A DNA stretch of 64,000 nt from Opitutaceae bacterium (GTDB taxonomy: Bacteria > Verrucomicrobiota > Verrucomicrobiia > Opitutales > Opitutaceae): assembly GCA_005792355.1 (NCBI GenBank), contig SXSC01000059.1:1-64000 (forward strand), given 5' to 3'. Positions within the stretch are counted from its first letter, which is position 1. Each line of letters starts with the position of its first letter. This document shows, one piece after another, positions 1-64,000 of this stretch. A program made the position numbers and the translations under genes. Below the pieces are notes generated by a model. That model had not been told where the DNA came from. It saw only the letters and a program-made list of their open reading frames with translations, and made no database searches.

Positions 1-1
1 C

Positions 2-262
2 CGAGACGCCCAATTTCGGCACATCAACAAGGAAGTGCGGCTGGCGCTGAAGCAGGGCTGGCCGGTGATTTCGGTGGACACCAAGAAGAAGGAACTGGTC
101 GGCAATTACGAGAATGACGGGCAGCAGTGGCGCAAGAAACTACAGCATCTCGCCAACCAGACTGGGCTCGCGATTGCCGTCTGCCATTTCCCGCCCGGCT
201 CCAGCAAATGAAACAAAGTCGAACACCGTCTCTTTTCCTTCATATCCTCGAACTGGCGCGGT
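2..262 (+). pseudogene. ISAzo13-like transposase remnant (truncated by window edge, internal deletion, in-frame stop)
   Basis: Frame 2 reads RDAQFRHINKEVRLALKQGWPVISVDTKKKELVGNYENDGQQWR then KKLQHLANQTGLAIAVCHFPPGSSK*NKVEHRLFSFISSNWRG; ISAzo13-family motifs VISVDTKKKELVGN and ITVCHFPPGTSKWNKIEHRLFSFI recognised; TGA at 209-211 where family has Trp. Confidence 0.8.
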
Positions 263-470
263 GAACCCTTGCGTGACTGCCGCGAGCCATTCGTATTGTT
301 CTTTCGAGAGTGCGACGCTGACGGTCCTGCCCTTGACCTTGCGCGTTCGCTGGTAACACGGACCGCCGGCGCCAGGCCCGCGGTCTTGCACGTGGCCTTC
401 GCTGATCCAGCCGGGGGCGGCGAGACACGCGTGCAGCCACGCACAGTGTTCCCGCCAGGCGGCCCGCGCC

Positions 471-620
471 GTCGCCTCGGATCCCGCCTTGCAGGGTCAA
501 GTCGTCAAGGTGTTCGACGGCACCACGCTGAGCCTGCCCGACACCCCGGAAAACCAAAAAGACTATCCCCAGACTTCCTCGCAAAAACCGGGTTGCGGTT
601 TTCCGGTCCTGCACCTGCTG
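471..620 (+). pseudogene. IS4-family transposase internal fragment
   Basis: Frame reads LQGQVVKVFDGTTLSLPDTPENQKDYPQTSSQKPGCGFPVLHLLVV, matching the IS4 DDE region V.DGTT..LPDTP.N...YPQ...QKPGCGFP; no flanking transposase sequence. Confidence 0.75.
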
Positions 621-1353
621 GTGGTGTGGAGCGCGCGCGGCGGCGGCGTGCTCGACGAAGGCATTCGCGCAGCTCCGCGCTGGCCGGACGGACGAAGCCC
701 TCGCCACGCTCGCCGCCATCGACGTGGACCGCCTCCCTGACAAGCTGTGCTACGACAAGCTAAGCACATTCGGACTGCTCGCGTGCGGCCATTGGCGCAA
801 GCGTCAGACGGAAGCAGCGGAGCGGACTGCGCTGGCCGCACTTCGCCTCTCTGCGCACTCGGATCCTCGTTTTCTTTCCGTGAAGCCGTACCACTGCACG
901 GCAGAGGTCCTTCTGCGGCTCTGGGAGGATGCGCGCGCCAATCAAGCGCCGACGGCCGAAGCCTTGGCGGTGTCGGCCCGAGAAGCCTGCGCCGTGCTCG
1001 CGGACTACGCGAATGTCTTTACGATCGGCCAGCCGGGCTATCTCCTTTGGTGGGGAGTCTACCGGTGGCTGAGCGGACAGCGTCGCGCCGGACTCGCCGA
1101 CTTGCGGCGCGCCGCCAGCGTCGCGTCGCGGCTCGGTATGAAGTATGAAGAAGGCGCCGCTCATGCGGAACTTGGGAGGCGCCTCTCCGGACCGGCAGGC
1201 GGGCAGCATCTCGAGAATGCGGTTGGTCTTTTCGAGGGCATCGGTGCGGCGTACGATGCCGCCGAGGCCCGGGCCGCGCTTGCCTCGCATGCCGAATATT
1301 CTCCACCGCGGCCCCGTGGCTCCGGGTTAGGAAGCACCGAATGGCAGCATTGA
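620..1353 (+). pseudogene. C-terminal fragment of a TPR/AAA-type regulatory protein
   Basis: Open frame continues upstream of GTG724 (AFAQLRAGRTDEALATLAAIDVDRLPDK...) into the IS4 debris; helical-repeat-like sequence with AELGRRLSGPAGGQHLENAVGLFEGIGAAYDAAEARAAL resembling C-termini of cyclase/LuxR-linked ATPase TPR proteins. Confidence 0.4.
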
Positions 1354-1415
1354 CGCCGACGAAGAATTCTGGCGTCGAGCAACGAAACCGAAACGGGTGA
1401 GGCGCGCGGCGAGAT

Positions 1416-3881
1416 TCACGGTTGCAGCGTCAGGCGGTGTGCCGCCGGGCCGGGCAGGAACGGCGTGGGGTCGCCTCGCACCCAGGCCCCGTGGCCGGCG
1501 CGGAAATAGGGCGACAGTGGATGGGCGCTCTGGCCGCCCGGGAGGTGGAGGATGCCCTCCGCCTCGCGGCCGGGCGACACGACGAAACGTTCGCTCGCGC
1601 CGTGCGTCGGGGTCTGCACGCGCGGCATGTCGTGGTCGCCGGGCAGGGGATCAGCGGGCAGGTCGAGCCAGCGGCCGATCAGCGGAAACGCTCCGCTGAA
1701 CGGATGCCGGATGCGCGCGCGGTTGCGCTCACCCCACGTCCCCTGCGGCAGGGGCACGCCGGATTTGTCGATGACCGCAATCGTGTCGTCGACCGCCGTG
1801 GCGAGCAGTTCATCCCAGCCGGCAAATTGGGGGTCGAGCAGATGAACCGGTTGCTCGCGCAAGATCGCCCAGAGCGCCGGTTCGAGGTCGAGCCGGCGCC
1901 AGTTGAAGTCGGACCAGGCTTCCACGCACGGTGCGAAGATCGGGCGGAAAATCCGCGCGCGAACCGCCGTGCGAAACTCGCGCACGATCCGATAGCTCAC
2001 CGCGGCGGTGCTCGCGTGGCCCTCCCATCTTTCGGCGAACTTGCGCAGGGCGGCCCGCGCCGGTTTCGCGCCGGCGATCGCCGGGGTGAGCGTGGCCAGC
2101 AGCAGCGTGTGCCAGGGCTCGAGGAAAAGCGCCCGGTCGTCGAGTTGCACGGCCAGCAGGTCGCGCGGGGTCGCACGGGTGAGAGGCGCAAGAGCGTCGC
2201 GGATCTGGGCGGCCCGCGCCGGCCGGCCGTAGCCGCTGTCGCCGAGCCTCCCGAGCCCCTCGCCGCCGAGCTGGCGATGGTTGGCGGACCAGATCCGCCC
2301 GGGCAGGGCCGACGCCGGGCCGCGCACCACCGGGACGTCCGCCGGAGCCAGCAAACCCTCCCATTTGCGATCGCCAAAACTCCAGGTGACAGGCAGGCGG
2401 CCGTCGTAGCCAATGCGCTTGGGCAAACGACCCGCGATGGTCCACGCGACGTCGCCCGCGCGATCGGCCACGATGAGATTGACCGTCGAGATGCCGGCCC
2501 GATGTCCGATCGCGATGGCGTCATCGACTGTCCGGGCGTTTTCCATCTCGAGCAGACTCAAGTTCATCGACTCCGGATCGTGGGCGATCCAGCGGTACGC
2601 GAGCGGGCGCTGGCGTTCGTTGGTGCCGACGATGGGACCCCAGATGGTCCAGGGGAATTCGACCGTGACCGGGTCGCCGCCTTTAACGCGGATGGTCTCG
2701 TGGCGTTGTTCGATGGTAAGGAAATCGGCGTGGCCCGGCGCCTTGTAAAAAGTGTGGGCGATTGAGTTGGTTTCGACCGCGACGAGGTCGCCGGTGTCGG
2801 TCACGGAGGCGGTCAGACCCCACGCGACGTCGCCGTTGCTGCCGACCACCATGGCTGGGGCGCCGGGCAGCGTGAGGCCGGTGACGCGGCGACCGCCGAA
2901 CTCGAACGACGCGCGATACCAGATATTGGGCACGGCGTGGCCGAGGTGAATGTCGTTCGCGAGAAGCGCGGCGCCGCTTGCAGTGTGGGCACCCGCGAGC
3001 GCGAAGGCGTTGGAGCCGGGGATCTCCTCCGGATCGCGCGGCGGAAATGGAAACGAATCAGCAGGGTGGGGCCCGCTCTCCTCGGCGCGCCTGGGTGGAG
3101 GCGTGGCCGACACCGCCGGGCGGCTGCGGAGAACCACTCCCACCTTCGGTGGCCGCAGGTTGATGGCACGTGGACCGGGGATGGATGCGAGCGGCGCGGT
3201 GGAGCCGTCGAGGGCGGCATCGCCCGGGGTGACGAGCGGGGCGAAAAAGTTGAGGGCGGCTTCGCCGTAGACGTCGCGCAGGGTCATCAAGGTGCGCTCG
3301 TAGCCGCCGTGGCTGTCCTGCAGGTCCAGCACCATGGCATAGCTGACGAGCAGGCTGTCCTCCGCGCGCCACGGCCGGGGTGTTGCTCGCAGGAACAGGT
3401 ACTCGAACGGCCGTTCGCCCAGGGCGGCGAGGCCGGCGTTCACGCCGGCGGTATAGGCATCGAGGAGGGAGCGGTCGTTCGCGGCGAGCCGGGTCAGGAC
3501 CGTCTGGGCGAGCGCGCGGAAACCGTGCATCCGCGCGGCGCGATCGGGCGGCAGGGCGCGCGGGCCGAAGAGCTCCGCGAGTTCGCCGGCGGCGGAGCGG
3601 CGCAGCAGATCCATCTGAAAAAATCGGTCCTGCGCGTGCAGCCAGCCGAGGCCGCGGGCCACATCGGCGCGGCTGGCGCCGCGGAGGGTGGGCACGCCGA
3701 GGGCATCGCGTTCGATGGTGAGCGGGGCGTCGAGCCCGGCGAGTTGGGCCGTGCCGGCGACTTGCGGCAGGCTGGCGCGAAGGCGTCCGTACAACCATCC
3801 GCCGGCCACGACCGGGAGGACGAGCAGCACGCCGATCACGCCGAGGATCAGGCGCGGACGCCGGGCGGCCTTGGGGATCAT
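1416..3881 (-). CDS. penicillin acylase family protein
   Basis: 821-aa ORF; signal anchor; LERDALGVPTLRG-like and GSNAFALAG (Ntn nucleophile region) motifs typical of penicillin amidases. Confidence 0.92.
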   Translation of the reverse strand: MIPKAARRPRLILGVIGVLLVLPVVAGGWLYGRLRASLPQVAGTAQLAGLDAPLTIERDALGVPTLRGASRADVARGLGWLHAQDRFFQMDLLRRSAAGELAELFGPRALPPDRAARMHGFRALAQTVLTRLAANDRSLLDAYTAGVNAGLAALGERPFEYLFLRATPRPWRAEDSLLVSYAMVLDLQDSHGGYERTLMTLRDVYGEAALNFFAPLVTPGDAALDGSTAPLASIPGPRAINLRPPKVGVVLRSRPAVSATPPPRRAEESGPHPADSFPFPPRDPEEIPGSNAFALAGAHTASGAALLANDIHLGHAVPNIWYRASFEFGGRRVTGLTLPGAPAMVVGSNGDVAWGLTASVTDTGDLVAVETNSIAHTFYKAPGHADFLTIEQRHETIRVKGGDPVTVEFPWTIWGPIVGTNERQRPLAYRWIAHDPESMNLSLLEMENARTVDDAIAIGHRAGISTVNLIVADRAGDVAWTIAGRLPKRIGYDGRLPVTWSFGDRKWEGLLAPADVPVVRGPASALPGRIWSANHRQLGGEGLGRLGDSGYGRPARAAQIRDALAPLTRATPRDLLAVQLDDRALFLEPWHTLLLATLTPAIAGAKPARAALRKFAERWEGHASTAAVSYRIVREFRTAVRARIFRPIFAPCVEAWSDFNWRRLDLEPALWAILREQPVHLLDPQFAGWDELLATAVDDTIAVIDKSGVPLPQGTWGERNRARIRHPFSGAFPLIGRWLDLPADPLPGDHDMPRVQTPTHGASERFVVSPGREAEGILHLPGGQSAHPLSPYFRAGHGAWVRGDPTPFLPGPAAHRLTLQP

Positions 3882-3915
3882 CGCTGGTTCAGGATGACAA
3901 GAGGCGACGAGGCGA

Positions 3916-4365
3916 TCAGGGTCCCCACGCGCGGGCGGTGACGGGATCGCGGCCCTCGTCGAAATCGAGGTAGTCGAACATCGTCATGATGGGCTTGGCC
4001 TCGAGCGCGCTCTCGGCGATGCGTTTGGCCAGAATCTCGGCGCCGACATCGCGCCAGCCGCGCTTCATCATGAAGCCGTTCCAAATTTCGCATTCCTCAT
4101 CGGAGCGCGGCCCACCGCGCTGCTCGGCCCAGGCGAGCAATTGTTCATCGCTCAAATCGCCGACGAGGGTGCGGGCCTTGAGCTCGTCGTAATTCACGCG
4201 CAGAAAACTGACGCAGCGGGCGTCGAAGGCCTTGCCGAGATTGGCGAGGTAGTCGGCGGACAGCTGGCTGGCGGCGTGCAGCCGAATCTTGTCGAGCATC
4301 CGGCCGAAATAGACCAGACGACCAACTTTGATGTAGGGGGAGCGCAGACCGGGGACCGAGGGCAT
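3916..4365 (-). CDS. DUF5069 domain-containing protein
   Basis: MPSVPGLRSPYIKVGRLVYFGRMLDKIRLHA...; ORF extends to 4407 but Met at 4365 fits the family start. Confidence 0.8.
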   Translation of the reverse strand: MPSVPGLRSPYIKVGRLVYFGRMLDKIRLHAASQLSADYLANLGKAFDARCVSFLRVNYDELKARTLVGDLSDEQLLAWAEQRGGPRSDEECEIWNGFMMKRGWRDVGAEILAKRIAESALEAKPIMTMFDYLDFDEGRDPVTARAWGP

Positions 4366-4473
4366 GACGGAGAGATGGTTTACGATGGACGATTTGCAAT
4401 CCGGCAATCCGAGACCGGGAGCGGGGGGTCCGGCTGGCCCGGATCAATTACACTTTTCGCGAAGACTTTTTTT

Positions 4474-4568
4474 CACAGAGCGCACCGAGTTCGGGCACAG
4501 AGTCCACAGAGCGAAAACAAGCTGTCTTGCTCTGTGACCTCCGTGGCTGGGCTCCGTGTCCTCTGTGG
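4474..4568. repeat. imperfect palindromic intergenic repeat (cacagag/cacggag type)
   Basis: cacagagcgcaccgagttcgggcacagagtccacagagcg...cttgctctgtgacctccgtggctgggctccgtgtcctctgtgg; arms largely complementary. Confidence 0.75.
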
Positions 4569-4709
4569 CTCATGCCTTGGCATGATTCAGGTGTGAATTT
4601 TCCGGGCCAGTTCGGGCGACATCCCCGGACCGAAGTGCCCACGGGGCGACGCTTCGGTCGCAGTCGCGGACGAGTTGCACGGCGGGCCCGGTCACCAATG
4701 GCTGACGCT

Positions 4710-5963
4710 TCACACCCGCAGGAAAATCTGCCGCTGATGGAGAAAACGCGCCAACACGAACATCAGCGCGAGCCCGACGATGGCGAGCATTCCCTGGCCG
4801 GCCCCGGAGCCGATGCCCGCATCGAGCCAGGCCTTGATGTCGCCGCCGACAAAACGGGCCGCCTGCCGACGATAGCCGATCACGTTGCTCGAAATATAGA
4901 GCGTGATCGGGTTCATCCCGATCCAGAGAAACGGCACGCACCAGCCGCGCCATTGCCGCAGGTCGACGATGTAATAGAAGGCGCCGAGCAGGAGCAGGCT
5001 GTAGCCACCGGCGACCAGGACGTACGACGACGTCCAGATCTTCTTCACCACCGGGAACTGCAGGTGCCAGCACCAGCCCAGCGCGACCGCGACCGCGCCG
5101 GCGATGAGCAGCGCTCGCAGCTTGCGCGCGCCTTCGAGATCGGGGCGGCGCAGCAGCAGCCCGGCAAACACGCCGAACAGGCACGTCGCGATCGCCGGCA
5201 GCGTGCTGAGGTAGCCTTCGGGATCGTAGTAGGTGTCGTACCGGCGGCCGCCGAGGTATTGGAAATCGAGATGATTGGTGAGGTTGTAGCCGGGCTCGAA
5301 GTGGCCGGTGACACGCGCGGTGGTCGCGGCGAACGCGGTTTGCACTTCCGCGAGCGTGGGCTTCGCGTGGCCGAGCCGGGCGGCGAGAGCGGCCTGGTCG
5401 AGTTGGATGTCGCGAATCGGCACGAACGTGAGCAACGCCCAATAACCGAGCAGCAGCGCGACGCCCACCGCGGCGAGTGCCCGCGGTTGCAGAAAACAAA
5501 ACAGCAAGCCGGCGCCGGTGTAGGCGAGAGCGATGCGCTGGAGCACGCCGAGCAGGCGCAGGTCGGGCCACGGATTGGTGAAGCCGCCGCTGTAGAAAAT
5601 GCCGATCACGAAGATCAACGAGCCGCGGATGAGCACGCGGCGCGCGGCGGCGGCGCGCCCGTGTTGTTCAATTTGCCGCGTGAGAGAATACACCAGCGAG
5701 GCGCCGGAGATGAAGATGAAGAGCGGAAAAATGAGATCGTAGAACGTGAACCCGACCCACGCCCGGTGATCGAGCTGCCCGGCGAAAAAACGCGCGACCG
5801 GCGAGCCGTTGACCTCGCCGAGCGCCTGCACGAGGGCATCGGCGCCGAGAATCCAGAACATGTCGAAGCCCCGCAGCGCATCGAGTGAAACCAGGCGGTC
5901 GGAGGCGGGGGAGACGCGGGCCGCCTCTGCCGGGCTGGCGATCGGGGAAGTTGGGGAGTTCAT
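4710..5963 (-). CDS. DUF5009 / heparan-alpha-glucosaminide N-acetyltransferase-like membrane acyltransferase
   Basis: Multi-TM; RLVSLDALRGFDMFWI N-terminal signature; start taken at MNSPTSP. Confidence 0.85.
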   Translation of the reverse strand: MNSPTSPIASPAEAARVSPASDRLVSLDALRGFDMFWILGADALVQALGEVNGSPVARFFAGQLDHRAWVGFTFYDLIFPLFIFISGASLVYSLTRQIEQHGRAAAARRVLIRGSLIFVIGIFYSGGFTNPWPDLRLLGVLQRIALAYTGAGLLFCFLQPRALAAVGVALLLGYWALLTFVPIRDIQLDQAALAARLGHAKPTLAEVQTAFAATTARVTGHFEPGYNLTNHLDFQYLGGRRYDTYYDPEGYLSTLPAIATCLFGVFAGLLLRRPDLEGARKLRALLIAGAVAVALGWCWHLQFPVVKKIWTSSYVLVAGGYSLLLLGAFYYIVDLRQWRGWCVPFLWIGMNPITLYISSNVIGYRRQAARFVGGDIKAWLDAGIGSGAGQGMLAIVGLALMFVLARFLHQRQIFLRV

Positions 5964-6245
5964 CGCGACGCGGTGGGGAGCAGAGGCGGGATCGGGCGGT
6001 TGGTCAACGCTCGCGGTGCGGGGGAACCTTGAAGAGGCCAACCTTGGTTTCCGGCGCGGCGATCCCGGAAATCGTGAAATCGGGCGGCTGAAATCTCGGA
6101 ATTTCAGACCCATGAATCCCGGAACGCCTGACGGGTTCGGCCCGGATCACCGGGCATGGTCAGATGCCCGCCGCCAGATTTCAGATTCCTCGATTCCCGC
6201 ACTCCGCCCTTGCGCGATCGCGCGCAACCGCTCCTTGCTTGGCCC

Positions 6246-6698
6246 ATGAAAGTTTCGTTCACGCAAAAGGAATACACCCGGCTGCTCGAGCTCGTGCACA
6301 TGGGTCTGTGGATGGCCGGGTCGCGGCCCGATGATCCGGCCACGATGCCGGAGCGCTATGCCGATCTGGCGCAAAAGACCCTCGTGCTCGCCGAGCCGCT
6401 CGGCTGCGCGGACCTCGTGGAGGTCGACGTCAACGGCCAGTACTTCCTGAACGAAAAACTCACCGACGGACCCGTCGCCGAGAAGATCGACAAGTTCGTC
6501 GAGGACGCGTTCTGGAGCGAGCTCGTGTCACGGTTGGCGGAGCGCGATCTGCGCTCCGAATTGGGTCCGACCAAACTCACGGAGGAGCTGACCGACGACG
6601 AGGAGGAGCGGCTCGAGACGATGGAGGAGAACTACTGGCGTGAGTTCGAGACGAAAGGCACGGACAACCTCGTGGTGCTGCGCGGCGGGAAGGGGTGA
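6246..6698 (+). CDS. hypothetical protein
   Basis: Acidic 150-aa ORF beginning MKVSFTQKEYTRLLELVHMGLWMAG; no domain recognised. Confidence 0.7.
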   Translation: MKVSFTQKEYTRLLELVHMGLWMAGSRPDDPATMPERYADLAQKTLVLAEPLGCADLVEVDVNGQYFLNEKLTDGPVAEKIDKFVEDAFWSELVSRLAERDLRSELGPTKLTEELTDDEEERLETMEENYWREFETKGTDNLVVLRGGKG

Positions 6699-6911
6699 TT
6701 TCCTCCTGCTCGCAAACGTTCTCCTCCGGGAAACTCGCGAACACCTGACGAAAGAGGAAACAGCAAGCAGCTGAAATCGTCGCGGAAGTTTACGATCAGG
6801 ACGGGTGGCAGAGCACCGCGATTCAAGTTCGGGGATTTGGCGATCGAGATCGATCGTCGTCCCCTAATCGTTGCATTTGCCACGGCGGTCCGGCTAGATT
6901 CGGGCGTCACC

Positions 6912-7892
6912 ATGAAATCGCACCCTGCCGCTTCCCTGGAAGTCTCCCGTCGTCGTTTCCTCTCCCAACTCGCCGTCGCGGGCGCCGTCGTGCCGCTCGC
7001 CCGGATCTCATCCGCCGCCAGCGCCCCGGCCGCCGGAGCCGGTGGTCCGACGGTGATCCATGTTTTTTCGAAGCCGCTGCATTGGCTGTCCCATGCGGAA
7101 ACCGCCCGCTTGGTTGCCAGCACCGGTTACGGCGGCATCGACTACACGGTCCGCGTGGCGCAGGGCCATGTGCTGCCGGAGCGCGTGCAGGAGGATCTCC
7201 CGCGGGCGGTCGACGCCGCCCATGCCGCCGGCCTCAAGGTCGAGATGATCACCACGGACATCACCAGCCTGAGAGACAAACACGCCGAGACCCTGTTGCG
7301 GACCGCGGCCAAGCACGGGGTGAAGTACTACCGGCTCGGCAACTTCAACTACGACGCAAAGCTGGGAGTGGTTGGCACCCACGAAAAATTGAAACCCGGG
7401 CTCAGGGAACTCGCCGCCCTCAACGCGAGCCTTGGTCTGCACGGAGCAATCCAGAATCACGCTGGCGTCCGGGTGGGCAGCCCGGTGTGGGATCTCTACG
7501 AGCTCCTGCGCGACCTCGACCCGCGCGGTCTCGGCATCCAATACGACATCCGCCATGCCGTCGTCGAAGGCGGGCAGTCGTGGCCGCTGGCGCTCAAGCT
7601 GCTCGCGCCGTGGATCAAATGCACCGACATCAAGGATTTCAAATGGGAGCAGGCGCCGGGCAAGGCGACGATTGAGAACGTCCCGATGGGCGAAGGCATT
7701 GTGCCCTTCGACGCCTACTTCAAGCTCGTGCGCGAGCTGAAGATCTCCGGCCCGATGTCAGTGCACCTCGAGTACGCGCCGTTTGAGCGGTCGAAGATCA
7801 CCGAGGCGGAAAAACGCGTTCAGTTCCCCGCGCTGATGAAGCGGGATCTGGCGGCGTTGCAGGGATACATGGCGAAGGCCGGTGTCAGCTGA
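6912..7892 (+). CDS. Tat-signal sugar phosphate isomerase/epimerase family protein
   Basis: SRRRFLSQLAVAGAVVPLA Tat motif; xylose-isomerase-like TIM barrel sequence. Confidence 0.85.
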   Translation: MKSHPAASLEVSRRRFLSQLAVAGAVVPLARISSAASAPAAGAGGPTVIHVFSKPLHWLSHAETARLVASTGYGGIDYTVRVAQGHVLPERVQEDLPRAVDAAHAAGLKVEMITTDITSLRDKHAETLLRTAAKHGVKYYRLGNFNYDAKLGVVGTHEKLKPGLRELAALNASLGLHGAIQNHAGVRVGSPVWDLYELLRDLDPRGLGIQYDIRHAVVEGGQSWPLALKLLAPWIKCTDIKDFKWEQAPGKATIENVPMGEGIVPFDAYFKLVRELKISGPMSVHLEYAPFERSKITEAEKRVQFPALMKRDLAALQGYMAKAGVS

Positions 7893-8016
7893 GGCTGCTT
7901 CGAGGTGGAGCGCGTCGTCCCCAACGCGCCTCCGCGGGTCCGCAGAGTTCCAATCCAGCGTCTTGGGGACAAGCCGCTCCACCCCGAAAAACCCATTTCT
8001 CCACACGGTGACCTCC

Positions 8017-9318
8017 ATGACCGCTCCTCCTCCCATCACGATCGCCCGCGTGGGCGCCAACTTCGAACGTGAGCCGCTCGTCCGACCCTTCGGCTTCAAA
8101 GGCGGCTACCAGTCGGAAATCTGGCAAAGCGCGGCGCTGCTCGAAAGCGCCTCTGGTGAGCGCGGCATCGGACTTTGCACGCAGGGCGTGCTCTGGAGCG
8201 ACGCGCACGTGTTCGCCGGGCACTCGGAAAGCGGCGGCAACGCGCTGATGTACGCGGTGACGGAGTGGGCGGTCCAGCAGCTCAAGGGGCGGACTTTTTC
8301 CGATCCGATCGAACTGCTCGACGAGATCCGCCACGACGTTTTCGCGTACGCGAAGAAAATCACCGGGCACGCCGCGCTGCGCGAGACGTTTGCGCTCAAC
8401 GCGCTCGTCGGGGTCGATTTCGCCGCGTGGCTGCTGTATGCGCGGGCCAACGGCATCACGACGTTCGACGAGCTGATTCCGGCGGCGTATCGTCCCGCGC
8501 TCGCGACCAGACATGCCCGGGTCGCGAGCATCCCGCTCATGGCGTACGCCGTGCCGATCGAGGAGATCACGGCGGCCGTCGACCAGGGTTACTTCTTCAT
8601 GAAGATCAAAATCGGCCAGCCCGGGACGCAGGCCGAGATGCTCGCGAAGGACCAGGCGCGGATCAGCGCGATTCACGCCGCCATCGGCCACGCGCGCACG
8701 CCGTACTCGGCCAGCGGGAAGCTGCCGTATTACTTCGACGCCAATGGCCGCTACGAGAGCAAGGACACGCTGCTGCGGCTGCTCGACCATGCGCGCGCGA
8801 TTGGCGCCTTCGAGCAGATCGCGCTCATCGAGGAGCCGTTTCCCGAGGAGCTGGAGATCGACCTCAGCGACATCCCGGCGCGCGTCGCGGCGGATGAGAG
8901 CGCGCACACCGATGTCGATGCGCTCAAGCGAATCCAGATGGGCTACAAGGCCATCGCGCTGAAACCGATCGCGAAGACGTTTTCGATGTCGCTCAAGATT
9001 GCGCAGCTCGCGCACGAGCGCGGCGTGCCGTGTTTCTGCGCCGATCTCACGGTGAGCCCGCTCCTGGTCGAATGGAACAAGAACGTCGCCGCGCGGCTCG
9101 CGCCGTTCCCCGGCCTCGGCCTCGGGTTGCTCGAGACGAACGGGCACCAGAATTACCGGCAGTGGGAGACGATGCGCAGCCATCACCCGGCGCCCGCGGC
9201 GCCGTGGGCGCGGACCCAGCGCGGGGTGTTCGAGCTCGACGCGGATTATTATGCGCGGAGCGGCGGTATTTTTCAGACGGCACCGCATTACGAGGCGATG
9301 TTCGGTCCGTCCAGGTAG
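8017..9318 (+). CDS. enolase superfamily enzyme (mandelate racemase / muconate lactonizing enzyme-like)
   Basis: KIKIG, YFDANG, LIEEPF, AADES metal/catalytic motifs; start at MTAPPPITIARVG. Confidence 0.88.
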   Translation: MTAPPPITIARVGANFEREPLVRPFGFKGGYQSEIWQSAALLESASGERGIGLCTQGVLWSDAHVFAGHSESGGNALMYAVTEWAVQQLKGRTFSDPIELLDEIRHDVFAYAKKITGHAALRETFALNALVGVDFAAWLLYARANGITTFDELIPAAYRPALATRHARVASIPLMAYAVPIEEITAAVDQGYFFMKIKIGQPGTQAEMLAKDQARISAIHAAIGHARTPYSASGKLPYYFDANGRYESKDTLLRLLDHARAIGAFEQIALIEEPFPEELEIDLSDIPARVAADESAHTDVDALKRIQMGYKAIALKPIAKTFSMSLKIAQLAHERGVPCFCADLTVSPLLVEWNKNVAARLAPFPGLGLGLLETNGHQNYRQWETMRSHHPAPAAPWARTQRGVFELDADYYARSGGIFQTAPHYEAMFGPSR

Positions 9319-9391
9319 CGGCCGGCGCGAGCGAGGGGACAAAGAACCACTCGCCGGCGCCCGCCGCCCCGCCGGAAGAAAATCCCGCCCC

Positions 9392-10810
9392 ATGATCCGA
9401 CTTCTCTCCGCCGAGCTGTTCCGCCTGGAACTGCATGCGCGCATGCCGTTTCGCTATGGCATCGCGACGATGACCGACGTGCCGCAGATCATCGCGCGGC
9501 TCACGTTCGAACTCGATGGCGCGATGGAAACCGGCCTCGCGGCCGACCTGTTGCCGCCGAAGTGGTTCACGAAAAATCCGACCCGGGCGCTCGGCGAAGA
9601 AATTGACGAGATGCTCCGGGTGATCCGGGCGGCGATCGGCCATGCCCGGATTTTGCGTGCCGCGACGCCGTTTGCTTTTTGGCATGAGCTTTGCGGGGCG
9701 CAGGCGGAATGGGCTGCGGCGGAAAAACTGCCGCCGCTGCTCTCAAATTTTGGCACGTCGTTCGTGGAGCGCGCCCTGCTGCATGCGGTCTGCCGCGCGC
9801 GCCGCGCCACCCTGGCGCAGGCGCTGCGGGAAAACATTTTCGGCGTCGACCTCGGTTGGGCGCAGCCCGCGCTCCGCGGCGTCGCGCCCGGTGATTTCTT
9901 GCCGGCCGATCCGCCGGTCGAAATTTTTGCACGCCATACGGTCGGGCTGTCCGATCCGATCACCGCCGGCGATCTGGCGGCGGGAGAACGCGTCGACGAC
10001 GGCCTGCCGCAGACGCTGGACGAGGTCATCCGTTTCTACGGGCAGCGGCATTTCAAAATCAAAATCAACGGCGAGGCGGCGCGCGATTGCGACCGGCTCG
10101 CCCGGATGGCGGCGGTGCTGGCGGCGGAGGGCGGCGGTGGTTTTGCCTTCTCGCTCGACGGCAACGAGAGCTTTCACGACGTGCCGTCGTTCGCGGATTA
10201 TTTTCGTCGCCTGCAGTCGGAGCCGGCGCTGCGCGCCCTCTGGCCGCGGCTGATGTACGTCGAGCAGCCCTGGCATCGCGCGGTGGCGCTCTCTCCGGCG
10301 ATCGGCGAACTCGCGCGGGCGTGGCCGGACCGCCCACCGATCATTATCGACGAGAGCGACGCGGAACTGGCGAGCCTGCCGGCGGCCTTGGCCCTCGGCT
10401 ACGCGGGCACCAGCCACAAGAATTGCAAGGGAGTCTTTAAAAGCGTCGTCAACGCCGGGCTCCTGGCACAACGGCGCGCGGCGGGCCGGCCGGCCGTCCT
10501 GAGCGGTGAGGACCTGGGCAACGTGGGGCCGATCTCGACGTTGCAGGATCTCGCCGCGCAGGCGGCGTTGGGCGTCACGAGCGTCGAGCGTAACGGCCAC
10601 CACTACTTCGCGGGTCTCGCGCAGTTCCCGCGCGCGCTGCAGGAGCACGCGGTTCGGCGCCATCCGGATCTCTATGTGGCGGCGGCCCAGGCCTGGCCGC
10701 GGCTCGACCTCCGTGACGGCAAACTCGCGATTGGCTCGGTCAACGCCGCGCCGTTCGGCGTGCCGGGCGAGGTGGAGTTGTCGGAGATTGCGGGTGAGAC
10801 GCTGGGGTGA
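9392..10810 (+). CDS. enolase superfamily enzyme
   Basis: HFKIKING, SLDGNE, YVEQPW, IIDESD motifs; tandem with the preceding enolase-superfamily gene. Confidence 0.85.
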   Translation: MIRLLSAELFRLELHARMPFRYGIATMTDVPQIIARLTFELDGAMETGLAADLLPPKWFTKNPTRALGEEIDEMLRVIRAAIGHARILRAATPFAFWHELCGAQAEWAAAEKLPPLLSNFGTSFVERALLHAVCRARRATLAQALRENIFGVDLGWAQPALRGVAPGDFLPADPPVEIFARHTVGLSDPITAGDLAAGERVDDGLPQTLDEVIRFYGQRHFKIKINGEAARDCDRLARMAAVLAAEGGGGFAFSLDGNESFHDVPSFADYFRRLQSEPALRALWPRLMYVEQPWHRAVALSPAIGELARAWPDRPPIIIDESDAELASLPAALALGYAGTSHKNCKGVFKSVVNAGLLAQRRAAGRPAVLSGEDLGNVGPISTLQDLAAQAALGVTSVERNGHHYFAGLAQFPRALQEHAVRRHPDLYVAAAQAWPRLDLRDGKLAIGSVNAAPFGVPGEVELSEIAGETLG

Positions 10811-10847
10811 GACGCCAACGTGCCGCCGCGTTCGGCCTTTACTTCTC

Positions 10848-13800
10848 TCAAAACAACGGCGCGTTGTTCTTGGGGTCGCTGAGCAGGGCCTCGAAGCGGG
10901 GATCGCCCTTGAACGCGCGCCAATTGGGGTTGTGGCGGAACGCGTGGACATGTCCGGCGTAGGGCGTCCGGAGGCATCTTTCCAGCTCGTCGAGCGCCAG
11001 TTGCCGGTCGCCGAGGAGGGCAAGGCTGTTGGCGAATTGTCCCCGTCTTTGTCCATCGATCCAGTGATCCGGGCGGCCGGAGGAAAGGAGTACCTGGCCT
11101 TCGCGCAGCAGCCCTTCCCGGTCGCCGAGCAGCGCATATAGCGTCATGACGGATCGCCGGGCGCCGAAATTCTGACCGTCGCGCGCGATCGCGGATTGGA
11201 GGTCGGGAAGCGATTTCTGCGCGAGCGCGCGGGCGGCGGGGAGGTCATCAAGGGCGATCAGCTCCTCGATCGAAGGGGGCGGCGGCACCGCCGGCGGTGT
11301 TTTTTCGGTGCTCTTGCGGGGATGCCGCTTGGCGACCTCGTCGGCCTCCTTAAACCGGCCGCTTTGCCTGAGCCACACCTGCCGCACTTGGAGCAACTTG
11401 GGATCGCCCTGCGCGAAATAGGTCTGCGTTGCGAACCACTCATCCACTTTCTGGATCGATCCGTGACCGAAGAATTCGATCAACACACACAGATAGCGGG
11501 AAAATGGATCTTCCGGTTTCAGGTCGGCGCAACGCCGCCGATACACCCCGGCCTCGTCGTAGCGTCTGATCGCATCCAGCACGCTGCCCAGGTTGCTCGA
11601 GAGATTGAAGGATCCGGGATCGAGTTTGGCCGCCTGCCGCAGGGCGGCGAGGGATTCGCTCCAGCGTCCGAGGCGGCGATAGATGTAGCCCAAACTTTCG
11701 AGAATGTCGGCCACGTTGGGACCCACGAGCAGCGCCTGCCGGTAGTGCTCGGCCGCCTTTTCCCATTCCTTCATCGCATAGTATTGGAAGTCTCCCTGGG
11801 CCTTGATCGTCGTGTGACTGTCCGGGGCGAGCCGCAGCGCGGTCTCCAGGGCGTGCCTGGCCTGGGCCAACCGCTCCGGTGTGTGCTGTCCGCGCGAGTT
11901 AAAGTAGATGAAGGAATGGGTGCGGACGAGCGCCGCCCACGCCTCGGAAAAATTGGGATCCAGCCGGACGGCTTCGAGCAGCAGTGGCTCGGCTTGTTCC
12001 TCGCGGTCGGCGAACCGGGCGGCGACAAGCCGTTCGTAGGCGACGGAGTTCTGGGTGGGGCGCGCCTCGAGAATCGACCGCTCTTGCGGCGAAATGACGG
12101 CCGACAGCGCCCGGGCGATTTCCTGGGCCAGCTCGGATTGGACCGCAAAAATATCGGTGAGCTCCCGGTCGTAGGATTTTGCCCAGACGTGCCGATCGGT
12201 CTGGGCGTCGATCAACTGCCCGGTCACACGCACGGCCTTCCCGGCACGCCGCACGGTTCCTTCCAGAATGAAGGCCACGCCCAGTTCGGTGCCGATCTGC
12301 CGGGCGGTTTTCGTGGTGGCGCGGTATTGGAGCACCGACGTGCGCGAGATCACATGGAGCTCTCTGACGACCGCCAGGTTGGTCAGAATGTCATCGTGCA
12401 CGCCGTCGGCGAAAATCGTGGTGTCCTTTTCCTCGCTGAGATTGTTGAACGGGATCACCGCGATGGATTTCTCCGGCACGGCGGCGGGGGCCGCCGGGTC
12501 GGCCGGCTTCGTCGCCTTCGCGACTGGCGGCGAAACGGCGACGGCCGGCGGCAAGGGTGCGTTCGGCGGTCGCTTGGGCCAGACCAACCATCCAATCGTG
12601 ACGAGGGCCGCCGCGGCGCCGCCGGCCATGATCCAGCGCCGGCCCGAATTGGATTTCCGGGCCGCGACCGGCGTACCGGCGCTCAACGCCCGCAGATCCG
12701 CGAGGAGGGCGCCGGCGTCGGGATAGCGTTTCGCGGTGGCCGGATCGCACGCGCGCCGGACGACTTCGTTGAAGGCGGAAAAGACCGTGCGATCCGCGGG
12801 CGCGATCTTGTCGGAGATCCGCGGGTATTCCTTGCGATCGAAGCCCGTCGAGAGCTCGTAGAGGACTTTCCCGGCGGCGAAAACATCCGCCGCCGGCGTG
12901 CCCGATCCTTCGGGGGGGACGAATCCTTCGGTGCCGACATACGTGCGCGCGTCCGCACTTACCGCCACGAGTCCGATATCGGCGAGTTTCGCGACCCCGC
13001 TGACGAGGATGACGTTGGACGGCTTGATGTCGCGGTGCACGAGCCCGTGGGTGTGAAGTATGGAAAGTTCGCGGACCATTGACACACCGAGGGCGAGACA
13101 CTCCTTCACGGGCAGAGGTGCCCGGCGCTCACGAACCTCCTTCAGGGTCAACGGGCGGTAACGGCCGGGATCGATGCTGCGACCGGTTTCGATGTCGTCG
13201 GCCAGCTCCATCACGTAGTAGAAAAATCCCGCGGGTTCGTTCCGGCCGACATGCAGCAGGGCGATGCCTCCGGCCGCGGCCAGCGGCCCGGACATCGATT
13301 CCTTCAGGCCGCGAAATTCCCGCTCGAAGGGTTCGGCGTCGGAGAACCGATCGCGGCGGACAATTTTGACCGCGCGATAGGCGCCGGTGACTCCGCGCGC
13401 CAACCACACTTCGCCGTAGCCGCCTTCGCCGATGGGACGCAGCAGTTCATAGTCCGGGATTTTCGGCGGGAGACTGGTGCGGCTGCCGGTCGTGGATTTG
13501 AGCGAAGGTTGGTCAGAGGCGGAGAGGATGGCACTGCCTTTCGGCGCGATGTGCCAGACTGGGATCGGCTCGGCGATATTCTTGAATTCCTCCGGGCCGC
13601 GAAAGACCGATTCCATCGGTACCTTGCCCTTGATGGTGTCGTACACCATCTGGCTCACGCAGAGTCCGCCCACCGGGGCTTTGCCCTCCAGGCGGGCGGC
13701 GATGTTGACCCCATCTCCGGCGATGCCGCCGGTTTCCTGGCGAAAGACGTCGCCGATATGCACGCCCATCCGATGTTCCAGGGCGAGGTCGGCCGGGGTC

Positions 13801-14579
13801 GTTTCCCGGCGCCGAATAAACTCGGCTTGAGTTTCCAGTGCCCAGTTCACGGCCGTCACCGCGCTGCCAAACGAGATCAGCAGTCCATCCCCCATGGAAT
13901 TGAGGACTTCCCCGCCGTGGCCCTTGCAACGCTCGATCATGGTGGCGAAGTCCGCTTGCACGAGCCGCAGCGTGGTCGCCTCGTCGCTCTGCATCCGGCG
14001 CGAATAGCCGACGATATCCGTGAACACGATCGCCGCGAGCCGCCGTTCAGTCCCCGTCAGGGACGGGCCGGACTGGCTGAACCGGGCCGTTGTGCCGGAC
14101 GAAGTCTGCGGTGCCGCGCCGCCGATGCGTTGCTCCCACAGCAGGCGCAACCGCCCGACTCCGTCCGCCGGTAGGTTGCCGTTGGATACGCGGGTCCATT
14201 GCACTTTCCGAAACCGGTCCGGCACCAGGGCCTCGGGTTCGGTTGTGCCATCGATGACCATCGGCAGGATGAAGGGTATGCCCGCCGCGATGCCCATCGC
14301 CCGCTCGGCGGCCAGCTCCCACTCGATGCGGAAATAACCCTCGTGGCGCGCCTGGGTGTTGGCCGAAATCAGGGGGATGAACAGCACGCAGTCCCGGATT
14401 TGTTTGCGAATCTTCCCGTCCCAGGCGTCACCGTGCTGGAGGCCGCCGTCGGCATCGAACCAAATCTCGACGCCGGCCGCGCGCAGCGCCGCGCAAATGC
14501 GTTGCGCGGCATCGGCGTCCTGCGACGCGTAGCTGAGAAAAACAGCGCGGGGGTGGAGCGTGAGCGGGGTTTCTGACAT
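10848..14579 (-). CDS. multidomain signalling protein: TIR - class III nucleotidyl cyclase - Ser/Thr protein kinase - TolB/FlgO-like - TPR
   Basis: 1243 aa. TIR: VFLSYASQDADAAQRICAALRAAGVEIWFDADGG...GYFRIEWELA. Cyclase: LAAIVFTDIVGYS...VLNSMGDGLLISF...GDGVNIAARLE. Kinase: IGEGGYGEVWLA..RAVKIV..HRDIKPSNVIL..LADIGL. TolB-like: KSIAVIPFNNLS...FADGVHDDILTNLA. C-terminal TPRs. Confidence 0.93.
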   Translation of the reverse strand: MSETPLTLHPRAVFLSYASQDADAAQRICAALRAAGVEIWFDADGGLQHGDAWDGKIRKQIRDCVLFIPLISANTQARHEGYFRIEWELAAERAMGIAAGIPFILPMVIDGTTEPEALVPDRFRKVQWTRVSNGNLPADGVGRLRLLWEQRIGGAAPQTSSGTTARFSQSGPSLTGTERRLAAIVFTDIVGYSRRMQSDEATTLRLVQADFATMIERCKGHGGEVLNSMGDGLLISFGSAVTAVNWALETQAEFIRRRETTPADLALEHRMGVHIGDVFRQETGGIAGDGVNIAARLEGKAPVGGLCVSQMVYDTIKGKVPMESVFRGPEEFKNIAEPIPVWHIAPKGSAILSASDQPSLKSTTGSRTSLPPKIPDYELLRPIGEGGYGEVWLARGVTGAYRAVKIVRRDRFSDAEPFEREFRGLKESMSGPLAAAGGIALLHVGRNEPAGFFYYVMELADDIETGRSIDPGRYRPLTLKEVRERRAPLPVKECLALGVSMVRELSILHTHGLVHRDIKPSNVILVSGVAKLADIGLVAVSADARTYVGTEGFVPPEGSGTPAADVFAAGKVLYELSTGFDRKEYPRISDKIAPADRTVFSAFNEVVRRACDPATAKRYPDAGALLADLRALSAGTPVAARKSNSGRRWIMAGGAAAALVTIGWLVWPKRPPNAPLPPAVAVSPPVAKATKPADPAAPAAVPEKSIAVIPFNNLSEEKDTTIFADGVHDDILTNLAVVRELHVISRTSVLQYRATTKTARQIGTELGVAFILEGTVRRAGKAVRVTGQLIDAQTDRHVWAKSYDRELTDIFAVQSELAQEIARALSAVISPQERSILEARPTQNSVAYERLVAARFADREEQAEPLLLEAVRLDPNFSEAWAALVRTHSFIYFNSRGQHTPERLAQARHALETALRLAPDSHTTIKAQGDFQYYAMKEWEKAAEHYRQALLVGPNVADILESLGYIYRRLGRWSESLAALRQAAKLDPGSFNLSSNLGSVLDAIRRYDEAGVYRRRCADLKPEDPFSRYLCVLIEFFGHGSIQKVDEWFATQTYFAQGDPKLLQVRQVWLRQSGRFKEADEVAKRHPRKSTEKTPPAVPPPPSIEELIALDDLPAARALAQKSLPDLQSAIARDGQNFGARRSVMTLYALLGDREGLLREGQVLLSSGRPDHWIDGQRRGQFANSLALLGDRQLALDELERCLRTPYAGHVHAFRHNPNWRAFKGDPRFEALLSDPKNNAPLF

Positions 14580-15010
14580 TGGGCGGCAGTGGGGTGAACG
14601 ATGGTGGTCGGAAGGTCGGGCTTACGAGCACTAATCCAGCCGCGGCGGTGCGGGCGGCGCGGAAAAATCCTTGGACGGGTTGACCGCGGGAGGGGCCTTA
14701 CCTGGGCATTTCAGAGGGACGCGACGCCCTCGTCATCGGCAACGATCTCAGCCACCGGTGGGTGGCAATAACTTAGGATCGGTTAATTAAGCGTGGGGCA
14801 AAGATGGGCTCATTCGTTCTCCGACCTCGGCGGGGCGTCCCGGCTCTGCGGTGCAGCCTGCAGTGCAGTCGCCCCAAGCCTTTGCCACCTTGGCCGAACA
14901 ATTCAGTTCAACCACGAATGGACGAAATGACATGCTATTCTGCATATCACATGTAGCAAAATCGCATTACATGCATCTGCGGGGGCCGAAACGATGAAAG
15001 AGCCGAGACT

Positions 15011-16246
15011 TTATTTGAAGAAGCCGCGGTCGTCGGCGAGGTGCTGGCGGCAGACGTCCTCGTTCAGCTCCACGCCGATGCCGGGCTTTTTCGACAGCAC
15101 GAGATGCCCATCGGTATATAACGGCCCGTCGCGCTGAATCAGATCCTGCCAGTGCGGATGGCGGTGGTTTTCAACCGTGTCGGTCTCCAGCGCCACGAAT
15201 GACTTGATCGCCGCGCACGCGTGCGCGGAACCGAAGACACCCACCGGCGTCGCCCCCTGGTGGCAGAGCATCGGAATCGAGTAGAGATCGGCCCAGTCGG
15301 CGATCTTCTTCGTCTCAAGCAGGCCGCCGCATTTCTGCGCGTCCGGGTGCACCAGGTCGCAGGCCTGCTTCTCGATGAAGGGGCGGAAACCCTCACGCGC
15401 ATAGAGGTTCTCCCCGGTCAGAATGGGCACGCGGCTTTCCGCCCGCAGGCGCACGAAGGCATCCGCGTTCTCCGGCTGCAGGGGATCCTCAAGGAACCAG
15501 ATGTTCAGATCCTTGATCATCTCGGTGAAGCGGAGTACGTCGCCGAGGGCGTAGCGCCAGTGCAGGTCGATGGCGATGGGATAATCCGGCCCGACGGCGT
15601 CGCGCGTCGCCGCCATGATGCGCGTCCAGTGCCGCAGGGTCGCCGGCGAAATCGTGCTGTTCTTCGGTCCGTCAAATCGCTGGAGGCTGTGCTTGACCGC
15701 CTTGTAGCCGAATTCCTTCGAGCGGACGGCGAGGTCGGCCCAGGCTTTCGGCTCGTCGACCTTGGGCTTGTCGGTGTCGTTATAGAGCATCACCTTGTTG
15801 CGATAAGCGCCGCCGAGCAGCACATACACCGGCACGTTGAGAATCTTGCCGGCCAGATCCCACAGGGCGGACTCGATGCCACCGATTGCCCCGCATAACG
15901 CCCCGGCCCGCGCCCCGCGCGACATGTACTGGTCGACCATCCGGAAATGGAGATACTCCACCTGCAGCGGGTCCTGGCCGATCACCATGTTCTTGACGGA
16001 GTGGATATCATCGCCGACCTCAGCTTTTGGATACGCTTCGCCGAGACCGAACAGCCCGGAGTCGGTCGTGACCTTGATCAGGTGGGTCTTGTAGCCGATG
16101 TCGATCGCCGCGGTCTTCACGTCGGTAATCTTGACGGCGCCGAGGGCGGACCTGGCGGCGGGCACGGCCCCCAGCAGCTGCGACGGCGCGGCCAGCGCGC
16201 CGGTCGAGCCCAGGGCGGCGGATTTGAGGAAGGAGCGGCGGTTCAT
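15011..16246 (-). CDS. Tat-signal enolase superfamily enzyme (RspA / acid-sugar dehydratase-like)
   Basis: MNRRSFLKSAALGSTGALAAP; AIDLHWRY, WFLEDPLQPEN, TGENL, QKCGGLLE motifs. Confidence 0.88.
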   Translation of the reverse strand: MNRRSFLKSAALGSTGALAAPSQLLGAVPAARSALGAVKITDVKTAAIDIGYKTHLIKVTTDSGLFGLGEAYPKAEVGDDIHSVKNMVIGQDPLQVEYLHFRMVDQYMSRGARAGALCGAIGGIESALWDLAGKILNVPVYVLLGGAYRNKVMLYNDTDKPKVDEPKAWADLAVRSKEFGYKAVKHSLQRFDGPKNSTISPATLRHWTRIMAATRDAVGPDYPIAIDLHWRYALGDVLRFTEMIKDLNIWFLEDPLQPENADAFVRLRAESRVPILTGENLYAREGFRPFIEKQACDLVHPDAQKCGGLLETKKIADWADLYSIPMLCHQGATPVGVFGSAHACAAIKSFVALETDTVENHRHPHWQDLIQRDGPLYTDGHLVLSKKPGIGVELNEDVCRQHLADDRGFFK

Positions 16247-16276
16247 GGGGAAGGAAGCGGGTGGATTTTTCGCGAG

Positions 16277-17809
16277 TCAGGGGCGCCGGAGTGCGACGTC
16301 CCGATATTCATACACTACTTTGCCGTCCACATCGTGCAGGCGGATCGTGATGATGGGAGCGCCGTCTTCGACGACGATGCGCTGGGGATTCGCCAGCACT
16401 TTCCTGGTGCCCTGGCGGACACCGATGCTCGCGAAGCCGCCGCCGGGGCGATAAAAGGAGGTGTAGTTGGGATCGTAGCCGGGGCCCTTGAGCACACTGG
16501 CATCGGAGGCCGGTCCACACCCGAACTCGCGCAGGCCGGAGCGCGGATCCATCGAGGCGTACTGCCAGTGGCGATCGCCTGTCACGACGTAGAAGCCGGC
16601 GAGTCCCTGGTCGTGCGTCCACTGGCGGAATTCATTCCCTTCGCGGCGATAGGCTTCATTCGCGTGGTTGTCCGCCTGGTCGGCGTTGTCGGGACCGACG
16701 ATCGCGGTCGGGCTGACCAGCACCTTGAACGTCGCGTCGCTCTCCAGCAGGGAACGCTTGAGCCAGGCTTTCTGTTCGGCGCCCCAGATCGACTTGGTCG
16801 GGCCGTCGGGCATGGTGTCGGGCGAGCGAAAGTCGCGACTCTCCGTCAGCCAGACCTGGAGGCCCTTGCCCCAGCGAAAGGTGCGGAAAAGCGAATCGCC
16901 CACGGGGGTCTGTTCGCGAAATACACGCGCGCCGTCCTCGTAGGTGAGAGGCTTGATCCACGGCGCGTCGAGCCCCGGATAACAGTCGTCGAAATACGCA
17001 TCGTGATCGTCCTTCTGCCAATAGCTCGGCACCTGCCGGGAAAAATCCCGCAGGAGCGGCAGCGAGAACATCCGCTGCCAGTGCAGCCGGCAGAGATCGA
17101 CGGTGCTCCCGCGCGGATTGTCGCGATCGTAGTAGACGCTGTCACCGGTGCGCACGATGAAGTCCGGATAACTCAGATAAAGCGGGCTCAGGTTGCTCAT
17201 CGCCCGGTAGATTCTGAAGCCCTCGCGGTCGTCCCGCTGGTAGTAGAGCTGGCAGGTCATCACGGTGAACCAGACTTCGTCCCATTCGGCCGGTTTCGGC
17301 GCGGTGCGAAACGAACCGATCGCGCTGCGCGTCACGTTGCCCTCGCGTCCGGGGCGGCCCTCAACCGCGAGATAGTAGCGCGTGCCGGGTTGCAGTTCCG
17401 CCAGGCGAAACTTGTGCGAAAAATCCGTGGCGGCGCCGACCGCCGTCCACGCGGTGCGCCGGGCGGACGCGAGTTCCGGGGTCGCGCCCCACGCCACGCG
17501 CACTTCGCCCGCGGCTCCCGGCACGGCACCCTCCCACTCGCTCGCGGGAATGGCCGGAAACTCGGTGAAGACGCGCGTCGGGCTCATCAGCGGCCGGGGC
17601 ACGACGCCCTGCCCGCGGCGTTCGGATTCCGCCGTCAGCCGCGTCCAGACGATGGCGGCGGTCGACGACACCTCCCCCACCTGGAAGCCAGACGCAAAAT
17701 GCACCGCGGCGGACAACGGCGCGATCCCGCCGAGCAAAAGGACGGCGCACCAGGAGCGGGGCCGCCATCCCGGCGAAACGGAAGATTGGATACGGGAGAT
17801 CGGGTTCAT
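16277..17809 (-). CDS. PhoD-like alkaline phosphatase/phosphodiesterase family protein
   Basis: FASGFQVGEVSSTAAIVWTRLT; TGDSVYYD, KDDHDAYFDD, VTGDRHWQY metallophosphoesterase motifs. Confidence 0.88.
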   Translation of the reverse strand: MNPISRIQSSVSPGWRPRSWCAVLLLGGIAPLSAAVHFASGFQVGEVSSTAAIVWTRLTAESERRGQGVVPRPLMSPTRVFTEFPAIPASEWEGAVPGAAGEVRVAWGATPELASARRTAWTAVGAATDFSHKFRLAELQPGTRYYLAVEGRPGREGNVTRSAIGSFRTAPKPAEWDEVWFTVMTCQLYYQRDDREGFRIYRAMSNLSPLYLSYPDFIVRTGDSVYYDRDNPRGSTVDLCRLHWQRMFSLPLLRDFSRQVPSYWQKDDHDAYFDDCYPGLDAPWIKPLTYEDGARVFREQTPVGDSLFRTFRWGKGLQVWLTESRDFRSPDTMPDGPTKSIWGAEQKAWLKRSLLESDATFKVLVSPTAIVGPDNADQADNHANEAYRREGNEFRQWTHDQGLAGFYVVTGDRHWQYASMDPRSGLREFGCGPASDASVLKGPGYDPNYTSFYRPGGGFASIGVRQGTRKVLANPQRIVVEDGAPIITIRLHDVDGKVVYEYRDVALRRP

Positions 17810-17840
17810 GGGAAGGGAGCGCGAGTCGGGCCGGGATCTA

Positions 17841-18818
17841 TCAGCGCCGGGCTGCGGGATCAATCGTGGCGAGAAAGGCCGTGTACGTCTCCTGCAACTC
17901 CGCGAGATATCTGGCCCACGCCGGCGCCTGCGCCGCCGTCATGCAGGGCCACGGCGCCACCGTGTGCCTCGCGCAGACGTGTTCAATTTCCAGCAGGCCC
18001 TTGATGGCGGCCGCCCCGGTCGGCGCCAGGTTGAGCAAGCCGGTCAGCTTTGGGAACACCTCGGCGTCGAGGCGCGCGACCAGGTCGCGCCGGCCCGCGC
18101 GATGCCAGCGCCACAAATCGACCAACGGGGCGGCGAGCACATTCGACGGCGTGCTCACGACGCCGTCCGCGCCCTGCGCCAGCAAGCGCGGCGCGAGGGC
18201 CGAATTACCCGGCAGGTAGGAGAAATGCGCCGGGCGCCGCGGCGACGCGGCGACGGCGGCCATCTGGGCGAAATCGGCATGGGTGTCCTTGATACATACC
18301 AGGTTTGGAATCGCGAAGAGCTCCTCCAGCGCCGTCACCGGCATCTGCCAGCCGACCGCCTTCGGCAGGTTATAGGCGACGATCGGCAAGGGCGACCGCG
18401 CCGCCACCGCCGCGAAGAACGCCACGCTGAGCGCCGGGTCCCCGGGCCAGCCATAATACGGGAGGGTCAGCACCCCGTACTCGACGCCCGCTGCCGCGAG
18501 CGACTCGAGGCGACGCACGCAGCGCGCAATCGAGTTGTCGCTCGCCCCGCCCAGCAGCACGCAACGGCGCACACCCGCCCGGGCCTGCCGCGCCACCTGC
18601 AGATAGACCTCGTCGTCCAACAGCGGACCCTCGCCGACCGACCCCAGGACAAAGATCGCGTCAACGCCCGCCTGCTCCTGCCGAGCGATCAACCGCGCCA
18701 AGCCCGGTTCATCGAGCCGTCCGGCGGAGTCGATCGGGGTGACGAGTGCGGTTACGATGCCGCTGATTTTCCTGGGGGGCGCCGTCATGCGAAAAGGTGC
18801 CGCGCGTCCGTCACTCAA
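17841..18818 (-). CDS. dihydrodipicolinate synthase / N-acetylneuraminate lyase / KDG aldolase family protein
   Basis: ISGIVTALVTPID, LGSVGEGPLL, LPYYGWPG (Tyr), NLVCIKDTH (Schiff-base Lys). Confidence 0.9.
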   Translation of the reverse strand: MSDGRAAPFRMTAPPRKISGIVTALVTPIDSAGRLDEPGLARLIARQEQAGVDAIFVLGSVGEGPLLDDEVYLQVARQARAGVRRCVLLGGASDNSIARCVRRLESLAAAGVEYGVLTLPYYGWPGDPALSVAFFAAVAARSPLPIVAYNLPKAVGWQMPVTALEELFAIPNLVCIKDTHADFAQMAAVAASPRRPAHFSYLPGNSALAPRLLAQGADGVVSTPSNVLAAPLVDLWRWHRAGRRDLVARLDAEVFPKLTGLLNLAPTGAAAIKGLLEIEHVCARHTVAPWPCMTAAQAPAWARYLAELQETYTAFLATIDPAARR

Positions 18819-20526
18819 ACTCCAGCCCGAATAGGCGGGCCCGCTCCATCCGCACGCGAATCACCAGGCCTTCCCCGGCCCGGGTCTTGAGATCCGCCTC
18901 TCCCTTCCATTTCACGACCGCCCGGTGAGCGTCGCCCTGGATGACATCGCAATCGGCGAAGGACCGGCCCGGGATCGCCCGGTCGTCGAGGCGGGCGAGT
19001 TCAAAACGAAGCCCGCCGGCGCGTTTGGTCAGGGCGTTGACTTTGAGCGTCCGGCCCGGCGGCAGGATTCCCACGGTGGAAAACTCGCCCGCCTCGTCGG
19101 CCACGACCGCGATCAGGCGGCCCTTGGGCCACACGGCGTATCCGGAATACAACTCCATGTCGCCGCGGGGATACTTGTGCGGCAAATTGTATCCCTTGTA
19201 GGGCAGCGCAAAGTCCCCGTTGGGCAGCTCGAACAGGTGGGGAAACGAGAAAATGCAGCCGCCATCCCACTGGCCGTGGGCGGCGGTCGCCAGCACCGGC
19301 GGACCGGGCAGGCGGTTCCATCCGATGCCGTCGTGACTGGACCAGAGCCCGAGCGTGGTCGTGTCATCCCGCGTGTCCCAAATCGTCGGAAACATGAGGT
19401 GGTGATCCGGCGCGCCGGGAATCGTCGTGCGGATGCTGGTATAGAAAACCTCGGATGGTGAAGTTTCCCCGGGAACGGGCACGATCACCGGTTCTGAGAG
19501 CGAAAAGCCGCCAAAGGTGTCGCTCTCCATCCGACCGATCGCCCGCCGGCCGGAGCCATGCAGTTCCCCCAGCCAGGTGCGCGTGCGCAGATCGCCGGTC
19601 CACTCCGGCGAGCGGGGGCGGACCAGCCAGTTGCGGGTGTAGATGACGTATTTCCGGCGGACGACGTCGAAGTATCCCGTCTCCATCCCGTCGGTATGCT
19701 CAATCGTGAACGGCTCCGGCAAGACGCTCCACCGCACCCCGTCCGGCGACACCGCCCCTTGCAGGGCGTGGAAACGGGCGGGATCACCCCAGTCACCCTT
19801 GATGACCTTCGTCTCCCAACGGTCCGGATATTTCGCGATGAAAGCCCGAAACGCCTCAAACGAAAGACGCGGTCCAAAGATCCCCTTAAAGCGTCCGTCC
19901 GCGCCGGCCGCCGGGTCGATGAAAACCGTGCCACCCGGACCCGGGCTCAGCAGATTGTTGTTTCGGCTGCCCTCAAATTCCTTCTGTCCGAGATTGGGTC
20001 GTTCCCACGTCACCCCGTCGCGCGACTCGAAATAGCAGTCGCCGCCCGGCAGAGATTTGCCCCACGCACGGTACAGGTCGCCGTCCTTCAGCACCGTCTT
20101 GAAGATGACATACTCCCGTTCCCAAGGTCGCTCGCGTTTCAGAACCGGACCGCGCCGTTCGGCTGCCTGCACCTCCAGGCGAATGCCAAACGGCGACGAC
20201 GGACGGTTGATCTGGGCCGACCACTCACCGTAGACCGGCCGCTTGCTGCCTTCTTCGACCTCGTTGATGACCTCGTTCCGCTCATTCAGCCAAAACAGGC
20301 TGCCCGGCCGAATGAAGGACCAGTCCGTAAACGCGAGCCGATGTCCTTGTAACGCGTAGGGCTCGCCAAAGAGCTTCCGACCGGCCACCGCCTCGCGCAG
20401 CAGGACCTCCTTGTCATTCGCAGCATGCTTGTTTTCAGCCGATTGGGATATGACCACCGCGCAAAATAGAAAACTGGTTCCGGCAAACCAAGCGCGGGCA
20501 ATCGCACGGAATGGGGCGGTTTCCAT
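18811..20526 (-). CDS. secreted beta-propeller protein (GH43/GH32-like fold, C-terminal jelly-roll-like tail)
   Basis: N-terminal signal; repeated SPDGVRWSVL / SHDGIGWNRL motifs; tail LVIRVRMERARLFGLEFE shared with CDS 25169-26584. Confidence 0.75.
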   Translation of the reverse strand: METAPFRAIARAWFAGTSFLFCAVVISQSAENKHAANDKEVLLREAVAGRKLFGEPYALQGHRLAFTDWSFIRPGSLFWLNERNEVINEVEEGSKRPVYGEWSAQINRPSSPFGIRLEVQAAERRGPVLKRERPWEREYVIFKTVLKDGDLYRAWGKSLPGGDCYFESRDGVTWERPNLGQKEFEGSRNNNLLSPGPGGTVFIDPAAGADGRFKGIFGPRLSFEAFRAFIAKYPDRWETKVIKGDWGDPARFHALQGAVSPDGVRWSVLPEPFTIEHTDGMETGYFDVVRRKYVIYTRNWLVRPRSPEWTGDLRTRTWLGELHGSGRRAIGRMESDTFGGFSLSEPVIVPVPGETSPSEVFYTSIRTTIPGAPDHHLMFPTIWDTRDDTTTLGLWSSHDGIGWNRLPGPPVLATAAHGQWDGGCIFSFPHLFELPNGDFALPYKGYNLPHKYPRGDMELYSGYAVWPKGRLIAVVADEAGEFSTVGILPPGRTLKVNALTKRAGGLRFELARLDDRAIPGRSFADCDVIQGDAHRAVVKWKGEADLKTRAGEGLVIRVRMERARLFGLEFE

Positions 20527-20539
20527 GACTTGACTGCAA

Positions 20540-20562
20540 GTGCACTTATATTATGAGTCAAC
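20540..20562. promoter_or_regulatory. degenerate copy of the GntR-linked palindrome in divergent promoter
   Basis: gtgcacttat-att-atgagtcaac; 7/10 arm complementarity, same att spacer as 39121-39143; lies between start codons at 20526(-) and 20585(+). Confidence 0.6.
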
Positions 20563-20584
20563 GACAGACTTCCAGCCCCACCCC

Positions 20585-23488
20585 ATGACTGTCCTTTGCC
20601 TCCCGGTCAGAACCGCGACGCTCCGTCTCGCCGTCCTTTTTCTGCCTGTCCCTATTGCCGCGATCTGGCCTGTCCCTCTCGCCGCAGCCGTGCCAACGAC
20701 GGTCTGGCGGCAGAGCTCGTTCGCGGAATTCGCCCAAGGCACGTTCTCCGACGCCGGAGCCAACACCTACGTCTCGGCCGCCGGGAAGATCCAGACCGTC
20801 AATCGCTGGGATTTCAACGGCGACGGCCACATCGACATCCTCTGCGCCAATTCCCATCCACTGCTCGAGCAGCTGGACATGTCCATCTATTGGGGAAACG
20901 GAAAGGACTTCAGCATCCAGCGTCATTCTTACGTCCCGGCCGACGGCCCGATGCGCGTCGCCGCGGGGGACCTCAACCGGGACGGGCGAATCGATCTCGC
21001 GGTCGCGAACTTCTCCAACGGCACGTGGACGAGCATGGATTCCGCGATCTATTGGGGCGGAACCGCGGGCGGCAAGGTGAGCCCCGCCGGCACTGCGCCG
21101 TGGTCCGCCGGACCGTTTTTTGGGAAAACCATGCTGCCATCGCAAAGCGCGCAGGGCGTGGCCATCGCGGATCTCAACGGTGACGGCTACCCGGAGGTAA
21201 TCTTCGCCTACTCCGCCGGTTTTTGGGAGTATCGCGGCAACACGAAGCCCCTGCCGTCGCGCATTTATTGGAACAAGCAGGGCGCCTTCGCCCGCGACGC
21301 CTTTACCGAGCTGCCCATCGTCGGCGCGACCGGGGTCGACGTGGCTGATGTCAACGGCGACGGCCGGCCGGATCTCGCCTTCTCCAACGGCGACGGCGCG
21401 ATGTCGCAGGTGTTCTTTGGAAGTGCGAACGGCTACGCGGCGGAACGCAGCGTGCTGCTCCCCACGCGCAAGGCCCATGCCGTTCGCTTCGGCGACGTCG
21501 ACGGCGACAAGAAAGTCGACGTCGTCTTTGCCAACGAGGAGGGCGACATCTCGTGGGCGTACCTGAACCGCGGCGGCACTTTTTCGCCGGAGGCGCGAAT
21601 CGCGTTTGCCACGCATTTTGCCAAGGACGTCGTGATTGCCGACTTCAACCGCGACGGATTCCCGGACGTTTTTTTCACCAACCACCTGCACTCGCCCACG
21701 GGGGAGGAGCGATTCGGCAACCGGCTCATGCCGTCGTATCTCTATCACGGCAGCGCAACCGGCTTCGCCAACGATCGCCGCGTGTCGATCCAGACGATCG
21801 GAGCGTGGGGCGCCAACGCGGCCGATCTGAACGGCGACGGCTGGGTCGACCTGGTCGTCTGCAATTTTCAAGAGCACTACTCCTTCGAGGTGCCCTCGTT
21901 CGTGTATTGGAACGGGCCGGACGGCTTCGATGTCACGCGGCGCACTCCGCTCTACGAACACGGCGCCCAGGGCAATGTGATCGCGGACTTCAATGGCGAC
22001 GGACACCCCGACATCCTGATCACCTCGATGATGGGCCGATCCCGCGGCGACATCGATCCCTCCTACCTCTACCTCGGCAACGCCCAGGGAAAGTACAGCA
22101 CGGCGGAGCGCATCATCCTGCCCAGCCGCGAACCCTACGAGCAGGCCATGGCCGATCTCGACGACGACGGCCAGGTCGACGTGCTGCTGTTGAACCAGGG
22201 CGAGGTCACCCGCTACGAAAACGAAGTCTGGGTCTTCTGGAACAAAAACAACCAACTGGATCCCTGGCGCATGACGGGCCTGCCAGCCTACGCCGGAGTC
22301 GGCGTCGAGGTCGCGGACCTCGATCGCGACGGCTACCTCGACGTGATCGTGGCGAACAACAAACAGTACCCGCCGGCCAAGGGCGCAACGGGATCACCCG
22401 CGCCAAACGCTCCCACCAAACCGGGATCCTTCATCTACTGGGGCGGCCCCAAGGGCTACGTGATTAGTGAACGCACGGCGCTGAATATCTTTCTCGCCCG
22501 CTCACCCTCCATCGCCGATCTCAACGGCGACGGCCACCTCGATCTCGTTTTTGCCGGCAACGGCGCCGCGATCTTCTGGGGCGACGGCACGCGCCACTAC
22601 AGCGACAGCCGGCGACAGCCGATCAAGGGAACGCTCGGTCAGCCCAACCACCAGACCGAGGTGGCCGACCTGAATCGCGACGGCCACCTCGACATCGTTT
22701 TCGCCGGCACCAAAGTGATGATCTATTGGGGCGACGCGGCGTGCCGCTACGACGACGCCAGAAAGACCGTGCTTAACTTCGACGCGAAAACGATGACGAT
22801 TGCCGACGTCAATGGCGACGGGTGGCTGGACCTGGTGTGTCCGCTGTACAAGGAAAAGGGCAGTCGTTCGCTGGAATCGTGTATTCTGCTGGGTGGCGCG
22901 GGAGGATTTGACGAAAAACGGCGCATCAGCCTTCCGACCGACGGCGGCACCGGAAGCATCGTCAGCGATTTCAACTACGACGGTTTTGCCGACGTGTTCT
23001 TTTTCTGCCACCGCCGTGATGGCAGCCCAGACGTCGTGGGCAGTTTCGGCGATCACGAAACCGTCTCCCGACTCTACTGGGGCAGCGCGACGGGTTTTGA
23101 TCGCGAGCGCTATCTCGCGATTCCCTCGATTGGGGTGCACTATGATGTCGGCATCGATCTCGGTACGATTTCCCACCGGACATTTACGTGGGACTATATT
23201 TCCTCCGCCTGGGAAGCTGGCGGCGCCAAATGGAAGCAGCTGAGCTGGGAAGCGGAAACGCCAGGCCGGACCGCCGTGCGATTCCAAGTGCGCTCCGCCC
23301 CGACCCGCGAGGGGCTGGCCAAGGCGGCGTGGCAGGGACCCGGCGGGCCGGGTTCGTTCTTCACCATCTCCGGCAGCAGCCTGACCGGAGTGCCCCAGCA
23401 GGCCTGGGTGCAATACAAACTCGTGCTCGACACCCACAACGGCGCGGCGTCGCCCGCAGTGCGCGCGGTACAGATCAATTTCCAATAA
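20585..23488 (+). CDS. FG-GAP/VCBS repeat secreted protein (14 DxNxDG-type motifs)
   Basis: Signal peptide; 14 loops such as DFNGDGHIDI, DLNRDGRIDL, DVNGDGRPDL, DFNYDGFADV. Confidence 0.92.
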   Translation: MTVLCLPVRTATLRLAVLFLPVPIAAIWPVPLAAAVPTTVWRQSSFAEFAQGTFSDAGANTYVSAAGKIQTVNRWDFNGDGHIDILCANSHPLLEQLDMSIYWGNGKDFSIQRHSYVPADGPMRVAAGDLNRDGRIDLAVANFSNGTWTSMDSAIYWGGTAGGKVSPAGTAPWSAGPFFGKTMLPSQSAQGVAIADLNGDGYPEVIFAYSAGFWEYRGNTKPLPSRIYWNKQGAFARDAFTELPIVGATGVDVADVNGDGRPDLAFSNGDGAMSQVFFGSANGYAAERSVLLPTRKAHAVRFGDVDGDKKVDVVFANEEGDISWAYLNRGGTFSPEARIAFATHFAKDVVIADFNRDGFPDVFFTNHLHSPTGEERFGNRLMPSYLYHGSATGFANDRRVSIQTIGAWGANAADLNGDGWVDLVVCNFQEHYSFEVPSFVYWNGPDGFDVTRRTPLYEHGAQGNVIADFNGDGHPDILITSMMGRSRGDIDPSYLYLGNAQGKYSTAERIILPSREPYEQAMADLDDDGQVDVLLLNQGEVTRYENEVWVFWNKNNQLDPWRMTGLPAYAGVGVEVADLDRDGYLDVIVANNKQYPPAKGATGSPAPNAPTKPGSFIYWGGPKGYVISERTALNIFLARSPSIADLNGDGHLDLVFAGNGAAIFWGDGTRHYSDSRRQPIKGTLGQPNHQTEVADLNRDGHLDIVFAGTKVMIYWGDAACRYDDARKTVLNFDAKTMTIADVNGDGWLDLVCPLYKEKGSRSLESCILLGGAGGFDEKRRISLPTDGGTGSIVSDFNYDGFADVFFFCHRRDGSPDVVGSFGDHETVSRLYWGSATGFDRERYLAIPSIGVHYDVGIDLGTISHRTFTWDYISSAWEAGGAKWKQLSWEAETPGRTAVRFQVRSAPTREGLAKAAWQGPGGPGSFFTISGSSLTGVPQQAWVQYKLVLDTHNGAASPAVRAVQINFQ

Positions 23489-23526
23489 ACCACCGCCCCG
23501 CCCGGCGGCGCCCCACCCTCTTCCCG

Positions 23527-25128
23527 ATGTCATCACGGTCCTGCCGGCTCATTCCGCTGCTCAGTCTTACCCACCTGATCCTGACGGGCGGCGCACTGCT
23601 CGCGCGCGTGCCGGGTGACATCGCGGCGGTCGGCCCGCGAACCATCGCGGTGGATCTCTCGGCGTATTCCACCGTGCAATACGTCGCGGCGTCCGCCCCC
23701 GAGGCCGCCGCCGACGGCACGAAAGTCCGCCCGTGGCGCTCCGTGGCGGAGGCCGCGAAGAATTTGGGCGGCACCAAAGATCGTCGCAGCGCCATCCTGG
23801 TGGCGGCGGGCGCCTACGACGATGCCACCGTGGCCATGCGCGAGCACGTCGACCTGTTCGGCGGCTTTTCGGCGGCGGACTGGACGCGCGACATCTTCAT
23901 CCACGAGACGGTGCTGGATGGTCTGCACACCCGCCGGGTCGTGCTCGGGGCGAGCCAGGCGCGAATCGATGGCTTTGTCATCCGGCGCGGTCGGGCGCTG
24001 GGGCACGGCGGGGCCGTCCTGTGCGACGGAGTTTCTCCCACGATTTCGAACAACCGCATCGAGGAGAGTTACACCGTACCGCCGGTCGGATTCCGGCTCG
24101 ATCGGATTCATCAACCCGGCAGCATGGGCGGCGGGCTGGCGTGCCTCTTTGAGGCGGTGCCGGTGATCACGAACAATCACTTTCGCGCCAACCACACCGA
24201 GATCGGCGAAGGCGGGGCGCTGGCCGTCTACGGCTGGCATCGGCTCCCCGGGAATCCGCGCGCGCTGATCGAGCACAACGTCTTCACCGGCAATATCTCG
24301 GGCCTCCACGATCACACCCGCACCCGCAGCAGCAGCGGCGGAGCCGCGGCGTTCTCCCACGAGGCGTCGCCCATCTTCCGCCACAACGTCGTCGCCATGA
24401 ATCGCGCGATGGGCCGGAGCGACGCCGGCGGGGTCTACTGCGAGTTTTTCGCCAGTCCCACCATCGAGCACAACTGGATCATCGGCAACGAGGGTGACGA
24501 CGACGGCGGGGGACTCTACACCATGCGCCAGGGCGAGCCCGTGATCCGGCGGAATCTTTTCGCCGGCAATTGGACGACGATGGGTGGCATTGGCGGCATC
24601 CGCATCAGCAAGGAAGGGCGCGCGCGGGTCATCGAGAACCAGATCGTCCACAACCAGAGCGGCGGCGGCATCTACATGGCGGACGGCTACGTGGTGGTGG
24701 AGGGCAACGTGATTGCGGACAACCGCAAGGGACCGGGGATCCGCCTGCAGCAGAATTTTTCCTACTTCCAACCGTCGCGGGTGGAGCAGAACCGTTTCCT
24801 GCGCAACGAGGAGGGGGCCATCAAAATCACCAAGACCGTCGGCGCGGCGCCGATGGTGACCAACAACGAGATTGCGGACGGGGCTCCCCGGCCGCCCTCC
24901 ACCAGCTGGAAAATCGCGCAGGCCGTGTTCGACCGGCGCCGCGGGCAAACCACGATACGCGTCACCGGCGCCGCCGCGCTCGATGAAAAACTCCCCGGCG
25001 CCACCGTCTGGACCGGCACGCGCTGGTCCGTGGTCACGCGGCAGGAAGGCAACGTGCTCACCGTCTGGGGCGACCTCTCCGCGCCGGAGTCCAACCGCGT
25101 GCTGTATTTGCTTCCTGAGTACCCGTGA
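23527..25128 (+). CDS. secreted right-handed parallel beta-helix repeat protein
   Basis: PbH1-like repeats: SPTISNNRIEES, VPVITNNHFRAN, SPIFRHNVVAMN, SPTIEHNWIIGNEG, EPVIRRNLFAGN. Confidence 0.88.
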   Translation: MSSRSCRLIPLLSLTHLILTGGALLARVPGDIAAVGPRTIAVDLSAYSTVQYVAASAPEAAADGTKVRPWRSVAEAAKNLGGTKDRRSAILVAAGAYDDATVAMREHVDLFGGFSAADWTRDIFIHETVLDGLHTRRVVLGASQARIDGFVIRRGRALGHGGAVLCDGVSPTISNNRIEESYTVPPVGFRLDRIHQPGSMGGGLACLFEAVPVITNNHFRANHTEIGEGGALAVYGWHRLPGNPRALIEHNVFTGNISGLHDHTRTRSSSGGAAAFSHEASPIFRHNVVAMNRAMGRSDAGGVYCEFFASPTIEHNWIIGNEGDDDGGGLYTMRQGEPVIRRNLFAGNWTTMGGIGGIRISKEGRARVIENQIVHNQSGGGIYMADGYVVVEGNVIADNRKGPGIRLQQNFSYFQPSRVEQNRFLRNEEGAIKITKTVGAAPMVTNNEIADGAPRPPSTSWKIAQAVFDRRRGQTTIRVTGAAALDEKLPGATVWTGTRWSVVTRQEGNVLTVWGDLSAPESNRVLYLLPEYP

Positions 25129-25168
25129 CCTCCACCCGCGGGGTTTGATCGCTCCATCCCGACATAAC

Positions 25169-26584
25169 ATGCCGCTCCGCCTGCTTCGCCCATCCTTGGT
25201 GGCCGCCGTGCTGCTGATGCCCGGCGCGCTGCCGGCCGCTGAGCGGCCCGCCGCCGAGGCCCTCCGGCTCGGCGCCGGGCCGCACCTGTTCATCGATGAT
25301 TATCTGATCGCGGAACAGTCCTTCCTGACGCGAACAATCAACCAGCCGGTCAAATGGCCGGACCCGATCATCACCGGCAGGAAAAGCGGCGATGAAAATT
25401 TTCAACCGTACCTGACCGTGTTGCGCGACCCCGACTCCGGCCGGTTTCGCATCTGGTACAACACGCCGGAGACCGCCAGTCAGTCCCACGTGGCCACGAT
25501 GGAGTCGGCGGATGGCATTCACTGGCAGCGGCCGCATCGCGTGCTGAAGGATCCGCAGAAGATCCAATTCGGCGTTTCGGTGGTGGATCGCGGCCGCACC
25601 TTCGCGCCCGCCGGTGAACGCTACGTGCTGGCCTTCTGGGAAGGTGGCGGCATGCGGCTGGCGGTTTCGCCGGATGGCCTGGACTGGCGCATGCTCGTGC
25701 CGGGCGTCGTCTGGGAGCACAACCACGACATCAACTCGCTGCGCTGGGATCCGATCCGGCGGCACTTTCTCGCCATCGGGTCGGTTTATCTCCCGAGTTC
25801 GCGTTGGGAGGGAAAACGCCGGATGCCATATCAGAGCGTGAGCCAGGATCTGCTCCGCTGGGAGGAGAAGTGGCCCATCATCACCCCAAAGATCGGCGTA
25901 CCGCTCGAGCAGGGTGAGCTGCAATTTTATTCGATGTCCGGCATGATGGCCCGCGGTGATTTGCTGATCGGTTTGGTGAAAGTGCTGCGTGACGACCTCA
26001 ACGCCACCCCCGGCAAGTCCGCGACTGAGATGGGTGACCTCGATCGCAAGGCCGCCGGGCTGGGCTACACGGTGCTGGCGTGGAGTCGCGACGGCCGGAC
26101 GTGGCAGCGTGACGATCAACCCTTCTTGCCCAACGACCCCGATCCCGCCCGGTGGGATCACGCGATGGCGTGGGGCGACGAACAAATCGTCGTGGGTGAC
26201 GAGACCTATATCTACTACGGTGGATACCTGCGCGGCCACAAGGTCGCCCGCTTCGACGAGCGCCACCTCGGTCTCGCGCGCATGCCGCGCGATCGTTACG
26301 TCGCGCGCGAAGCGGATCTCAACCGCGGCCGGCTGGTGACCAAGCCGTTCTATCTGCGTGGCGAGGCCTTGACCGTGAATGCCCGGGTCGCGGGCGAAAT
26401 GCGCGTGCGCTTGCGCGATGCCCGCAACCTTCTGCTCGATGGATTCGGCTGGACCGAAATCACGGGAGACTCGGTAAGGACCTCCGTTCCGTGGCCGCGT
26501 TCGCTTTCCTCCCTCCAGGGCCAGGCGGTGCGACTCGAGTTCGAACTGCAGGACGCCCAGTTGTTCGGCTTCGAGCTGTTTTGA
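25169..26584 (+). CDS. secreted glycosyl hydrolase-like beta-propeller protein
   Basis: PHLFIDDYLIAEQ...; SADGIHWQRP, SPDGLDWRML, SRDGRTWQRD repeats; tail LEFELQDAQLFGFELF. Confidence 0.8.
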   Translation: MPLRLLRPSLVAAVLLMPGALPAAERPAAEALRLGAGPHLFIDDYLIAEQSFLTRTINQPVKWPDPIITGRKSGDENFQPYLTVLRDPDSGRFRIWYNTPETASQSHVATMESADGIHWQRPHRVLKDPQKIQFGVSVVDRGRTFAPAGERYVLAFWEGGGMRLAVSPDGLDWRMLVPGVVWEHNHDINSLRWDPIRRHFLAIGSVYLPSSRWEGKRRMPYQSVSQDLLRWEEKWPIITPKIGVPLEQGELQFYSMSGMMARGDLLIGLVKVLRDDLNATPGKSATEMGDLDRKAAGLGYTVLAWSRDGRTWQRDDQPFLPNDPDPARWDHAMAWGDEQIVVGDETYIYYGGYLRGHKVARFDERHLGLARMPRDRYVAREADLNRGRLVTKPFYLRGEALTVNARVAGEMRVRLRDARNLLLDGFGWTEITGDSVRTSVPWPRSLSSLQGQAVRLEFELQDAQLFGFELF

Positions 26585-29419
26585 TTACTTGAAGGAGAGG
26601 GAGACGCGTTCCAGCAACGGCGAGCTGCCGGCATTCGGAGAGATCAACCGGGCGCGATACTGGATCCACCCTCCGCGCGATCCGTGGTCGATTGGTCCGG
26701 GACGCTCCCACCAGGTGTCGCGCCCGCGCGGCCCGGTCCAGGCGGCGTCCGCGAGGGCCGCTTCCGTGGCGGCGGTGCGCACCTGAAAGTGCACGGCCGT
26801 CCCGTGCGGCGTGGCGGCGGACCAATCGATCGCGGCGAGGCGCTCGTGGGCCGGACTCTGAAAACTCATCGAGACATAGTCCTCATGCAACGCGCGGTCG
26901 TAGGCGTTGCCCGGATCGCGCAGGTTGAGGCCGGAGGGACCCCGGCCGAGCACATCCCAACGGCGTTGGGGTGAGAATCCGTCCTTGCCTCCCCAATACA
27001 ACATCGACTCGGTCACGTGGCGGTGGGGGAGGGGATCGACGGTCGAACCGGATCGGCGGTGATTGGCAAAGAAGAGATCGAGCCAGCCATCGCCATCGAA
27101 ATCCAGGGCCACCGACCCGGATGACCCATGGGTGGGGAGTTCCGTGCGCGGCCGCCCGAGAAATCCATTCTTCCCTCCCCAGTAGATGAGGGAAGGGCGG
27201 TTTCCGCTCACCTCTCCGCCGTAACTGCAGAAAACGATGTCGAGCCAGCCGTCGCGGTCGAGGTCGGCGATCGTGTTTTGATAGGGCACATACGATGGCA
27301 ACGCGACCTGATTGGCCCGGCTGAATCCGGCGGGCGATCCATAAAGGATTAACGAGGTGGTTTCGGTGCCGTCGGGCGGTCCGCGCTGGGGCAGGAGCAG
27401 ATCCAGCCACCCGTCGCGGTTGAAATCGGCCGCCGAGACATACATGAGCGCGTCGGGGCGCCCGAGGTCGATGACCGTACGTTCCAGCTTTTCGTAGCCC
27501 GCACCCGAACCCCACCAGAGGGTGACAGTTCCCTCCTTCTCCTGGGCCGCGATGTCCAGCCAGCCATCCCGGTTTAAATCGGCGAGCAGCGGCCCCCGGA
27601 TCTTCGGATTCTCACTCGGGACAATCGTCCGGCGATCGCGCCGGAAGCCCTCGGACGAGCCCCAGTAGATCGGAATTCCTCCGCGCGCCGGATTCTTCGG
27701 GTCGGTGTTGTTGCCTCCGGACACAATGTCGAGCCAGCCATCCCGGTTGAGATCGGCCAAGCGCACACCGCCGTAGGCGGATGGCGCGGTGATTTCCGTG
27801 GTGGCACTGAAGCCGGTTGGGCTTCCCCAGTAGAGCGAGATTCCCGCCGGTTCGTGGGGCACGCCGCCGATGAAGTTCTCCCGGGTCAGCGCCAAGTCGA
27901 CAAATCCGTCGTCATCGAGATCCGCATGACCGTGGCCAAAGACTTGATGCGTCGGGATCGTGAGCCGGCGGGCGGCGGAGAAGTTGCGCGTGCCGTCACC
28001 CCAATACACGTAAGTTTCCGATGGGCCGTCCCGAAAGCCGCCCTCGTTATTGAAAAAAACAACGTCCGGCTCCCCATTGTTGTCCACATCGCCAATCGCA
28101 TTGCCGACACTGCCGGCCGTGCGCAGCTGCGTGTGGTCGCCATAACGGAAGCGCCCGCGATCACTCCAGTAGACATAGGAGAACAGCTCGTTCTGATTCG
28201 TCACGTTCTGGTGGCTGAAGACCAGTTCCGGAAAGCCATCGCCGTTCAGGTCGCCCGCGCTAACTCCGCTCGCGCCCAGCGTCGGGAGGAGCGTCGCCTT
28301 GGAAGGATCAAACACCCCTTTGTCCGAGTGGAAGATGATCGAGTCCGTCCAAGTCGCCCCGCCGGTCGCAGCGTAATTTGCCACGACCAGATCGGCGTAG
28401 CCATCGCGATTGAGATCAACCGCACTCAGTCCGTACGGTTCGGAAACCGGCAGGACCGTCGCATGGTCGAAGTCGAACCGGCCGCCGCCGGCCATGATCA
28501 CGGTGACCGCGCCCGGTCGCCCAAGGGCGAGGTCGAGGGTTCCGTCGCGATTGAAGTCGCCCAAGGCGACGACGTTGCCCGGGGTGGAGTGCTGCTCGGT
28601 GGCATTCCCGGTGGCGAAGTCACCTTTGGCGGACCGGAAGACATGCAGCAGTTGTGGCGTCTGGACAACGAGATCATCGCGACCATCGCCATCGATGTCC
28701 CCCGTGGCCAGGGATCGCGCTGATTCGCCCCCGAGCGGAAGCTTCAGCCGACGGGCCTGATCGAATCCCGTCGGGGAATTCCAGTAGATGAGACTGACCT
28801 TTCGTTTCCTTTTGTCGGGACCCGAGGCATCGATCCACTCGCAGGCAATTGCGAGATCGGGCCACGCATCGCCATTGAAGTCCCCGGTCACGACCGCGCG
28901 TCCGCGGAACGCCGGCAGGGCCGTGCGGGCGGTGGCCGAGTAGCCGCCGGACCGCCCCCAGTAGATCCAGGTGTCCACCTCCTTCACATGGCTGTCGGCC
29001 GCGTTGGTGACGACCAGGTCGTTCAAGCCGTCGCGATTGAGATCAGCCACGAGACCGGCAGCCGAACCGCCTCCGGGCAGTTGAATCCGCTCGCGGCCAT
29101 TGATGTGTCCGCCGCGATTCAGGTAGATGTAGGTGTTCTCCTTTTCGGTGTGCGCGTGGCCGGAGGGTACGATCACATCCAGAAACCCATCGCCGTTCAG
29201 GTCCCAGCGATTGATGAGCTGGATCCGGCCTTGCGCCGAAACGTAGAGATTGCTGCCGGCATCGAGCATCGAACCCTGCCGAAACTGCTCGAACGTCGAC
29301 TGGGTCCAGGTGGTGGCGGCGGAGGCATGACTGGGCGCAGCCAGGCTGGCCGCGAGAGCGAACAGGGTGGCGATCGTACGAGCGGCCGGGAACCGGTGGG
29401 CGGGAGCGGGGCAATTCAT
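26585..29419 (-). CDS. FG-GAP/VCBS repeat secreted protein, paralog of 20585-23488
   Basis: 14 DxNxDG-type motifs; N-terminus WTQSTFEQFRQGSMLDAGSNLYVSAQGRIQLINRWDLNGDG parallels WRQSSFAEFAQGTFSDAGANTYVSAAGKIQTVNRWDFNGDG. Confidence 0.92.
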   Translation of the reverse strand: MNCPAPAHRFPAARTIATLFALAASLAAPSHASAATTWTQSTFEQFRQGSMLDAGSNLYVSAQGRIQLINRWDLNGDGFLDVIVPSGHAHTEKENTYIYLNRGGHINGRERIQLPGGGSAAGLVADLNRDGLNDLVVTNAADSHVKEVDTWIYWGRSGGYSATARTALPAFRGRAVVTGDFNGDAWPDLAIACEWIDASGPDKRKRKVSLIYWNSPTGFDQARRLKLPLGGESARSLATGDIDGDGRDDLVVQTPQLLHVFRSAKGDFATGNATEQHSTPGNVVALGDFNRDGTLDLALGRPGAVTVIMAGGGRFDFDHATVLPVSEPYGLSAVDLNRDGYADLVVANYAATGGATWTDSIIFHSDKGVFDPSKATLLPTLGASGVSAGDLNGDGFPELVFSHQNVTNQNELFSYVYWSDRGRFRYGDHTQLRTAGSVGNAIGDVDNNGEPDVVFFNNEGGFRDGPSETYVYWGDGTRNFSAARRLTIPTHQVFGHGHADLDDDGFVDLALTRENFIGGVPHEPAGISLYWGSPTGFSATTEITAPSAYGGVRLADLNRDGWLDIVSGGNNTDPKNPARGGIPIYWGSSEGFRRDRRTIVPSENPKIRGPLLADLNRDGWLDIAAQEKEGTVTLWWGSGAGYEKLERTVIDLGRPDALMYVSAADFNRDGWLDLLLPQRGPPDGTETTSLILYGSPAGFSRANQVALPSYVPYQNTIADLDRDGWLDIVFCSYGGEVSGNRPSLIYWGGKNGFLGRPRTELPTHGSSGSVALDFDGDGWLDLFFANHRRSGSTVDPLPHRHVTESMLYWGGKDGFSPQRRWDVLGRGPSGLNLRDPGNAYDRALHEDYVSMSFQSPAHERLAAIDWSAATPHGTAVHFQVRTAATEAALADAAWTGPRGRDTWWERPGPIDHGSRGGWIQYRARLISPNAGSSPLLERVSLSFK

Positions 29420-29424
29420 CTTGC

Positions 29425-32388
29425 TCAGAATTTCGCGCGGACGCCGACCGTCCAAGCCTTGCCATCGAGATCATAGGTTTCGACGTAGTTCCGATTCACC
29501 GTATACCGCGTGTCTTCCGGCTCCCCGGTGATATTGTTGCCCTCGACGTAGATCTTCCAGCCGCTCTTGAACTCGTAGCCGAGCGAAACATCGACCGCTT
29601 CGAGCGTGTCGCGGATGTAGTCGACCCCGGGTCCGCGGCGATCGAACACGGTCACCTGCGAGCCCGTGTAGTTGTAGCCGGCCCGCGCGCTGAAACCCCG
29701 CTGCTCCCAATACACCTGGGCGTGGAAGATGTGCTTCGGTTGGTTCTCCACGCGGGAGAAATTTTGGAAACCGGTCACCGTGTAGGGGCTCGCGGCATTG
29801 GCAAAAAGGGGTGCCTTTCTCGTGCCATCAATGTAGGCGTAATTCGTGTTGAAGCCCAAGCCGCTCAGCCATCCCGGCAACCGCTTGAAACGATGCTGCC
29901 AGATGGCTTCCACGCCCCTGATCTCCTGAATGACGCCGTTTTCCGGCCGGCTCACGCGGAAAAATACGGGAGCTCCGGCGTTGGTGCGCAGGGGAAGTCC
30001 CGTGATCGGGTTGATCGCCGGCTGATTGGTCAGGCGGGCGATGGGCGCACCGATGTAGTTGTCCATCTTTTTGTAGAAATATCCGATGGAAACCAGGTTG
30101 CCACTGCCATAATAGTGCTCGAACGACAGGTCGAGGTTGTCCGACCGCTGCGCGCTCAACTGCGGATTGCGCACCGTGATGTCGATGGTGTTCCCGGTGA
30201 TCAGGGAGTTCGGATCCACGACTGCGAGCGTCAGACTGGTATCAACCGGGATCAGGCTGTCCCAATCGGGGCGCGACAGCGTCCGCGACCACCCGGCGCG
30301 CAACACGTCGTTCTGGGTGAAGCGGTAGATGCCGATGACACTGGGGACCATCGTGCCGTAGTTGGGTTGGTTCGTCACGTCACGAAAGACCATCGCGCCA
30401 CGGTTGGCTCGTGACGCCGGCCAGCGGTAGGTCGCATCCGTCAGTTCGTAACGCAGGCCGCCGACCAACCGCAATTTCCTGATGTCCAGGGTGCCCATCG
30501 CATACCCCGCCCACACGTTCTCCTCGATTTTCGCTTGAATCTCGGCCTCCTCCTGCGCCCCGGTCACCTGATTCTCACGGAAAAGCGCCGGGTTGTCGGC
30601 GTTGGTGTCCAGATAGCGGGTGAAGGCCAGATCGTTGGCCACGAAACCGAGATCCTGGAACCGATCATACGTGGAAAATCCGACGGTGCCGACGGTGGCC
30701 AACGACGCGCCCGCGGTGGCCGTGAATCGCCGGCTCTGGCCGGCGTTGGCGCGGTCTTCCATCCGGCCCTTGAAACCGGTCTTGAGACTGAACGGTTGGT
30801 CCGCCTTGAAATCAACCTTCCAGTCCGCGTTGAAGGTGAGGTTGTCATCCGTGTTGTCGCGCGCGCGCCGCAGCACGTCGGTGACCGGGTACGCCGCGAC
30901 GTTGTTGAACAGATCGGTGGTGCCGGCGCTGAGCGTGTAGGCGGGGAAGACGCGATCGCGGGTTCGGTCCCAGCTCCAGGCGACGTTGTTGAAGTTGGCC
31001 TCGTACGTGAAATCGTATTCCGTCGCCGTGAAGCGGGACTGGCCGTAGGTAATTCCATAGGTGAAGAGGCTGTTGCCGGCGGTCGTCTCCCCTTTGACGG
31101 CCAGCCGGATCTGTTCGAAATCCCGGTCCGGACGAATGCGGTCGCGTTTCCGAACCCGAATGCGGCCGACCCCGGCGGCCTTCAAGCCCGAGGCCTCCGT
31201 GAGATTGTTGGCCGCGACATCGCGAAACTGCAGCTGCACCCGCGGGCGATCATCGAATTTTTCCGAACGGTTGTACCAGCCCTTGAAACTGAGGCGGGTC
31301 GTGTGGGACAGCTTCCAATCAAACGAGGCATTGAACGCCAGTTCCTGCGACTCCTCGTACTGCCGGTTCGGATTGATCTCATTCACCAGCGCCGGGGCCC
31401 CGGTGAGGGCCTGGTTGGGGTTCACGTAGGTCACGTTGTACTGTCCGAACTCCCGGGAATAGTCCTTCCAGCTCAAATTCAGAAACACGCCGGCGGTCCG
31501 GGCCTGGTTGAAAACGTCGCCGTAGGTCACACTGCCGGCGTAGCCGGAGCCACCGTATTGGTGAGTCCGATACTCCCCGGACACCCGGGCGATTCGCTCC
31601 CGAAAATCGAAGGCATTCGCGGTTTTGAGATCAACGCGGCCGCCGATGGCATCGCCGTCAAGGTCGGGGGTCGGAGTCTTGATCACTTCGATGCCCTGAA
31701 TCACCTCGGTCGGAATGTTCCGCAGGTTGATCCCCCGCGTCTGCCCCTGGTTGCCGTATCCGGTGAGGCCGACGGCCGCCGACGGCAGGGCATCACCGTC
31801 CAAAACCACCGAATTCAGCTTTCCCTCCATGCCCCGGATTGACACCAGCCCGTCGTCGCCGCCCGCGACATTTATCCCCGCCAGGCGATTGAGGGCCATG
31901 CGCAGATTATCGTCCGGCATTTCGCCAATCGAATCCGCTGAAATCACGTTGGCAATCCGGTCGGATTGCCGCTGGCGGCTGAGCGCCACCGCCTGCTGGC
32001 TGGCATAAGTGGACACGACAAACTTTCCCATGGTGACAATCTCGCTCTTGAGTTGCACGCTCACCTGGACCGGCACGCCTTCGCGCACTTCGACCGCCTG
32101 CGTCCCTTCGGCGTAACCCAGCGAACCAACCGCCAGCGTCCTCGATCCGACGGGTACGTTGTTGAGGCGGAATCGTCCGCCATCATCCGTCGCTGTGAAC
32201 AGATTCGTTCCCACGATCTCCACTCGTGCGCCCACCACATTGCCGCCTTTCATGGCGTCGATCACCACGCCTGCAACGGTGCCGACGGTTTGCCCCAAGG
32301 CGGAAAAGAGCATTCCGGCGAAGGCCGCCGCCATGATCAGGAAGCGGTAGTGACGTGACAGCCGAGAGCAACGGTGGCGGGATTTCAT
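29425..32388 (-). CDS. TonB-dependent receptor (carboxypeptidase-regulatory-like domain, TIGR01782-type)
   Basis: GTVAGVVIDAMKGGNVVGARVEI; plug LNRLAGINVAGGDDGLVSIRGMEGKLNSVVLDGD; C-terminal KAWTVGVRAKF. Confidence 0.93.
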   Translation of the reverse strand: MKSRHRCSRLSRHYRFLIMAAAFAGMLFSALGQTVGTVAGVVIDAMKGGNVVGARVEIVGTNLFTATDDGGRFRLNNVPVGSRTLAVGSLGYAEGTQAVEVREGVPVQVSVQLKSEIVTMGKFVVSTYASQQAVALSRQRQSDRIANVISADSIGEMPDDNLRMALNRLAGINVAGGDDGLVSIRGMEGKLNSVVLDGDALPSAAVGLTGYGNQGQTRGINLRNIPTEVIQGIEVIKTPTPDLDGDAIGGRVDLKTANAFDFRERIARVSGEYRTHQYGGSGYAGSVTYGDVFNQARTAGVFLNLSWKDYSREFGQYNVTYVNPNQALTGAPALVNEINPNRQYEESQELAFNASFDWKLSHTTRLSFKGWYNRSEKFDDRPRVQLQFRDVAANNLTEASGLKAAGVGRIRVRKRDRIRPDRDFEQIRLAVKGETTAGNSLFTYGITYGQSRFTATEYDFTYEANFNNVAWSWDRTRDRVFPAYTLSAGTTDLFNNVAAYPVTDVLRRARDNTDDNLTFNADWKVDFKADQPFSLKTGFKGRMEDRANAGQSRRFTATAGASLATVGTVGFSTYDRFQDLGFVANDLAFTRYLDTNADNPALFRENQVTGAQEEAEIQAKIEENVWAGYAMGTLDIRKLRLVGGLRYELTDATYRWPASRANRGAMVFRDVTNQPNYGTMVPSVIGIYRFTQNDVLRAGWSRTLSRPDWDSLIPVDTSLTLAVVDPNSLITGNTIDITVRNPQLSAQRSDNLDLSFEHYYGSGNLVSIGYFYKKMDNYIGAPIARLTNQPAINPITGLPLRTNAGAPVFFRVSRPENGVIQEIRGVEAIWQHRFKRLPGWLSGLGFNTNYAYIDGTRKAPLFANAASPYTVTGFQNFSRVENQPKHIFHAQVYWEQRGFSARAGYNYTGSQVTVFDRRGPGVDYIRDTLEAVDVSLGYEFKSGWKIYVEGNNITGEPEDTRYTVNRNYVETYDLDGKAWTVGVRAKF

Positions 32389-32492
32389 GGCGACGTTTTT
32401 TTGGGGTGAGGTTGGCGGATCAGGAGAGCGAGGAGTGAAGGTGGTGACGCGCCCGAATCGCCGGCGCCCCGGCGGCGGGCCGCCAGCGCGGC

Positions 32493-34010
32493 CTATTTGA
32501 GGTGGGCCCGGCGGATTAATCGCCCAACGATTTCCTTCAGCGAAGTGGGATCGTCCCGGCGGCCCTTCAGATCCGCCCAGAGCGCCGCGGTATAAGTGGC
32601 CGCGTCGGGCTCACTGGTGAATTTCCGCCCGGCGAGCGGCCCGGACTTCTGCCGGCCCGCCGCACGCAGGAAGCGCTTGCTCCATTCCAGTTCGGGCATG
32701 AGCACCGAGTAGGCGCGCACCGGATCCAGGTTCGTCGTGAGCGTGCGCCTGCCGTCCGGCGAGGCGGACTCGGTCGCGACGAAACCGGACCAGGCGGTTT
32801 GATCGGGCGAGGGCCCGGCCAGCGCGTTCAGGTAGGCGGTGATTTCCCCGCCCGTGAGCGTCGTGCGGACGGTGGCGTGGCCCCGCTGACCGCCGGTGAG
32901 AAAGAGCGCGTTGACATCGACCGGGCCCGCGGGAAGCGCGTTGCGGATGATGTGCCCCGGGTGACAGAAGGCGATGTCGGTGCCGGCCTTCACCCGCAGC
33001 GCTTCCGCGGCAAGCCAGGCCATCTCGAATCCGATCGGCGTGTCGTTGTTCAGGACAAACTCGGTCGCCTCCGGAGCGATCGCCTGCTCGCGCGCCCGGA
33101 CCCACGCGAGAAAATCGGCATCCGGCGCGATGGCGTCATGTTTCATTTCCACCAGCGCGCCCTGGTGGCTGATGATTTTCTCGGTCGCCAAATCGATTTC
33201 AATTTCCAGCCGGCCGACAAACCGGGCGTTCGACCCGGCCTGCACCAGGATTGTGCCGCGATCCGCGAGCACGATCGGCGCACGCAGCGCCTCGTGGGAG
33301 TGGCCGGTGACAAAAATATCCACCGCCGGCGCCCGGCGGGCCCACTCGGTCGCCGCCCGGCTGCCCAGGTGACACAACGCAATCACCAGATCCACTTCGC
33401 GGTCCAGCCGCTCGGCCTCGATCCCAAGCCGCTGACCGGATTCCTCCAGATTCAGCGTGCCTTCGTCCTGCGGCGTGATCATCCCGATGATGCCAATCTT
33501 CACCCCGTTGCGTTCGACGATGCGCGCCGGGGCGAAGATCGATTTTCCGGCCGGGTCCACGCGATTGAGGCAGACGAACGGCCGGCCCATCGCATTCTCG
33601 TACCGGCGCAACCAGTCGAGCCCCTGATCGTTGTCGTGATTTCCCAGCGTGACGGCATCGTAGCCGATCCGCCGCAGCGCCTCGTAGGTTGCGACGCTGT
33701 GGGTCTTGAAGGCAAACAGGTCGCCCTTCTCCGCCACATCGCCTGCATCGAGGAGGAGCACGTCGCTGCGCCCCGCTCGGACCTGGGCGACATAGCCCGC
33801 GACATACGGCAGACCGCCGACCCCTTCGTAGCCCGGCCGCACATGATCGTGCAGGTCGTTCGTGTGCAGAATGAGCAGGCGCGCCGTCGCGGCCGACGCG
33901 CCCGGCAACAGCGCGACAAAAAAAACGATGAGCGAAACGGCGGCCCCGGACTTCCGTAGGAACCGTAAGGGCGAGGGCTCCGTCGCGCTACGACTGGTTG
34001 AAACTTCCAT
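32493..34010 (-). CDS. bifunctional metallophosphatase/5'-nucleotidase (UshA-like)
   Basis: LLILHTNDLHDHVRPG, LLDAGDVAEKGDLFA, LGNHDNDQGLD, VTGHSHEAL motifs; signal peptide. Confidence 0.92.
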   Translation of the reverse strand: MEVSTSRSATEPSPLRFLRKSGAAVSLIVFFVALLPGASAATARLLILHTNDLHDHVRPGYEGVGGLPYVAGYVAQVRAGRSDVLLLDAGDVAEKGDLFAFKTHSVATYEALRRIGYDAVTLGNHDNDQGLDWLRRYENAMGRPFVCLNRVDPAGKSIFAPARIVERNGVKIGIIGMITPQDEGTLNLEESGQRLGIEAERLDREVDLVIALCHLGSRAATEWARRAPAVDIFVTGHSHEALRAPIVLADRGTILVQAGSNARFVGRLEIEIDLATEKIISHQGALVEMKHDAIAPDADFLAWVRAREQAIAPEATEFVLNNDTPIGFEMAWLAAEALRVKAGTDIAFCHPGHIIRNALPAGPVDVNALFLTGGQRGHATVRTTLTGGEITAYLNALAGPSPDQTAWSGFVATESASPDGRRTLTTNLDPVRAYSVLMPELEWSKRFLRAAGRQKSGPLAGRKFTSEPDAATYTAALWADLKGRRDDPTSLKEIVGRLIRRAHLK

Positions 34011-34043
34011 CAACCGTCCGTTTTACAGCTGGGTTTGGCACCA

Positions 34044-34068
34044 AGTTTTCGCGGCCGCCGCGAAAACT
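34044..34068. repeat. perfect intercistronic hairpin (11-bp stem, 3-nt loop)
   Basis: agttttcgcgg-ccg-ccgcgaaaact, between TonB receptor stop and nucleotidase start. Confidence 0.8.
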
Positions 34069-36914
34069 CAGTAGGTGAAGTTGATCCCGAGCTTGTAGTC
34101 GCGATCAAGCAGGCGGCTCGAGCGCAGCAGGCTCTTCACGCCGTAGGTATACTGCTCGGGCTCCCGGGTGAGGTTGCGCACGGAGCCCGTGATGGAGTAG
34201 TGCCCGCTGATCCGGTAACGGAACAGAAAGTCGTAGCTGCCGCGGGCCAGCCGGTACTGGTCGTTGAGAAACGCTGTGCCGATCGAATAGAGCTGCTCAT
34301 CCGCATAACTCCACGCCACGCGGCCGGAAAACCGGGCCTTCTCGTAAAAGAACGTGACGTTGTAGATTTTATTCGGCTGCCGGAAGAAGGGCAGATTTTC
34401 GCCGGGCCGGGTGGGCACGATGACGTCCGACGAGATCCGAGTCAGGTTGGCGTCGATGCCAAACCCATCGAACGGGGCCGGGAGAAATTTGAAAGGCAGG
34501 TAAAGGGTCAGCTCAATGCCATTGACTCGGGCGCTCTGGGCGTTGCGCCGACCGCTGAGGCTGAGGCTCTGCAGGGAAATCCCGCTGTGGGAGACGTCAC
34601 GGAGGATTTCCGAATAGGTGTAGATCGGATTGTCGATTTCCTTGCGAAAGGCCGCCAACGCCACCGTCGCGCTGCCCTTGAGGTACCATTCGAACGACAA
34701 GTCGTAGTTTCTCGCCTGGTACGGCTTGAGGGCCGGGTTGCCGATGCTCAGCGTGCCGGTGAAAGGGAACGCCGGGTTGAGCGCCGCCGCCCCGAGGGCG
34801 TCGTAGCGGAAGTTGGCCAACGGCCGTGAGTCTTCATACGCCGGGCGGCCGATCGTCTGCGTGGCAGCCGCCCGCAGCAGGGCGCGCTCGTTGAAGCGGT
34901 AGACCGCCTGAAGGTTCGGAAAGATCTCATCGTAGCTGGTGGTGCCCGAGGTCGGAAACCGGCCGAGCAGCGTGGTGCCGGCGGAACGGGCTTCGACCGC
35001 GCGAATGGTGGCGTCCGTCTTTTCCCACCGCAATCCGGCCAGCAGCGTCAGCTTGTTGAGCTTGAGGCTGCCCATCGCGTACGCCGCGTAGATGTATTCG
35101 TCGATGTCGTAGTCGTCCTCGATCGAGTTTTGCGCCTCCTCCAGCGGGATGGGCCGGACCAGGCTGCGGTTCGCGGCGATGAACCGGTCAATGCCCTCCC
35201 AGTTGAGCAGGAAGCCGCTGTTGAAACGACCGTCATACACCGGCACCGCCGGGCGGACCATGCTTGAATCCAACCGCCAGCTCGTGACCGGCTCCACGCG
35301 CCGCGACTCCAAATCGGTGAGCCGCGCGCGCTGCAGGTACTTGACGCCGGTCTTGAGCCAGCCCGGCCGGCCCAGCAGGTTGGTGGTGTCCCAGCGCACG
35401 TCGAGCTTGGCCGTTGATGTCTTCTCATCGACGACGCCCCAGTCGTCACGCGTGCGGCGCAGGGGATAGGTGGACGGCAGGTCGATGGCGGGATCCACAT
35501 CCCAGCGCTTGAAGTCGAAGGCCCCGAAGTCGAACTGCACGGGTCCCGTGTTGCCGGTGGCGTTGCGAAACTCGCGGGACTTGTCGTACACGCGGTTCTC
35601 CTTGGCCGCGGAATGCGTCAGCAGCGGTTCGATGGTGAACGCGCCCAAGACCTTCTGCAAACCGGCCGAAATAGTGAACAGATTCTGATCGTATTGTCGG
35701 CGCAGTTCGCGTCGCTCCGTCCGCGCCCCGGCGCCGGCAAAGGTGCCCGCGGTCGGAGAGGTGAACGTCACCCGGGCCGCCGAGTTGTCGACACTGATGT
35801 TGGTTTCGAACCGGTTCTCGTACTGGGACGCTGCCGAAAAATTGGGGCGGATGAAGAGCCGCAGGCTGTTGTCCGGCCGGTACTCGAGGTTGAGGTTGGC
35901 CCCGTGGCGCTCGTTGCTGCCGTGCTCCGGCTTCACCTGAAAATCGTTCGGCAGATAGCGGTTCTCGTTGTTGATCGCGCGCAGATTCCAACTCGCCTGC
36001 ACCCAGTTGTTTTCGAAAAACCGCTTGTCATAACTCGCGCCGGCCAGAAGGCCCCAGCGATTCCCCGGCCCGAACAGCGTGGAATAGCTCACCTGCGCAT
36101 CGAGGTTGGTCTTTTCGCCGGTCTCATTGTACAGCCCGTTGATCGATCCGGAAATGAAGCGTCCCTTGCGATCGAACGGGCTGGCGGATCTGATCTTGAG
36201 CGTGCCACCGAGCGAGTTCGCATCGAGGTCGGGCGTGGCGCTCTTGACGACCTCGATCTGCGCGATCTGCGAGGCGTTGAGCGTATCCAAGGGAGTGGCA
36301 CGGCCGAGGCGCGTGCCGCCCGGAGACGCCATCGTGGCATCGTCGAGCAGCACCTGGTTGAGATTCGGCTCGACCCCGCGGATGCTCACGTAGCGCCCCT
36401 CCCCCTGGTCGAGGGACAGATTCACGCCCGGCAGGCGCGAGACGGCCTCGGCCACGTTGCGGTCGGGCAGGTTGCCGATCGCGTCCGAGGAGATGATGTC
36501 CGAGATGTTGGTCTGGGTGCGTTTTTGTTGCAGCGCCCGGGCGCGACCTTCGCGAAATCCTTCGACGACAAACTGCTCCAGTTTCACCACGTCGGCACCC
36601 AGCTTGATGTCAACCGCCGCCGCCCCGGTGGCCGGTACGCTCACCGCCTGCGTCTTGGTCTCATAGCCGACGAAGTCCACCTGCACGGTGTAATTGCCGG
36701 CGGGCACGTCGGAAAAACGGAAGCGGCCACCGCCATCGGTCGACCCACTTCGGCCCAGTTCCACGAGCGTGACGGTGGCGCCCGGGAGGAATCCCTGGGT
36801 GGCCGACTGCGAGACGACGCCGGCGATCTCACCGGCCCACGCGGGCAACGAAGCCAGGGCGAGACCGAATGCGACCAAGAGGGCGCGGGTAATGGAGTTG
36901 GACTGAGTCTTCAT
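34068..36914 (-). CDS. TonB-dependent receptor (carboxypeptidase-regulatory-like domain, TIGR01782-type)
   Basis: GEIAGVVSQSATQGFLPGATVTL; SRLPGVNLSLDQGEGRYVSIRGVEPNLNQVLLDDA; C-terminal LDRDYKLGINFTY. Confidence 0.93.
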   Translation of the reverse strand: MKTQSNSITRALLVAFGLALASLPAWAGEIAGVVSQSATQGFLPGATVTLVELGRSGSTDGGGRFRFSDVPAGNYTVQVDFVGYETKTQAVSVPATGAAAVDIKLGADVVKLEQFVVEGFREGRARALQQKRTQTNISDIISSDAIGNLPDRNVAEAVSRLPGVNLSLDQGEGRYVSIRGVEPNLNQVLLDDATMASPGGTRLGRATPLDTLNASQIAQIEVVKSATPDLDANSLGGTLKIRSASPFDRKGRFISGSINGLYNETGEKTNLDAQVSYSTLFGPGNRWGLLAGASYDKRFFENNWVQASWNLRAINNENRYLPNDFQVKPEHGSNERHGANLNLEYRPDNSLRLFIRPNFSAASQYENRFETNISVDNSAARVTFTSPTAGTFAGAGARTERRELRRQYDQNLFTISAGLQKVLGAFTIEPLLTHSAAKENRVYDKSREFRNATGNTGPVQFDFGAFDFKRWDVDPAIDLPSTYPLRRTRDDWGVVDEKTSTAKLDVRWDTTNLLGRPGWLKTGVKYLQRARLTDLESRRVEPVTSWRLDSSMVRPAVPVYDGRFNSGFLLNWEGIDRFIAANRSLVRPIPLEEAQNSIEDDYDIDEYIYAAYAMGSLKLNKLTLLAGLRWEKTDATIRAVEARSAGTTLLGRFPTSGTTSYDEIFPNLQAVYRFNERALLRAAATQTIGRPAYEDSRPLANFRYDALGAAALNPAFPFTGTLSIGNPALKPYQARNYDLSFEWYLKGSATVALAAFRKEIDNPIYTYSEILRDVSHSGISLQSLSLSGRRNAQSARVNGIELTLYLPFKFLPAPFDGFGIDANLTRISSDVIVPTRPGENLPFFRQPNKIYNVTFFYEKARFSGRVAWSYADEQLYSIGTAFLNDQYRLARGSYDFLFRYRISGHYSITGSVRNLTREPEQYTYGVKSLLRSSRLLDRDYKLGINFTY

Positions 36915-37004
36915 GGGATGATGGACCGGAGATCTTTCAGGTTGGGGATGGTGTGCTTGAAATCGGCGGAGGGCCGCGGGATCGAGTTGGACCGCGATGC
37001 CCGG

Positions 37005-37718
37005 TCAAACCGCTTTGCGGCGGGAGCGGCCCGGTTGGGCCGTCCGGCCCTTGAGGCGCGCCACCACGCTGGCAACGCCAAGTCGGGGACTGGTCAGCAC
37101 CGGCACCGGCGTCGGACCGAGCTCGGGCAGAATGGCCACCATGCTGCCCTGCGCACAAACCACGACATCAACCTTCTGCGCCAGCGCACGAATCGCCTCC
37201 AGCACCATGGCGTTGTGCCGCGCCCGATCGCCGCCCACGAGCTTTTCGAAGGCGCCCTTGACCAGACCGCGCGTGACGACGACGCGCTTTCGCATCCGCT
37301 TCGCCGTGGCCTCGATCAGCCGGCAGGTCGGACCGAGCGTGGTCTCGAGCGTCGCCACCACGCCGATCCGGGAGCCAATCCGGCACGCCTCCTCGGCCAT
37401 CGCGGTGTCCACCTTCACCACCGGCACCCGCACGGCACGCGCCGCGGCGTCCGCGGCCTCGCCGACCGACGAGCATTGGTTGAAAATCAACGACGCCCCG
37501 GCCAACTCCGCCGCCTGGTAGTAACCGCGCATGCGCCGGCGGACCGCCGGGGTCACACCCCCGTTGGCGAGGACCTCTTTGAGCAGGCTGTCATCCACGA
37601 TGTGGCGCAGTTCGAGGTCCGGACCGAGTTCCTGAAACAACTCGGTCAGGTGCTGGACCGAGACAAAGCTGGTGTGGACCAGAAATACCACGGGGACGGA
37701 TTTTTTTGAAGAAGGCAT
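37005..37718 (-). CDS. aspartate/glutamate racemase family protein
   Basis: LIFNQCSSVGEAADAA, VDTAMAEEACRIGSRIGVVATLETTLGPTCRLIE, VVVCAQGSM. Confidence 0.82.
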   Translation of the reverse strand: MPSSKKSVPVVFLVHTSFVSVQHLTELFQELGPDLELRHIVDDSLLKEVLANGGVTPAVRRRMRGYYQAAELAGASLIFNQCSSVGEAADAAARAVRVPVVKVDTAMAEEACRIGSRIGVVATLETTLGPTCRLIEATAKRMRKRVVVTRGLVKGAFEKLVGGDRARHNAMVLEAIRALAQKVDVVVCAQGSMVAILPELGPTPVPVLTSPRLGVASVVARLKGRTAQPGRSRRKAV

Positions 37719-37734
37719 GGTGGCAAGGTCCGAC

Positions 37735-39030
37735 TCAGATGATCTTCAGCTGCGAAAGGATGGATTTCACCGCCTCAAATCCGCCGTAGAGGGCCAGAAC
37801 GAAGAGGAAGGCCATGACCGCGTTGTCCCACCAACGGTTGCAATACTCCGCCCCGATAAATGAGGCGCGGGCGGTGATGCACCAGAGCCCTCCGGCCAGA
37901 GCCGGGATCAAGACGACCGAGAAGGAATTTGCCAAAATGGTCAGGGAAACGAACTCCGCCTGGCCCATCCACACCAGCGGAGAAATCAGGATCCACAGCA
38001 CCACGATCCGGTAGATGCGGTGGTCGCGAAAATCGCCCGGCAGCGGCACGTCGTTTCCCGCCCGCCAGCGCAACCAGGCGTGGGTCGCCAGGCAGCCCAG
38101 CCCCATGCCGGCGCCCACGATCGAGGTGAAGATGGCGGCGAACACGCCGAGGAGAAACAGGAGCCGTCCCGCCTGGCCGAGGACACCGCCCAGGAGTGAC
38201 GCCAGGTCGTCCACCGAGCTGATGGTCCCCCCTTTGCCGTGCACGAGCTCGGCCCCGAGGGTCCAGACCGCGAGGTTGAAGACGATCATCACGACCACCG
38301 CGACCAGGAAGTCGTAATTTTGGACACGCCGATACTGGGGCCCGCGCCAGCCCTTTTGATCCAGGAAGTAGGGATAGACGAGGTTTACCAGCGAACCGCC
38401 CACCGCTCCCACCATCCCGATCGCCACGAGCAACGCGCTGAACGGACCGTGTTGCCGCGGGATTTCAAAGGTAAAAACCCCCTTGACGACCCCCATCGGA
38501 TCGACGCCGACCCAGAGCGCGCACCCCAGCAGCGAGACCGCCAGCACTCCCACGAAGACCTTGAACAAATTCTCGAAGCGCGCGTAGGACGGCCGGAAAA
38601 CCAAAGAAAGACTGATCGCCACCCAGATGATCTCCCAGAGCCATTTGGAGCCTCCCACTCCGGCGAGATCACGCGTGATTTCCGCAATTCCCGCCAGCAT
38701 GTAGCAATTGCTCAGGTGTCCCCACAGCAACACCGCGACAAAGAGAAACGGCGCGTACAGCCAGTGCAGCCGCGCGAGACCGTCTAGCACCCCCTCGCCC
38801 CTCGGGTTGCACAGCTGATAACGGGCGATGAGTGAAACAAACAAATACCGCACCAGCAACGCGACCACCATCGCCCACATGAGCGCGTAACCATAGTTTC
38901 CTCCCGCGACCCCGGCGGCGACGATATCGCCCGCACCCAGCCAGGTGAGCACCGCGACAAAGCCGGGGCCAAAGGAGCGAAGATACTCCCAAAATCCCTT
39001 GGGGACGGGGGCGAGTGCAGGGCGATCCAT
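37735..39030 (-). CDS. Nramp-family-like transporter with non-canonical metal-site motifs
   Basis: Multi-TM; GPGFVAVLTWLGAGDIVAAGVAGGNYGYALMW aligns to Nramp TM1 (canonical DPGN); TM6 region IGMVGAVGGSLVNLVYPY in place of MPH. Confidence 0.8.
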   Translation of the reverse strand: MDRPALAPVPKGFWEYLRSFGPGFVAVLTWLGAGDIVAAGVAGGNYGYALMWAMVVALLVRYLFVSLIARYQLCNPRGEGVLDGLARLHWLYAPFLFVAVLLWGHLSNCYMLAGIAEITRDLAGVGGSKWLWEIIWVAISLSLVFRPSYARFENLFKVFVGVLAVSLLGCALWVGVDPMGVVKGVFTFEIPRQHGPFSALLVAIGMVGAVGGSLVNLVYPYFLDQKGWRGPQYRRVQNYDFLVAVVVMIVFNLAVWTLGAELVHGKGGTISSVDDLASLLGGVLGQAGRLLFLLGVFAAIFTSIVGAGMGLGCLATHAWLRWRAGNDVPLPGDFRDHRIYRIVVLWILISPLVWMGQAEFVSLTILANSFSVVLIPALAGGLWCITARASFIGAEYCNRWWDNAVMAFLFVLALYGGFEAVKSILSQLKII

Positions 39031-39120
39031 CGAAGTGTTTTTCAGGGGAGATCTTGCGCGGCGAGCGGGGGCGCGGTCCCAGATAAGGGGTGACCGACGA
39101 CGCAAAACCCTGACAGTTGT

Positions 39121-39143
39121 GTCAACTCATATTATGAGTTGAC
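39121..39143. promoter_or_regulatory. perfect palindromic operator candidate for the adjacent GntR regulator
   Basis: gtcaactcat-att-atgagttgac (10-bp perfect arms) in divergent intergenic region between 39030(-) and 39315(+). Confidence 0.75.
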
Positions 39144-39314
39144 GCTTTGGGTCCGCGCTTTAGGAACTCCGTCGCCCCCCAAGTCGGAATCGCTGGCGTG
39201 GGTGGCCTTTGCTCCATTGCCGGGAAAGTTCGATACCCTTTTGAAACTCTTGGAAATAACCTCTTGCAGCCGGAAATCCGCGGTGTTCGTCACGCGAATT
39301 GGCGCAGACCGAAA

Positions 39315-40055
39315 ATGAGCACGTTGATCAAATCCGTCTCCGTCGTCGATGCGATCGAGATCAGAATCAAGCAGATGGTCTCGAATGGCATGCTCAAGCC
39401 AGGAGAGCAGCTTCCCAGCGAACGCGAACTTCAGGCCGAGCTGGGGGTGAGCCGGCTCCCGCTGCGCGAGGCGCTGGCGAGACTGCAGGCGCTCGGGCTC
39501 ATTCGGATTCGGCACGGCAAAGGTGCGTTTGTGGAGCGGAATGTGAGCCGCACCGCCATGTCGGATGTATTGATTACTTTTTTCCCGCATCAGAGCGCGG
39601 ACCGCCTGCGCGATCTCGTGGAGGCTCGGGGGCTCCTGGAGAGCGAGTTCTCAGCGTTGGCGAGCCAGCGGGCCACGGTGCAGGAACTGGCCGGCCTGGA
39701 GGAGTTGCTGCGGTCGGAACCGGAGGCGGTGAAGAGCGCCGAAGCCTTCGCCGACCTCGACTACACTTTCCATCATCAGATCGCCACCCTCGCCGGGAAC
39801 AGTTTCTTGCTCTTGATGCACGAGGCGCTGGGCCCGCACATCCGTTCCTTCCTCCTCGCCTATGCGAGCACTGAGGATGACCGTTGCCGCGCCCAGGAAC
39901 GCAATCTGGCGCTGCTCGAGGCGATCAAGTCGAAGAAACCCAAGGTTGCCGCGGAAATGGCCCGCGATCATCTCAAGCCCTGCCTCAAGTCGATGATGAA
40001 AATGACGGCGGCGAAGGCCGAGCTGCCGGAGCTTCCTGTCGCGGCCAGCGCGTAG
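39315..40055 (+). CDS. FadR/GntR family transcriptional regulator (FCD domain)
   Basis: wHTH: LKPGEQLPSERELQAELGVSRLPLREALARLQALGLIRIRHGKGAFV; FCD: ADLDYTFHHQIATLAGN. Confidence 0.93.
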   Translation: MSTLIKSVSVVDAIEIRIKQMVSNGMLKPGEQLPSERELQAELGVSRLPLREALARLQALGLIRIRHGKGAFVERNVSRTAMSDVLITFFPHQSADRLRDLVEARGLLESEFSALASQRATVQELAGLEELLRSEPEAVKSAEAFADLDYTFHHQIATLAGNSFLLLMHEALGPHIRSFLLAYASTEDDRCRAQERNLALLEAIKSKKPKVAAEMARDHLKPCLKSMMKMTAAKAELPELPVAASA

Positions 40056-40281
40056 CCGGTGTAGCGGTTGTCGGCGGGGGTATTTTGGCCCAGCGTCAGG
40101 ATGATCAGGATGGCGACGACGAGGTGAGGCCTCGGCTTGAGGTGAAGCGGTGGAATCGGGCGGAAGCGAACTGCGTGGTCAGGGTTTGAGAGCCGTGGGC
40201 GCGGGCGCCTGCAACGGCGCGTGCCGGATCGAGGCAAATCCCGGCGGCGCCACCGTCCTCGCCAATCGGAGGGCGCCGAAG

Positions 40282-40306
40282 ACCTCAGGCCTTACCTTTC
40301 ACCTTT
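40282..40306 (+). repeat. left arm of inverted repeat flanking AAA ATPase gene
   Basis: acctcaggccttacctttcaccttt; 23/25 identical to reverse complement of 41735-41759. Confidence 0.85.
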
Positions 40307-40383
40307 GCGAAGAGGTTGCAGCCACCGGATGAGGACTGAGATTGGCCTTTTCAAACGTCCAGATTACGGCAGATTAGGCCCGC

Positions 40384-41709
40384 ATGAACGACCAACTTCA
40401 ACAGGTTATTCGGGACAAGCTTCTCGAAGCGGTGCAGACCGCGGCCCCTGACTTCACTCGCCGGTTGGTGGCCCTCCCGAAGGTGAAGAACAAGGCGGTC
40501 TGTGTCATCGGCATGAGGCGGGCGGGCAAGACCACGTTCCTGCACCAGTGCCGCGCGGATCTGATGGCCGCGGGGGTTTCGGCCGCTCAGCTCGTTTATT
40601 TCAACTTTGAAGATGAACGCCTCGCCGGGCTGGATGCCGCCCATCTGTCGCTGATTCCCGACACCCATTTGCGGCTGTTCCCGGCCACGGTGGAGCACCG
40701 GACGACATTTTTCTTCGACGAAATCCAGCGGGTGCCGGGCTGGGAAGTCTTCACGCGGCGACTGATGGACAGTGGCCATCATACGCTGTTTCTTTCCGGC
40801 TCGTCGGCCAAACTGCTGAGCCGCGAAATTGCCACCTCGATGCGCGGGAGGGGCTGGGAGATCGTGATCCATCCCTTTAGCTTCGCCGAGTTTCTCACGC
40901 ATCAGGGCCAGGCGGTGCCGGAGAATCCCGGCGAACTCACCAGCCGACAGTCCGCCGTGCTGGATCATCATTTCCTGCGCTACCTGGAAGCAGGTGGTTT
41001 CCCCGAGGCGCAGGGACTCTCCAAGCCGGAGCGCTGCGAACTGCTGCAAGGCTACGTGGACGTCGCCCTGCTGCGCGATGTCATCGAGCGCCACGGCATC
41101 ACGAATGTCGCCGCGCTGCGCCAGCTCGTGCGGCGGCTCCTCGGCAGTCCGGCGGGCTTGTTTAGCGGGCAGAAGTTTTTTTCCGACCTGAAGTCGCAAG
41201 GCATCGCGGTGTCGCGCGAGACGGTGCACGACCTGCTCGCTCACCTGGAGGATGCCTGCCTGCTGCAAAGCGTCCCGGTGGCCACGGACTCGGAAAAGCG
41301 ACGCAACGTGAATCCGCGCAAGTGTTATCCCGTGGACACCGCTTTGATCCACGCCTTCGACCGCAGCGGACGTCCGAACTCGGGTCATGCGCTGGAGTCG
41401 GCGGTGTTTGTGGAACTGATGCGGCGCAAATACGAGGTCGGCTATGTGAAGACGGCCTCGGGCTACGAGGTGGACTTCCTCGCCCGCAGTCTGACGAATG
41501 AAGCGCTGCTCGTGCAGGTGTGCGCCGCGGTGGATGATCGCGCCACGCTGGAGCGGGAAGTCCGCGCGCTGCGCGAGGCGATGGTGGAGTATCCGCGCGC
41601 CCAGCCTCTCATCCTGACGCTGGAATCGCGACTGCCGCAACCCTCCGTGCCCAAACCGATCCGCCTCCTGCCTGCCTGGCAGTGGATGCTGGGCGGGGCC
41701 GGCGGGTGA
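40384..41709 (+). CDS. AAA ATP-binding protein (AAA_14 / DUF4143 type)
   Basis: Walker A CVIGMRRAGKTTFL, Walker B TFFFDEIQRVPGWE, C-terminal KYEVGYVKTASGYEVDFLAR nuclease-like region. Confidence 0.92.
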   Translation: MNDQLQQVIRDKLLEAVQTAAPDFTRRLVALPKVKNKAVCVIGMRRAGKTTFLHQCRADLMAAGVSAAQLVYFNFEDERLAGLDAAHLSLIPDTHLRLFPATVEHRTTFFFDEIQRVPGWEVFTRRLMDSGHHTLFLSGSSAKLLSREIATSMRGRGWEIVIHPFSFAEFLTHQGQAVPENPGELTSRQSAVLDHHFLRYLEAGGFPEAQGLSKPERCELLQGYVDVALLRDVIERHGITNVAALRQLVRRLLGSPAGLFSGQKFFSDLKSQGIAVSRETVHDLLAHLEDACLLQSVPVATDSEKRRNVNPRKCYPVDTALIHAFDRSGRPNSGHALESAVFVELMRRKYEVGYVKTASGYEVDFLARSLTNEALLVQVCAAVDDRATLEREVRALREAMVEYPRAQPLILTLESRLPQPSVPKPIRLLPAWQWMLGGAGG

Positions 41710-41734
41710 CCGTGGCAGAATCGGCACCGGCTGA

Positions 41735-41759
41735 AAAGGTGAAGGGTGAGGCCTGAGGT
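41735..41759 (-). repeat. right arm of inverted repeat flanking AAA ATPase gene
   Basis: aaaggtgaagggtgaggcctgaggt. Confidence 0.85.
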
Positions 41760-41899
41760 GTTCTGATTTCCCATTTGCGTTCTCATTTTACGGTTTTGCG
41801 CCACTTGACCAAACCGCGAATCTCGCCGATGAACGACGACACGCTCGCCCAGCAGCGGCACCCGGCGTCTCCAGTCACCCCATAGAACAGCAAAATCCG

Positions 41900-42019
41900 A
41901 TGGCAAAACTCCCCGGAAAATTGCGCGTCGCGCTGTTGGTCGCCAGCTGGAACCAATACGGGCGCGGCGTCATTGAAGGCGTCTGGCAACATGCGGAGAA
42001 CAACCATTGGATGCTCGAA
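41900..42019 (+). pseudogene. truncated XylR/LacI-like sugar-sensing regulator (N-terminal ~40 codons only)
   Basis: MAKLPGKLRVALLVASWNQYGRGVIEGVWQHAENNHWMLEMQPS resembles the start of XylR-type sensor domains; homology lost afterwards. Confidence 0.6.
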
Positions 42020-42116
42020 ATGCAGCCTTCGGCGGCGGACGGCTCGACCCCGTGCGACGTTGCGATCGGCGGGTCCGGCGCCTGCTTGACGTTGACGGAG
42101 CCGACCCCTCCAGCTC

Positions 42117-43970
42117 TCACCGCAGCCACTGCGGCAGCACGAGGCTGATCCACGGCACATAGGTGATGAGCAGCACGCCGATGAACCGCACCCCCAGCAG
42201 CGGCAGCACCGCGCGCGTCACCTCGGACATCGGCTTCTTCAGCCGGTAGGACGCCAGCAGCAGGTTCAACCCGACCGGCGGGGCCAGGAAGCTGAGTTCC
42301 ATGTTCGCCAGAAAGATGATGCCGAGATGCAGCGGATCGATGCCCAGCCGCGCGCCGATCGGCAGGAGCAGCGGAACCACCACCACGATGGCCGCGTAGA
42401 TCTCCACCAAGCTGCCCACAAACAGGAGCGCCACGTTCAGCCCGAGCAGGAACACCCAACGGGATTGCACGTGGACGGCCGACCATTCGGCGAGGCGATC
42501 CGGGATCTGCGCGTCGACCAGGAAATTCGTCAGCCCCAACGCCACGCCGAGGATCAGCAAGATTCCGCCGACGAGCGCGCCGGCCTCCGTCAACACACGC
42601 GGGCAATCGCGCAACACCCCAAGGTCGCGATGAATCACCACCGCGACCAGGAAAGCATAAAACGCCGTCACCGCCGCCGCCTCCACCGGGGTGGCCCAGC
42701 CGCCGAACAGCGCGATGATCGACACGACCGGCAGCAGCAGTTCCCATTTCGCCGCCCACAGGGCGCGGCCGGCCTCGCCGAGGTTGAACGATTGCTGGCC
42801 ATCCTTCGCCTTGCGGCAGGCCCACACGCCCCACACACCCGTCAGCGCAATCAGGAGCAGCGCCGGCACGAAGCCGGCGATAAACATCTCCTTGATGTCC
42901 ACCTTGGCGAGAATGGCATAAAGGATCACCGGCAGACACGGTGGCAGCAAGATGCCGAGCGAACCGGCTCCGGTTACCAGGCCGAGCGCGTCGCGTTCCG
43001 AGAAACGTGCCGCGATGAGCACGGGCATCAGCAGGGCGCCCAGCGCGAGAATCGTGACGCCCGATCCGCCGGTGAACGAGGTGAAGAACGCGCAGATCAA
43101 AGCGGTGGCGATCGCCGGGCCGCCGCGAAACCAGCCGACGAGGGCCTGAAACACCCGGACCAGACGGCGCGACGCCCCACCTTCCGCCATGAAGTAACCC
43201 GCGAGGGTGAACAGCGGGATGGAAGGCAGCGCGGGATTGGTCACGAGCCCGTAATGCTCGACCGACACCGCCGTGATCGGCACATCGCGGCCCCAGAAAA
43301 GGATCATCGCGGCCCCGCCGAGTGCGACGAAGATGGGCGCCCCGAGAACGGTGGCCGCAAACACCGCGGCCAGCGCGGGCAGGGTCAGGCTGGAAACCGC
43401 GACGGGCGGAAAAACGGCGGCGAGCACGAACGCCGCGGCGAGACCGACGGTGACGGCCCGGCGCATCCAGGTTTCCGCCACCCGCCAGATGATGCGGAGG
43501 CAGACCAGTCCGAAGCCGACGGGCATCGCGAGTTGGATGGTCCAGAGCGGAATGCCATAGGCGAGCGTCCCGCCGCCCTCCCGCTCCTGGAGCACAAACT
43601 GCAGGCTCGCGAGACACAGAAACGCGGTGACCGCCGCCCCCACGCCCGTGCTGAAGACGAGGGCCACACCCTTCCAGCGCCCGCGTAGCAGTGCCGGCGC
43701 CGTGGCGAGCGCGAGCAGCCGCCCATCCCGCGCGGCCACCACGCCGCCGATCATGCCGACCAGCAGTGTGAGGTGGCGCAGAAAATCCGGCGCGCTGGGA
43801 ATTCCGGTGGAAACTTTCCGCAGCCCGATCTCCGCCAGCGGCAGCACGACCATGATGGCGAGCAGCAGCGCGAGCGCGTGGTCCTCGACGAAATGCCACC
43901 ACCGGCGCGGGGCCGCCTCGCCGACGGGAGACGCGGCGATCACGGCGGAGTTCGTGTCCGCGGGGGTCAT
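42117..43970 (-). CDS. TRAP transporter fused permease (DctQ-DctM)
   Basis: N-terminal DctQ-like 4-TM, then DctM region GGSGVTILALGALLMPVLIAARFSERDALGLVTGAGSLGILLPP. Confidence 0.92.
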   Translation of the reverse strand: MTPADTNSAVIAASPVGEAAPRRWWHFVEDHALALLLAIMVVLPLAEIGLRKVSTGIPSAPDFLRHLTLLVGMIGGVVAARDGRLLALATAPALLRGRWKGVALVFSTGVGAAVTAFLCLASLQFVLQEREGGGTLAYGIPLWTIQLAMPVGFGLVCLRIIWRVAETWMRRAVTVGLAAAFVLAAVFPPVAVSSLTLPALAAVFAATVLGAPIFVALGGAAMILFWGRDVPITAVSVEHYGLVTNPALPSIPLFTLAGYFMAEGGASRRLVRVFQALVGWFRGGPAIATALICAFFTSFTGGSGVTILALGALLMPVLIAARFSERDALGLVTGAGSLGILLPPCLPVILYAILAKVDIKEMFIAGFVPALLLIALTGVWGVWACRKAKDGQQSFNLGEAGRALWAAKWELLLPVVSIIALFGGWATPVEAAAVTAFYAFLVAVVIHRDLGVLRDCPRVLTEAGALVGGILLILGVALGLTNFLVDAQIPDRLAEWSAVHVQSRWVFLLGLNVALLFVGSLVEIYAAIVVVVPLLLPIGARLGIDPLHLGIIFLANMELSFLAPPVGLNLLLASYRLKKPMSEVTRAVLPLLGVRFIGVLLITYVPWISLVLPQWLR

Positions 43971-44036
43971 GCGCGTTGGAACGGAGGCGCCCGGCGCGGA
44001 GTGCAAGACGTGTTTCGCCAGGTCGATGCGATTGCC

Positions 44037-44193
44037 GGTGGAGCCCGATGTCCCCATCGGGCTTTTCTTCGGGCGTCTGTCTTGCGCACGCCGCGGCACG
44101 TGCTCCTCGACCCACACGGAGCCCGGAGTTGGTCGAACGGGCAGGACCCGCGCCGGAGGTCGCACCAGCCCAATGGGGACATCGGGCTCCACC
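44037..44193. repeat. inverted pair of 27-nt hairpin-forming repeats (REPIN-like)
   Basis: 44037-44063 ggtggagcccgatgtccccatcgggct; 44167-44193 agcccaatggggacatcgggctccacc; arms 26/27 complementary, left arm also self-palindromic agcccgatg/catcgggct. Confidence 0.85.
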
Positions 44194-44314
44194 GTTCAGG
44201 GTTCTTGTTTCGAGAATGAAATCGGGGCTCGAACGAGGGGATTGGCCCTACCCGGGCCCCGTGGTGGAGGATTGATTTCATTCGTCGCGTCGGTCCAACA
44301 CCGGTAACTACGCT

Positions 44315-45340
44315 TCACGGCTTGCCGCCGGGCGGCGCGGCGCGGAATTCGGCCAGCACCGCCTGGACCTGATCGAAAATCTCCGCGGGCACGATCGGTC
44401 CGCGGATCATGGGATAGGATTGCGCCGCGAGGGCCTGCCAGGCGGCCACGATCGGCGGCGAGACCGCCTGGACCACGAGGCCGTTCTTCTTCATCGCCAC
44501 GATGGCTTCATCGTCCTCGGCGCGCGTCTGGGTGCGGATTTTTTCCGAGGCGGAGCTGGCGATCCCCTGCAGCTGCGCCCGCAGCGGCGGCGAAATTTTC
44601 TCCCAGACGTCCTTGCGCACGATCGCCGCACCGACGATGGGCACCCAGTTCAGATCGAGCATGAATTTCGCCTGCCGGTTGAATTGCAGGGCGTTGGCGA
44701 GAAACGGGGGCACCGGCACCACGTTGATCATTCCCGTGGTCAGGGCGGGAAGAATTTGCTCGGTCTCCAGACTGACCGGCTGGTAGCCAAGATCGCGCAT
44801 GATCTCCATCTGGCGCGGCACGCCCGCGAGGACGAACAGCTTCATTTTCTTGTAGTCGTCCGGCATGGCGCCCGGCTCCTTTGAGAAGTAGCGCACCCAC
44901 CCGGCGTCGCCCCAGAACAACACCTCGAAACCCTTCGCGCGCAGGCGCGACTCGAGTTCGCCGCGGATTTTTTCCCGCACGTGGTCCACCTCCCGCCAGT
45001 CGCGAAACATCATCGGCATCAATTGCAGGCTTGAGACGGACCGGTCGATCTCCGAGAGGCCGACCGCCGTCAGCAGGGCGGCGTTGATTTGCCGGGCACG
45101 CATCTTCTTCACGAGCAGCGGCTCACCGTCGGCCATGCCGGCGTAGATCGTCAGCTTCACCGCGGGACCGGACGCCTTTTGCCAGGCCGCGCGCATCTCC
45201 ATCAGGCTTTGGTGGCCGGAGGTGCCGACGGGCATGATCGTGGCAAGCTTGATTTCGACGGTCTCCGCCGGATAGGCGGCCGGCGCGACCCCCAGGGTCA
45301 GCGCCAGCATCAGCACGGCGGGCAGAAAGCTACGTTTCAT
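44315..45340 (-). CDS. TRAP transporter substrate-binding protein (DctP)
   Basis: Signal peptide; EIKLATIMPVGTSGHQSLMEMRAAWQKASG; EQILPALTTGMINVVPVPP. Confidence 0.9.
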   Translation of the reverse strand: MKRSFLPAVLMLALTLGVAPAAYPAETVEIKLATIMPVGTSGHQSLMEMRAAWQKASGPAVKLTIYAGMADGEPLLVKKMRARQINAALLTAVGLSEIDRSVSSLQLMPMMFRDWREVDHVREKIRGELESRLRAKGFEVLFWGDAGWVRYFSKEPGAMPDDYKKMKLFVLAGVPRQMEIMRDLGYQPVSLETEQILPALTTGMINVVPVPPFLANALQFNRQAKFMLDLNWVPIVGAAIVRKDVWEKISPPLRAQLQGIASSASEKIRTQTRAEDDEAIVAMKKNGLVVQAVSPPIVAAWQALAAQSYPMIRGPIVPAEIFDQVQAVLAEFRAAPPGGKP

Positions 45341-46284
45341 GGCGATTCTTTTGGAGCAGGGAGATTGGCATCGGGCAGAATCAGCTCGTCGGTGCGCGAA
45401 AGCAACCAGCGCGCGCGGCGTTGCATCACGAGATTGGCCAGCCGCCACTCCGGTCGCGCCTCGGCATCGATGGCGATCGCCCGTTTGAGCAGAGCCTGAA
45501 ATTCCACGCGATCCTGCTTCGGCACGGCCACCGCCTCGGCGAGACTGACCAACGGCCCGGCCTGCGCGCCGGCGCACAACTCCATCGCGCGTTCGAAGTG
45601 CCGCCGCGCCCGGGCCGCCGGATCGCCGGGGGCGCCCTGCCGCGCCATCTCATACTGGATCAGCAGCACGTGGATCGCACCGGCATCGAAGCTCTCGTTC
45701 AGCTCCAGCGCGCGGTCGATCAGGGCTTCGACCCGCACCTGATCGGCGATTAGATCCGCGTTGTCCTTGGAGAGCGTGATCGCCGCGCCCCAGGCGGCGG
45801 CGGTCCAGAAAAGCAGCGGCACATCGTCGGCGACCGCGGCGCGCACGGCCGCTTTCGGGTCGGCGCGGAGCTGCTGGGTGATCCCGGCGTGGGTCGACTC
45901 CAGCCCGCGCAGCCCGTGGTCGCGCGCACGCAGGTAAAGCCGCCGCGCGCGGATGCGCAGCACGCTGGCGCCGGCGAAATCCTGGTCGGCCAGGAGGTCG
46001 GCATCCTGTTCCAAAAACGCCAAAGCGTACTGGGTAAAACCGCTCGCGGCGGCCAGCCGCAGCCCGCGATGCGCCGGAGTTTCGGCCAGGAGGCTCTCCA
46101 TCAGTTTCAAGCTGAACGGGGCCGCGGCGCGGACCAGTTCGGGATCATCGTCGGACGCGAACCCCGCGCCCCCGCCCGCCAGCGCGTCGCCAAGCGTGCT
46201 CACCGCGGTCTGCTTCAGCGTGCCGCAACCGGTCCCCGCGAGGAGCAGGAGCGCAACCACTGCGGCGGAAAAGCCGGGTTTCAC
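45337..46284 (-). CDS. TRAP transporter TatT component family lipoprotein
   Basis: GTG start; lipobox LLAGTGCGT; TatT-like helical repeats; ATGA overlap with DctP start. Confidence 0.8.
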   Translation of the reverse strand: MKPGFSAAVVALLLLAGTGCGTLKQTAVSTLGDALAGGGAGFASDDDPELVRAAAPFSLKLMESLLAETPAHRGLRLAAASGFTQYALAFLEQDADLLADQDFAGASVLRIRARRLYLRARDHGLRGLESTHAGITQQLRADPKAAVRAAVADDVPLLFWTAAAWGAAITLSKDNADLIADQVRVEALIDRALELNESFDAGAIHVLLIQYEMARQGAPGDPAARARRHFERAMELCAGAQAGPLVSLAEAVAVPKQDRVEFQALLKRAIAIDAEARPEWRLANLVMQRRARWLLSRTDELILPDANLPAPKESP

Positions 46285-46519
46285 GAGGGCGCAGCCGCGA
46301 CTCGAGTGGTTCGACCGGAGGACTGGAGGGTGACCGGGCAAGCGGAGGATGAGATAAAGTTTGTCGCGCCGTGCCCGACCCCGGAGCGGGCGCAACTTCT
46401 TAACTTAATTCGGTTTTACTGCATGGGGAGAAAATAAGCGCATCCGCGAAAAGAATTTTCAGTCAGTCCACCAAAGGAGCGGCCCGTAAAAACCAGCCGC
46501 GCGGCCAGTCCGTTTTTGC

Positions 46520-46927
46520 GTGATCAATCTCGATCTCAATGCGACGAACCCGGTGCGGCGGGAGGTCCGGGTTCGGGCGCTGCGCGATCATCTCGAACCT
46601 GGCATGCTCGAAGTCGTTTCGGAAGCCGAAGTGAACGGCCACGCCGCGCAACGCCTGGCCAACACGAGCAACCTCACTTTTCGCGGGGTCGACTCGGACG
46701 CGTTGCTGATGCTCCTCGATCAGGAGGGCGTCTGCGCGTCGTTGGGCTCCGCCTGTCTCGCCGACTCCGACGAGCCTTCGCACGTCGTCCGGGCGATGAA
46801 ACCAGAGAGCTCCGCCTCGCGGCAAATGGTGCGGTTCTCGATTGGCGCAGGCAACACTGCCGCCGAGGTCGAGATCGCGGTGAAAACCGTTTTCCGCGAA
46901 GTGCGCACCCTGAGCGGGCGAGACTGA
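46520..46927 (+). pseudogene. cysteine desulfurase (NifS/IscS-like) with large internal deletion
   Basis: MINLDLNATNPVRREV (N-terminus) joined to LRDHLEPGMLEVVSEAEVNGHAAQRLANTSNLTFRGVDSDALLMLLDQEGVCASLGSACLADSDEPSHVVRAM (C-terminus); PLP-lysine region missing. Confidence 0.8.
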
Positions 46928-46934
46928 TGCCCCG

Positions 46935-47271
46935 TCAAGCCGAGGTTCGTTCTTGTGGCGTAAACGGCAGCTCCACGTAGGTTCCTGGAGCCAAACCGCC
47001 CACCGCGACCACGACAGACTCGGTGTGCTGGCGGATCAGCCGCCAGTCGGTCGTGAGCAGCACGAGAATCGCGAGTCGCCGGTCCTGGAGCTTTTGTTGA
47101 TACCGTAGATTCTGATCTGTCGTGATGATCGCCTCGAAGCCGGCCGCTTCGACGGCGCGCAGCAGTTCGCCATTCTGTAACGTGCCCCAACCGCGTTCGA
47201 AGGCGGTGGCGATCTCATGGCCGATCAAGGCCCGGCGCAGCGGGGGTGCCTTGATCGAAGAAGACCCGCAC
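46935..47271 (-). pseudogene. DUF5615 PIN-like toxin, frameshifted near its N-terminus
   Basis: GTG start VRVFFDQGTP then frame break; next frame reads LRRALIGHEIATAFERGWGTLQNGELLRAVEAAGFEAIITTDQNLRYQQ... Confidence 0.75.
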
Positions 47272-47280
47272 GGCCGGAAC

Positions 47281-47505
47281 CTACGCCTCCACCAGACTGC
47301 GCTGCGCATGTTCCAGCACCGCTTCGACCTGCGCGCGGGTGACGCCGGGAAACCACTCCAGGAACCCGTCCACGGTGGCGCCCCCTTCGAGGTTTTCGAA
47401 CAGCGCCCTCACCGTCACGCGTGTGCCCTGGAAGAGCCAGGTTCCGCTGACCTTGCCGGCAATCCGCTCCACGGCGGCACACGGGACCAATCGAGCATGC
47501 GTCAT
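47281..47505 (-). CDS. DUF433 domain antitoxin-like protein
   Basis: VERIAGKVSGTWLFQGTRVTVRALFENLEGGATVDGFLEWFPGVTRAQVEAVLEHAQRSL. Confidence 0.85.
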   Translation of the reverse strand: MTHARLVPCAAVERIAGKVSGTWLFQGTRVTVRALFENLEGGATVDGFLEWFPGVTRAQVEAVLEHAQRSLVEA

Positions 47506-47803
47506 CGATACCGCGGACCGAGCACAGTGCAAGCGGACGATTGAACCAGAAAACCCGGATCGGCAGCGAAGCGAGATGCGCCTCGGCGGAATTGACGATG
47601 GCAGGTGGAGTTTCGGATAGCGCCGCTCTCTCAGCGCCTTTGCATCCGATCGAGGACACGGCTGCGACCATGCGCAGCTCTCCGAAATCGAACCAGGGGG
47701 CACGCGACGCCCAACGTCAACCAGCAGGTAATCCCGCCACCATCGCGCCAAACTCCGGGCGTGCGCATCCTGGCGAAGTCTGCATGCTGCGAACCAGCCC
47801 GCC

Positions 47804-48337
47804 ATGAAACCCCACGCCAAGCGCATCGCCCGCCTCGCGTTCTGGATCGTTTTTTTGACGGCTGCCGGGGTGACCGGGTGGCAGATTTGGGTGAGGCTCG
47901 ATCCGTTGCGCAACCACCCGGCGATCGCTCCCTGGTGGTTACAACGCCAGGTGGATGGTCTCAGCTCGAGTCACCGGGAAACCGCCGTACGCGCGTGGAA
48001 TGAACTGGAACGTTGTTATCTCACCAAGTGGTCCGCGTACGATTGGGTCGTGTGGCGGATCAAGGAGAACATCTGGCGGAAGGACGACCCGCCGATCCAT
48101 TTTCACCTCGGGCGCAGCGGCAACCGCTACCACGCGACCCCGGGAATGCCCGGCCCGGACTGCCGCACCGTCACCGACGCGCTGATGGCGATGGTCCATC
48201 AGGATCCGCTGTGGAAGACGCCGTACGCCGGCGACTGGCGCCGATGGTGGGAGGCCAACTGGACGTACTACCCGAACCGGCACATGCCGGGAAAACCCTC
48301 CGGTCCAGAAGATCCAGGCAGCCGACGGCGGCGGTGA
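47804..48337 (+). CDS. hypothetical membrane-anchored protein
   Basis: 177-aa ORF with N-terminal TM helix IARLAFWIVFLTAAGVTGW. Confidence 0.6.
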   Translation: MKPHAKRIARLAFWIVFLTAAGVTGWQIWVRLDPLRNHPAIAPWWLQRQVDGLSSSHRETAVRAWNELERCYLTKWSAYDWVVWRIKENIWRKDDPPIHFHLGRSGNRYHATPGMPGPDCRTVTDALMAMVHQDPLWKTPYAGDWRRWWEANWTYYPNRHMPGKPSGPEDPGSRRRR

Positions 48338-48341
48338 ACGG

Positions 48342-49631
48342 TTACTTCAGAAACGTATTCGGCAGCCAGGTGGCCAGCGGTGGAAAGAGAAAGACCGCGA
48401 GCAGGGCGAGGACGAGCGCGGCGATAAAAGGCCAGCAGCGGCGGATCGTTTCGTCGTAGCTGCAGCCGGCGATGCTCGTCCCCACGAAGAGACACACGGC
48501 CACCGGCGGGGTCGTGGCCCCGATTTGCGTCACGATCACCATCAACATCCCGAGGTAAATCGGATCGAACCCAAACGTCGCGCCGATCTTCACAATCAGC
48601 GGGACCAAGATGATCAACACCGCCAGCGACTCGATAAACATCGTCAGGACCAGCATGATTCCGAGCAACACCAGCAGCACGATCCAGCCCTTGGAGGAAA
48701 CCCCGAGCAGCCAGCTGCCGACGATTTCGGTGAAATTCAGATACGTCAGCAGCCAGCCCAGCGCCCCCGCCACCGCGATGATCCCGAGCACCACCGTCGT
48801 CGTGATCGCGGCATTCAGCAGAATCTTCGGCAGGTCGCGCACGGTCACGGAGCGATAGACGAACATCGCCACGAACAGCGCGTAGAAGCAGGCCACGACG
48901 CCCGCCTCCGTCGCCGTGAAAATTCCCGTCATGATTCCGCCGAGGACGATCACCGGGGCGAGCACCGCGACCCACACGCGCGGCAGCGTCTGGAACACGG
49001 CCCGCACGCTGAAACGGCCGCCGGTGGCGCGAATCTCGGGAAAGTCCGGATGATAGCCGTGGAGGTGCACGACCAGCATCAACAGCCCGGTGATGAGCAG
49101 CCCCGGCAGGAAACCACCGAGAAAAAGGCCGCCAATCGACACGCCCGCCATCGCGCCGTAGACGACCATCACCATGCTCGGCGGAATAATCGCGCCGATC
49201 ACGCCCGAGGTGGCCGCGAGCGAGGCGATGAAGCCGCCCTTGTAGCCGCGCGCCTTCATCTCCGGCGCCATGAGCGAGCCGATCGCCGAGGTGGCCGCGA
49301 CCGACGAACCGGTGACGTTGGCAAAAATCATGTTGGCCAGCACGGTCGCATGTCCGAGCCCGCCGCGCAGGTGGCCGACGAGCGTCTCGGCGAATTCGAC
49401 GAGGCGCCGGCTCATGCCCCCGCGCACCATCAGCTCGCCCGCGAGGATGAAGTACGGCAGCGCCAGCAGGCTGAACGAGTCGATCGCCGAGAACATTTTT
49501 CGCGGAAACTCCACCGGGGCGAGCTCCCCCAGCGCCAGGATGCCGCCCAGCGCGACCGAACCGATCGCCACGACGACGGGCACGCCCAAAAAAATCAGCG
49601 CGAGCAGCGCCACGACCAGCGCAATCAACAT
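48342..49631 (-). CDS. TRAP transporter large permease (DctM)
   Basis: TGSSVAATSAIGSLMAPEMKARGYKGGFIASLAATSGVIGAIIPPSMVMVVYG. Confidence 0.95.
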   Translation of the reverse strand: MLIALVVALLALIFLGVPVVVAIGSVALGGILALGELAPVEFPRKMFSAIDSFSLLALPYFILAGELMVRGGMSRRLVEFAETLVGHLRGGLGHATVLANMIFANVTGSSVAATSAIGSLMAPEMKARGYKGGFIASLAATSGVIGAIIPPSMVMVVYGAMAGVSIGGLFLGGFLPGLLITGLLMLVVHLHGYHPDFPEIRATGGRFSVRAVFQTLPRVWVAVLAPVIVLGGIMTGIFTATEAGVVACFYALFVAMFVYRSVTVRDLPKILLNAAITTTVVLGIIAVAGALGWLLTYLNFTEIVGSWLLGVSSKGWIVLLVLLGIMLVLTMFIESLAVLIILVPLIVKIGATFGFDPIYLGMLMVIVTQIGATTPPVAVCLFVGTSIAGCSYDETIRRCWPFIAALVLALLAVFLFPPLATWLPNTFLK

Positions 49632-50167
49632 GGTGGCTCCTCCGCCATGATCTTGGGCGACTCACCGGCGGCGCGGCGCAGCAGGTTGTAGAGCGCGGCG
49701 AGCACGAGGTACGCACCACCGATGACGATGCACGCATACACGATATCCATGCGCAGCCCCATGCCGGCGCTGCTCTGGCGGCTGACACTCTTGAGGAATG
49801 TCATTCCCGCCGCCGATTGATAGGCTGCGGTGTAGACGACCATCGCCAGCCCAAGGCCCAGCCACAGCAGATCGATGAACCAGCCCATGAACCGCTGCAC
49901 CGCTTGCGGCAGTTTTTCCAGGAGCAGGCCCATGCCGATGTGGGAACTGCGCCGGTAGCCCGCCACCAACGCGAGAAACACCATCCAGATCAGCCCGTAG
50001 CGCTGCAGTTCTTCGCTCCAGCTCAGCGACGCATTGAAGCCATAGCGGCTGAGCACCTGCATCCCGCCCACGAGCACGATCACCGCGAACAGCAAAATGA
50101 TGAGTGCCTCGGCCGCGCGGTCGACGGCCCGCAGGATCGTGCCAACGACGCGAGTGATGCGGCTCAT
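49625..50167 (-). CDS. TRAP transporter small permease (DctQ)
   Basis: VLSRYGFNASLSWSEELQRYGLIWMVFLALVAGYRRSSHIGMGLL. Confidence 0.93.
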   Translation of the reverse strand: MSRITRVVGTILRAVDRAAEALIILLFAVIVLVGGMQVLSRYGFNASLSWSEELQRYGLIWMVFLALVAGYRRSSHIGMGLLLEKLPQAVQRFMGWFIDLLWLGLGLAMVVYTAAYQSAAGMTFLKSVSRQSSAGMGLRMDIVYACIVIGGAYLVLAALYNLLRRAAGESPKIMAEEPPC

Positions 50168-50252
50168 GGTTGATTCAGGCCCGAGGTCACACCGAAGCCA
50201 CAGCGACCCCAGGGCGGCCCCGCGGCCAGCAAACTCGACCTCCAACCGCTTG

Positions 50253-50322
50253 AACAGAAGGCAACGAAGCAAACAAAGGGCGCAAAGACGAACGGCGCTT
50301 CGTTCTCTTTGCTGCCTGCTGT
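50253..50322. repeat. palindromic interspersed repeat (aacagaaggcaacgaag family)
   Basis: aacagaaggcaacgaagcaaacaaag ... cttcgttctctttgctgcctgctgtt (19/26 arm complementarity); related to 55651-55762. Confidence 0.8.
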
Positions 50323-50403
50323 TAAAATTCTGTGGGTTGAAAATGCCCGCAGGAAACCAACAGGTTCACCCCTGGTCTTGCTGGATCCGGACAGGTCCAC
50401 TGC

Positions 50404-50454
50404 CTTGCTCCGTGACCTCGGTTTGAAATCTCGGTGATCTCTGTGTTTCACGGC
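50404..50454. repeat. partial copy of cacagag/cacggag-type repeat
   Basis: cttgctccgtgacctcggtttgaaatctcggtgatctctgtgtttcacgg, similar to the right half of 4474-4568. Confidence 0.5.
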
Positions 50455-50471
50455 TTGGAATTTCTCCGCCA

Positions 50472-51503
50472 TCACTTCTTCGCCGCTGCGCGGATCTTCA
50501 TCAGCAAGTCGGTCGCCCCGCGCTCGGCGGCGAGCTGATCCTGCAGCTTCACCGCCGCCTGCGCCCAACTGCTCGTGTCGATCGCATGAATCGTCATGCC
50601 ACGATCCCCCAGGGTTTTCAGCGCCTCCGCTTCGCGCGTCGGCGCCAGCGCGCGGCCCTTGTCGCGGGCGGCCTCCGCGGCGCTCCGGATCTTGGCCTGA
50701 TCGTCGGGCGCAAGCCGGTCCCAATGCGCCTTCGAATAGCACACGACCATCGCGGGAAAGAGATGGCGCGAGGTGGTGAGATTTTTCGCCACTTCATAAT
50801 AGCGTTCCGCGATCAAAATCGCCGGTGCCTGTTCGAAGCCGTCGATCACCCCGGTTTGGAGGCCCGTGTAAATCTCGCCATAGGCCATCGGCGTCGGGTT
50901 CGCGCCCATCATGCGCAACGCGGCGAGGTACACGGGCGTCGGAATCGTGCGAATCTTCAGACCTTTCAGATCCTCCGGACGTTTCACCGCCTTGCTGGTC
51001 GTGATCAGATTGCGGAAACCCCAGCCATCGATCCACGCGAGGAGCACGATGCCCTGCTTTTCCAGCCCGGCCGCCAAATCGCGGCCCACTTCGCCATCGA
51101 GCACGCGGTGCACGTGATCGAAGTCCTGGAAAAGATACGGCAGGTCGACGACGCCGATGCGCTGATCAAAATTATTCAGGATCGCCGTGCCCGAAACCGT
51201 GATCGAGGCGCCTGAGCCGAGTTGCAGGCCCTCATATACCTCGCGCTCATTGCCGAGCGTGCCCTGCGCAAAGATCTTCACCGGCAACCGATCCGACTGT
51301 GCCGCCAACGCCTCGGCAAACGCCACCGCGGTGAAGTGCAACTCACCCGCGACATCGGGCGAGTGCACGTGGGCGAAACGGATCTCGACGGTCCCAGGCT
51401 TCCCGGTGGCACCCGCGGCGCGGTCGGACGACTTGCCGCAGCCGGCCAGCACGGAGAGCAAGAGCAGCGACAACGGACCAAACCATGCGGAAGATTTCAC
51501 CAT
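50472..51503 (-). CDS. TRAP transporter substrate-binding lipoprotein (DctP)
   Basis: Lipobox LSVLAGCGK; VEIRFAHVHSPDVAGELHFTAVAFAEALAAQS; PTPMAYGEIYTGLQTGVIDGFEQ. Confidence 0.95.
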   Translation of the reverse strand: MVKSSAWFGPLSLLLLSVLAGCGKSSDRAAGATGKPGTVEIRFAHVHSPDVAGELHFTAVAFAEALAAQSDRLPVKIFAQGTLGNEREVYEGLQLGSGASITVSGTAILNNFDQRIGVVDLPYLFQDFDHVHRVLDGEVGRDLAAGLEKQGIVLLAWIDGWGFRNLITTSKAVKRPEDLKGLKIRTIPTPVYLAALRMMGANPTPMAYGEIYTGLQTGVIDGFEQAPAILIAERYYEVAKNLTTSRHLFPAMVVCYSKAHWDRLAPDDQAKIRSAAEAARDKGRALAPTREAEALKTLGDRGMTIHAIDTSSWAQAAVKLQDQLAAERGATDLLMKIRAAAKK

Positions 51504-51669
51504 GAGGAAAGCGGGGACGGAAGTCGCGGAACCCTCGCGACCGTCCGCGAGGCGGTCAACCGCGATTCGCGCGCCGGCGCGAAGCCGCGATGGTTGTTGC
51601 TTCGCGTTCACTCGTCGCTCGCCTCCGCCAGTTGCCTTCCGCAGCCTCGTTCCGAGTTCCTTCGGTCCC

Positions 51670-53733
51670 ATGACGGAAAACGTACCCTATTCCTCAATCC
51701 CATCCTTTCGGCCTTGGGCCACGCCAGTCTTGCTGGCTCTCGTGCTCTGCGCGCCCGAGGCCGGTGGTCAGGTGCCACCCCGTCCACCCGGACCACCCTC
51801 GGCCGCCGAGCGCTCCCGCCAACCCGGCCCATGGGATCAGGACATCCTCGTATACCGCGTGCCGGCCCGCGGAACGCCGGAATTGCTGGCGACCTTTCCG
51901 CGCGGCGGTGTCGCCACCGCCGCACGCCTCGGCGACGGCCGGATCGCCGTCGGGTATCAGTGCTTCCCCGAGAAGAACGAGGCCGCCTTCGACAAGGTCG
52001 CGGTGCATTTTTCTTCCGACGAGGGCCGCACGTGGACGGATGCCCAGGTGATTCGGCTGCGCGGCCTGCCGCCGGGCATGCGCTTCCCCTTCGATCCCAC
52101 AATGGTACCGCTGCCCGACGGACGCGTGCGGATGTACTTCACCTCGCGCCGCCTGGGTCCAGGCGACGGCGTGCCTGCGATCTATTCGGCGATTTCGGAC
52201 AACGCGGTCGACTACACGTTTGAGCCCGGCGTGCGTTTTGCGGTCGAGCGCCGCGGCGTGATCGATTGCGCCGTCGTCCTGCACCGCGGAGAGTTTCATC
52301 TCTTCGCCCCGGACAACGGCGTCGGCCATCCGTCCGACCCCGGGCGCGACCCGCGGCCCGCCGCCGACCGGGCGGCGGAAAACACCGGCTATCACGCGGT
52401 GAGCACGGACGGCCTGACGTTCGCGCACGTCGCCGATGTACGCGCGGAAGGCCGGCGCCGCTGGCTCGGTGATGCGAAGTCGGACGGCGCGAAGATTACT
52501 TTCTACGGCACCGGCGAGGGCGGCGTGTGGACGGCGACGAGCGCCGACGGCATAACCTGGACGCCCGGCCCGCCGATCCGTGGCGCGCGGGCGGCCGATC
52601 CGGGAACGGTCACGTTGAAGGATGGCGCGCTGCTCGTCGCCGGCACCGGACCACCGCGGCCCGGCACCGCAAGTGCGCAGCGACGCGGGCCGAATGCAAA
52701 TCCCCCGCCGCTCCCGCCGCCGAAGGAGCGGGGCGCGCGGTTTCCCGGCAGGACATGGGAGCAGCGCAGGCCCGGCGAGGTCGGGCTCGACGCGGCGAAA
52801 GTCGACGCGTTTGCCACCAAGATCGGAGGCGACGGCGTGGTGATCAAGGATGGCTACCTCGTGAAAACGTGGGGCGAAGTGGCGACCCACAAGTGGTGGG
52901 CCTCGGCGTCAAAACCGGTGTTCAGCACGATGCTGCTGCTCGCGGTGCAGGAAGGGCGTCTCCCCGCCGTCGACGCTCCGGTGCGATCAGCCGGCTGGAC
53001 CCTGGCGCCGAAGGACGCAGCGATGACTTTTCGCCAGCTGGCCAACATGACGAGCGGCTACGCGTGCGCCGAGGCGCCCGGCGCGGCGTGGGGCTACAAT
53101 GATTTCGCGATTCAACTCTACGCGCGCTCGCTGGAAAAAGTCTTTCGGCAGCCGCTGGCGGAGGCGTTTGCGCAGCGGTTCGCCGAGCTGCAATTCGAGG
53201 ACGGCGCGTTCTTCGGCCATCGCAACGACCTCGGCGTCGTGGCGAGCCCCCGTGACTTCGCGCGCCTGGGCTGGCTCTGGCTGCAGCGCGGACATTGGGC
53301 GGGACGTGAAGTGATCGCGGAGCATCTTTTCAACGCCAACGTCCGGCCGCAGGTGCCGGCCGACCTCCCGCGCGCGATGACCAAGGAGATGAAACCAGAC
53401 GACTATCTGGCGATCGGGAGCTACGGCGGAGGCACCAACCAGACGCCCCACGGCCCGGGCGTGTATGGCTTTAGTTTCTGGTTCAACGCCGCCACGCCCG
53501 CGGGCGAACGCGTGTGGCCATCGGCGCCGCCCGACGTGTATCAGGCCAACGGGATGTGGAACCGCGATACGCTCACGATATTTCCCGGACTGCGCATGGT
53601 GGTGGCCGTGCGCGGCGCGGCCCCGGGAAAATTCGAGCCGGGCCAGCCCGACAGCACCTACGACCAGAACCTGCGGCTGATCGTCGACGCCGCGCGACCG
53701 CGATCACTCACGGTGGTGCCCGGGAAGGAATGA
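51670..53733 (+). CDS. secreted sialidase-like beta-propeller fused to serine beta-lactamase-like hydrolase
   Basis: Asp-box-like SSDEGRTW and TSADGITW repeats, then EVGLDAAKVDAF...SASKPVFSTMLLLAVQEGRL (SxxK) and MTSGYACAEAPGAAWGYND. Confidence 0.8.
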   Translation: MTENVPYSSIPSFRPWATPVLLALVLCAPEAGGQVPPRPPGPPSAAERSRQPGPWDQDILVYRVPARGTPELLATFPRGGVATAARLGDGRIAVGYQCFPEKNEAAFDKVAVHFSSDEGRTWTDAQVIRLRGLPPGMRFPFDPTMVPLPDGRVRMYFTSRRLGPGDGVPAIYSAISDNAVDYTFEPGVRFAVERRGVIDCAVVLHRGEFHLFAPDNGVGHPSDPGRDPRPAADRAAENTGYHAVSTDGLTFAHVADVRAEGRRRWLGDAKSDGAKITFYGTGEGGVWTATSADGITWTPGPPIRGARAADPGTVTLKDGALLVAGTGPPRPGTASAQRRGPNANPPPLPPPKERGARFPGRTWEQRRPGEVGLDAAKVDAFATKIGGDGVVIKDGYLVKTWGEVATHKWWASASKPVFSTMLLLAVQEGRLPAVDAPVRSAGWTLAPKDAAMTFRQLANMTSGYACAEAPGAAWGYNDFAIQLYARSLEKVFRQPLAEAFAQRFAELQFEDGAFFGHRNDLGVVASPRDFARLGWLWLQRGHWAGREVIAEHLFNANVRPQVPADLPRAMTKEMKPDDYLAIGSYGGGTNQTPHGPGVYGFSFWFNAATPAGERVWPSAPPDVYQANGMWNRDTLTIFPGLRMVVAVRGAAPGKFEPGQPDSTYDQNLRLIVDAARPRSLTVVPGKE

Positions 53734-53876
53734 GACGTCGCCTCGCCGGCGTCGCAGGGGGTCGATGGCGCGAAACTCCAGGCGGCTGTCGCGCGGTTGG
53801 AAAAAACCGTGGGCAAGAACGATGGACCCCCCATGAAGACTGCGGTTTTGTTCACCGCCAAATCCTCGGCGCTTGC

Positions 53877-54077
53877 TCAGCGCACTTCATTGAGGAGCCG
53901 GAAGTACTCTTCACGCGAAAGCCCCGCAGTCTTGAGATTGTTCCGGATGATGAACACCGGCACCTCCGTGTAAGTAGGAATGACGACCGGCCGCGCGATT
54001 CCCGGTTTAACGTACGCGCGATGACTGCCATGCTGGCGCCTAAACTCAAATCCCGCGCGCACAAAGACCGATTCCAA
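53877..54077 (-). pseudogene. HicA-like toxin, orphan / possibly lacking its native N-terminus
   Basis: RAGFEFRRQHGSHRAYVKPGIARPVVIPTYTEVPVFIIRNNLKTAGLSREEYFRLLNEV; only a TTG start is available and no HicB ORF was found beside it. Confidence 0.6.
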
Positions 54078-54379
54078 CCAGCTTTCGCCAGTTGGTCAAC
54101 CTTCGCCCTTGTGCCCTTGCTCGTTCATCCAACGCATCGCGTGCGCTGCGACGAGGCGGTCCAACCGTCGCTGAGCGAACGAGCGGATTGGGTCGACGCG
54201 AACAAGTCCCCCCCCCAGCGCGCCCGTCGCGCCTGGCCGGTCGCCAACGTTGAATTTGGCTGCGAGCAGGGCCCGCTCGGCCCCGAGGACCAGACCTATC
54301 GAAACGCGCACGCGCCGGAGGAGTTCGTCACCCGCGCCTGGGAACGGGCGCCGGCGGAAAATGTCACCACGGCTGGTTG

Positions 54380-54597
54380 GGCCCTCGCGAATCCAGGCCG
54401 CGAATACGTCGTGGGCTTGAAACAGGCGCCACCGTTCACACTCACGATCGCGGCGCGCGGTCCGCTCACCGGCGAGTGGTTCAACCCGCTCACGAACCAG
54501 CCCAGCAACGCCGGTCCAATCAAGACTGGCGGCCAGAGACTGACTCCGCCGGCGGATTGGGGCGGCGGCCTCGTGGTGTTGCACGTGCGCGACGCGA
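54380..54597 (+). pseudogene. C-terminal remnant of a DUF4038-type glycoside hydrolase
   Basis: NPGREYVVGLKQAPPFTLTIAARGPLTGEWFNPLTNQPSNAGPIKTGGQRLTPPADWGGGLVVLHVRD resembles the beta-sandwich tail of DUF4038 proteins; no catalytic domain upstream. Confidence 0.5.
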
Positions 54598-54703
54598 CGC
54601 TCGGGCGCGAAGCGCCGGTTGGGCCCGATTTCCGAGCGGGCCGCGGACCGCCCGGAGGTCGGTCCCTACCACGCAATCGTCAAATTCATTCGGGAGCCTG
54701 GCA

Positions 54704-55495
54704 TCACTGGTCATTCGTCGGACCCGACGGACCTTTCTTCCGCAGAAAATTCCGCAAACGCTCCGCCGCGTCGCCGCTCGTCAGGCAACGCCGCGAGGCC
54801 TCGGCTTCGATCGGCGCGTTTTCCGCCAGGCTGGTGCGCGGGCACGATTCGAGGATCTGCTTCATCTCGCGAATCGCCACGCGGCTGTTGCCGGCGACTG
54901 CGCGGAGGAACTCCTCCAGGTGCCGATCCAGCTCGGCGGCGCCGCCCTGCCATTCGGCGAGCCCGAACCGGACCGCCTCTTCGGCATCGAACAGGCGCCC
55001 GCTGAAAACGAGCTCCTTCGCCCTTCCCAAACCCACGCGTCGCGCCAGCCGGAAGCTGCCGCCCCACCCCGTGACGAAACCCAGCTTGGTTTCGGTCTGG
55101 CCAAAGCTGGCGTTGCTCGAGGCAAAAATGAGATCGCAGGCCATCGCGAGTTCCAGGCCGCCACCCAGCGCATAACCCTCCACGCGCGCGATGACCGGAA
55201 CCGGCAGCGCCTCAATCCGATTCATCAACCGGTGCCCGCGTTCGACCCACGGCCCGATGGTCTCGGGTGTAATCGTTTCCAGCATCCGCACATTCGCGCC
55301 CGCGCAAAAAAATTTCGGCGAGGCGCTGCGCAGCACGACGGCACCGAGCTCCGGCGACCGGGTCTCGATTTCCAGGAGGATGTGCTCGAACGCGTGCATC
55401 ACCGCGTGGTCGAGCGTCGGTGGTTTTCCCTCAGGCGGATGCAGCGTGATCGTGCAGACGCCGGCGGCGTAGGTGGTCGTGAGGCGGGTGGTCAT
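54704..55495 (-). CDS. enoyl-CoA hydratase/isomerase family protein
   Basis: VVLRSASPKFFCAGANVRML; VIARVEGYALGGGLELAMACDLIFASSNASFGQTETKLG. Confidence 0.92.
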   Translation of the reverse strand: MTTRLTTTYAAGVCTITLHPPEGKPPTLDHAVMHAFEHILLEIETRSPELGAVVLRSASPKFFCAGANVRMLETITPETIGPWVERGHRLMNRIEALPVPVIARVEGYALGGGLELAMACDLIFASSNASFGQTETKLGFVTGWGGSFRLARRVGLGRAKELVFSGRLFDAEEAVRFGLAEWQGGAAELDRHLEEFLRAVAGNSRVAIREMKQILESCPRTSLAENAPIEAEASRRCLTSGDAAERLRNFLRKKGPSGPTNDQ

Positions 55496-55650
55496 GGCGA
55501 TGAGGGCGGGCGGCGTCGGTCTGGGAATATCGCAACGCGGCTCAGGGCCGCAACCGAAACCCAGCCAGCTGAGTTTAGCCGCAAAAAACAGCGGTAAATG
55601 GATTGAAAAGGATCGTCGCAGCCAGCGTGCATCTTCCAGCCACGGAACTT

Positions 55651-55762
55651 GCACAGAAGGCAACCAAGAGAACGAAGCGTCGTTCGTCTCCCTCCGGGCT
55701 GGAGACCGATCCCCCTCCGGGCCGGAAGCCGCTCCCTTCGTTTGCTTCGTTGCCTTCTGTGC
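55651..55762. repeat. palindromic interspersed repeat (gcacagaaggcaac family)
   Basis: gcacagaaggcaaccaagagaacgaag ... cttcgtttgcttcgttgccttctgtgc, 24/27 complementary arms. Confidence 0.9.
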
Positions 55763-55985
55763 AAAGGATTGGCGTGCAGGTTCAGTTGCGGCTGCGCCGC
55801 CCTGCGTTCTCCCGTGCGGCTCCGCTCAGGGCCTCAGCCCGCATGAACTCGAGACGGGCGCCGGAACCAGCCGTGTTGGCAATCGGAGAGGTGAAAAAAC
55901 CAAGCCAGGCGCGAGCCAGGCGGGCTCGGGACTTTTGGTTGACAATCAACGCGCCCATCGCGGCCTTGGAAGCACCCAAAAGATT

Positions 55986-57182
55986 ATGGCCATCGCATCC
56001 GCGCTCACCGGCATTCGCGTCGTCGATTTCAGTCACGTCTACCAAGGCCCGGTCGGCACCCAGCTTCTGGCGGACTACGGTGCCGACGTGATCAAGGTCG
56101 AGCGCCCCGACGCGGGCGACTGGAGCCGCCGCTGGGGACCCTTCGTGCACGGCGTGAGCCTGCCGTACGCCGGGCTGAATCGCAACAAGCGCAGTTTCGC
56201 GGTCAACGTGAAGAGCCCGCGCGGCCAGGAGGCGATTCGCGCGCTGCTCGCCACGGCCGACGTCGTGGTGCACAACTTTCGTTCCGGCGTAATGGAAAAG
56301 CTGGGACTGGGCTACGCCGCGCTGGCCGCCCGGCACCCGCGGCTGATTTACGCGTCGTCCGGCGGCTGGGGCGACCACGGGCCGTCGGCGGACCGGGCGC
56401 GCGGCGGACACGATCTGATGGCGCGCGCCGAGGCCGGTTGGTTCACCCAGCCCGACCCGGCGAAACCGCCGTTCCCCGCGGGCATTTCGGCGGACTACCC
56501 GGCCGGGCTGATGCTGATGCAGGGCATTCTGATGGCGTTGCTCGCCCGCCATCGCACCGGGCAGGGCCAGTGCGTGACGACCGACCTCCTGAGTGTCGCG
56601 TTTCACGCCCACTCGTGGGAAGGGCCCGCCGCGATGAACGCGGGGCGCGTGACGGAAGTTTCCGGAGTCAGCGCGAACGAGTCGATCGTCGACAAGTCTT
56701 TCGCGACGCAGGACGGCTACCTCGAGATTTCGCCCGTGTTTTCCGACAATGCCGTGCGCGACATCTCGGTGGCGATCGGCCTCGGCGATCTGTCGCTGCA
56801 ACCGCGCTTCGCCACGCACGCCCGGCAGAAGGAAAACGGCCGCGAACTGAACGCGCTCCTGGCGGTGCGGTTTCGCGAAAAGACGACCGCGGCGTGGATG
56901 GCCGATTTGGAGCCCAAGGGCGTTTTCTGCGCGAAGGTGAACACCCTCGAGGAAGCGATCGACGACGCGCAGCTCAACGCCAACGGGATGGTGATCGAGC
57001 TGGAACACGGCCGGGCGGGGAAGATCCGGCTGCCCGGCACACCGGTGCGCCTGCACGGCACGCCGCCGGTGCCGCGCGCCTGCGCGCCCGAACTCGGGGA
57101 GCACACCATCGAGATCCTCCGCGAACTGGGCTACGACGACGCGGCGCTCGCCGAATTGAAACAGGAAGGCGCCATCGGTTAG
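55986..57182 (+). CDS. CaiB/BaiF family CoA transferase
   Basis: LTGIRVVDFSHVYQGPVGTQLLADYGADVIKVERPDAGDWSR; LNRNKRSFAVNVKSPRGQE. Confidence 0.95.
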   Translation: MAIASALTGIRVVDFSHVYQGPVGTQLLADYGADVIKVERPDAGDWSRRWGPFVHGVSLPYAGLNRNKRSFAVNVKSPRGQEAIRALLATADVVVHNFRSGVMEKLGLGYAALAARHPRLIYASSGGWGDHGPSADRARGGHDLMARAEAGWFTQPDPAKPPFPAGISADYPAGLMLMQGILMALLARHRTGQGQCVTTDLLSVAFHAHSWEGPAAMNAGRVTEVSGVSANESIVDKSFATQDGYLEISPVFSDNAVRDISVAIGLGDLSLQPRFATHARQKENGRELNALLAVRFREKTTAAWMADLEPKGVFCAKVNTLEEAIDDAQLNANGMVIELEHGRAGKIRLPGTPVRLHGTPPVPRACAPELGEHTIEILRELGYDDAALAELKQEGAIG

Positions 57183-57262
57183 CGCCGTGGCCGGCAATGA
57201 CGCGGCCGCACGCGGTCGTACTCTGTAACCGGTAACGCCTCGACCCCTTTGGACTCCCTCCT

Positions 57263-58753
57263 CTACCGCGGAATCCGGTTCAGCGTGTAGTAGGCATCCG
57301 GCTGCTCCAGCGCCGCGCCGGCCGCGGAACGCACGCCCCCGGCCCGCAGCTCGTGGACGTAGTGCGCGCGCAGGCCGCCGACCTGCAGCCGCACGCTTCG
57401 CCGATCGGGGCTGACGGTCGCGCCCGTGATCGGCAGCGGCCGCGTCTCGATTTCCGCGCTGCCATACGCGCTGGAATAGAGATAAGTGTAACTCTTCATC
57501 GAATACGACGAGGCGACCCCGGCGGTCGCGGGCTCCACCTCCGTGGTGAAGACCAGCTCGAAACCCTCGGGCTGCGCGCGCATTTCGCGGAGGGCAAAGG
57601 GCGTCACGCCGTTCCAGCGCACGCGCTGCAACCCGTAGGCTTGCGTGCCGAGCGACGACCAGCCGCGACTGGTCATCCCGACGAACAGACTGCCGTCGGG
57701 CTCGAACAGCAGCCGCACCACGCCGGAGGCAAAGCCGGAAAGAAACGGAAACGCCGCGCCCTGGTACTCGCCGTCGACCTTCTCCAGAAAAACGCGGCTG
57801 ACCTTGGCATCGGTGAATTCGCCGACGAAAAACTGTCCGTCGAAGGGCCCGAACTTTCCGTCCGCGGCGCACACGACGAGATCCGTCCCGCTGCGGCCCA
57901 TCTTGTTGTAAGGCAACCAGACCGCCGGCGGGACCATCTCCGGCAGCGCCCGGAGCGCCTCGGGATACGGCACCTTGTTTGGCACCGGGGCCGAAAGTTT
58001 CACCGGCGACTCCGGCCGCTCCTGCGAGGCGATGCCCTCGGGGTTGAGGTAAAACGCGCCGCGCCGCAGGTGATAGATCGGCGTGGCCGGAATCCACGTG
58101 CCTTGTTGGTCGACGCAAAACATGTCGCCGGCGCGGTTCGCGCCCAGGCCACAGGGCGACCGCATCCCGGCCGCCATCGGCACGAACGCACCATCGAGAC
58201 CGATGATGCCGCTCCAGCCCCGCCACGCCGCCTGGTTGTCCGAGCGTTCCCCCATGTCGAGATTGAGCGCCACCCAGAGGCGGCCCTGGCCGTCGCGTTT
58301 CGGGCCGTACGCATAACCGTGATACGCACCGGAGACGTTCCAGCCGCGGGCGGCTGTCAGATATTCGTCGGCGACGCCGTCGCCATTCGTGTCGCGCAGC
58401 CGCGTCACCTCGGTGCGTTGGGTCACGAGCAGGCTGTCGCCGTCGCGCAACACGCCGAGCGGCTCGTGCAGGCCGGAAGCGAAGAGGGTGTAGCGGACCT
58501 GGTCGGGCGGGCCGAGCACACCGTCGAGCAGCCAGACCTCGCCCTTGCGGATCGCGACGGCGAGTTTTCCATCGGGCATGAAGTCCATGCCGCCGACTTC
58601 GAGCGTGAGGCCGTCGCCGGGTTTCCAGTTCGCGTTGCGCGACGACGTGGGCGAACTCCCCGTGAGGATCGTCTGGATCGCATAGCCTTCGGTGGCCGCG
58701 AGGCGGAGGTCGGTGGCGAGCAACGCGACCGCGAGCGAAAGGATGCGTTTCAT
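57263..58753 (-). CDS. secreted PQQ-dependent sugar dehydrogenase-like beta-propeller protein
   Basis: TLEVGGMDFMPDGKLAVAIRKGEVWLLDG; GLHEPLGVLRDGDSLLVTQRTEVTRLRDTNGDGVAD. Confidence 0.85.
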   Translation of the reverse strand: MKRILSLAVALLATDLRLAATEGYAIQTILTGSSPTSSRNANWKPGDGLTLEVGGMDFMPDGKLAVAIRKGEVWLLDGVLGPPDQVRYTLFASGLHEPLGVLRDGDSLLVTQRTEVTRLRDTNGDGVADEYLTAARGWNVSGAYHGYAYGPKRDGQGRLWVALNLDMGERSDNQAAWRGWSGIIGLDGAFVPMAAGMRSPCGLGANRAGDMFCVDQQGTWIPATPIYHLRRGAFYLNPEGIASQERPESPVKLSAPVPNKVPYPEALRALPEMVPPAVWLPYNKMGRSGTDLVVCAADGKFGPFDGQFFVGEFTDAKVSRVFLEKVDGEYQGAAFPFLSGFASGVVRLLFEPDGSLFVGMTSRGWSSLGTQAYGLQRVRWNGVTPFALREMRAQPEGFELVFTTEVEPATAGVASSYSMKSYTYLYSSAYGSAEIETRPLPITGATVSPDRRSVRLQVGGLRAHYVHELRAGGVRSAAGAALEQPDAYYTLNRIPR

Positions 58754-60840
58754 GGCCACGTGTAGATGAACTCGAGTTTTCCGGGAGCGCTCGCGGCGGC
58801 CTCCCGCACGATGAGCCCGGCGGGGTGGGAGAGCGGGAGTGAACGCAGCGCCTCGAGATTCCAGGTGACGCTCCGCCGAAGGCTGCCGCTTTCGCCCGGC
58901 TCGAACCGCTCAGCCACCGGCACGCCGCCCACGGAAAAGAGAAACGTGGGCACGCCGGCGGCATCGAGGCGGTAGCCGTCGAACCGGCGCGAATCGGCCG
59001 GGCCGGTCGGCACCGGCCACTGCACGACAGATTCGCCCAACGGTTTCTCGAAGGGCGCGAACCGGCTGAACCACGTGCCGTAGGCGTCGAAGAAACGCCC
59101 CTTCCAGACGAGCGCCGGCCGGCAGTCGCGTCCGTCGTAGGCGAGGTGGATGCCCGCCGGGAAGCCGACGAGAATGGCGTGGGTGCCGACGTCCGCCATG
59201 AACGTGCGCTGCACGATCGGGCGCGAGCCGGGGATCAACTCGAACTCCCGCGCGGACGTCGCCGGAAATCCCTCGGGCAGCCCTTTGCCGTCCCGCGCGA
59301 AGGCGAGGATCGAGGCAATCTGCCGGTCGGTGTCGCCGCCGAGGATCTCGCGGTTGGCGGCTTTTCCCTCGGGCCAGAACGACGGCATCACCGTTCCGGG
59401 GCGATGCGCGGCCGGGTTGATCAGGTAGTCGCGCAGCCAAGCGGGTTGCAACCGCCGCGCGAGATTCGAGAGATCGAGCGCGTGAATGCCGAGCGAGGCG
59501 CGGTCCCCCCAGCGGTGACAGGTGATGCAGCTCACGCCCCCGAGCGTGCCGAGCAGTTTTCTTCCCGCCTCGATGTCGCCCGGTGGCAACGCGGTGGCCG
59601 CGCGCGCGTCGGTGGTCGCGAGCAGCGCCGGCAGATTCGCGACCGCGGCGCCATACAGCGGCATTTGCGTTTTCAGATACGCGCGTTCGCGGTGCTTGCC
59701 GAACAAAGCCTCCGCGAGCCACTCCGGCTGGAGTTTGCGGCCGATGCCGGTGAGCGGGGGCGGGAAGCGGCCGGTGTCGCCCAGATTGTGGTCGCCGAGG
59801 AAGTAGGGTCTGTGCGCGGCGTCCGGCCCGCCTTGGCCGTCGCGTTCGTGACACGCCACGCAGTTGAGCGCCGCGAGGGTGCCGTGGGCGGCTTGCGCGG
59901 GCGTCACGGGCGCGGCGCGGTCGGCAAGGTAGGCGCGCAGCGCGGTGCGTTGGGCCGGACTGAGCGTGTAGCGAGGCAGGCCGGGCGCGGGTGCTTCATC
60001 GACGCAGCCGCCCGTGGCGCGCCGGAGAGCGATAGGTTGCGCGGCAGGAACCGAAGGCAACGTGTGGCACGCCACGCAGCGCGCCGCCGTGACGATCTCG
60101 CGGCCGCGCACGGCGAGCGCGGCATCGGGCGCAAACGACGGCAACCGCGCCACCGCTTCACCATCGCTGCCGGCGATTCCGAGCAAGTAGGCGGCGATGT
60201 CGCGCGCATCCTGCTCCTCCATTTCGATCCGCGGCATGCGGCCGTCGGGGCGCGTGGCCACAGGATCGCGCACGAAGGAGGCGAGGGTGCTGACGTCGTA
60301 TTTTTCGGCGAGTGCGGGAAACGACGCGGCGCCGTAGCCGAACTCTCCAGCGGCGGGGCGGCCGTCCGGTGGCGTGTAGTCGGCCTGCGGCGCATGGCAG
60401 GCGACGCAGCCACGGGTGTGGTAGAGGGTCTTGCCGAGCTCCGCGTTGAGATGGGCGATTCGCGTCGGCCGTGACGGGTTCTTGGGCGCGAGGGTGCCGA
60501 GGAAGTGGACCACCGCCTCCGCGTCGGTTGCGGCGGTTGCCGCTGGGAGCTTCGGCATCGCGGTGCCGCTGCGGTGGCCCGCAGGATCCGCGACAAACGC
60601 TCGCAGCCATGCCGCGCTGCCGCGCGTCGTCACTCCGGTGAGATCCGGGCCGCGTCGCGCAGGGAGGCCGGTGTCGCCGCCGTGGCAATTGACGCAGCCG
60701 AGTTCGTTGTAGAGCAGGCGGCCGCCGGCGGCGTCGGGCGCGGCCGCGTGAAATCGCTCGAACCCCGCGACCCACGGCTCCGCGCGCCCGCCCAGAATAC
60801 TCAGGAGCGCCGCGAAGCCGAAGCGCAGGCCGCCTCTCAC
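58750..60840 (-). CDS. multiheme c-type cytochrome with DUF6797-like C-terminal domain
   Basis: Five CXXCH motifs (CVNCH, CVACH, CVACH, CVACH, CITCH); GTG start overlapping the upstream stop (GTGA). Confidence 0.85.
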   Translation of the reverse strand: MRGGLRFGFAALLSILGGRAEPWVAGFERFHAAAPDAAGGRLLYNELGCVNCHGGDTGLPARRGPDLTGVTTRGSAAWLRAFVADPAGHRSGTAMPKLPAATAATDAEAVVHFLGTLAPKNPSRPTRIAHLNAELGKTLYHTRGCVACHAPQADYTPPDGRPAAGEFGYGAASFPALAEKYDVSTLASFVRDPVATRPDGRMPRIEMEEQDARDIAAYLLGIAGSDGEAVARLPSFAPDAALAVRGREIVTAARCVACHTLPSVPAAQPIALRRATGGCVDEAPAPGLPRYTLSPAQRTALRAYLADRAAPVTPAQAAHGTLAALNCVACHERDGQGGPDAAHRPYFLGDHNLGDTGRFPPPLTGIGRKLQPEWLAEALFGKHRERAYLKTQMPLYGAAVANLPALLATTDARAATALPPGDIEAGRKLLGTLGGVSCITCHRWGDRASLGIHALDLSNLARRLQPAWLRDYLINPAAHRPGTVMPSFWPEGKAANREILGGDTDRQIASILAFARDGKGLPEGFPATSAREFELIPGSRPIVQRTFMADVGTHAILVGFPAGIHLAYDGRDCRPALVWKGRFFDAYGTWFSRFAPFEKPLGESVVQWPVPTGPADSRRFDGYRLDAAGVPTFLFSVGGVPVAERFEPGESGSLRRSVTWNLEALRSLPLSHPAGLIVREAAASAPGKLEFIYTWP

Positions 60841-61760
60841 CCGACGACCTCCCGCCGGCAGCGCTCGATATAGTCCCGCGACCGGTTGATCGCGGCCGTG
60901 ATCTCCGCCACCGTGGGCAGAATTGGAATTCCGCGCGGCGTCGGATGCATGAAGATCTCCACGAGCCCCGTGTAGCGGATATCGGCCAGCGCCTTGATGA
61001 CCGGACGATAATCGAGCCCGCCGCCGAAGCCCGGCAGTTGCTGCAGCTCGATTTCCTTCGCCACTTTGGCGAAGATGCCGGCCGAGTGCTCTTGAAAATA
61101 CATGAACGGAATCTGCCGCGCCCCGAGGTCGCGGATCAACGCCGGAAGCTGGTCCACCCACGCGTGCAGGTGATGCGGCGCCAGGGCGATGCCGAGGTGG
61201 GCCGAGCGGTTGAATTCCGCAAAGTAACGCAGCGAGTCCGGATGATGGAGCAATTGCTTGCCGTGATTTTCGACGGCGATCGTGACGCCATTTTCCTCCG
61301 CCGTGGCGACGTGCGGTTTCATCCGTTCGAGGAACTCCCTCACCGCTGTCCTCGCCGCCGCACCCGACGGTTCGCTCGGCCCCTTGCTCCCCGTGACGAT
61401 GATGCCGCCGCCAAATTTCTTCAGCCACTTCATCTCATCCCCGAGACCGGCCGGGCCAAGGGGATAACGCGTGCTCACGCCGAGCTTCACCCGATGTTTC
61501 CCCAGCAACGCGGCGAAGGCGGCGTCGCCCATTTCTGTGATTTGCTCGCGCTGGTTGCCATGCGGGCGGCACCACAGGTCGATCGCCTCGCTGCCTGTCT
61601 TCGCCACCTCCGGCAGGATGACCTCCAGCGGCATCTCGCCGTACAACGCCGAAGACAAAACATACCGGAGCCGAAACTCCGCCCGCTGCGCCGCGCGGAC
61701 GATCATCGGCGCCGCCGCCGCTACGACGAACGATTGGAGAAACTGGCGGCGGGGTATCAT
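60837..61760 (-). CDS. Tat-signal sugar phosphate isomerase/epimerase family protein
   Basis: MIPRRQFLQSFVVAAAAPMIVRA; GVTIAVENHGKQLLH; TIM barrel pattern. Confidence 0.87.
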   Translation of the reverse strand: MIPRRQFLQSFVVAAAAPMIVRAAQRAEFRLRYVLSSALYGEMPLEVILPEVAKTGSEAIDLWCRPHGNQREQITEMGDAAFAALLGKHRVKLGVSTRYPLGPAGLGDEMKWLKKFGGGIIVTGSKGPSEPSGAAARTAVREFLERMKPHVATAEENGVTIAVENHGKQLLHHPDSLRYFAEFNRSAHLGIALAPHHLHAWVDQLPALIRDLGARQIPFMYFQEHSAGIFAKVAKEIELQQLPGFGGGLDYRPVIKALADIRYTGLVEIFMHPTPRGIPILPTVAEITAAINRSRDYIERCRREVVG

Positions 61761-61898
61761 CGGGTGGGGCGGAGAGTCGGCTTCTTGGCCGGACGCCCAT
61801 TCAGACCCGATCAATCGGGTGGCTTCGAGCATTTTGATCCACCAACCGGGCAATCGATCGTCACTTCGGCTGGTGCGTCCTGCTCCGGGAACCCCAAT

Positions 61899-63011
61899 GG
61901 GGTCATGACGCGAATCGCGAACAACCGGGCACCTCGTTAGGGCGATAACCCCAATTTCGGGTATAGCGCGAGATTGCACAGCGCGCGACAGGCGACGTGG
62001 CTTCCGCGCAGAATATGGCGCGAAAACTGCGATTGGAATTCGCCGGAGCGTGTTACCACGTGATCAACCGCGGCAACTACCGGCGGGGCGTCTTCGCCGA
62101 CGCCGGGGCCGCGGATTGTTTTGAGCGCTGCCTCGGTGAGGCCTGTCTGCGATTTCGATGGCTGGTTCAGGCATATGTGGTCATGGTTAATCACTTTCAC
62201 CTCGCGCTGACCACGCCCGAGCCAAACCTGAGCGAGGGCATGAAATGGCTTCAAGGGACGTGGGCCACACGTGTGAACCGATTTCGGGACGAAATCGGCC
62301 GTCCTTTTCAGGGCCGATACAAGGCCTTGCATGTCGAGCCTGGGCACGTCCTGGCGCAAGTCGCGCACTACATCCACTTGAATCCCGTCGACGCCGGAAT
62401 CGTGCCGGCGGAACAATTGCCGGAATATCGCTGGAGTAGTTTGCGCCGGTTTGTCCGCGGTCCACGTCCTGGTTGGCTCGGGGGAGACACGGTTCTGGCT
62501 GACACTGGCGGGTTGCCAGATAGCCCGGCGGGTTGGCGTTCGTATCTCCAGTTCCTTGCCCTCATGGCTGATGCGGACAAGCAGTCGCGCGCCAAGAGAC
62601 TTGAGCAACTGTGCAGCGGTTGGGCCATTGGCTCCGACGATTTCATGCAGGGGCTGCGCGAGAAGCTGAAGTGTGAGTTGGACGGCGTCCACCGTTTCGA
62701 GCTACTCGGCTCCGACTCGGCCGCACTCAAGCAGGCCCGCGGCGTGCTCTGGGAGGAAACACTCCAGAAGATCGCCAGCGCGCTCGAAATCGACCTGGCT
62801 CGACTCCCCGCAGCAAAATCTGCCGAGACCAAGGTGCTAATCGCTGCCCTCATGAAGAAAGTCACCTCGGTTTCGAACCGATGGCTGGGCGAACGACTCG
62901 GCATGGGCGGACCCGCCAGCGTCAGCTCTCTGGTCACTCGATTTCAGCGGGAGGGTCACACCAACAGTCCGGAATTCCAATCTCTCCATTCGCGATTCGC
63001 GTCATGACCCC
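61899..63011 (+). mobile_element. RAYT unit bounded by a 23-bp perfect inverted repeat
   Basis: ggggtcatgacgcgaatcgcgaa at 61899-61921 and its exact reverse complement ttcgcgattcgcgtcatgacccc at 62989-63011. Confidence 0.85.
62015..63007 (+). CDS. REP-associated tyrosine transposase (RAYT, Y1_Tnp domain)
   Basis: ARKLRLEFAGACYHVINRGNYRRGVF; VQAYVVMVNHFHLALTTPEPNLS (HxH); HYIHLNPVDAGIV. Confidence 0.93.
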   Translation: MARKLRLEFAGACYHVINRGNYRRGVFADAGAADCFERCLGEACLRFRWLVQAYVVMVNHFHLALTTPEPNLSEGMKWLQGTWATRVNRFRDEIGRPFQGRYKALHVEPGHVLAQVAHYIHLNPVDAGIVPAEQLPEYRWSSLRRFVRGPRPGWLGGDTVLADTGGLPDSPAGWRSYLQFLALMADADKQSRAKRLEQLCSGWAIGSDDFMQGLREKLKCELDGVHRFELLGSDSAALKQARGVLWEETLQKIASALEIDLARLPAAKSAETKVLIAALMKKVTSVSNRWLGERLGMGGPASVSSLVTRFQREGHTNSPEFQSLHSRFAS

Positions 63012-63529
63012 GTGGTTTGACTCAACCCGCAGGTATTTGTCCGGATCGGTTTGCGGAACAATAAGTGGTTGATCAAGAGCTACTGGTCCCTCGAAGACCG
63101 CCGCACGGCGCTCCACACGCGATTGATCGCTCCCTGAGGAACGATCAAAATTGTCGCAGCGATGCACGATGCGGTCGGATAGCAGCACACCTATAGGGGT
63201 GAAATCTTCGCCCTTTCGGGCCGCCTTCGTCGGGGCTAACCTCGAGGTGGCCGCCCCCCGACAAGTCGGGGACGGAAATTTCTCTGGAAACAATATTTTC
63301 CGAGGAACCCCCTGCTGGCTTTCGATGACAGATCGATGGGCTCCATCTGGCCACAGTGTGCCAAGGCCACGAAGCTACACGGTTCTTTCCGCGAGGCACG
63401 CTCTCAAGAAACTGGATTTTCAGGGGGATCGGATGAGGGAGGGGTTTAGCTGGGTGGGTGGTCGCGAGCGCCCGCCCGCGGAACCGCTTTCTTCTTTGCG
63501 CACCCGCCGGATTCCACGATCCTCCGCCC

Positions 63530-64000
63530 ATGTCCGCCGACCCACGGGTCCTCGATGCCGCCGATCCCCTCGCGCCCTTCCGCGCGGAGTTTCACCTTCC
63601 GCCCGGACAGATCTATCTCGACGGCAATTCCCTCGGCCTGCTGTCGCGCCGCGCTGAAGCCTCGCTCATCCGCGCCCTCGATCAATGGCGCACCCATGGC
63701 ATCGGCGGCTGGACCGAAACCACCCCGACTTGGCTGACGCTCCCCGAGACGTGCGCCGAGAGACTCGCCCCGCTCCTCGGCGCCGCACCCGACCAGCTCT
63801 GCCTCACCGGCCAGACAACCGCGAATCTCCACCAACTCCTCGCGACGTTGTTCGAGCCCGCGCACGCTTCGCGTCGCGTCATCCTGGGCGACGCGCTGAA
63901 TTTCGCCTCCGACGCCTACGCCCTCACCTCGCACCTGCGCCTTCGCGGCCTCGATCCCGCGGCGCATCTGCGCCTCATCCCCTCGCGCGACGGCCGCGTC
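63530..64000 (+). CDS. kynU: kynureninase (N-terminal part, runs off window)
   Basis: MSADPRVLDAADPLAPFRAEFHLPPGQIYLDGNSLGLLSRRAEASL...WRTHGIGGWTE; kynureninase N-terminal signature. Confidence 0.9.
   Translation, partial: MSADPRVLDAADPLAPFRAEFHLPPGQIYLDGNSLGLLSRRAEASLIRALDQWRTHGIGGWTETTPTWLTLPETCAERLAPLLGAAPDQLCLTGQTTANLHQLLATLFEPAHASRRVILGDALNFASDAYALTSHLRLRGLDPAAHLRLIPSRDGRV

Follow-up and report, generated by a model that had tools for sequence, protein, structure and literature searches.

The window examined here, a stretch of 64,000 nucleotides from a draft genome of an Opitutaceae bacterium, carries on its reverse strand a single unbroken open reading frame (positions 10848-14579, stop codon counted in) that begins with ATG, has no internal stops and encodes a complete receptor of 1243 amino acids. 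From the N-terminus onward the protein consists of a TIR domain, a class III nucleotide cyclase, a Ser/Thr kinase, a predicted transmembrane helix and a TolB-like/TPR region. The initial annotation had placed TIR, cyclase, kinase, TolB-like and TPR modules in one such chain, and both the intact frame and the domain matches bear it out: Pfam recognizes TIR_2 at aa 13-141 (E 6e-17), Guanylate_cyc at aa 183-325 (E 3e-6, passing the cut-off), Pkinase at aa 377-579 (E 2e-19) and TPRs at aa 957-1000, NCBIfam adds TPR_END (NF047558) at aa 1183-1233, and the TolB and CadC family models match aa 705-885, weakly. The frames at 7882-9318(+), 9251-10810(+) and 15011-16246(-) comprise enolase-superfamily (MR_MLE) genes to both sides of the receptor and, between these, another reading frame without a match in Pfam.

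The genome is a draft in 416 contigs, its contamination is put at about 5%, and the fusion was seen in no other genome, all of which might be expected if the gene were an artefact of assembly or annotation, or were decaying. We regard this as highly improbable, given an intact frame, a uniform codon pattern, linkers that fall at domain edges, catalytic residues that persist in paralogues of 60-75% identity, and the presence of another three-headed gene elsewhere in the genome, on contig C360 (locus L011). The GC content by codon position (0.67/0.48/0.80) follows a coding pattern and is alike across all modules, so that the frame is neither a chance ORF nor an obvious chimeric join; together with the gene on C360, this ruled out a chance ORF or chimera.

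The TIR domain (14136-14552 on the reverse strand, as for all features below; aa 10-148; Pfam TIR_2) has its catalytic glutamate at E86 (14322-14324), in the motif FRIEW and downstream of a loop containing S72, which gives it the TIR fold with a catalytic Glu after a Ser-containing loop that marks the NADase type. E86 is invariant in the alignment, being present in 86 of the 86 TIR domains from this genome whose alignment reaches that column. The kinase domain (12672-13469, aa 371-636; Pfam Pkinase) contains K405, E419/E421, an HRD at 515-517 (H515-R516-D517), K519, N522 and D534, the last being the Asp of a "DFG" motif that here reads DIG; with K405, D517, N522 and D534 it has the Lys, HRD, Asn and DFG Asp of a Hanks-type enzyme, and structure comparison assigns its model a PknB fold. 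In the model of aa 1-665 the individual domains are good, while the pTM is 0.55 and the placement of the heads relative to each other is not fixed by it. All of the motifs named in the initial annotation (FRIEW, the cyclase metal Asp residues, NIAAR, the kinase Lys and HRDIKPSN) are present in our residue tables; the list was sound as far as it went, but it did not include the DIG-for-DFG change or the two cyclase residues N227 and G285 discussed next. The retention of catalytic features that it proposed thus holds for the TIR, the kinase and the core of the cyclase, but not for the base-selecting pair of the latter, which has been replaced.

The cyclase domain (13548-14048, aa 178-344; Pfam Guanylate_cyc) has PDB entry 3mr7 as its best structural match, with an E value of 2e-29 by sequence and TM 0.87-0.89 by fold. 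It contains the two metal Asp residues (D188 and D231) and the transition-state Asn and Arg (N292 and R296) of a class III cyclase, and these four positions are kept in 98 of 98 homologues, including the clade of the window protein. The Lys site of the base-selecting pair is K in 82 of these homologues and N in 13, the window protein having N227 (13899-13901); the Asp site is D in 84 of 98 and G in 9 of 98, the window protein having G285 (13725-13727). Lys and Asp occur together in 82/98, and the pair tends to change jointly (N/G in 9 rows, N/Q in 2 and N/H in 1). In the cyclase tree the window protein sits in an 11-row clade (support 93/93), all of whose members have a changed pair. The adenine-selecting Lys and Asp/Thr pair of a canonical adenylyl cyclase is therefore absent, with N227 and G285 instead, and because both base-selecting residues are replaced, an ordinary cyclic-nucleotide product is not supported. 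The same joint replacement of Lys/Asp, by Asn together with Gly, Gln or His and with the catalytic residues all kept, is seen at loci L063, L064 and L066 as well as in the window's clade, and also in Ramlibacter. One further frame with a same-clade cyclase, L013:1921-2763 (281 aa; G000:C224), has no recognized TolB part and lies directly downstream of a TIR-cyclase-TolB gene, of which it is possibly a fragment or duplicate.

By comparison with characterized enzymes, the changed pair should not be taken to mean an inactive cyclase, because changes in Ma1120 leave activity in place and the solved cyclase Rv1900c likewise has Asn at the Lys site in the alignment. Ma1120, also of class III, retains adenylyl cyclase (AC) activity when the Asp at this site is changed to Gly; with both sites changed it is still an AC and gains GC activity as well (PMC4215837). 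R142 of EaPycC stands four residues ahead of the metal ligand D146, so that by our own count of equivalent positions PycC enzymes, too, differ at the Lys site (PMC11224242). The comparisons with Ma1120 and Rv1900c, and the 98-of-98 conservation of the metal Asp pair, Asn and Arg, speak against the idea that only one or two of the heads are enzymes and the others a scaffold or regulator, with the cyclase the likeliest to be non-standard, as a nucleotide-binding dimerization module of weak or altered activity. The idea nevertheless draws on the confinement of the Lys/Asp to Asn/Gly change to a defined cyclase clade, on the kinase of C360, whose HRD motif reads HSD and thus lacks the Arg, and on a report of bacterial conflict proteins with several domains in which cyclase and kinase heads are inactive (PMC7159879); we hold it to be a serious, if tentative, alternative.

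Between the kinase and the TolB-like part, outside the globular domains, hydropathy peaks at aa 649-667, after the basic stretch RKSNSGRR, and we take this peak as the single predicted transmembrane helix (12576-12635, approximately aa 649-668); further peaks near aa 94 and 523 were set aside because they fall within globular domains. Beyond it come the TolB-like alpha/beta subdomain (12105-12467, aa 705-825) and a helical TPR region extending to the C-terminus (10851-12104), the latter recognized from Pfam TPR families, the end-of-group motif NF047558 and the structural model. The AlphaFold model of aa 700-1243, built with 29 aligned sequences, has a mean pLDDT of 92 and a pTM of 0.90. In a Foldseek search with it, the TolB-like plus helical periplasmic fold of a CadC-like sensor was recognized, the periplasmic structures of CadC (3lya, 3ly9, 3ly8 and 3ly7) being within the top seven matches, at TM 0.65-0.68 of target, rmsd 4.6-4.8 and 14% identity over more than 300 columns; the CadC family model matches aa 712-885 (E 1e-4). 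CadC-type one-component receptors have a cytosolic output, a single transmembrane helix and a periplasmic sensor of TolB-like and helical parts, as is predicted for the window protein; unlike them, it has no winged-helix head (a Pfam scan of the protein gave no N-terminal winged-helix DNA-binding domain, and a TIR stands at the N-terminus), carries three enzyme-type heads in its place, and is related to CadC over the matched region only at the identity given above. On the simplest reading of the single hydropathy peak, the positively charged residues ahead of it and the resemblance to CadC, the heads would lie in the cytosol and the TolB/TPR part in the periplasm. The description of the protein as an integrated sensor fits with a CadC-like sensor half and a predicted transmembrane helix.

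Proteins of TIR-TolB-TPR, TIR-kinase-TolB-TPR and TIR-cyclase-TolB-TPR type in the same genome and family share the modules and their order with the window protein, with heads approximately 60-75% identical to its own, but carry one or two heads where it carries three. Matches spanning both TIR and cyclase were found, in a search of 57 relatives and 252 genomes of the family, in four genes of the window genome and in a single gene in each of G068, G070 and G084, so that such fusions occur in just 3 of the 251 other family genomes. Among 390 Verrucomicrobiota genomes, only that of the window gave matches extending over TIR, cyclase and kinase, in two genes (those of the window and of C360), and there were none among the matches scored in the 389 others; these searches scored 3 to 8 candidates per genome and follow these particular subfamilies, so that the same domain order built from unrelated subfamilies would escape them. 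When about 85,000 species genomes were scanned with a cyclase profile, TIR-cyclase genes appeared, among the matches listed, only in Opitutaceae or Opitutae records, and the few candidates scored per genome in 245 cyanobacterial and 399 pseudomonadotal genomes included no TIR-cyclase match. Our search of the literature found no paper on TIR+TolB receptors or on the TIR-cyclase-kinase triple. It had been suggested at the outset that pairs of these modules are familiar and three heads unusual; pairs are indeed frequent in the lineage, and the triple was found by profile searches of genome collections in one genome only.

The kinase subfamily of the window protein has four copies in the genome, each of them (4/4) downstream of a TIR; in the window and C360 genes a cyclase lies between TIR and kinase, while the genes on C269 and C254 have none. 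C360, which runs off the end of its contig, is closest in its other parts to the TIR-cyclase-TolB gene on C5 (88% identity in the TIR, 80% in the cyclase and 62% in the tail), and its kinase is 71% identical to those of C269 and C254 vs. 62% to that of the window. The window protein has its closest tail in C269 (60% identity in TolB, 46% in TPR), with which it groups in the tail tree with support of 100. In the kinase tree C360 falls inside an 8-row clade (97/94) that does not include the window protein, and a sister relationship of the two kinases is rejected (p-AU 0.004). Because of these identities, the tail tree and the rejected sisterhood, the order with three heads most likely originated on two occasions, although the window kinase is a long branch (0.55) in that tree and we are less sure of two independent assemblies than the p-value suggests. 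The window gene would have come from a TIR-cyclase front joined onto a kinase-TolB-TPR back of the C269 type, and C360, separately, from a kinase inserted into a TIR-cyclase-TolB receptor of the C5 type, the shuffling having presumably taken place in a lineage with many TIR-TolB-TPR receptors. A single origin of the TIR-cyclase fusions was likewise rejected (p-AU 0.0005); those of G068, G070 and G084 have cyclases with the ordinary Lys/Asp pair. Silent sites are saturated among the paralogues, and the sole dN/dS estimate, for the tails of C360 and C5, is 0.24/1.48.

The window genome (G000, an 8.4-Mb draft) shows a strong lineage-specific expansion of TIR domains, with 94 matches to TIR_2 (PF13676), where 26 other genomes from the genus have between 0 and 56 (median 2). 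A recognizable TolB-like part without a cyclase or kinase of these subfamilies accompanies the TIR in 46 of the 93 TIR-bearing frames examined, while others that were sampled have propeller repeats, SIR2-like or other kinase domains. Eight TIR matches are clustered within about 30 kb of one contig (C223:23.6-53.8 kb; L146, L147). A family of proteins of about 480-520 aa with a C-terminal TIR has several copies, encoded at L148:3989-5473 and L187:4968-6407 and, with similar size, at L159, L165, L180, L184, L191 and L193; in the two that were scanned (L148 and L187) a SIR2-like domain precedes the TIR, giving two NAD-linked domains per chain. At L144:4565-8134 a 1190-aa chain combines a TIR with a Ser/Thr kinase of a different subfamily and a PD40 beta-propeller. 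The genome also has eight matches to cNMP-binding domains, and therefore contains cyclic-nucleotide receptors. One of these, a 280-aa cNMP-binding-TIR protein resembling PycTIR (E 6.5e-15), is encoded at L141:4095-4937 (G000:C131, about 38 kb), where it adjoins a multicopper oxidase gene, with a cyclase-domain gene about 4 kb off on the same contig.

The occurrence of TIR, Pycsar-type cyclase and PD-T4-6-type kinase domains in defence systems, the weak PADLOC matches of the window protein to PycC, PD-T4-6 and TIR models, and the PycTIR-like gene just mentioned would all suit an anti-phage or abortive-infection switch, in which the sensing of phage damage to the envelope would lead the TIR to deplete NAD+, with the cyclic nucleotide and the kinase as amplifiers. 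The PADLOC matches are, however, to generic kinase, TIR and cyclase domains, the PycTIR-like gene is on a different contig, the neighbors of the receptor are metabolic (enolase-superfamily, PhoD-like phosphatase and DHDPS-like genes, with no defence genes among them), and the approximately 90 TIR proteins, most of them TIR-TolB-TPR receptors, suit a large repertoire of receptors equally well. The defence switch that had been proposed thus gains no specific support and is, in our estimation, unlikely; nor do the metabolic neighbors support a reading of the locus as a defence island. Pycsar systems (PycC with PycTIR or PycTM) resemble the window protein in bringing cyclase and TIR chemistry into one pathway, but here everything is in one chain, without a cyclic-nucleotide receptor domain and without an adjacent PycTIR or PycTM; the scanned flanking genes are metabolic and carry no such receptor domain, and membership in Pycsar was set aside, the PycC match being partial and weak (E 7e-10). 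The TOMM system kinase/cyclase fusion protein (TIGR03903) also has a kinase and a class III cyclase in one chain, but no TIR, and the window protein scores 47.4 against a cut-off of 705.75 bits. TIR, cNMP cyclase and kinase also serve as interchangeable effector heads in vWA-MoxR and related multi-domain conflict systems (PMC7159879); the window protein has them without vWA, MoxR or STAND parts, and with a membrane sensor in place of these.

We therefore favor, with a probability of about 0.6, a CadC-like single-pass inner-membrane receptor with three cytosolic heads that arose by domain shuffling, its topology, activation and enzyme activities being as predicted above and below. One transmembrane helix would connect a periplasmic TolB-like/TPR sensor with the output half in the cytosol, where TIR, class III cyclase and Ser/Thr kinase, in a row, would replace the usual single head. 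Most likely, a ligand or envelope stress at the sensor would alter dimerization or clustering of the receptor. TIR domains and class III cyclases function in assembled or dimeric form, and dimerization often activates Hanks kinases; because all three families work through self-association, a single event could start NAD+ cleavage by the TIR, production of a cyclic nucleotide and trans-phosphorylation at the same time. Alternatively, the kinase could gate the TIR and the cyclase. That all three outputs (an NAD+-derived signal, a non-adenine cyclic nucleotide and a phosphoprotein) are active at once behind one periplasmic sensor, in a receptor assembled twice from a large TIR repertoire, appears rather doubtful to us.

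Modular one-component receptors are already known, and the three-head order is an added variant of them; a bacterial membrane receptor predicted to carry TIR, nucleotide cyclase and protein kinase on its inner side is nonetheless a striking product of domain shuffling. Two further points emerge from the case: a subclade of cyclases has an altered base-selecting pair, and an Opitutaceae-type genome encodes about 90 TIR proteins, many more than the rest of its genus. With three heads combined behind one sensor, as seems to have happened more than once in this genome, a single protein allows one to ask whether a single input may lead to NAD+ cleavage, a cyclic nucleotide and phosphorylation together, or whether one head would gate another.
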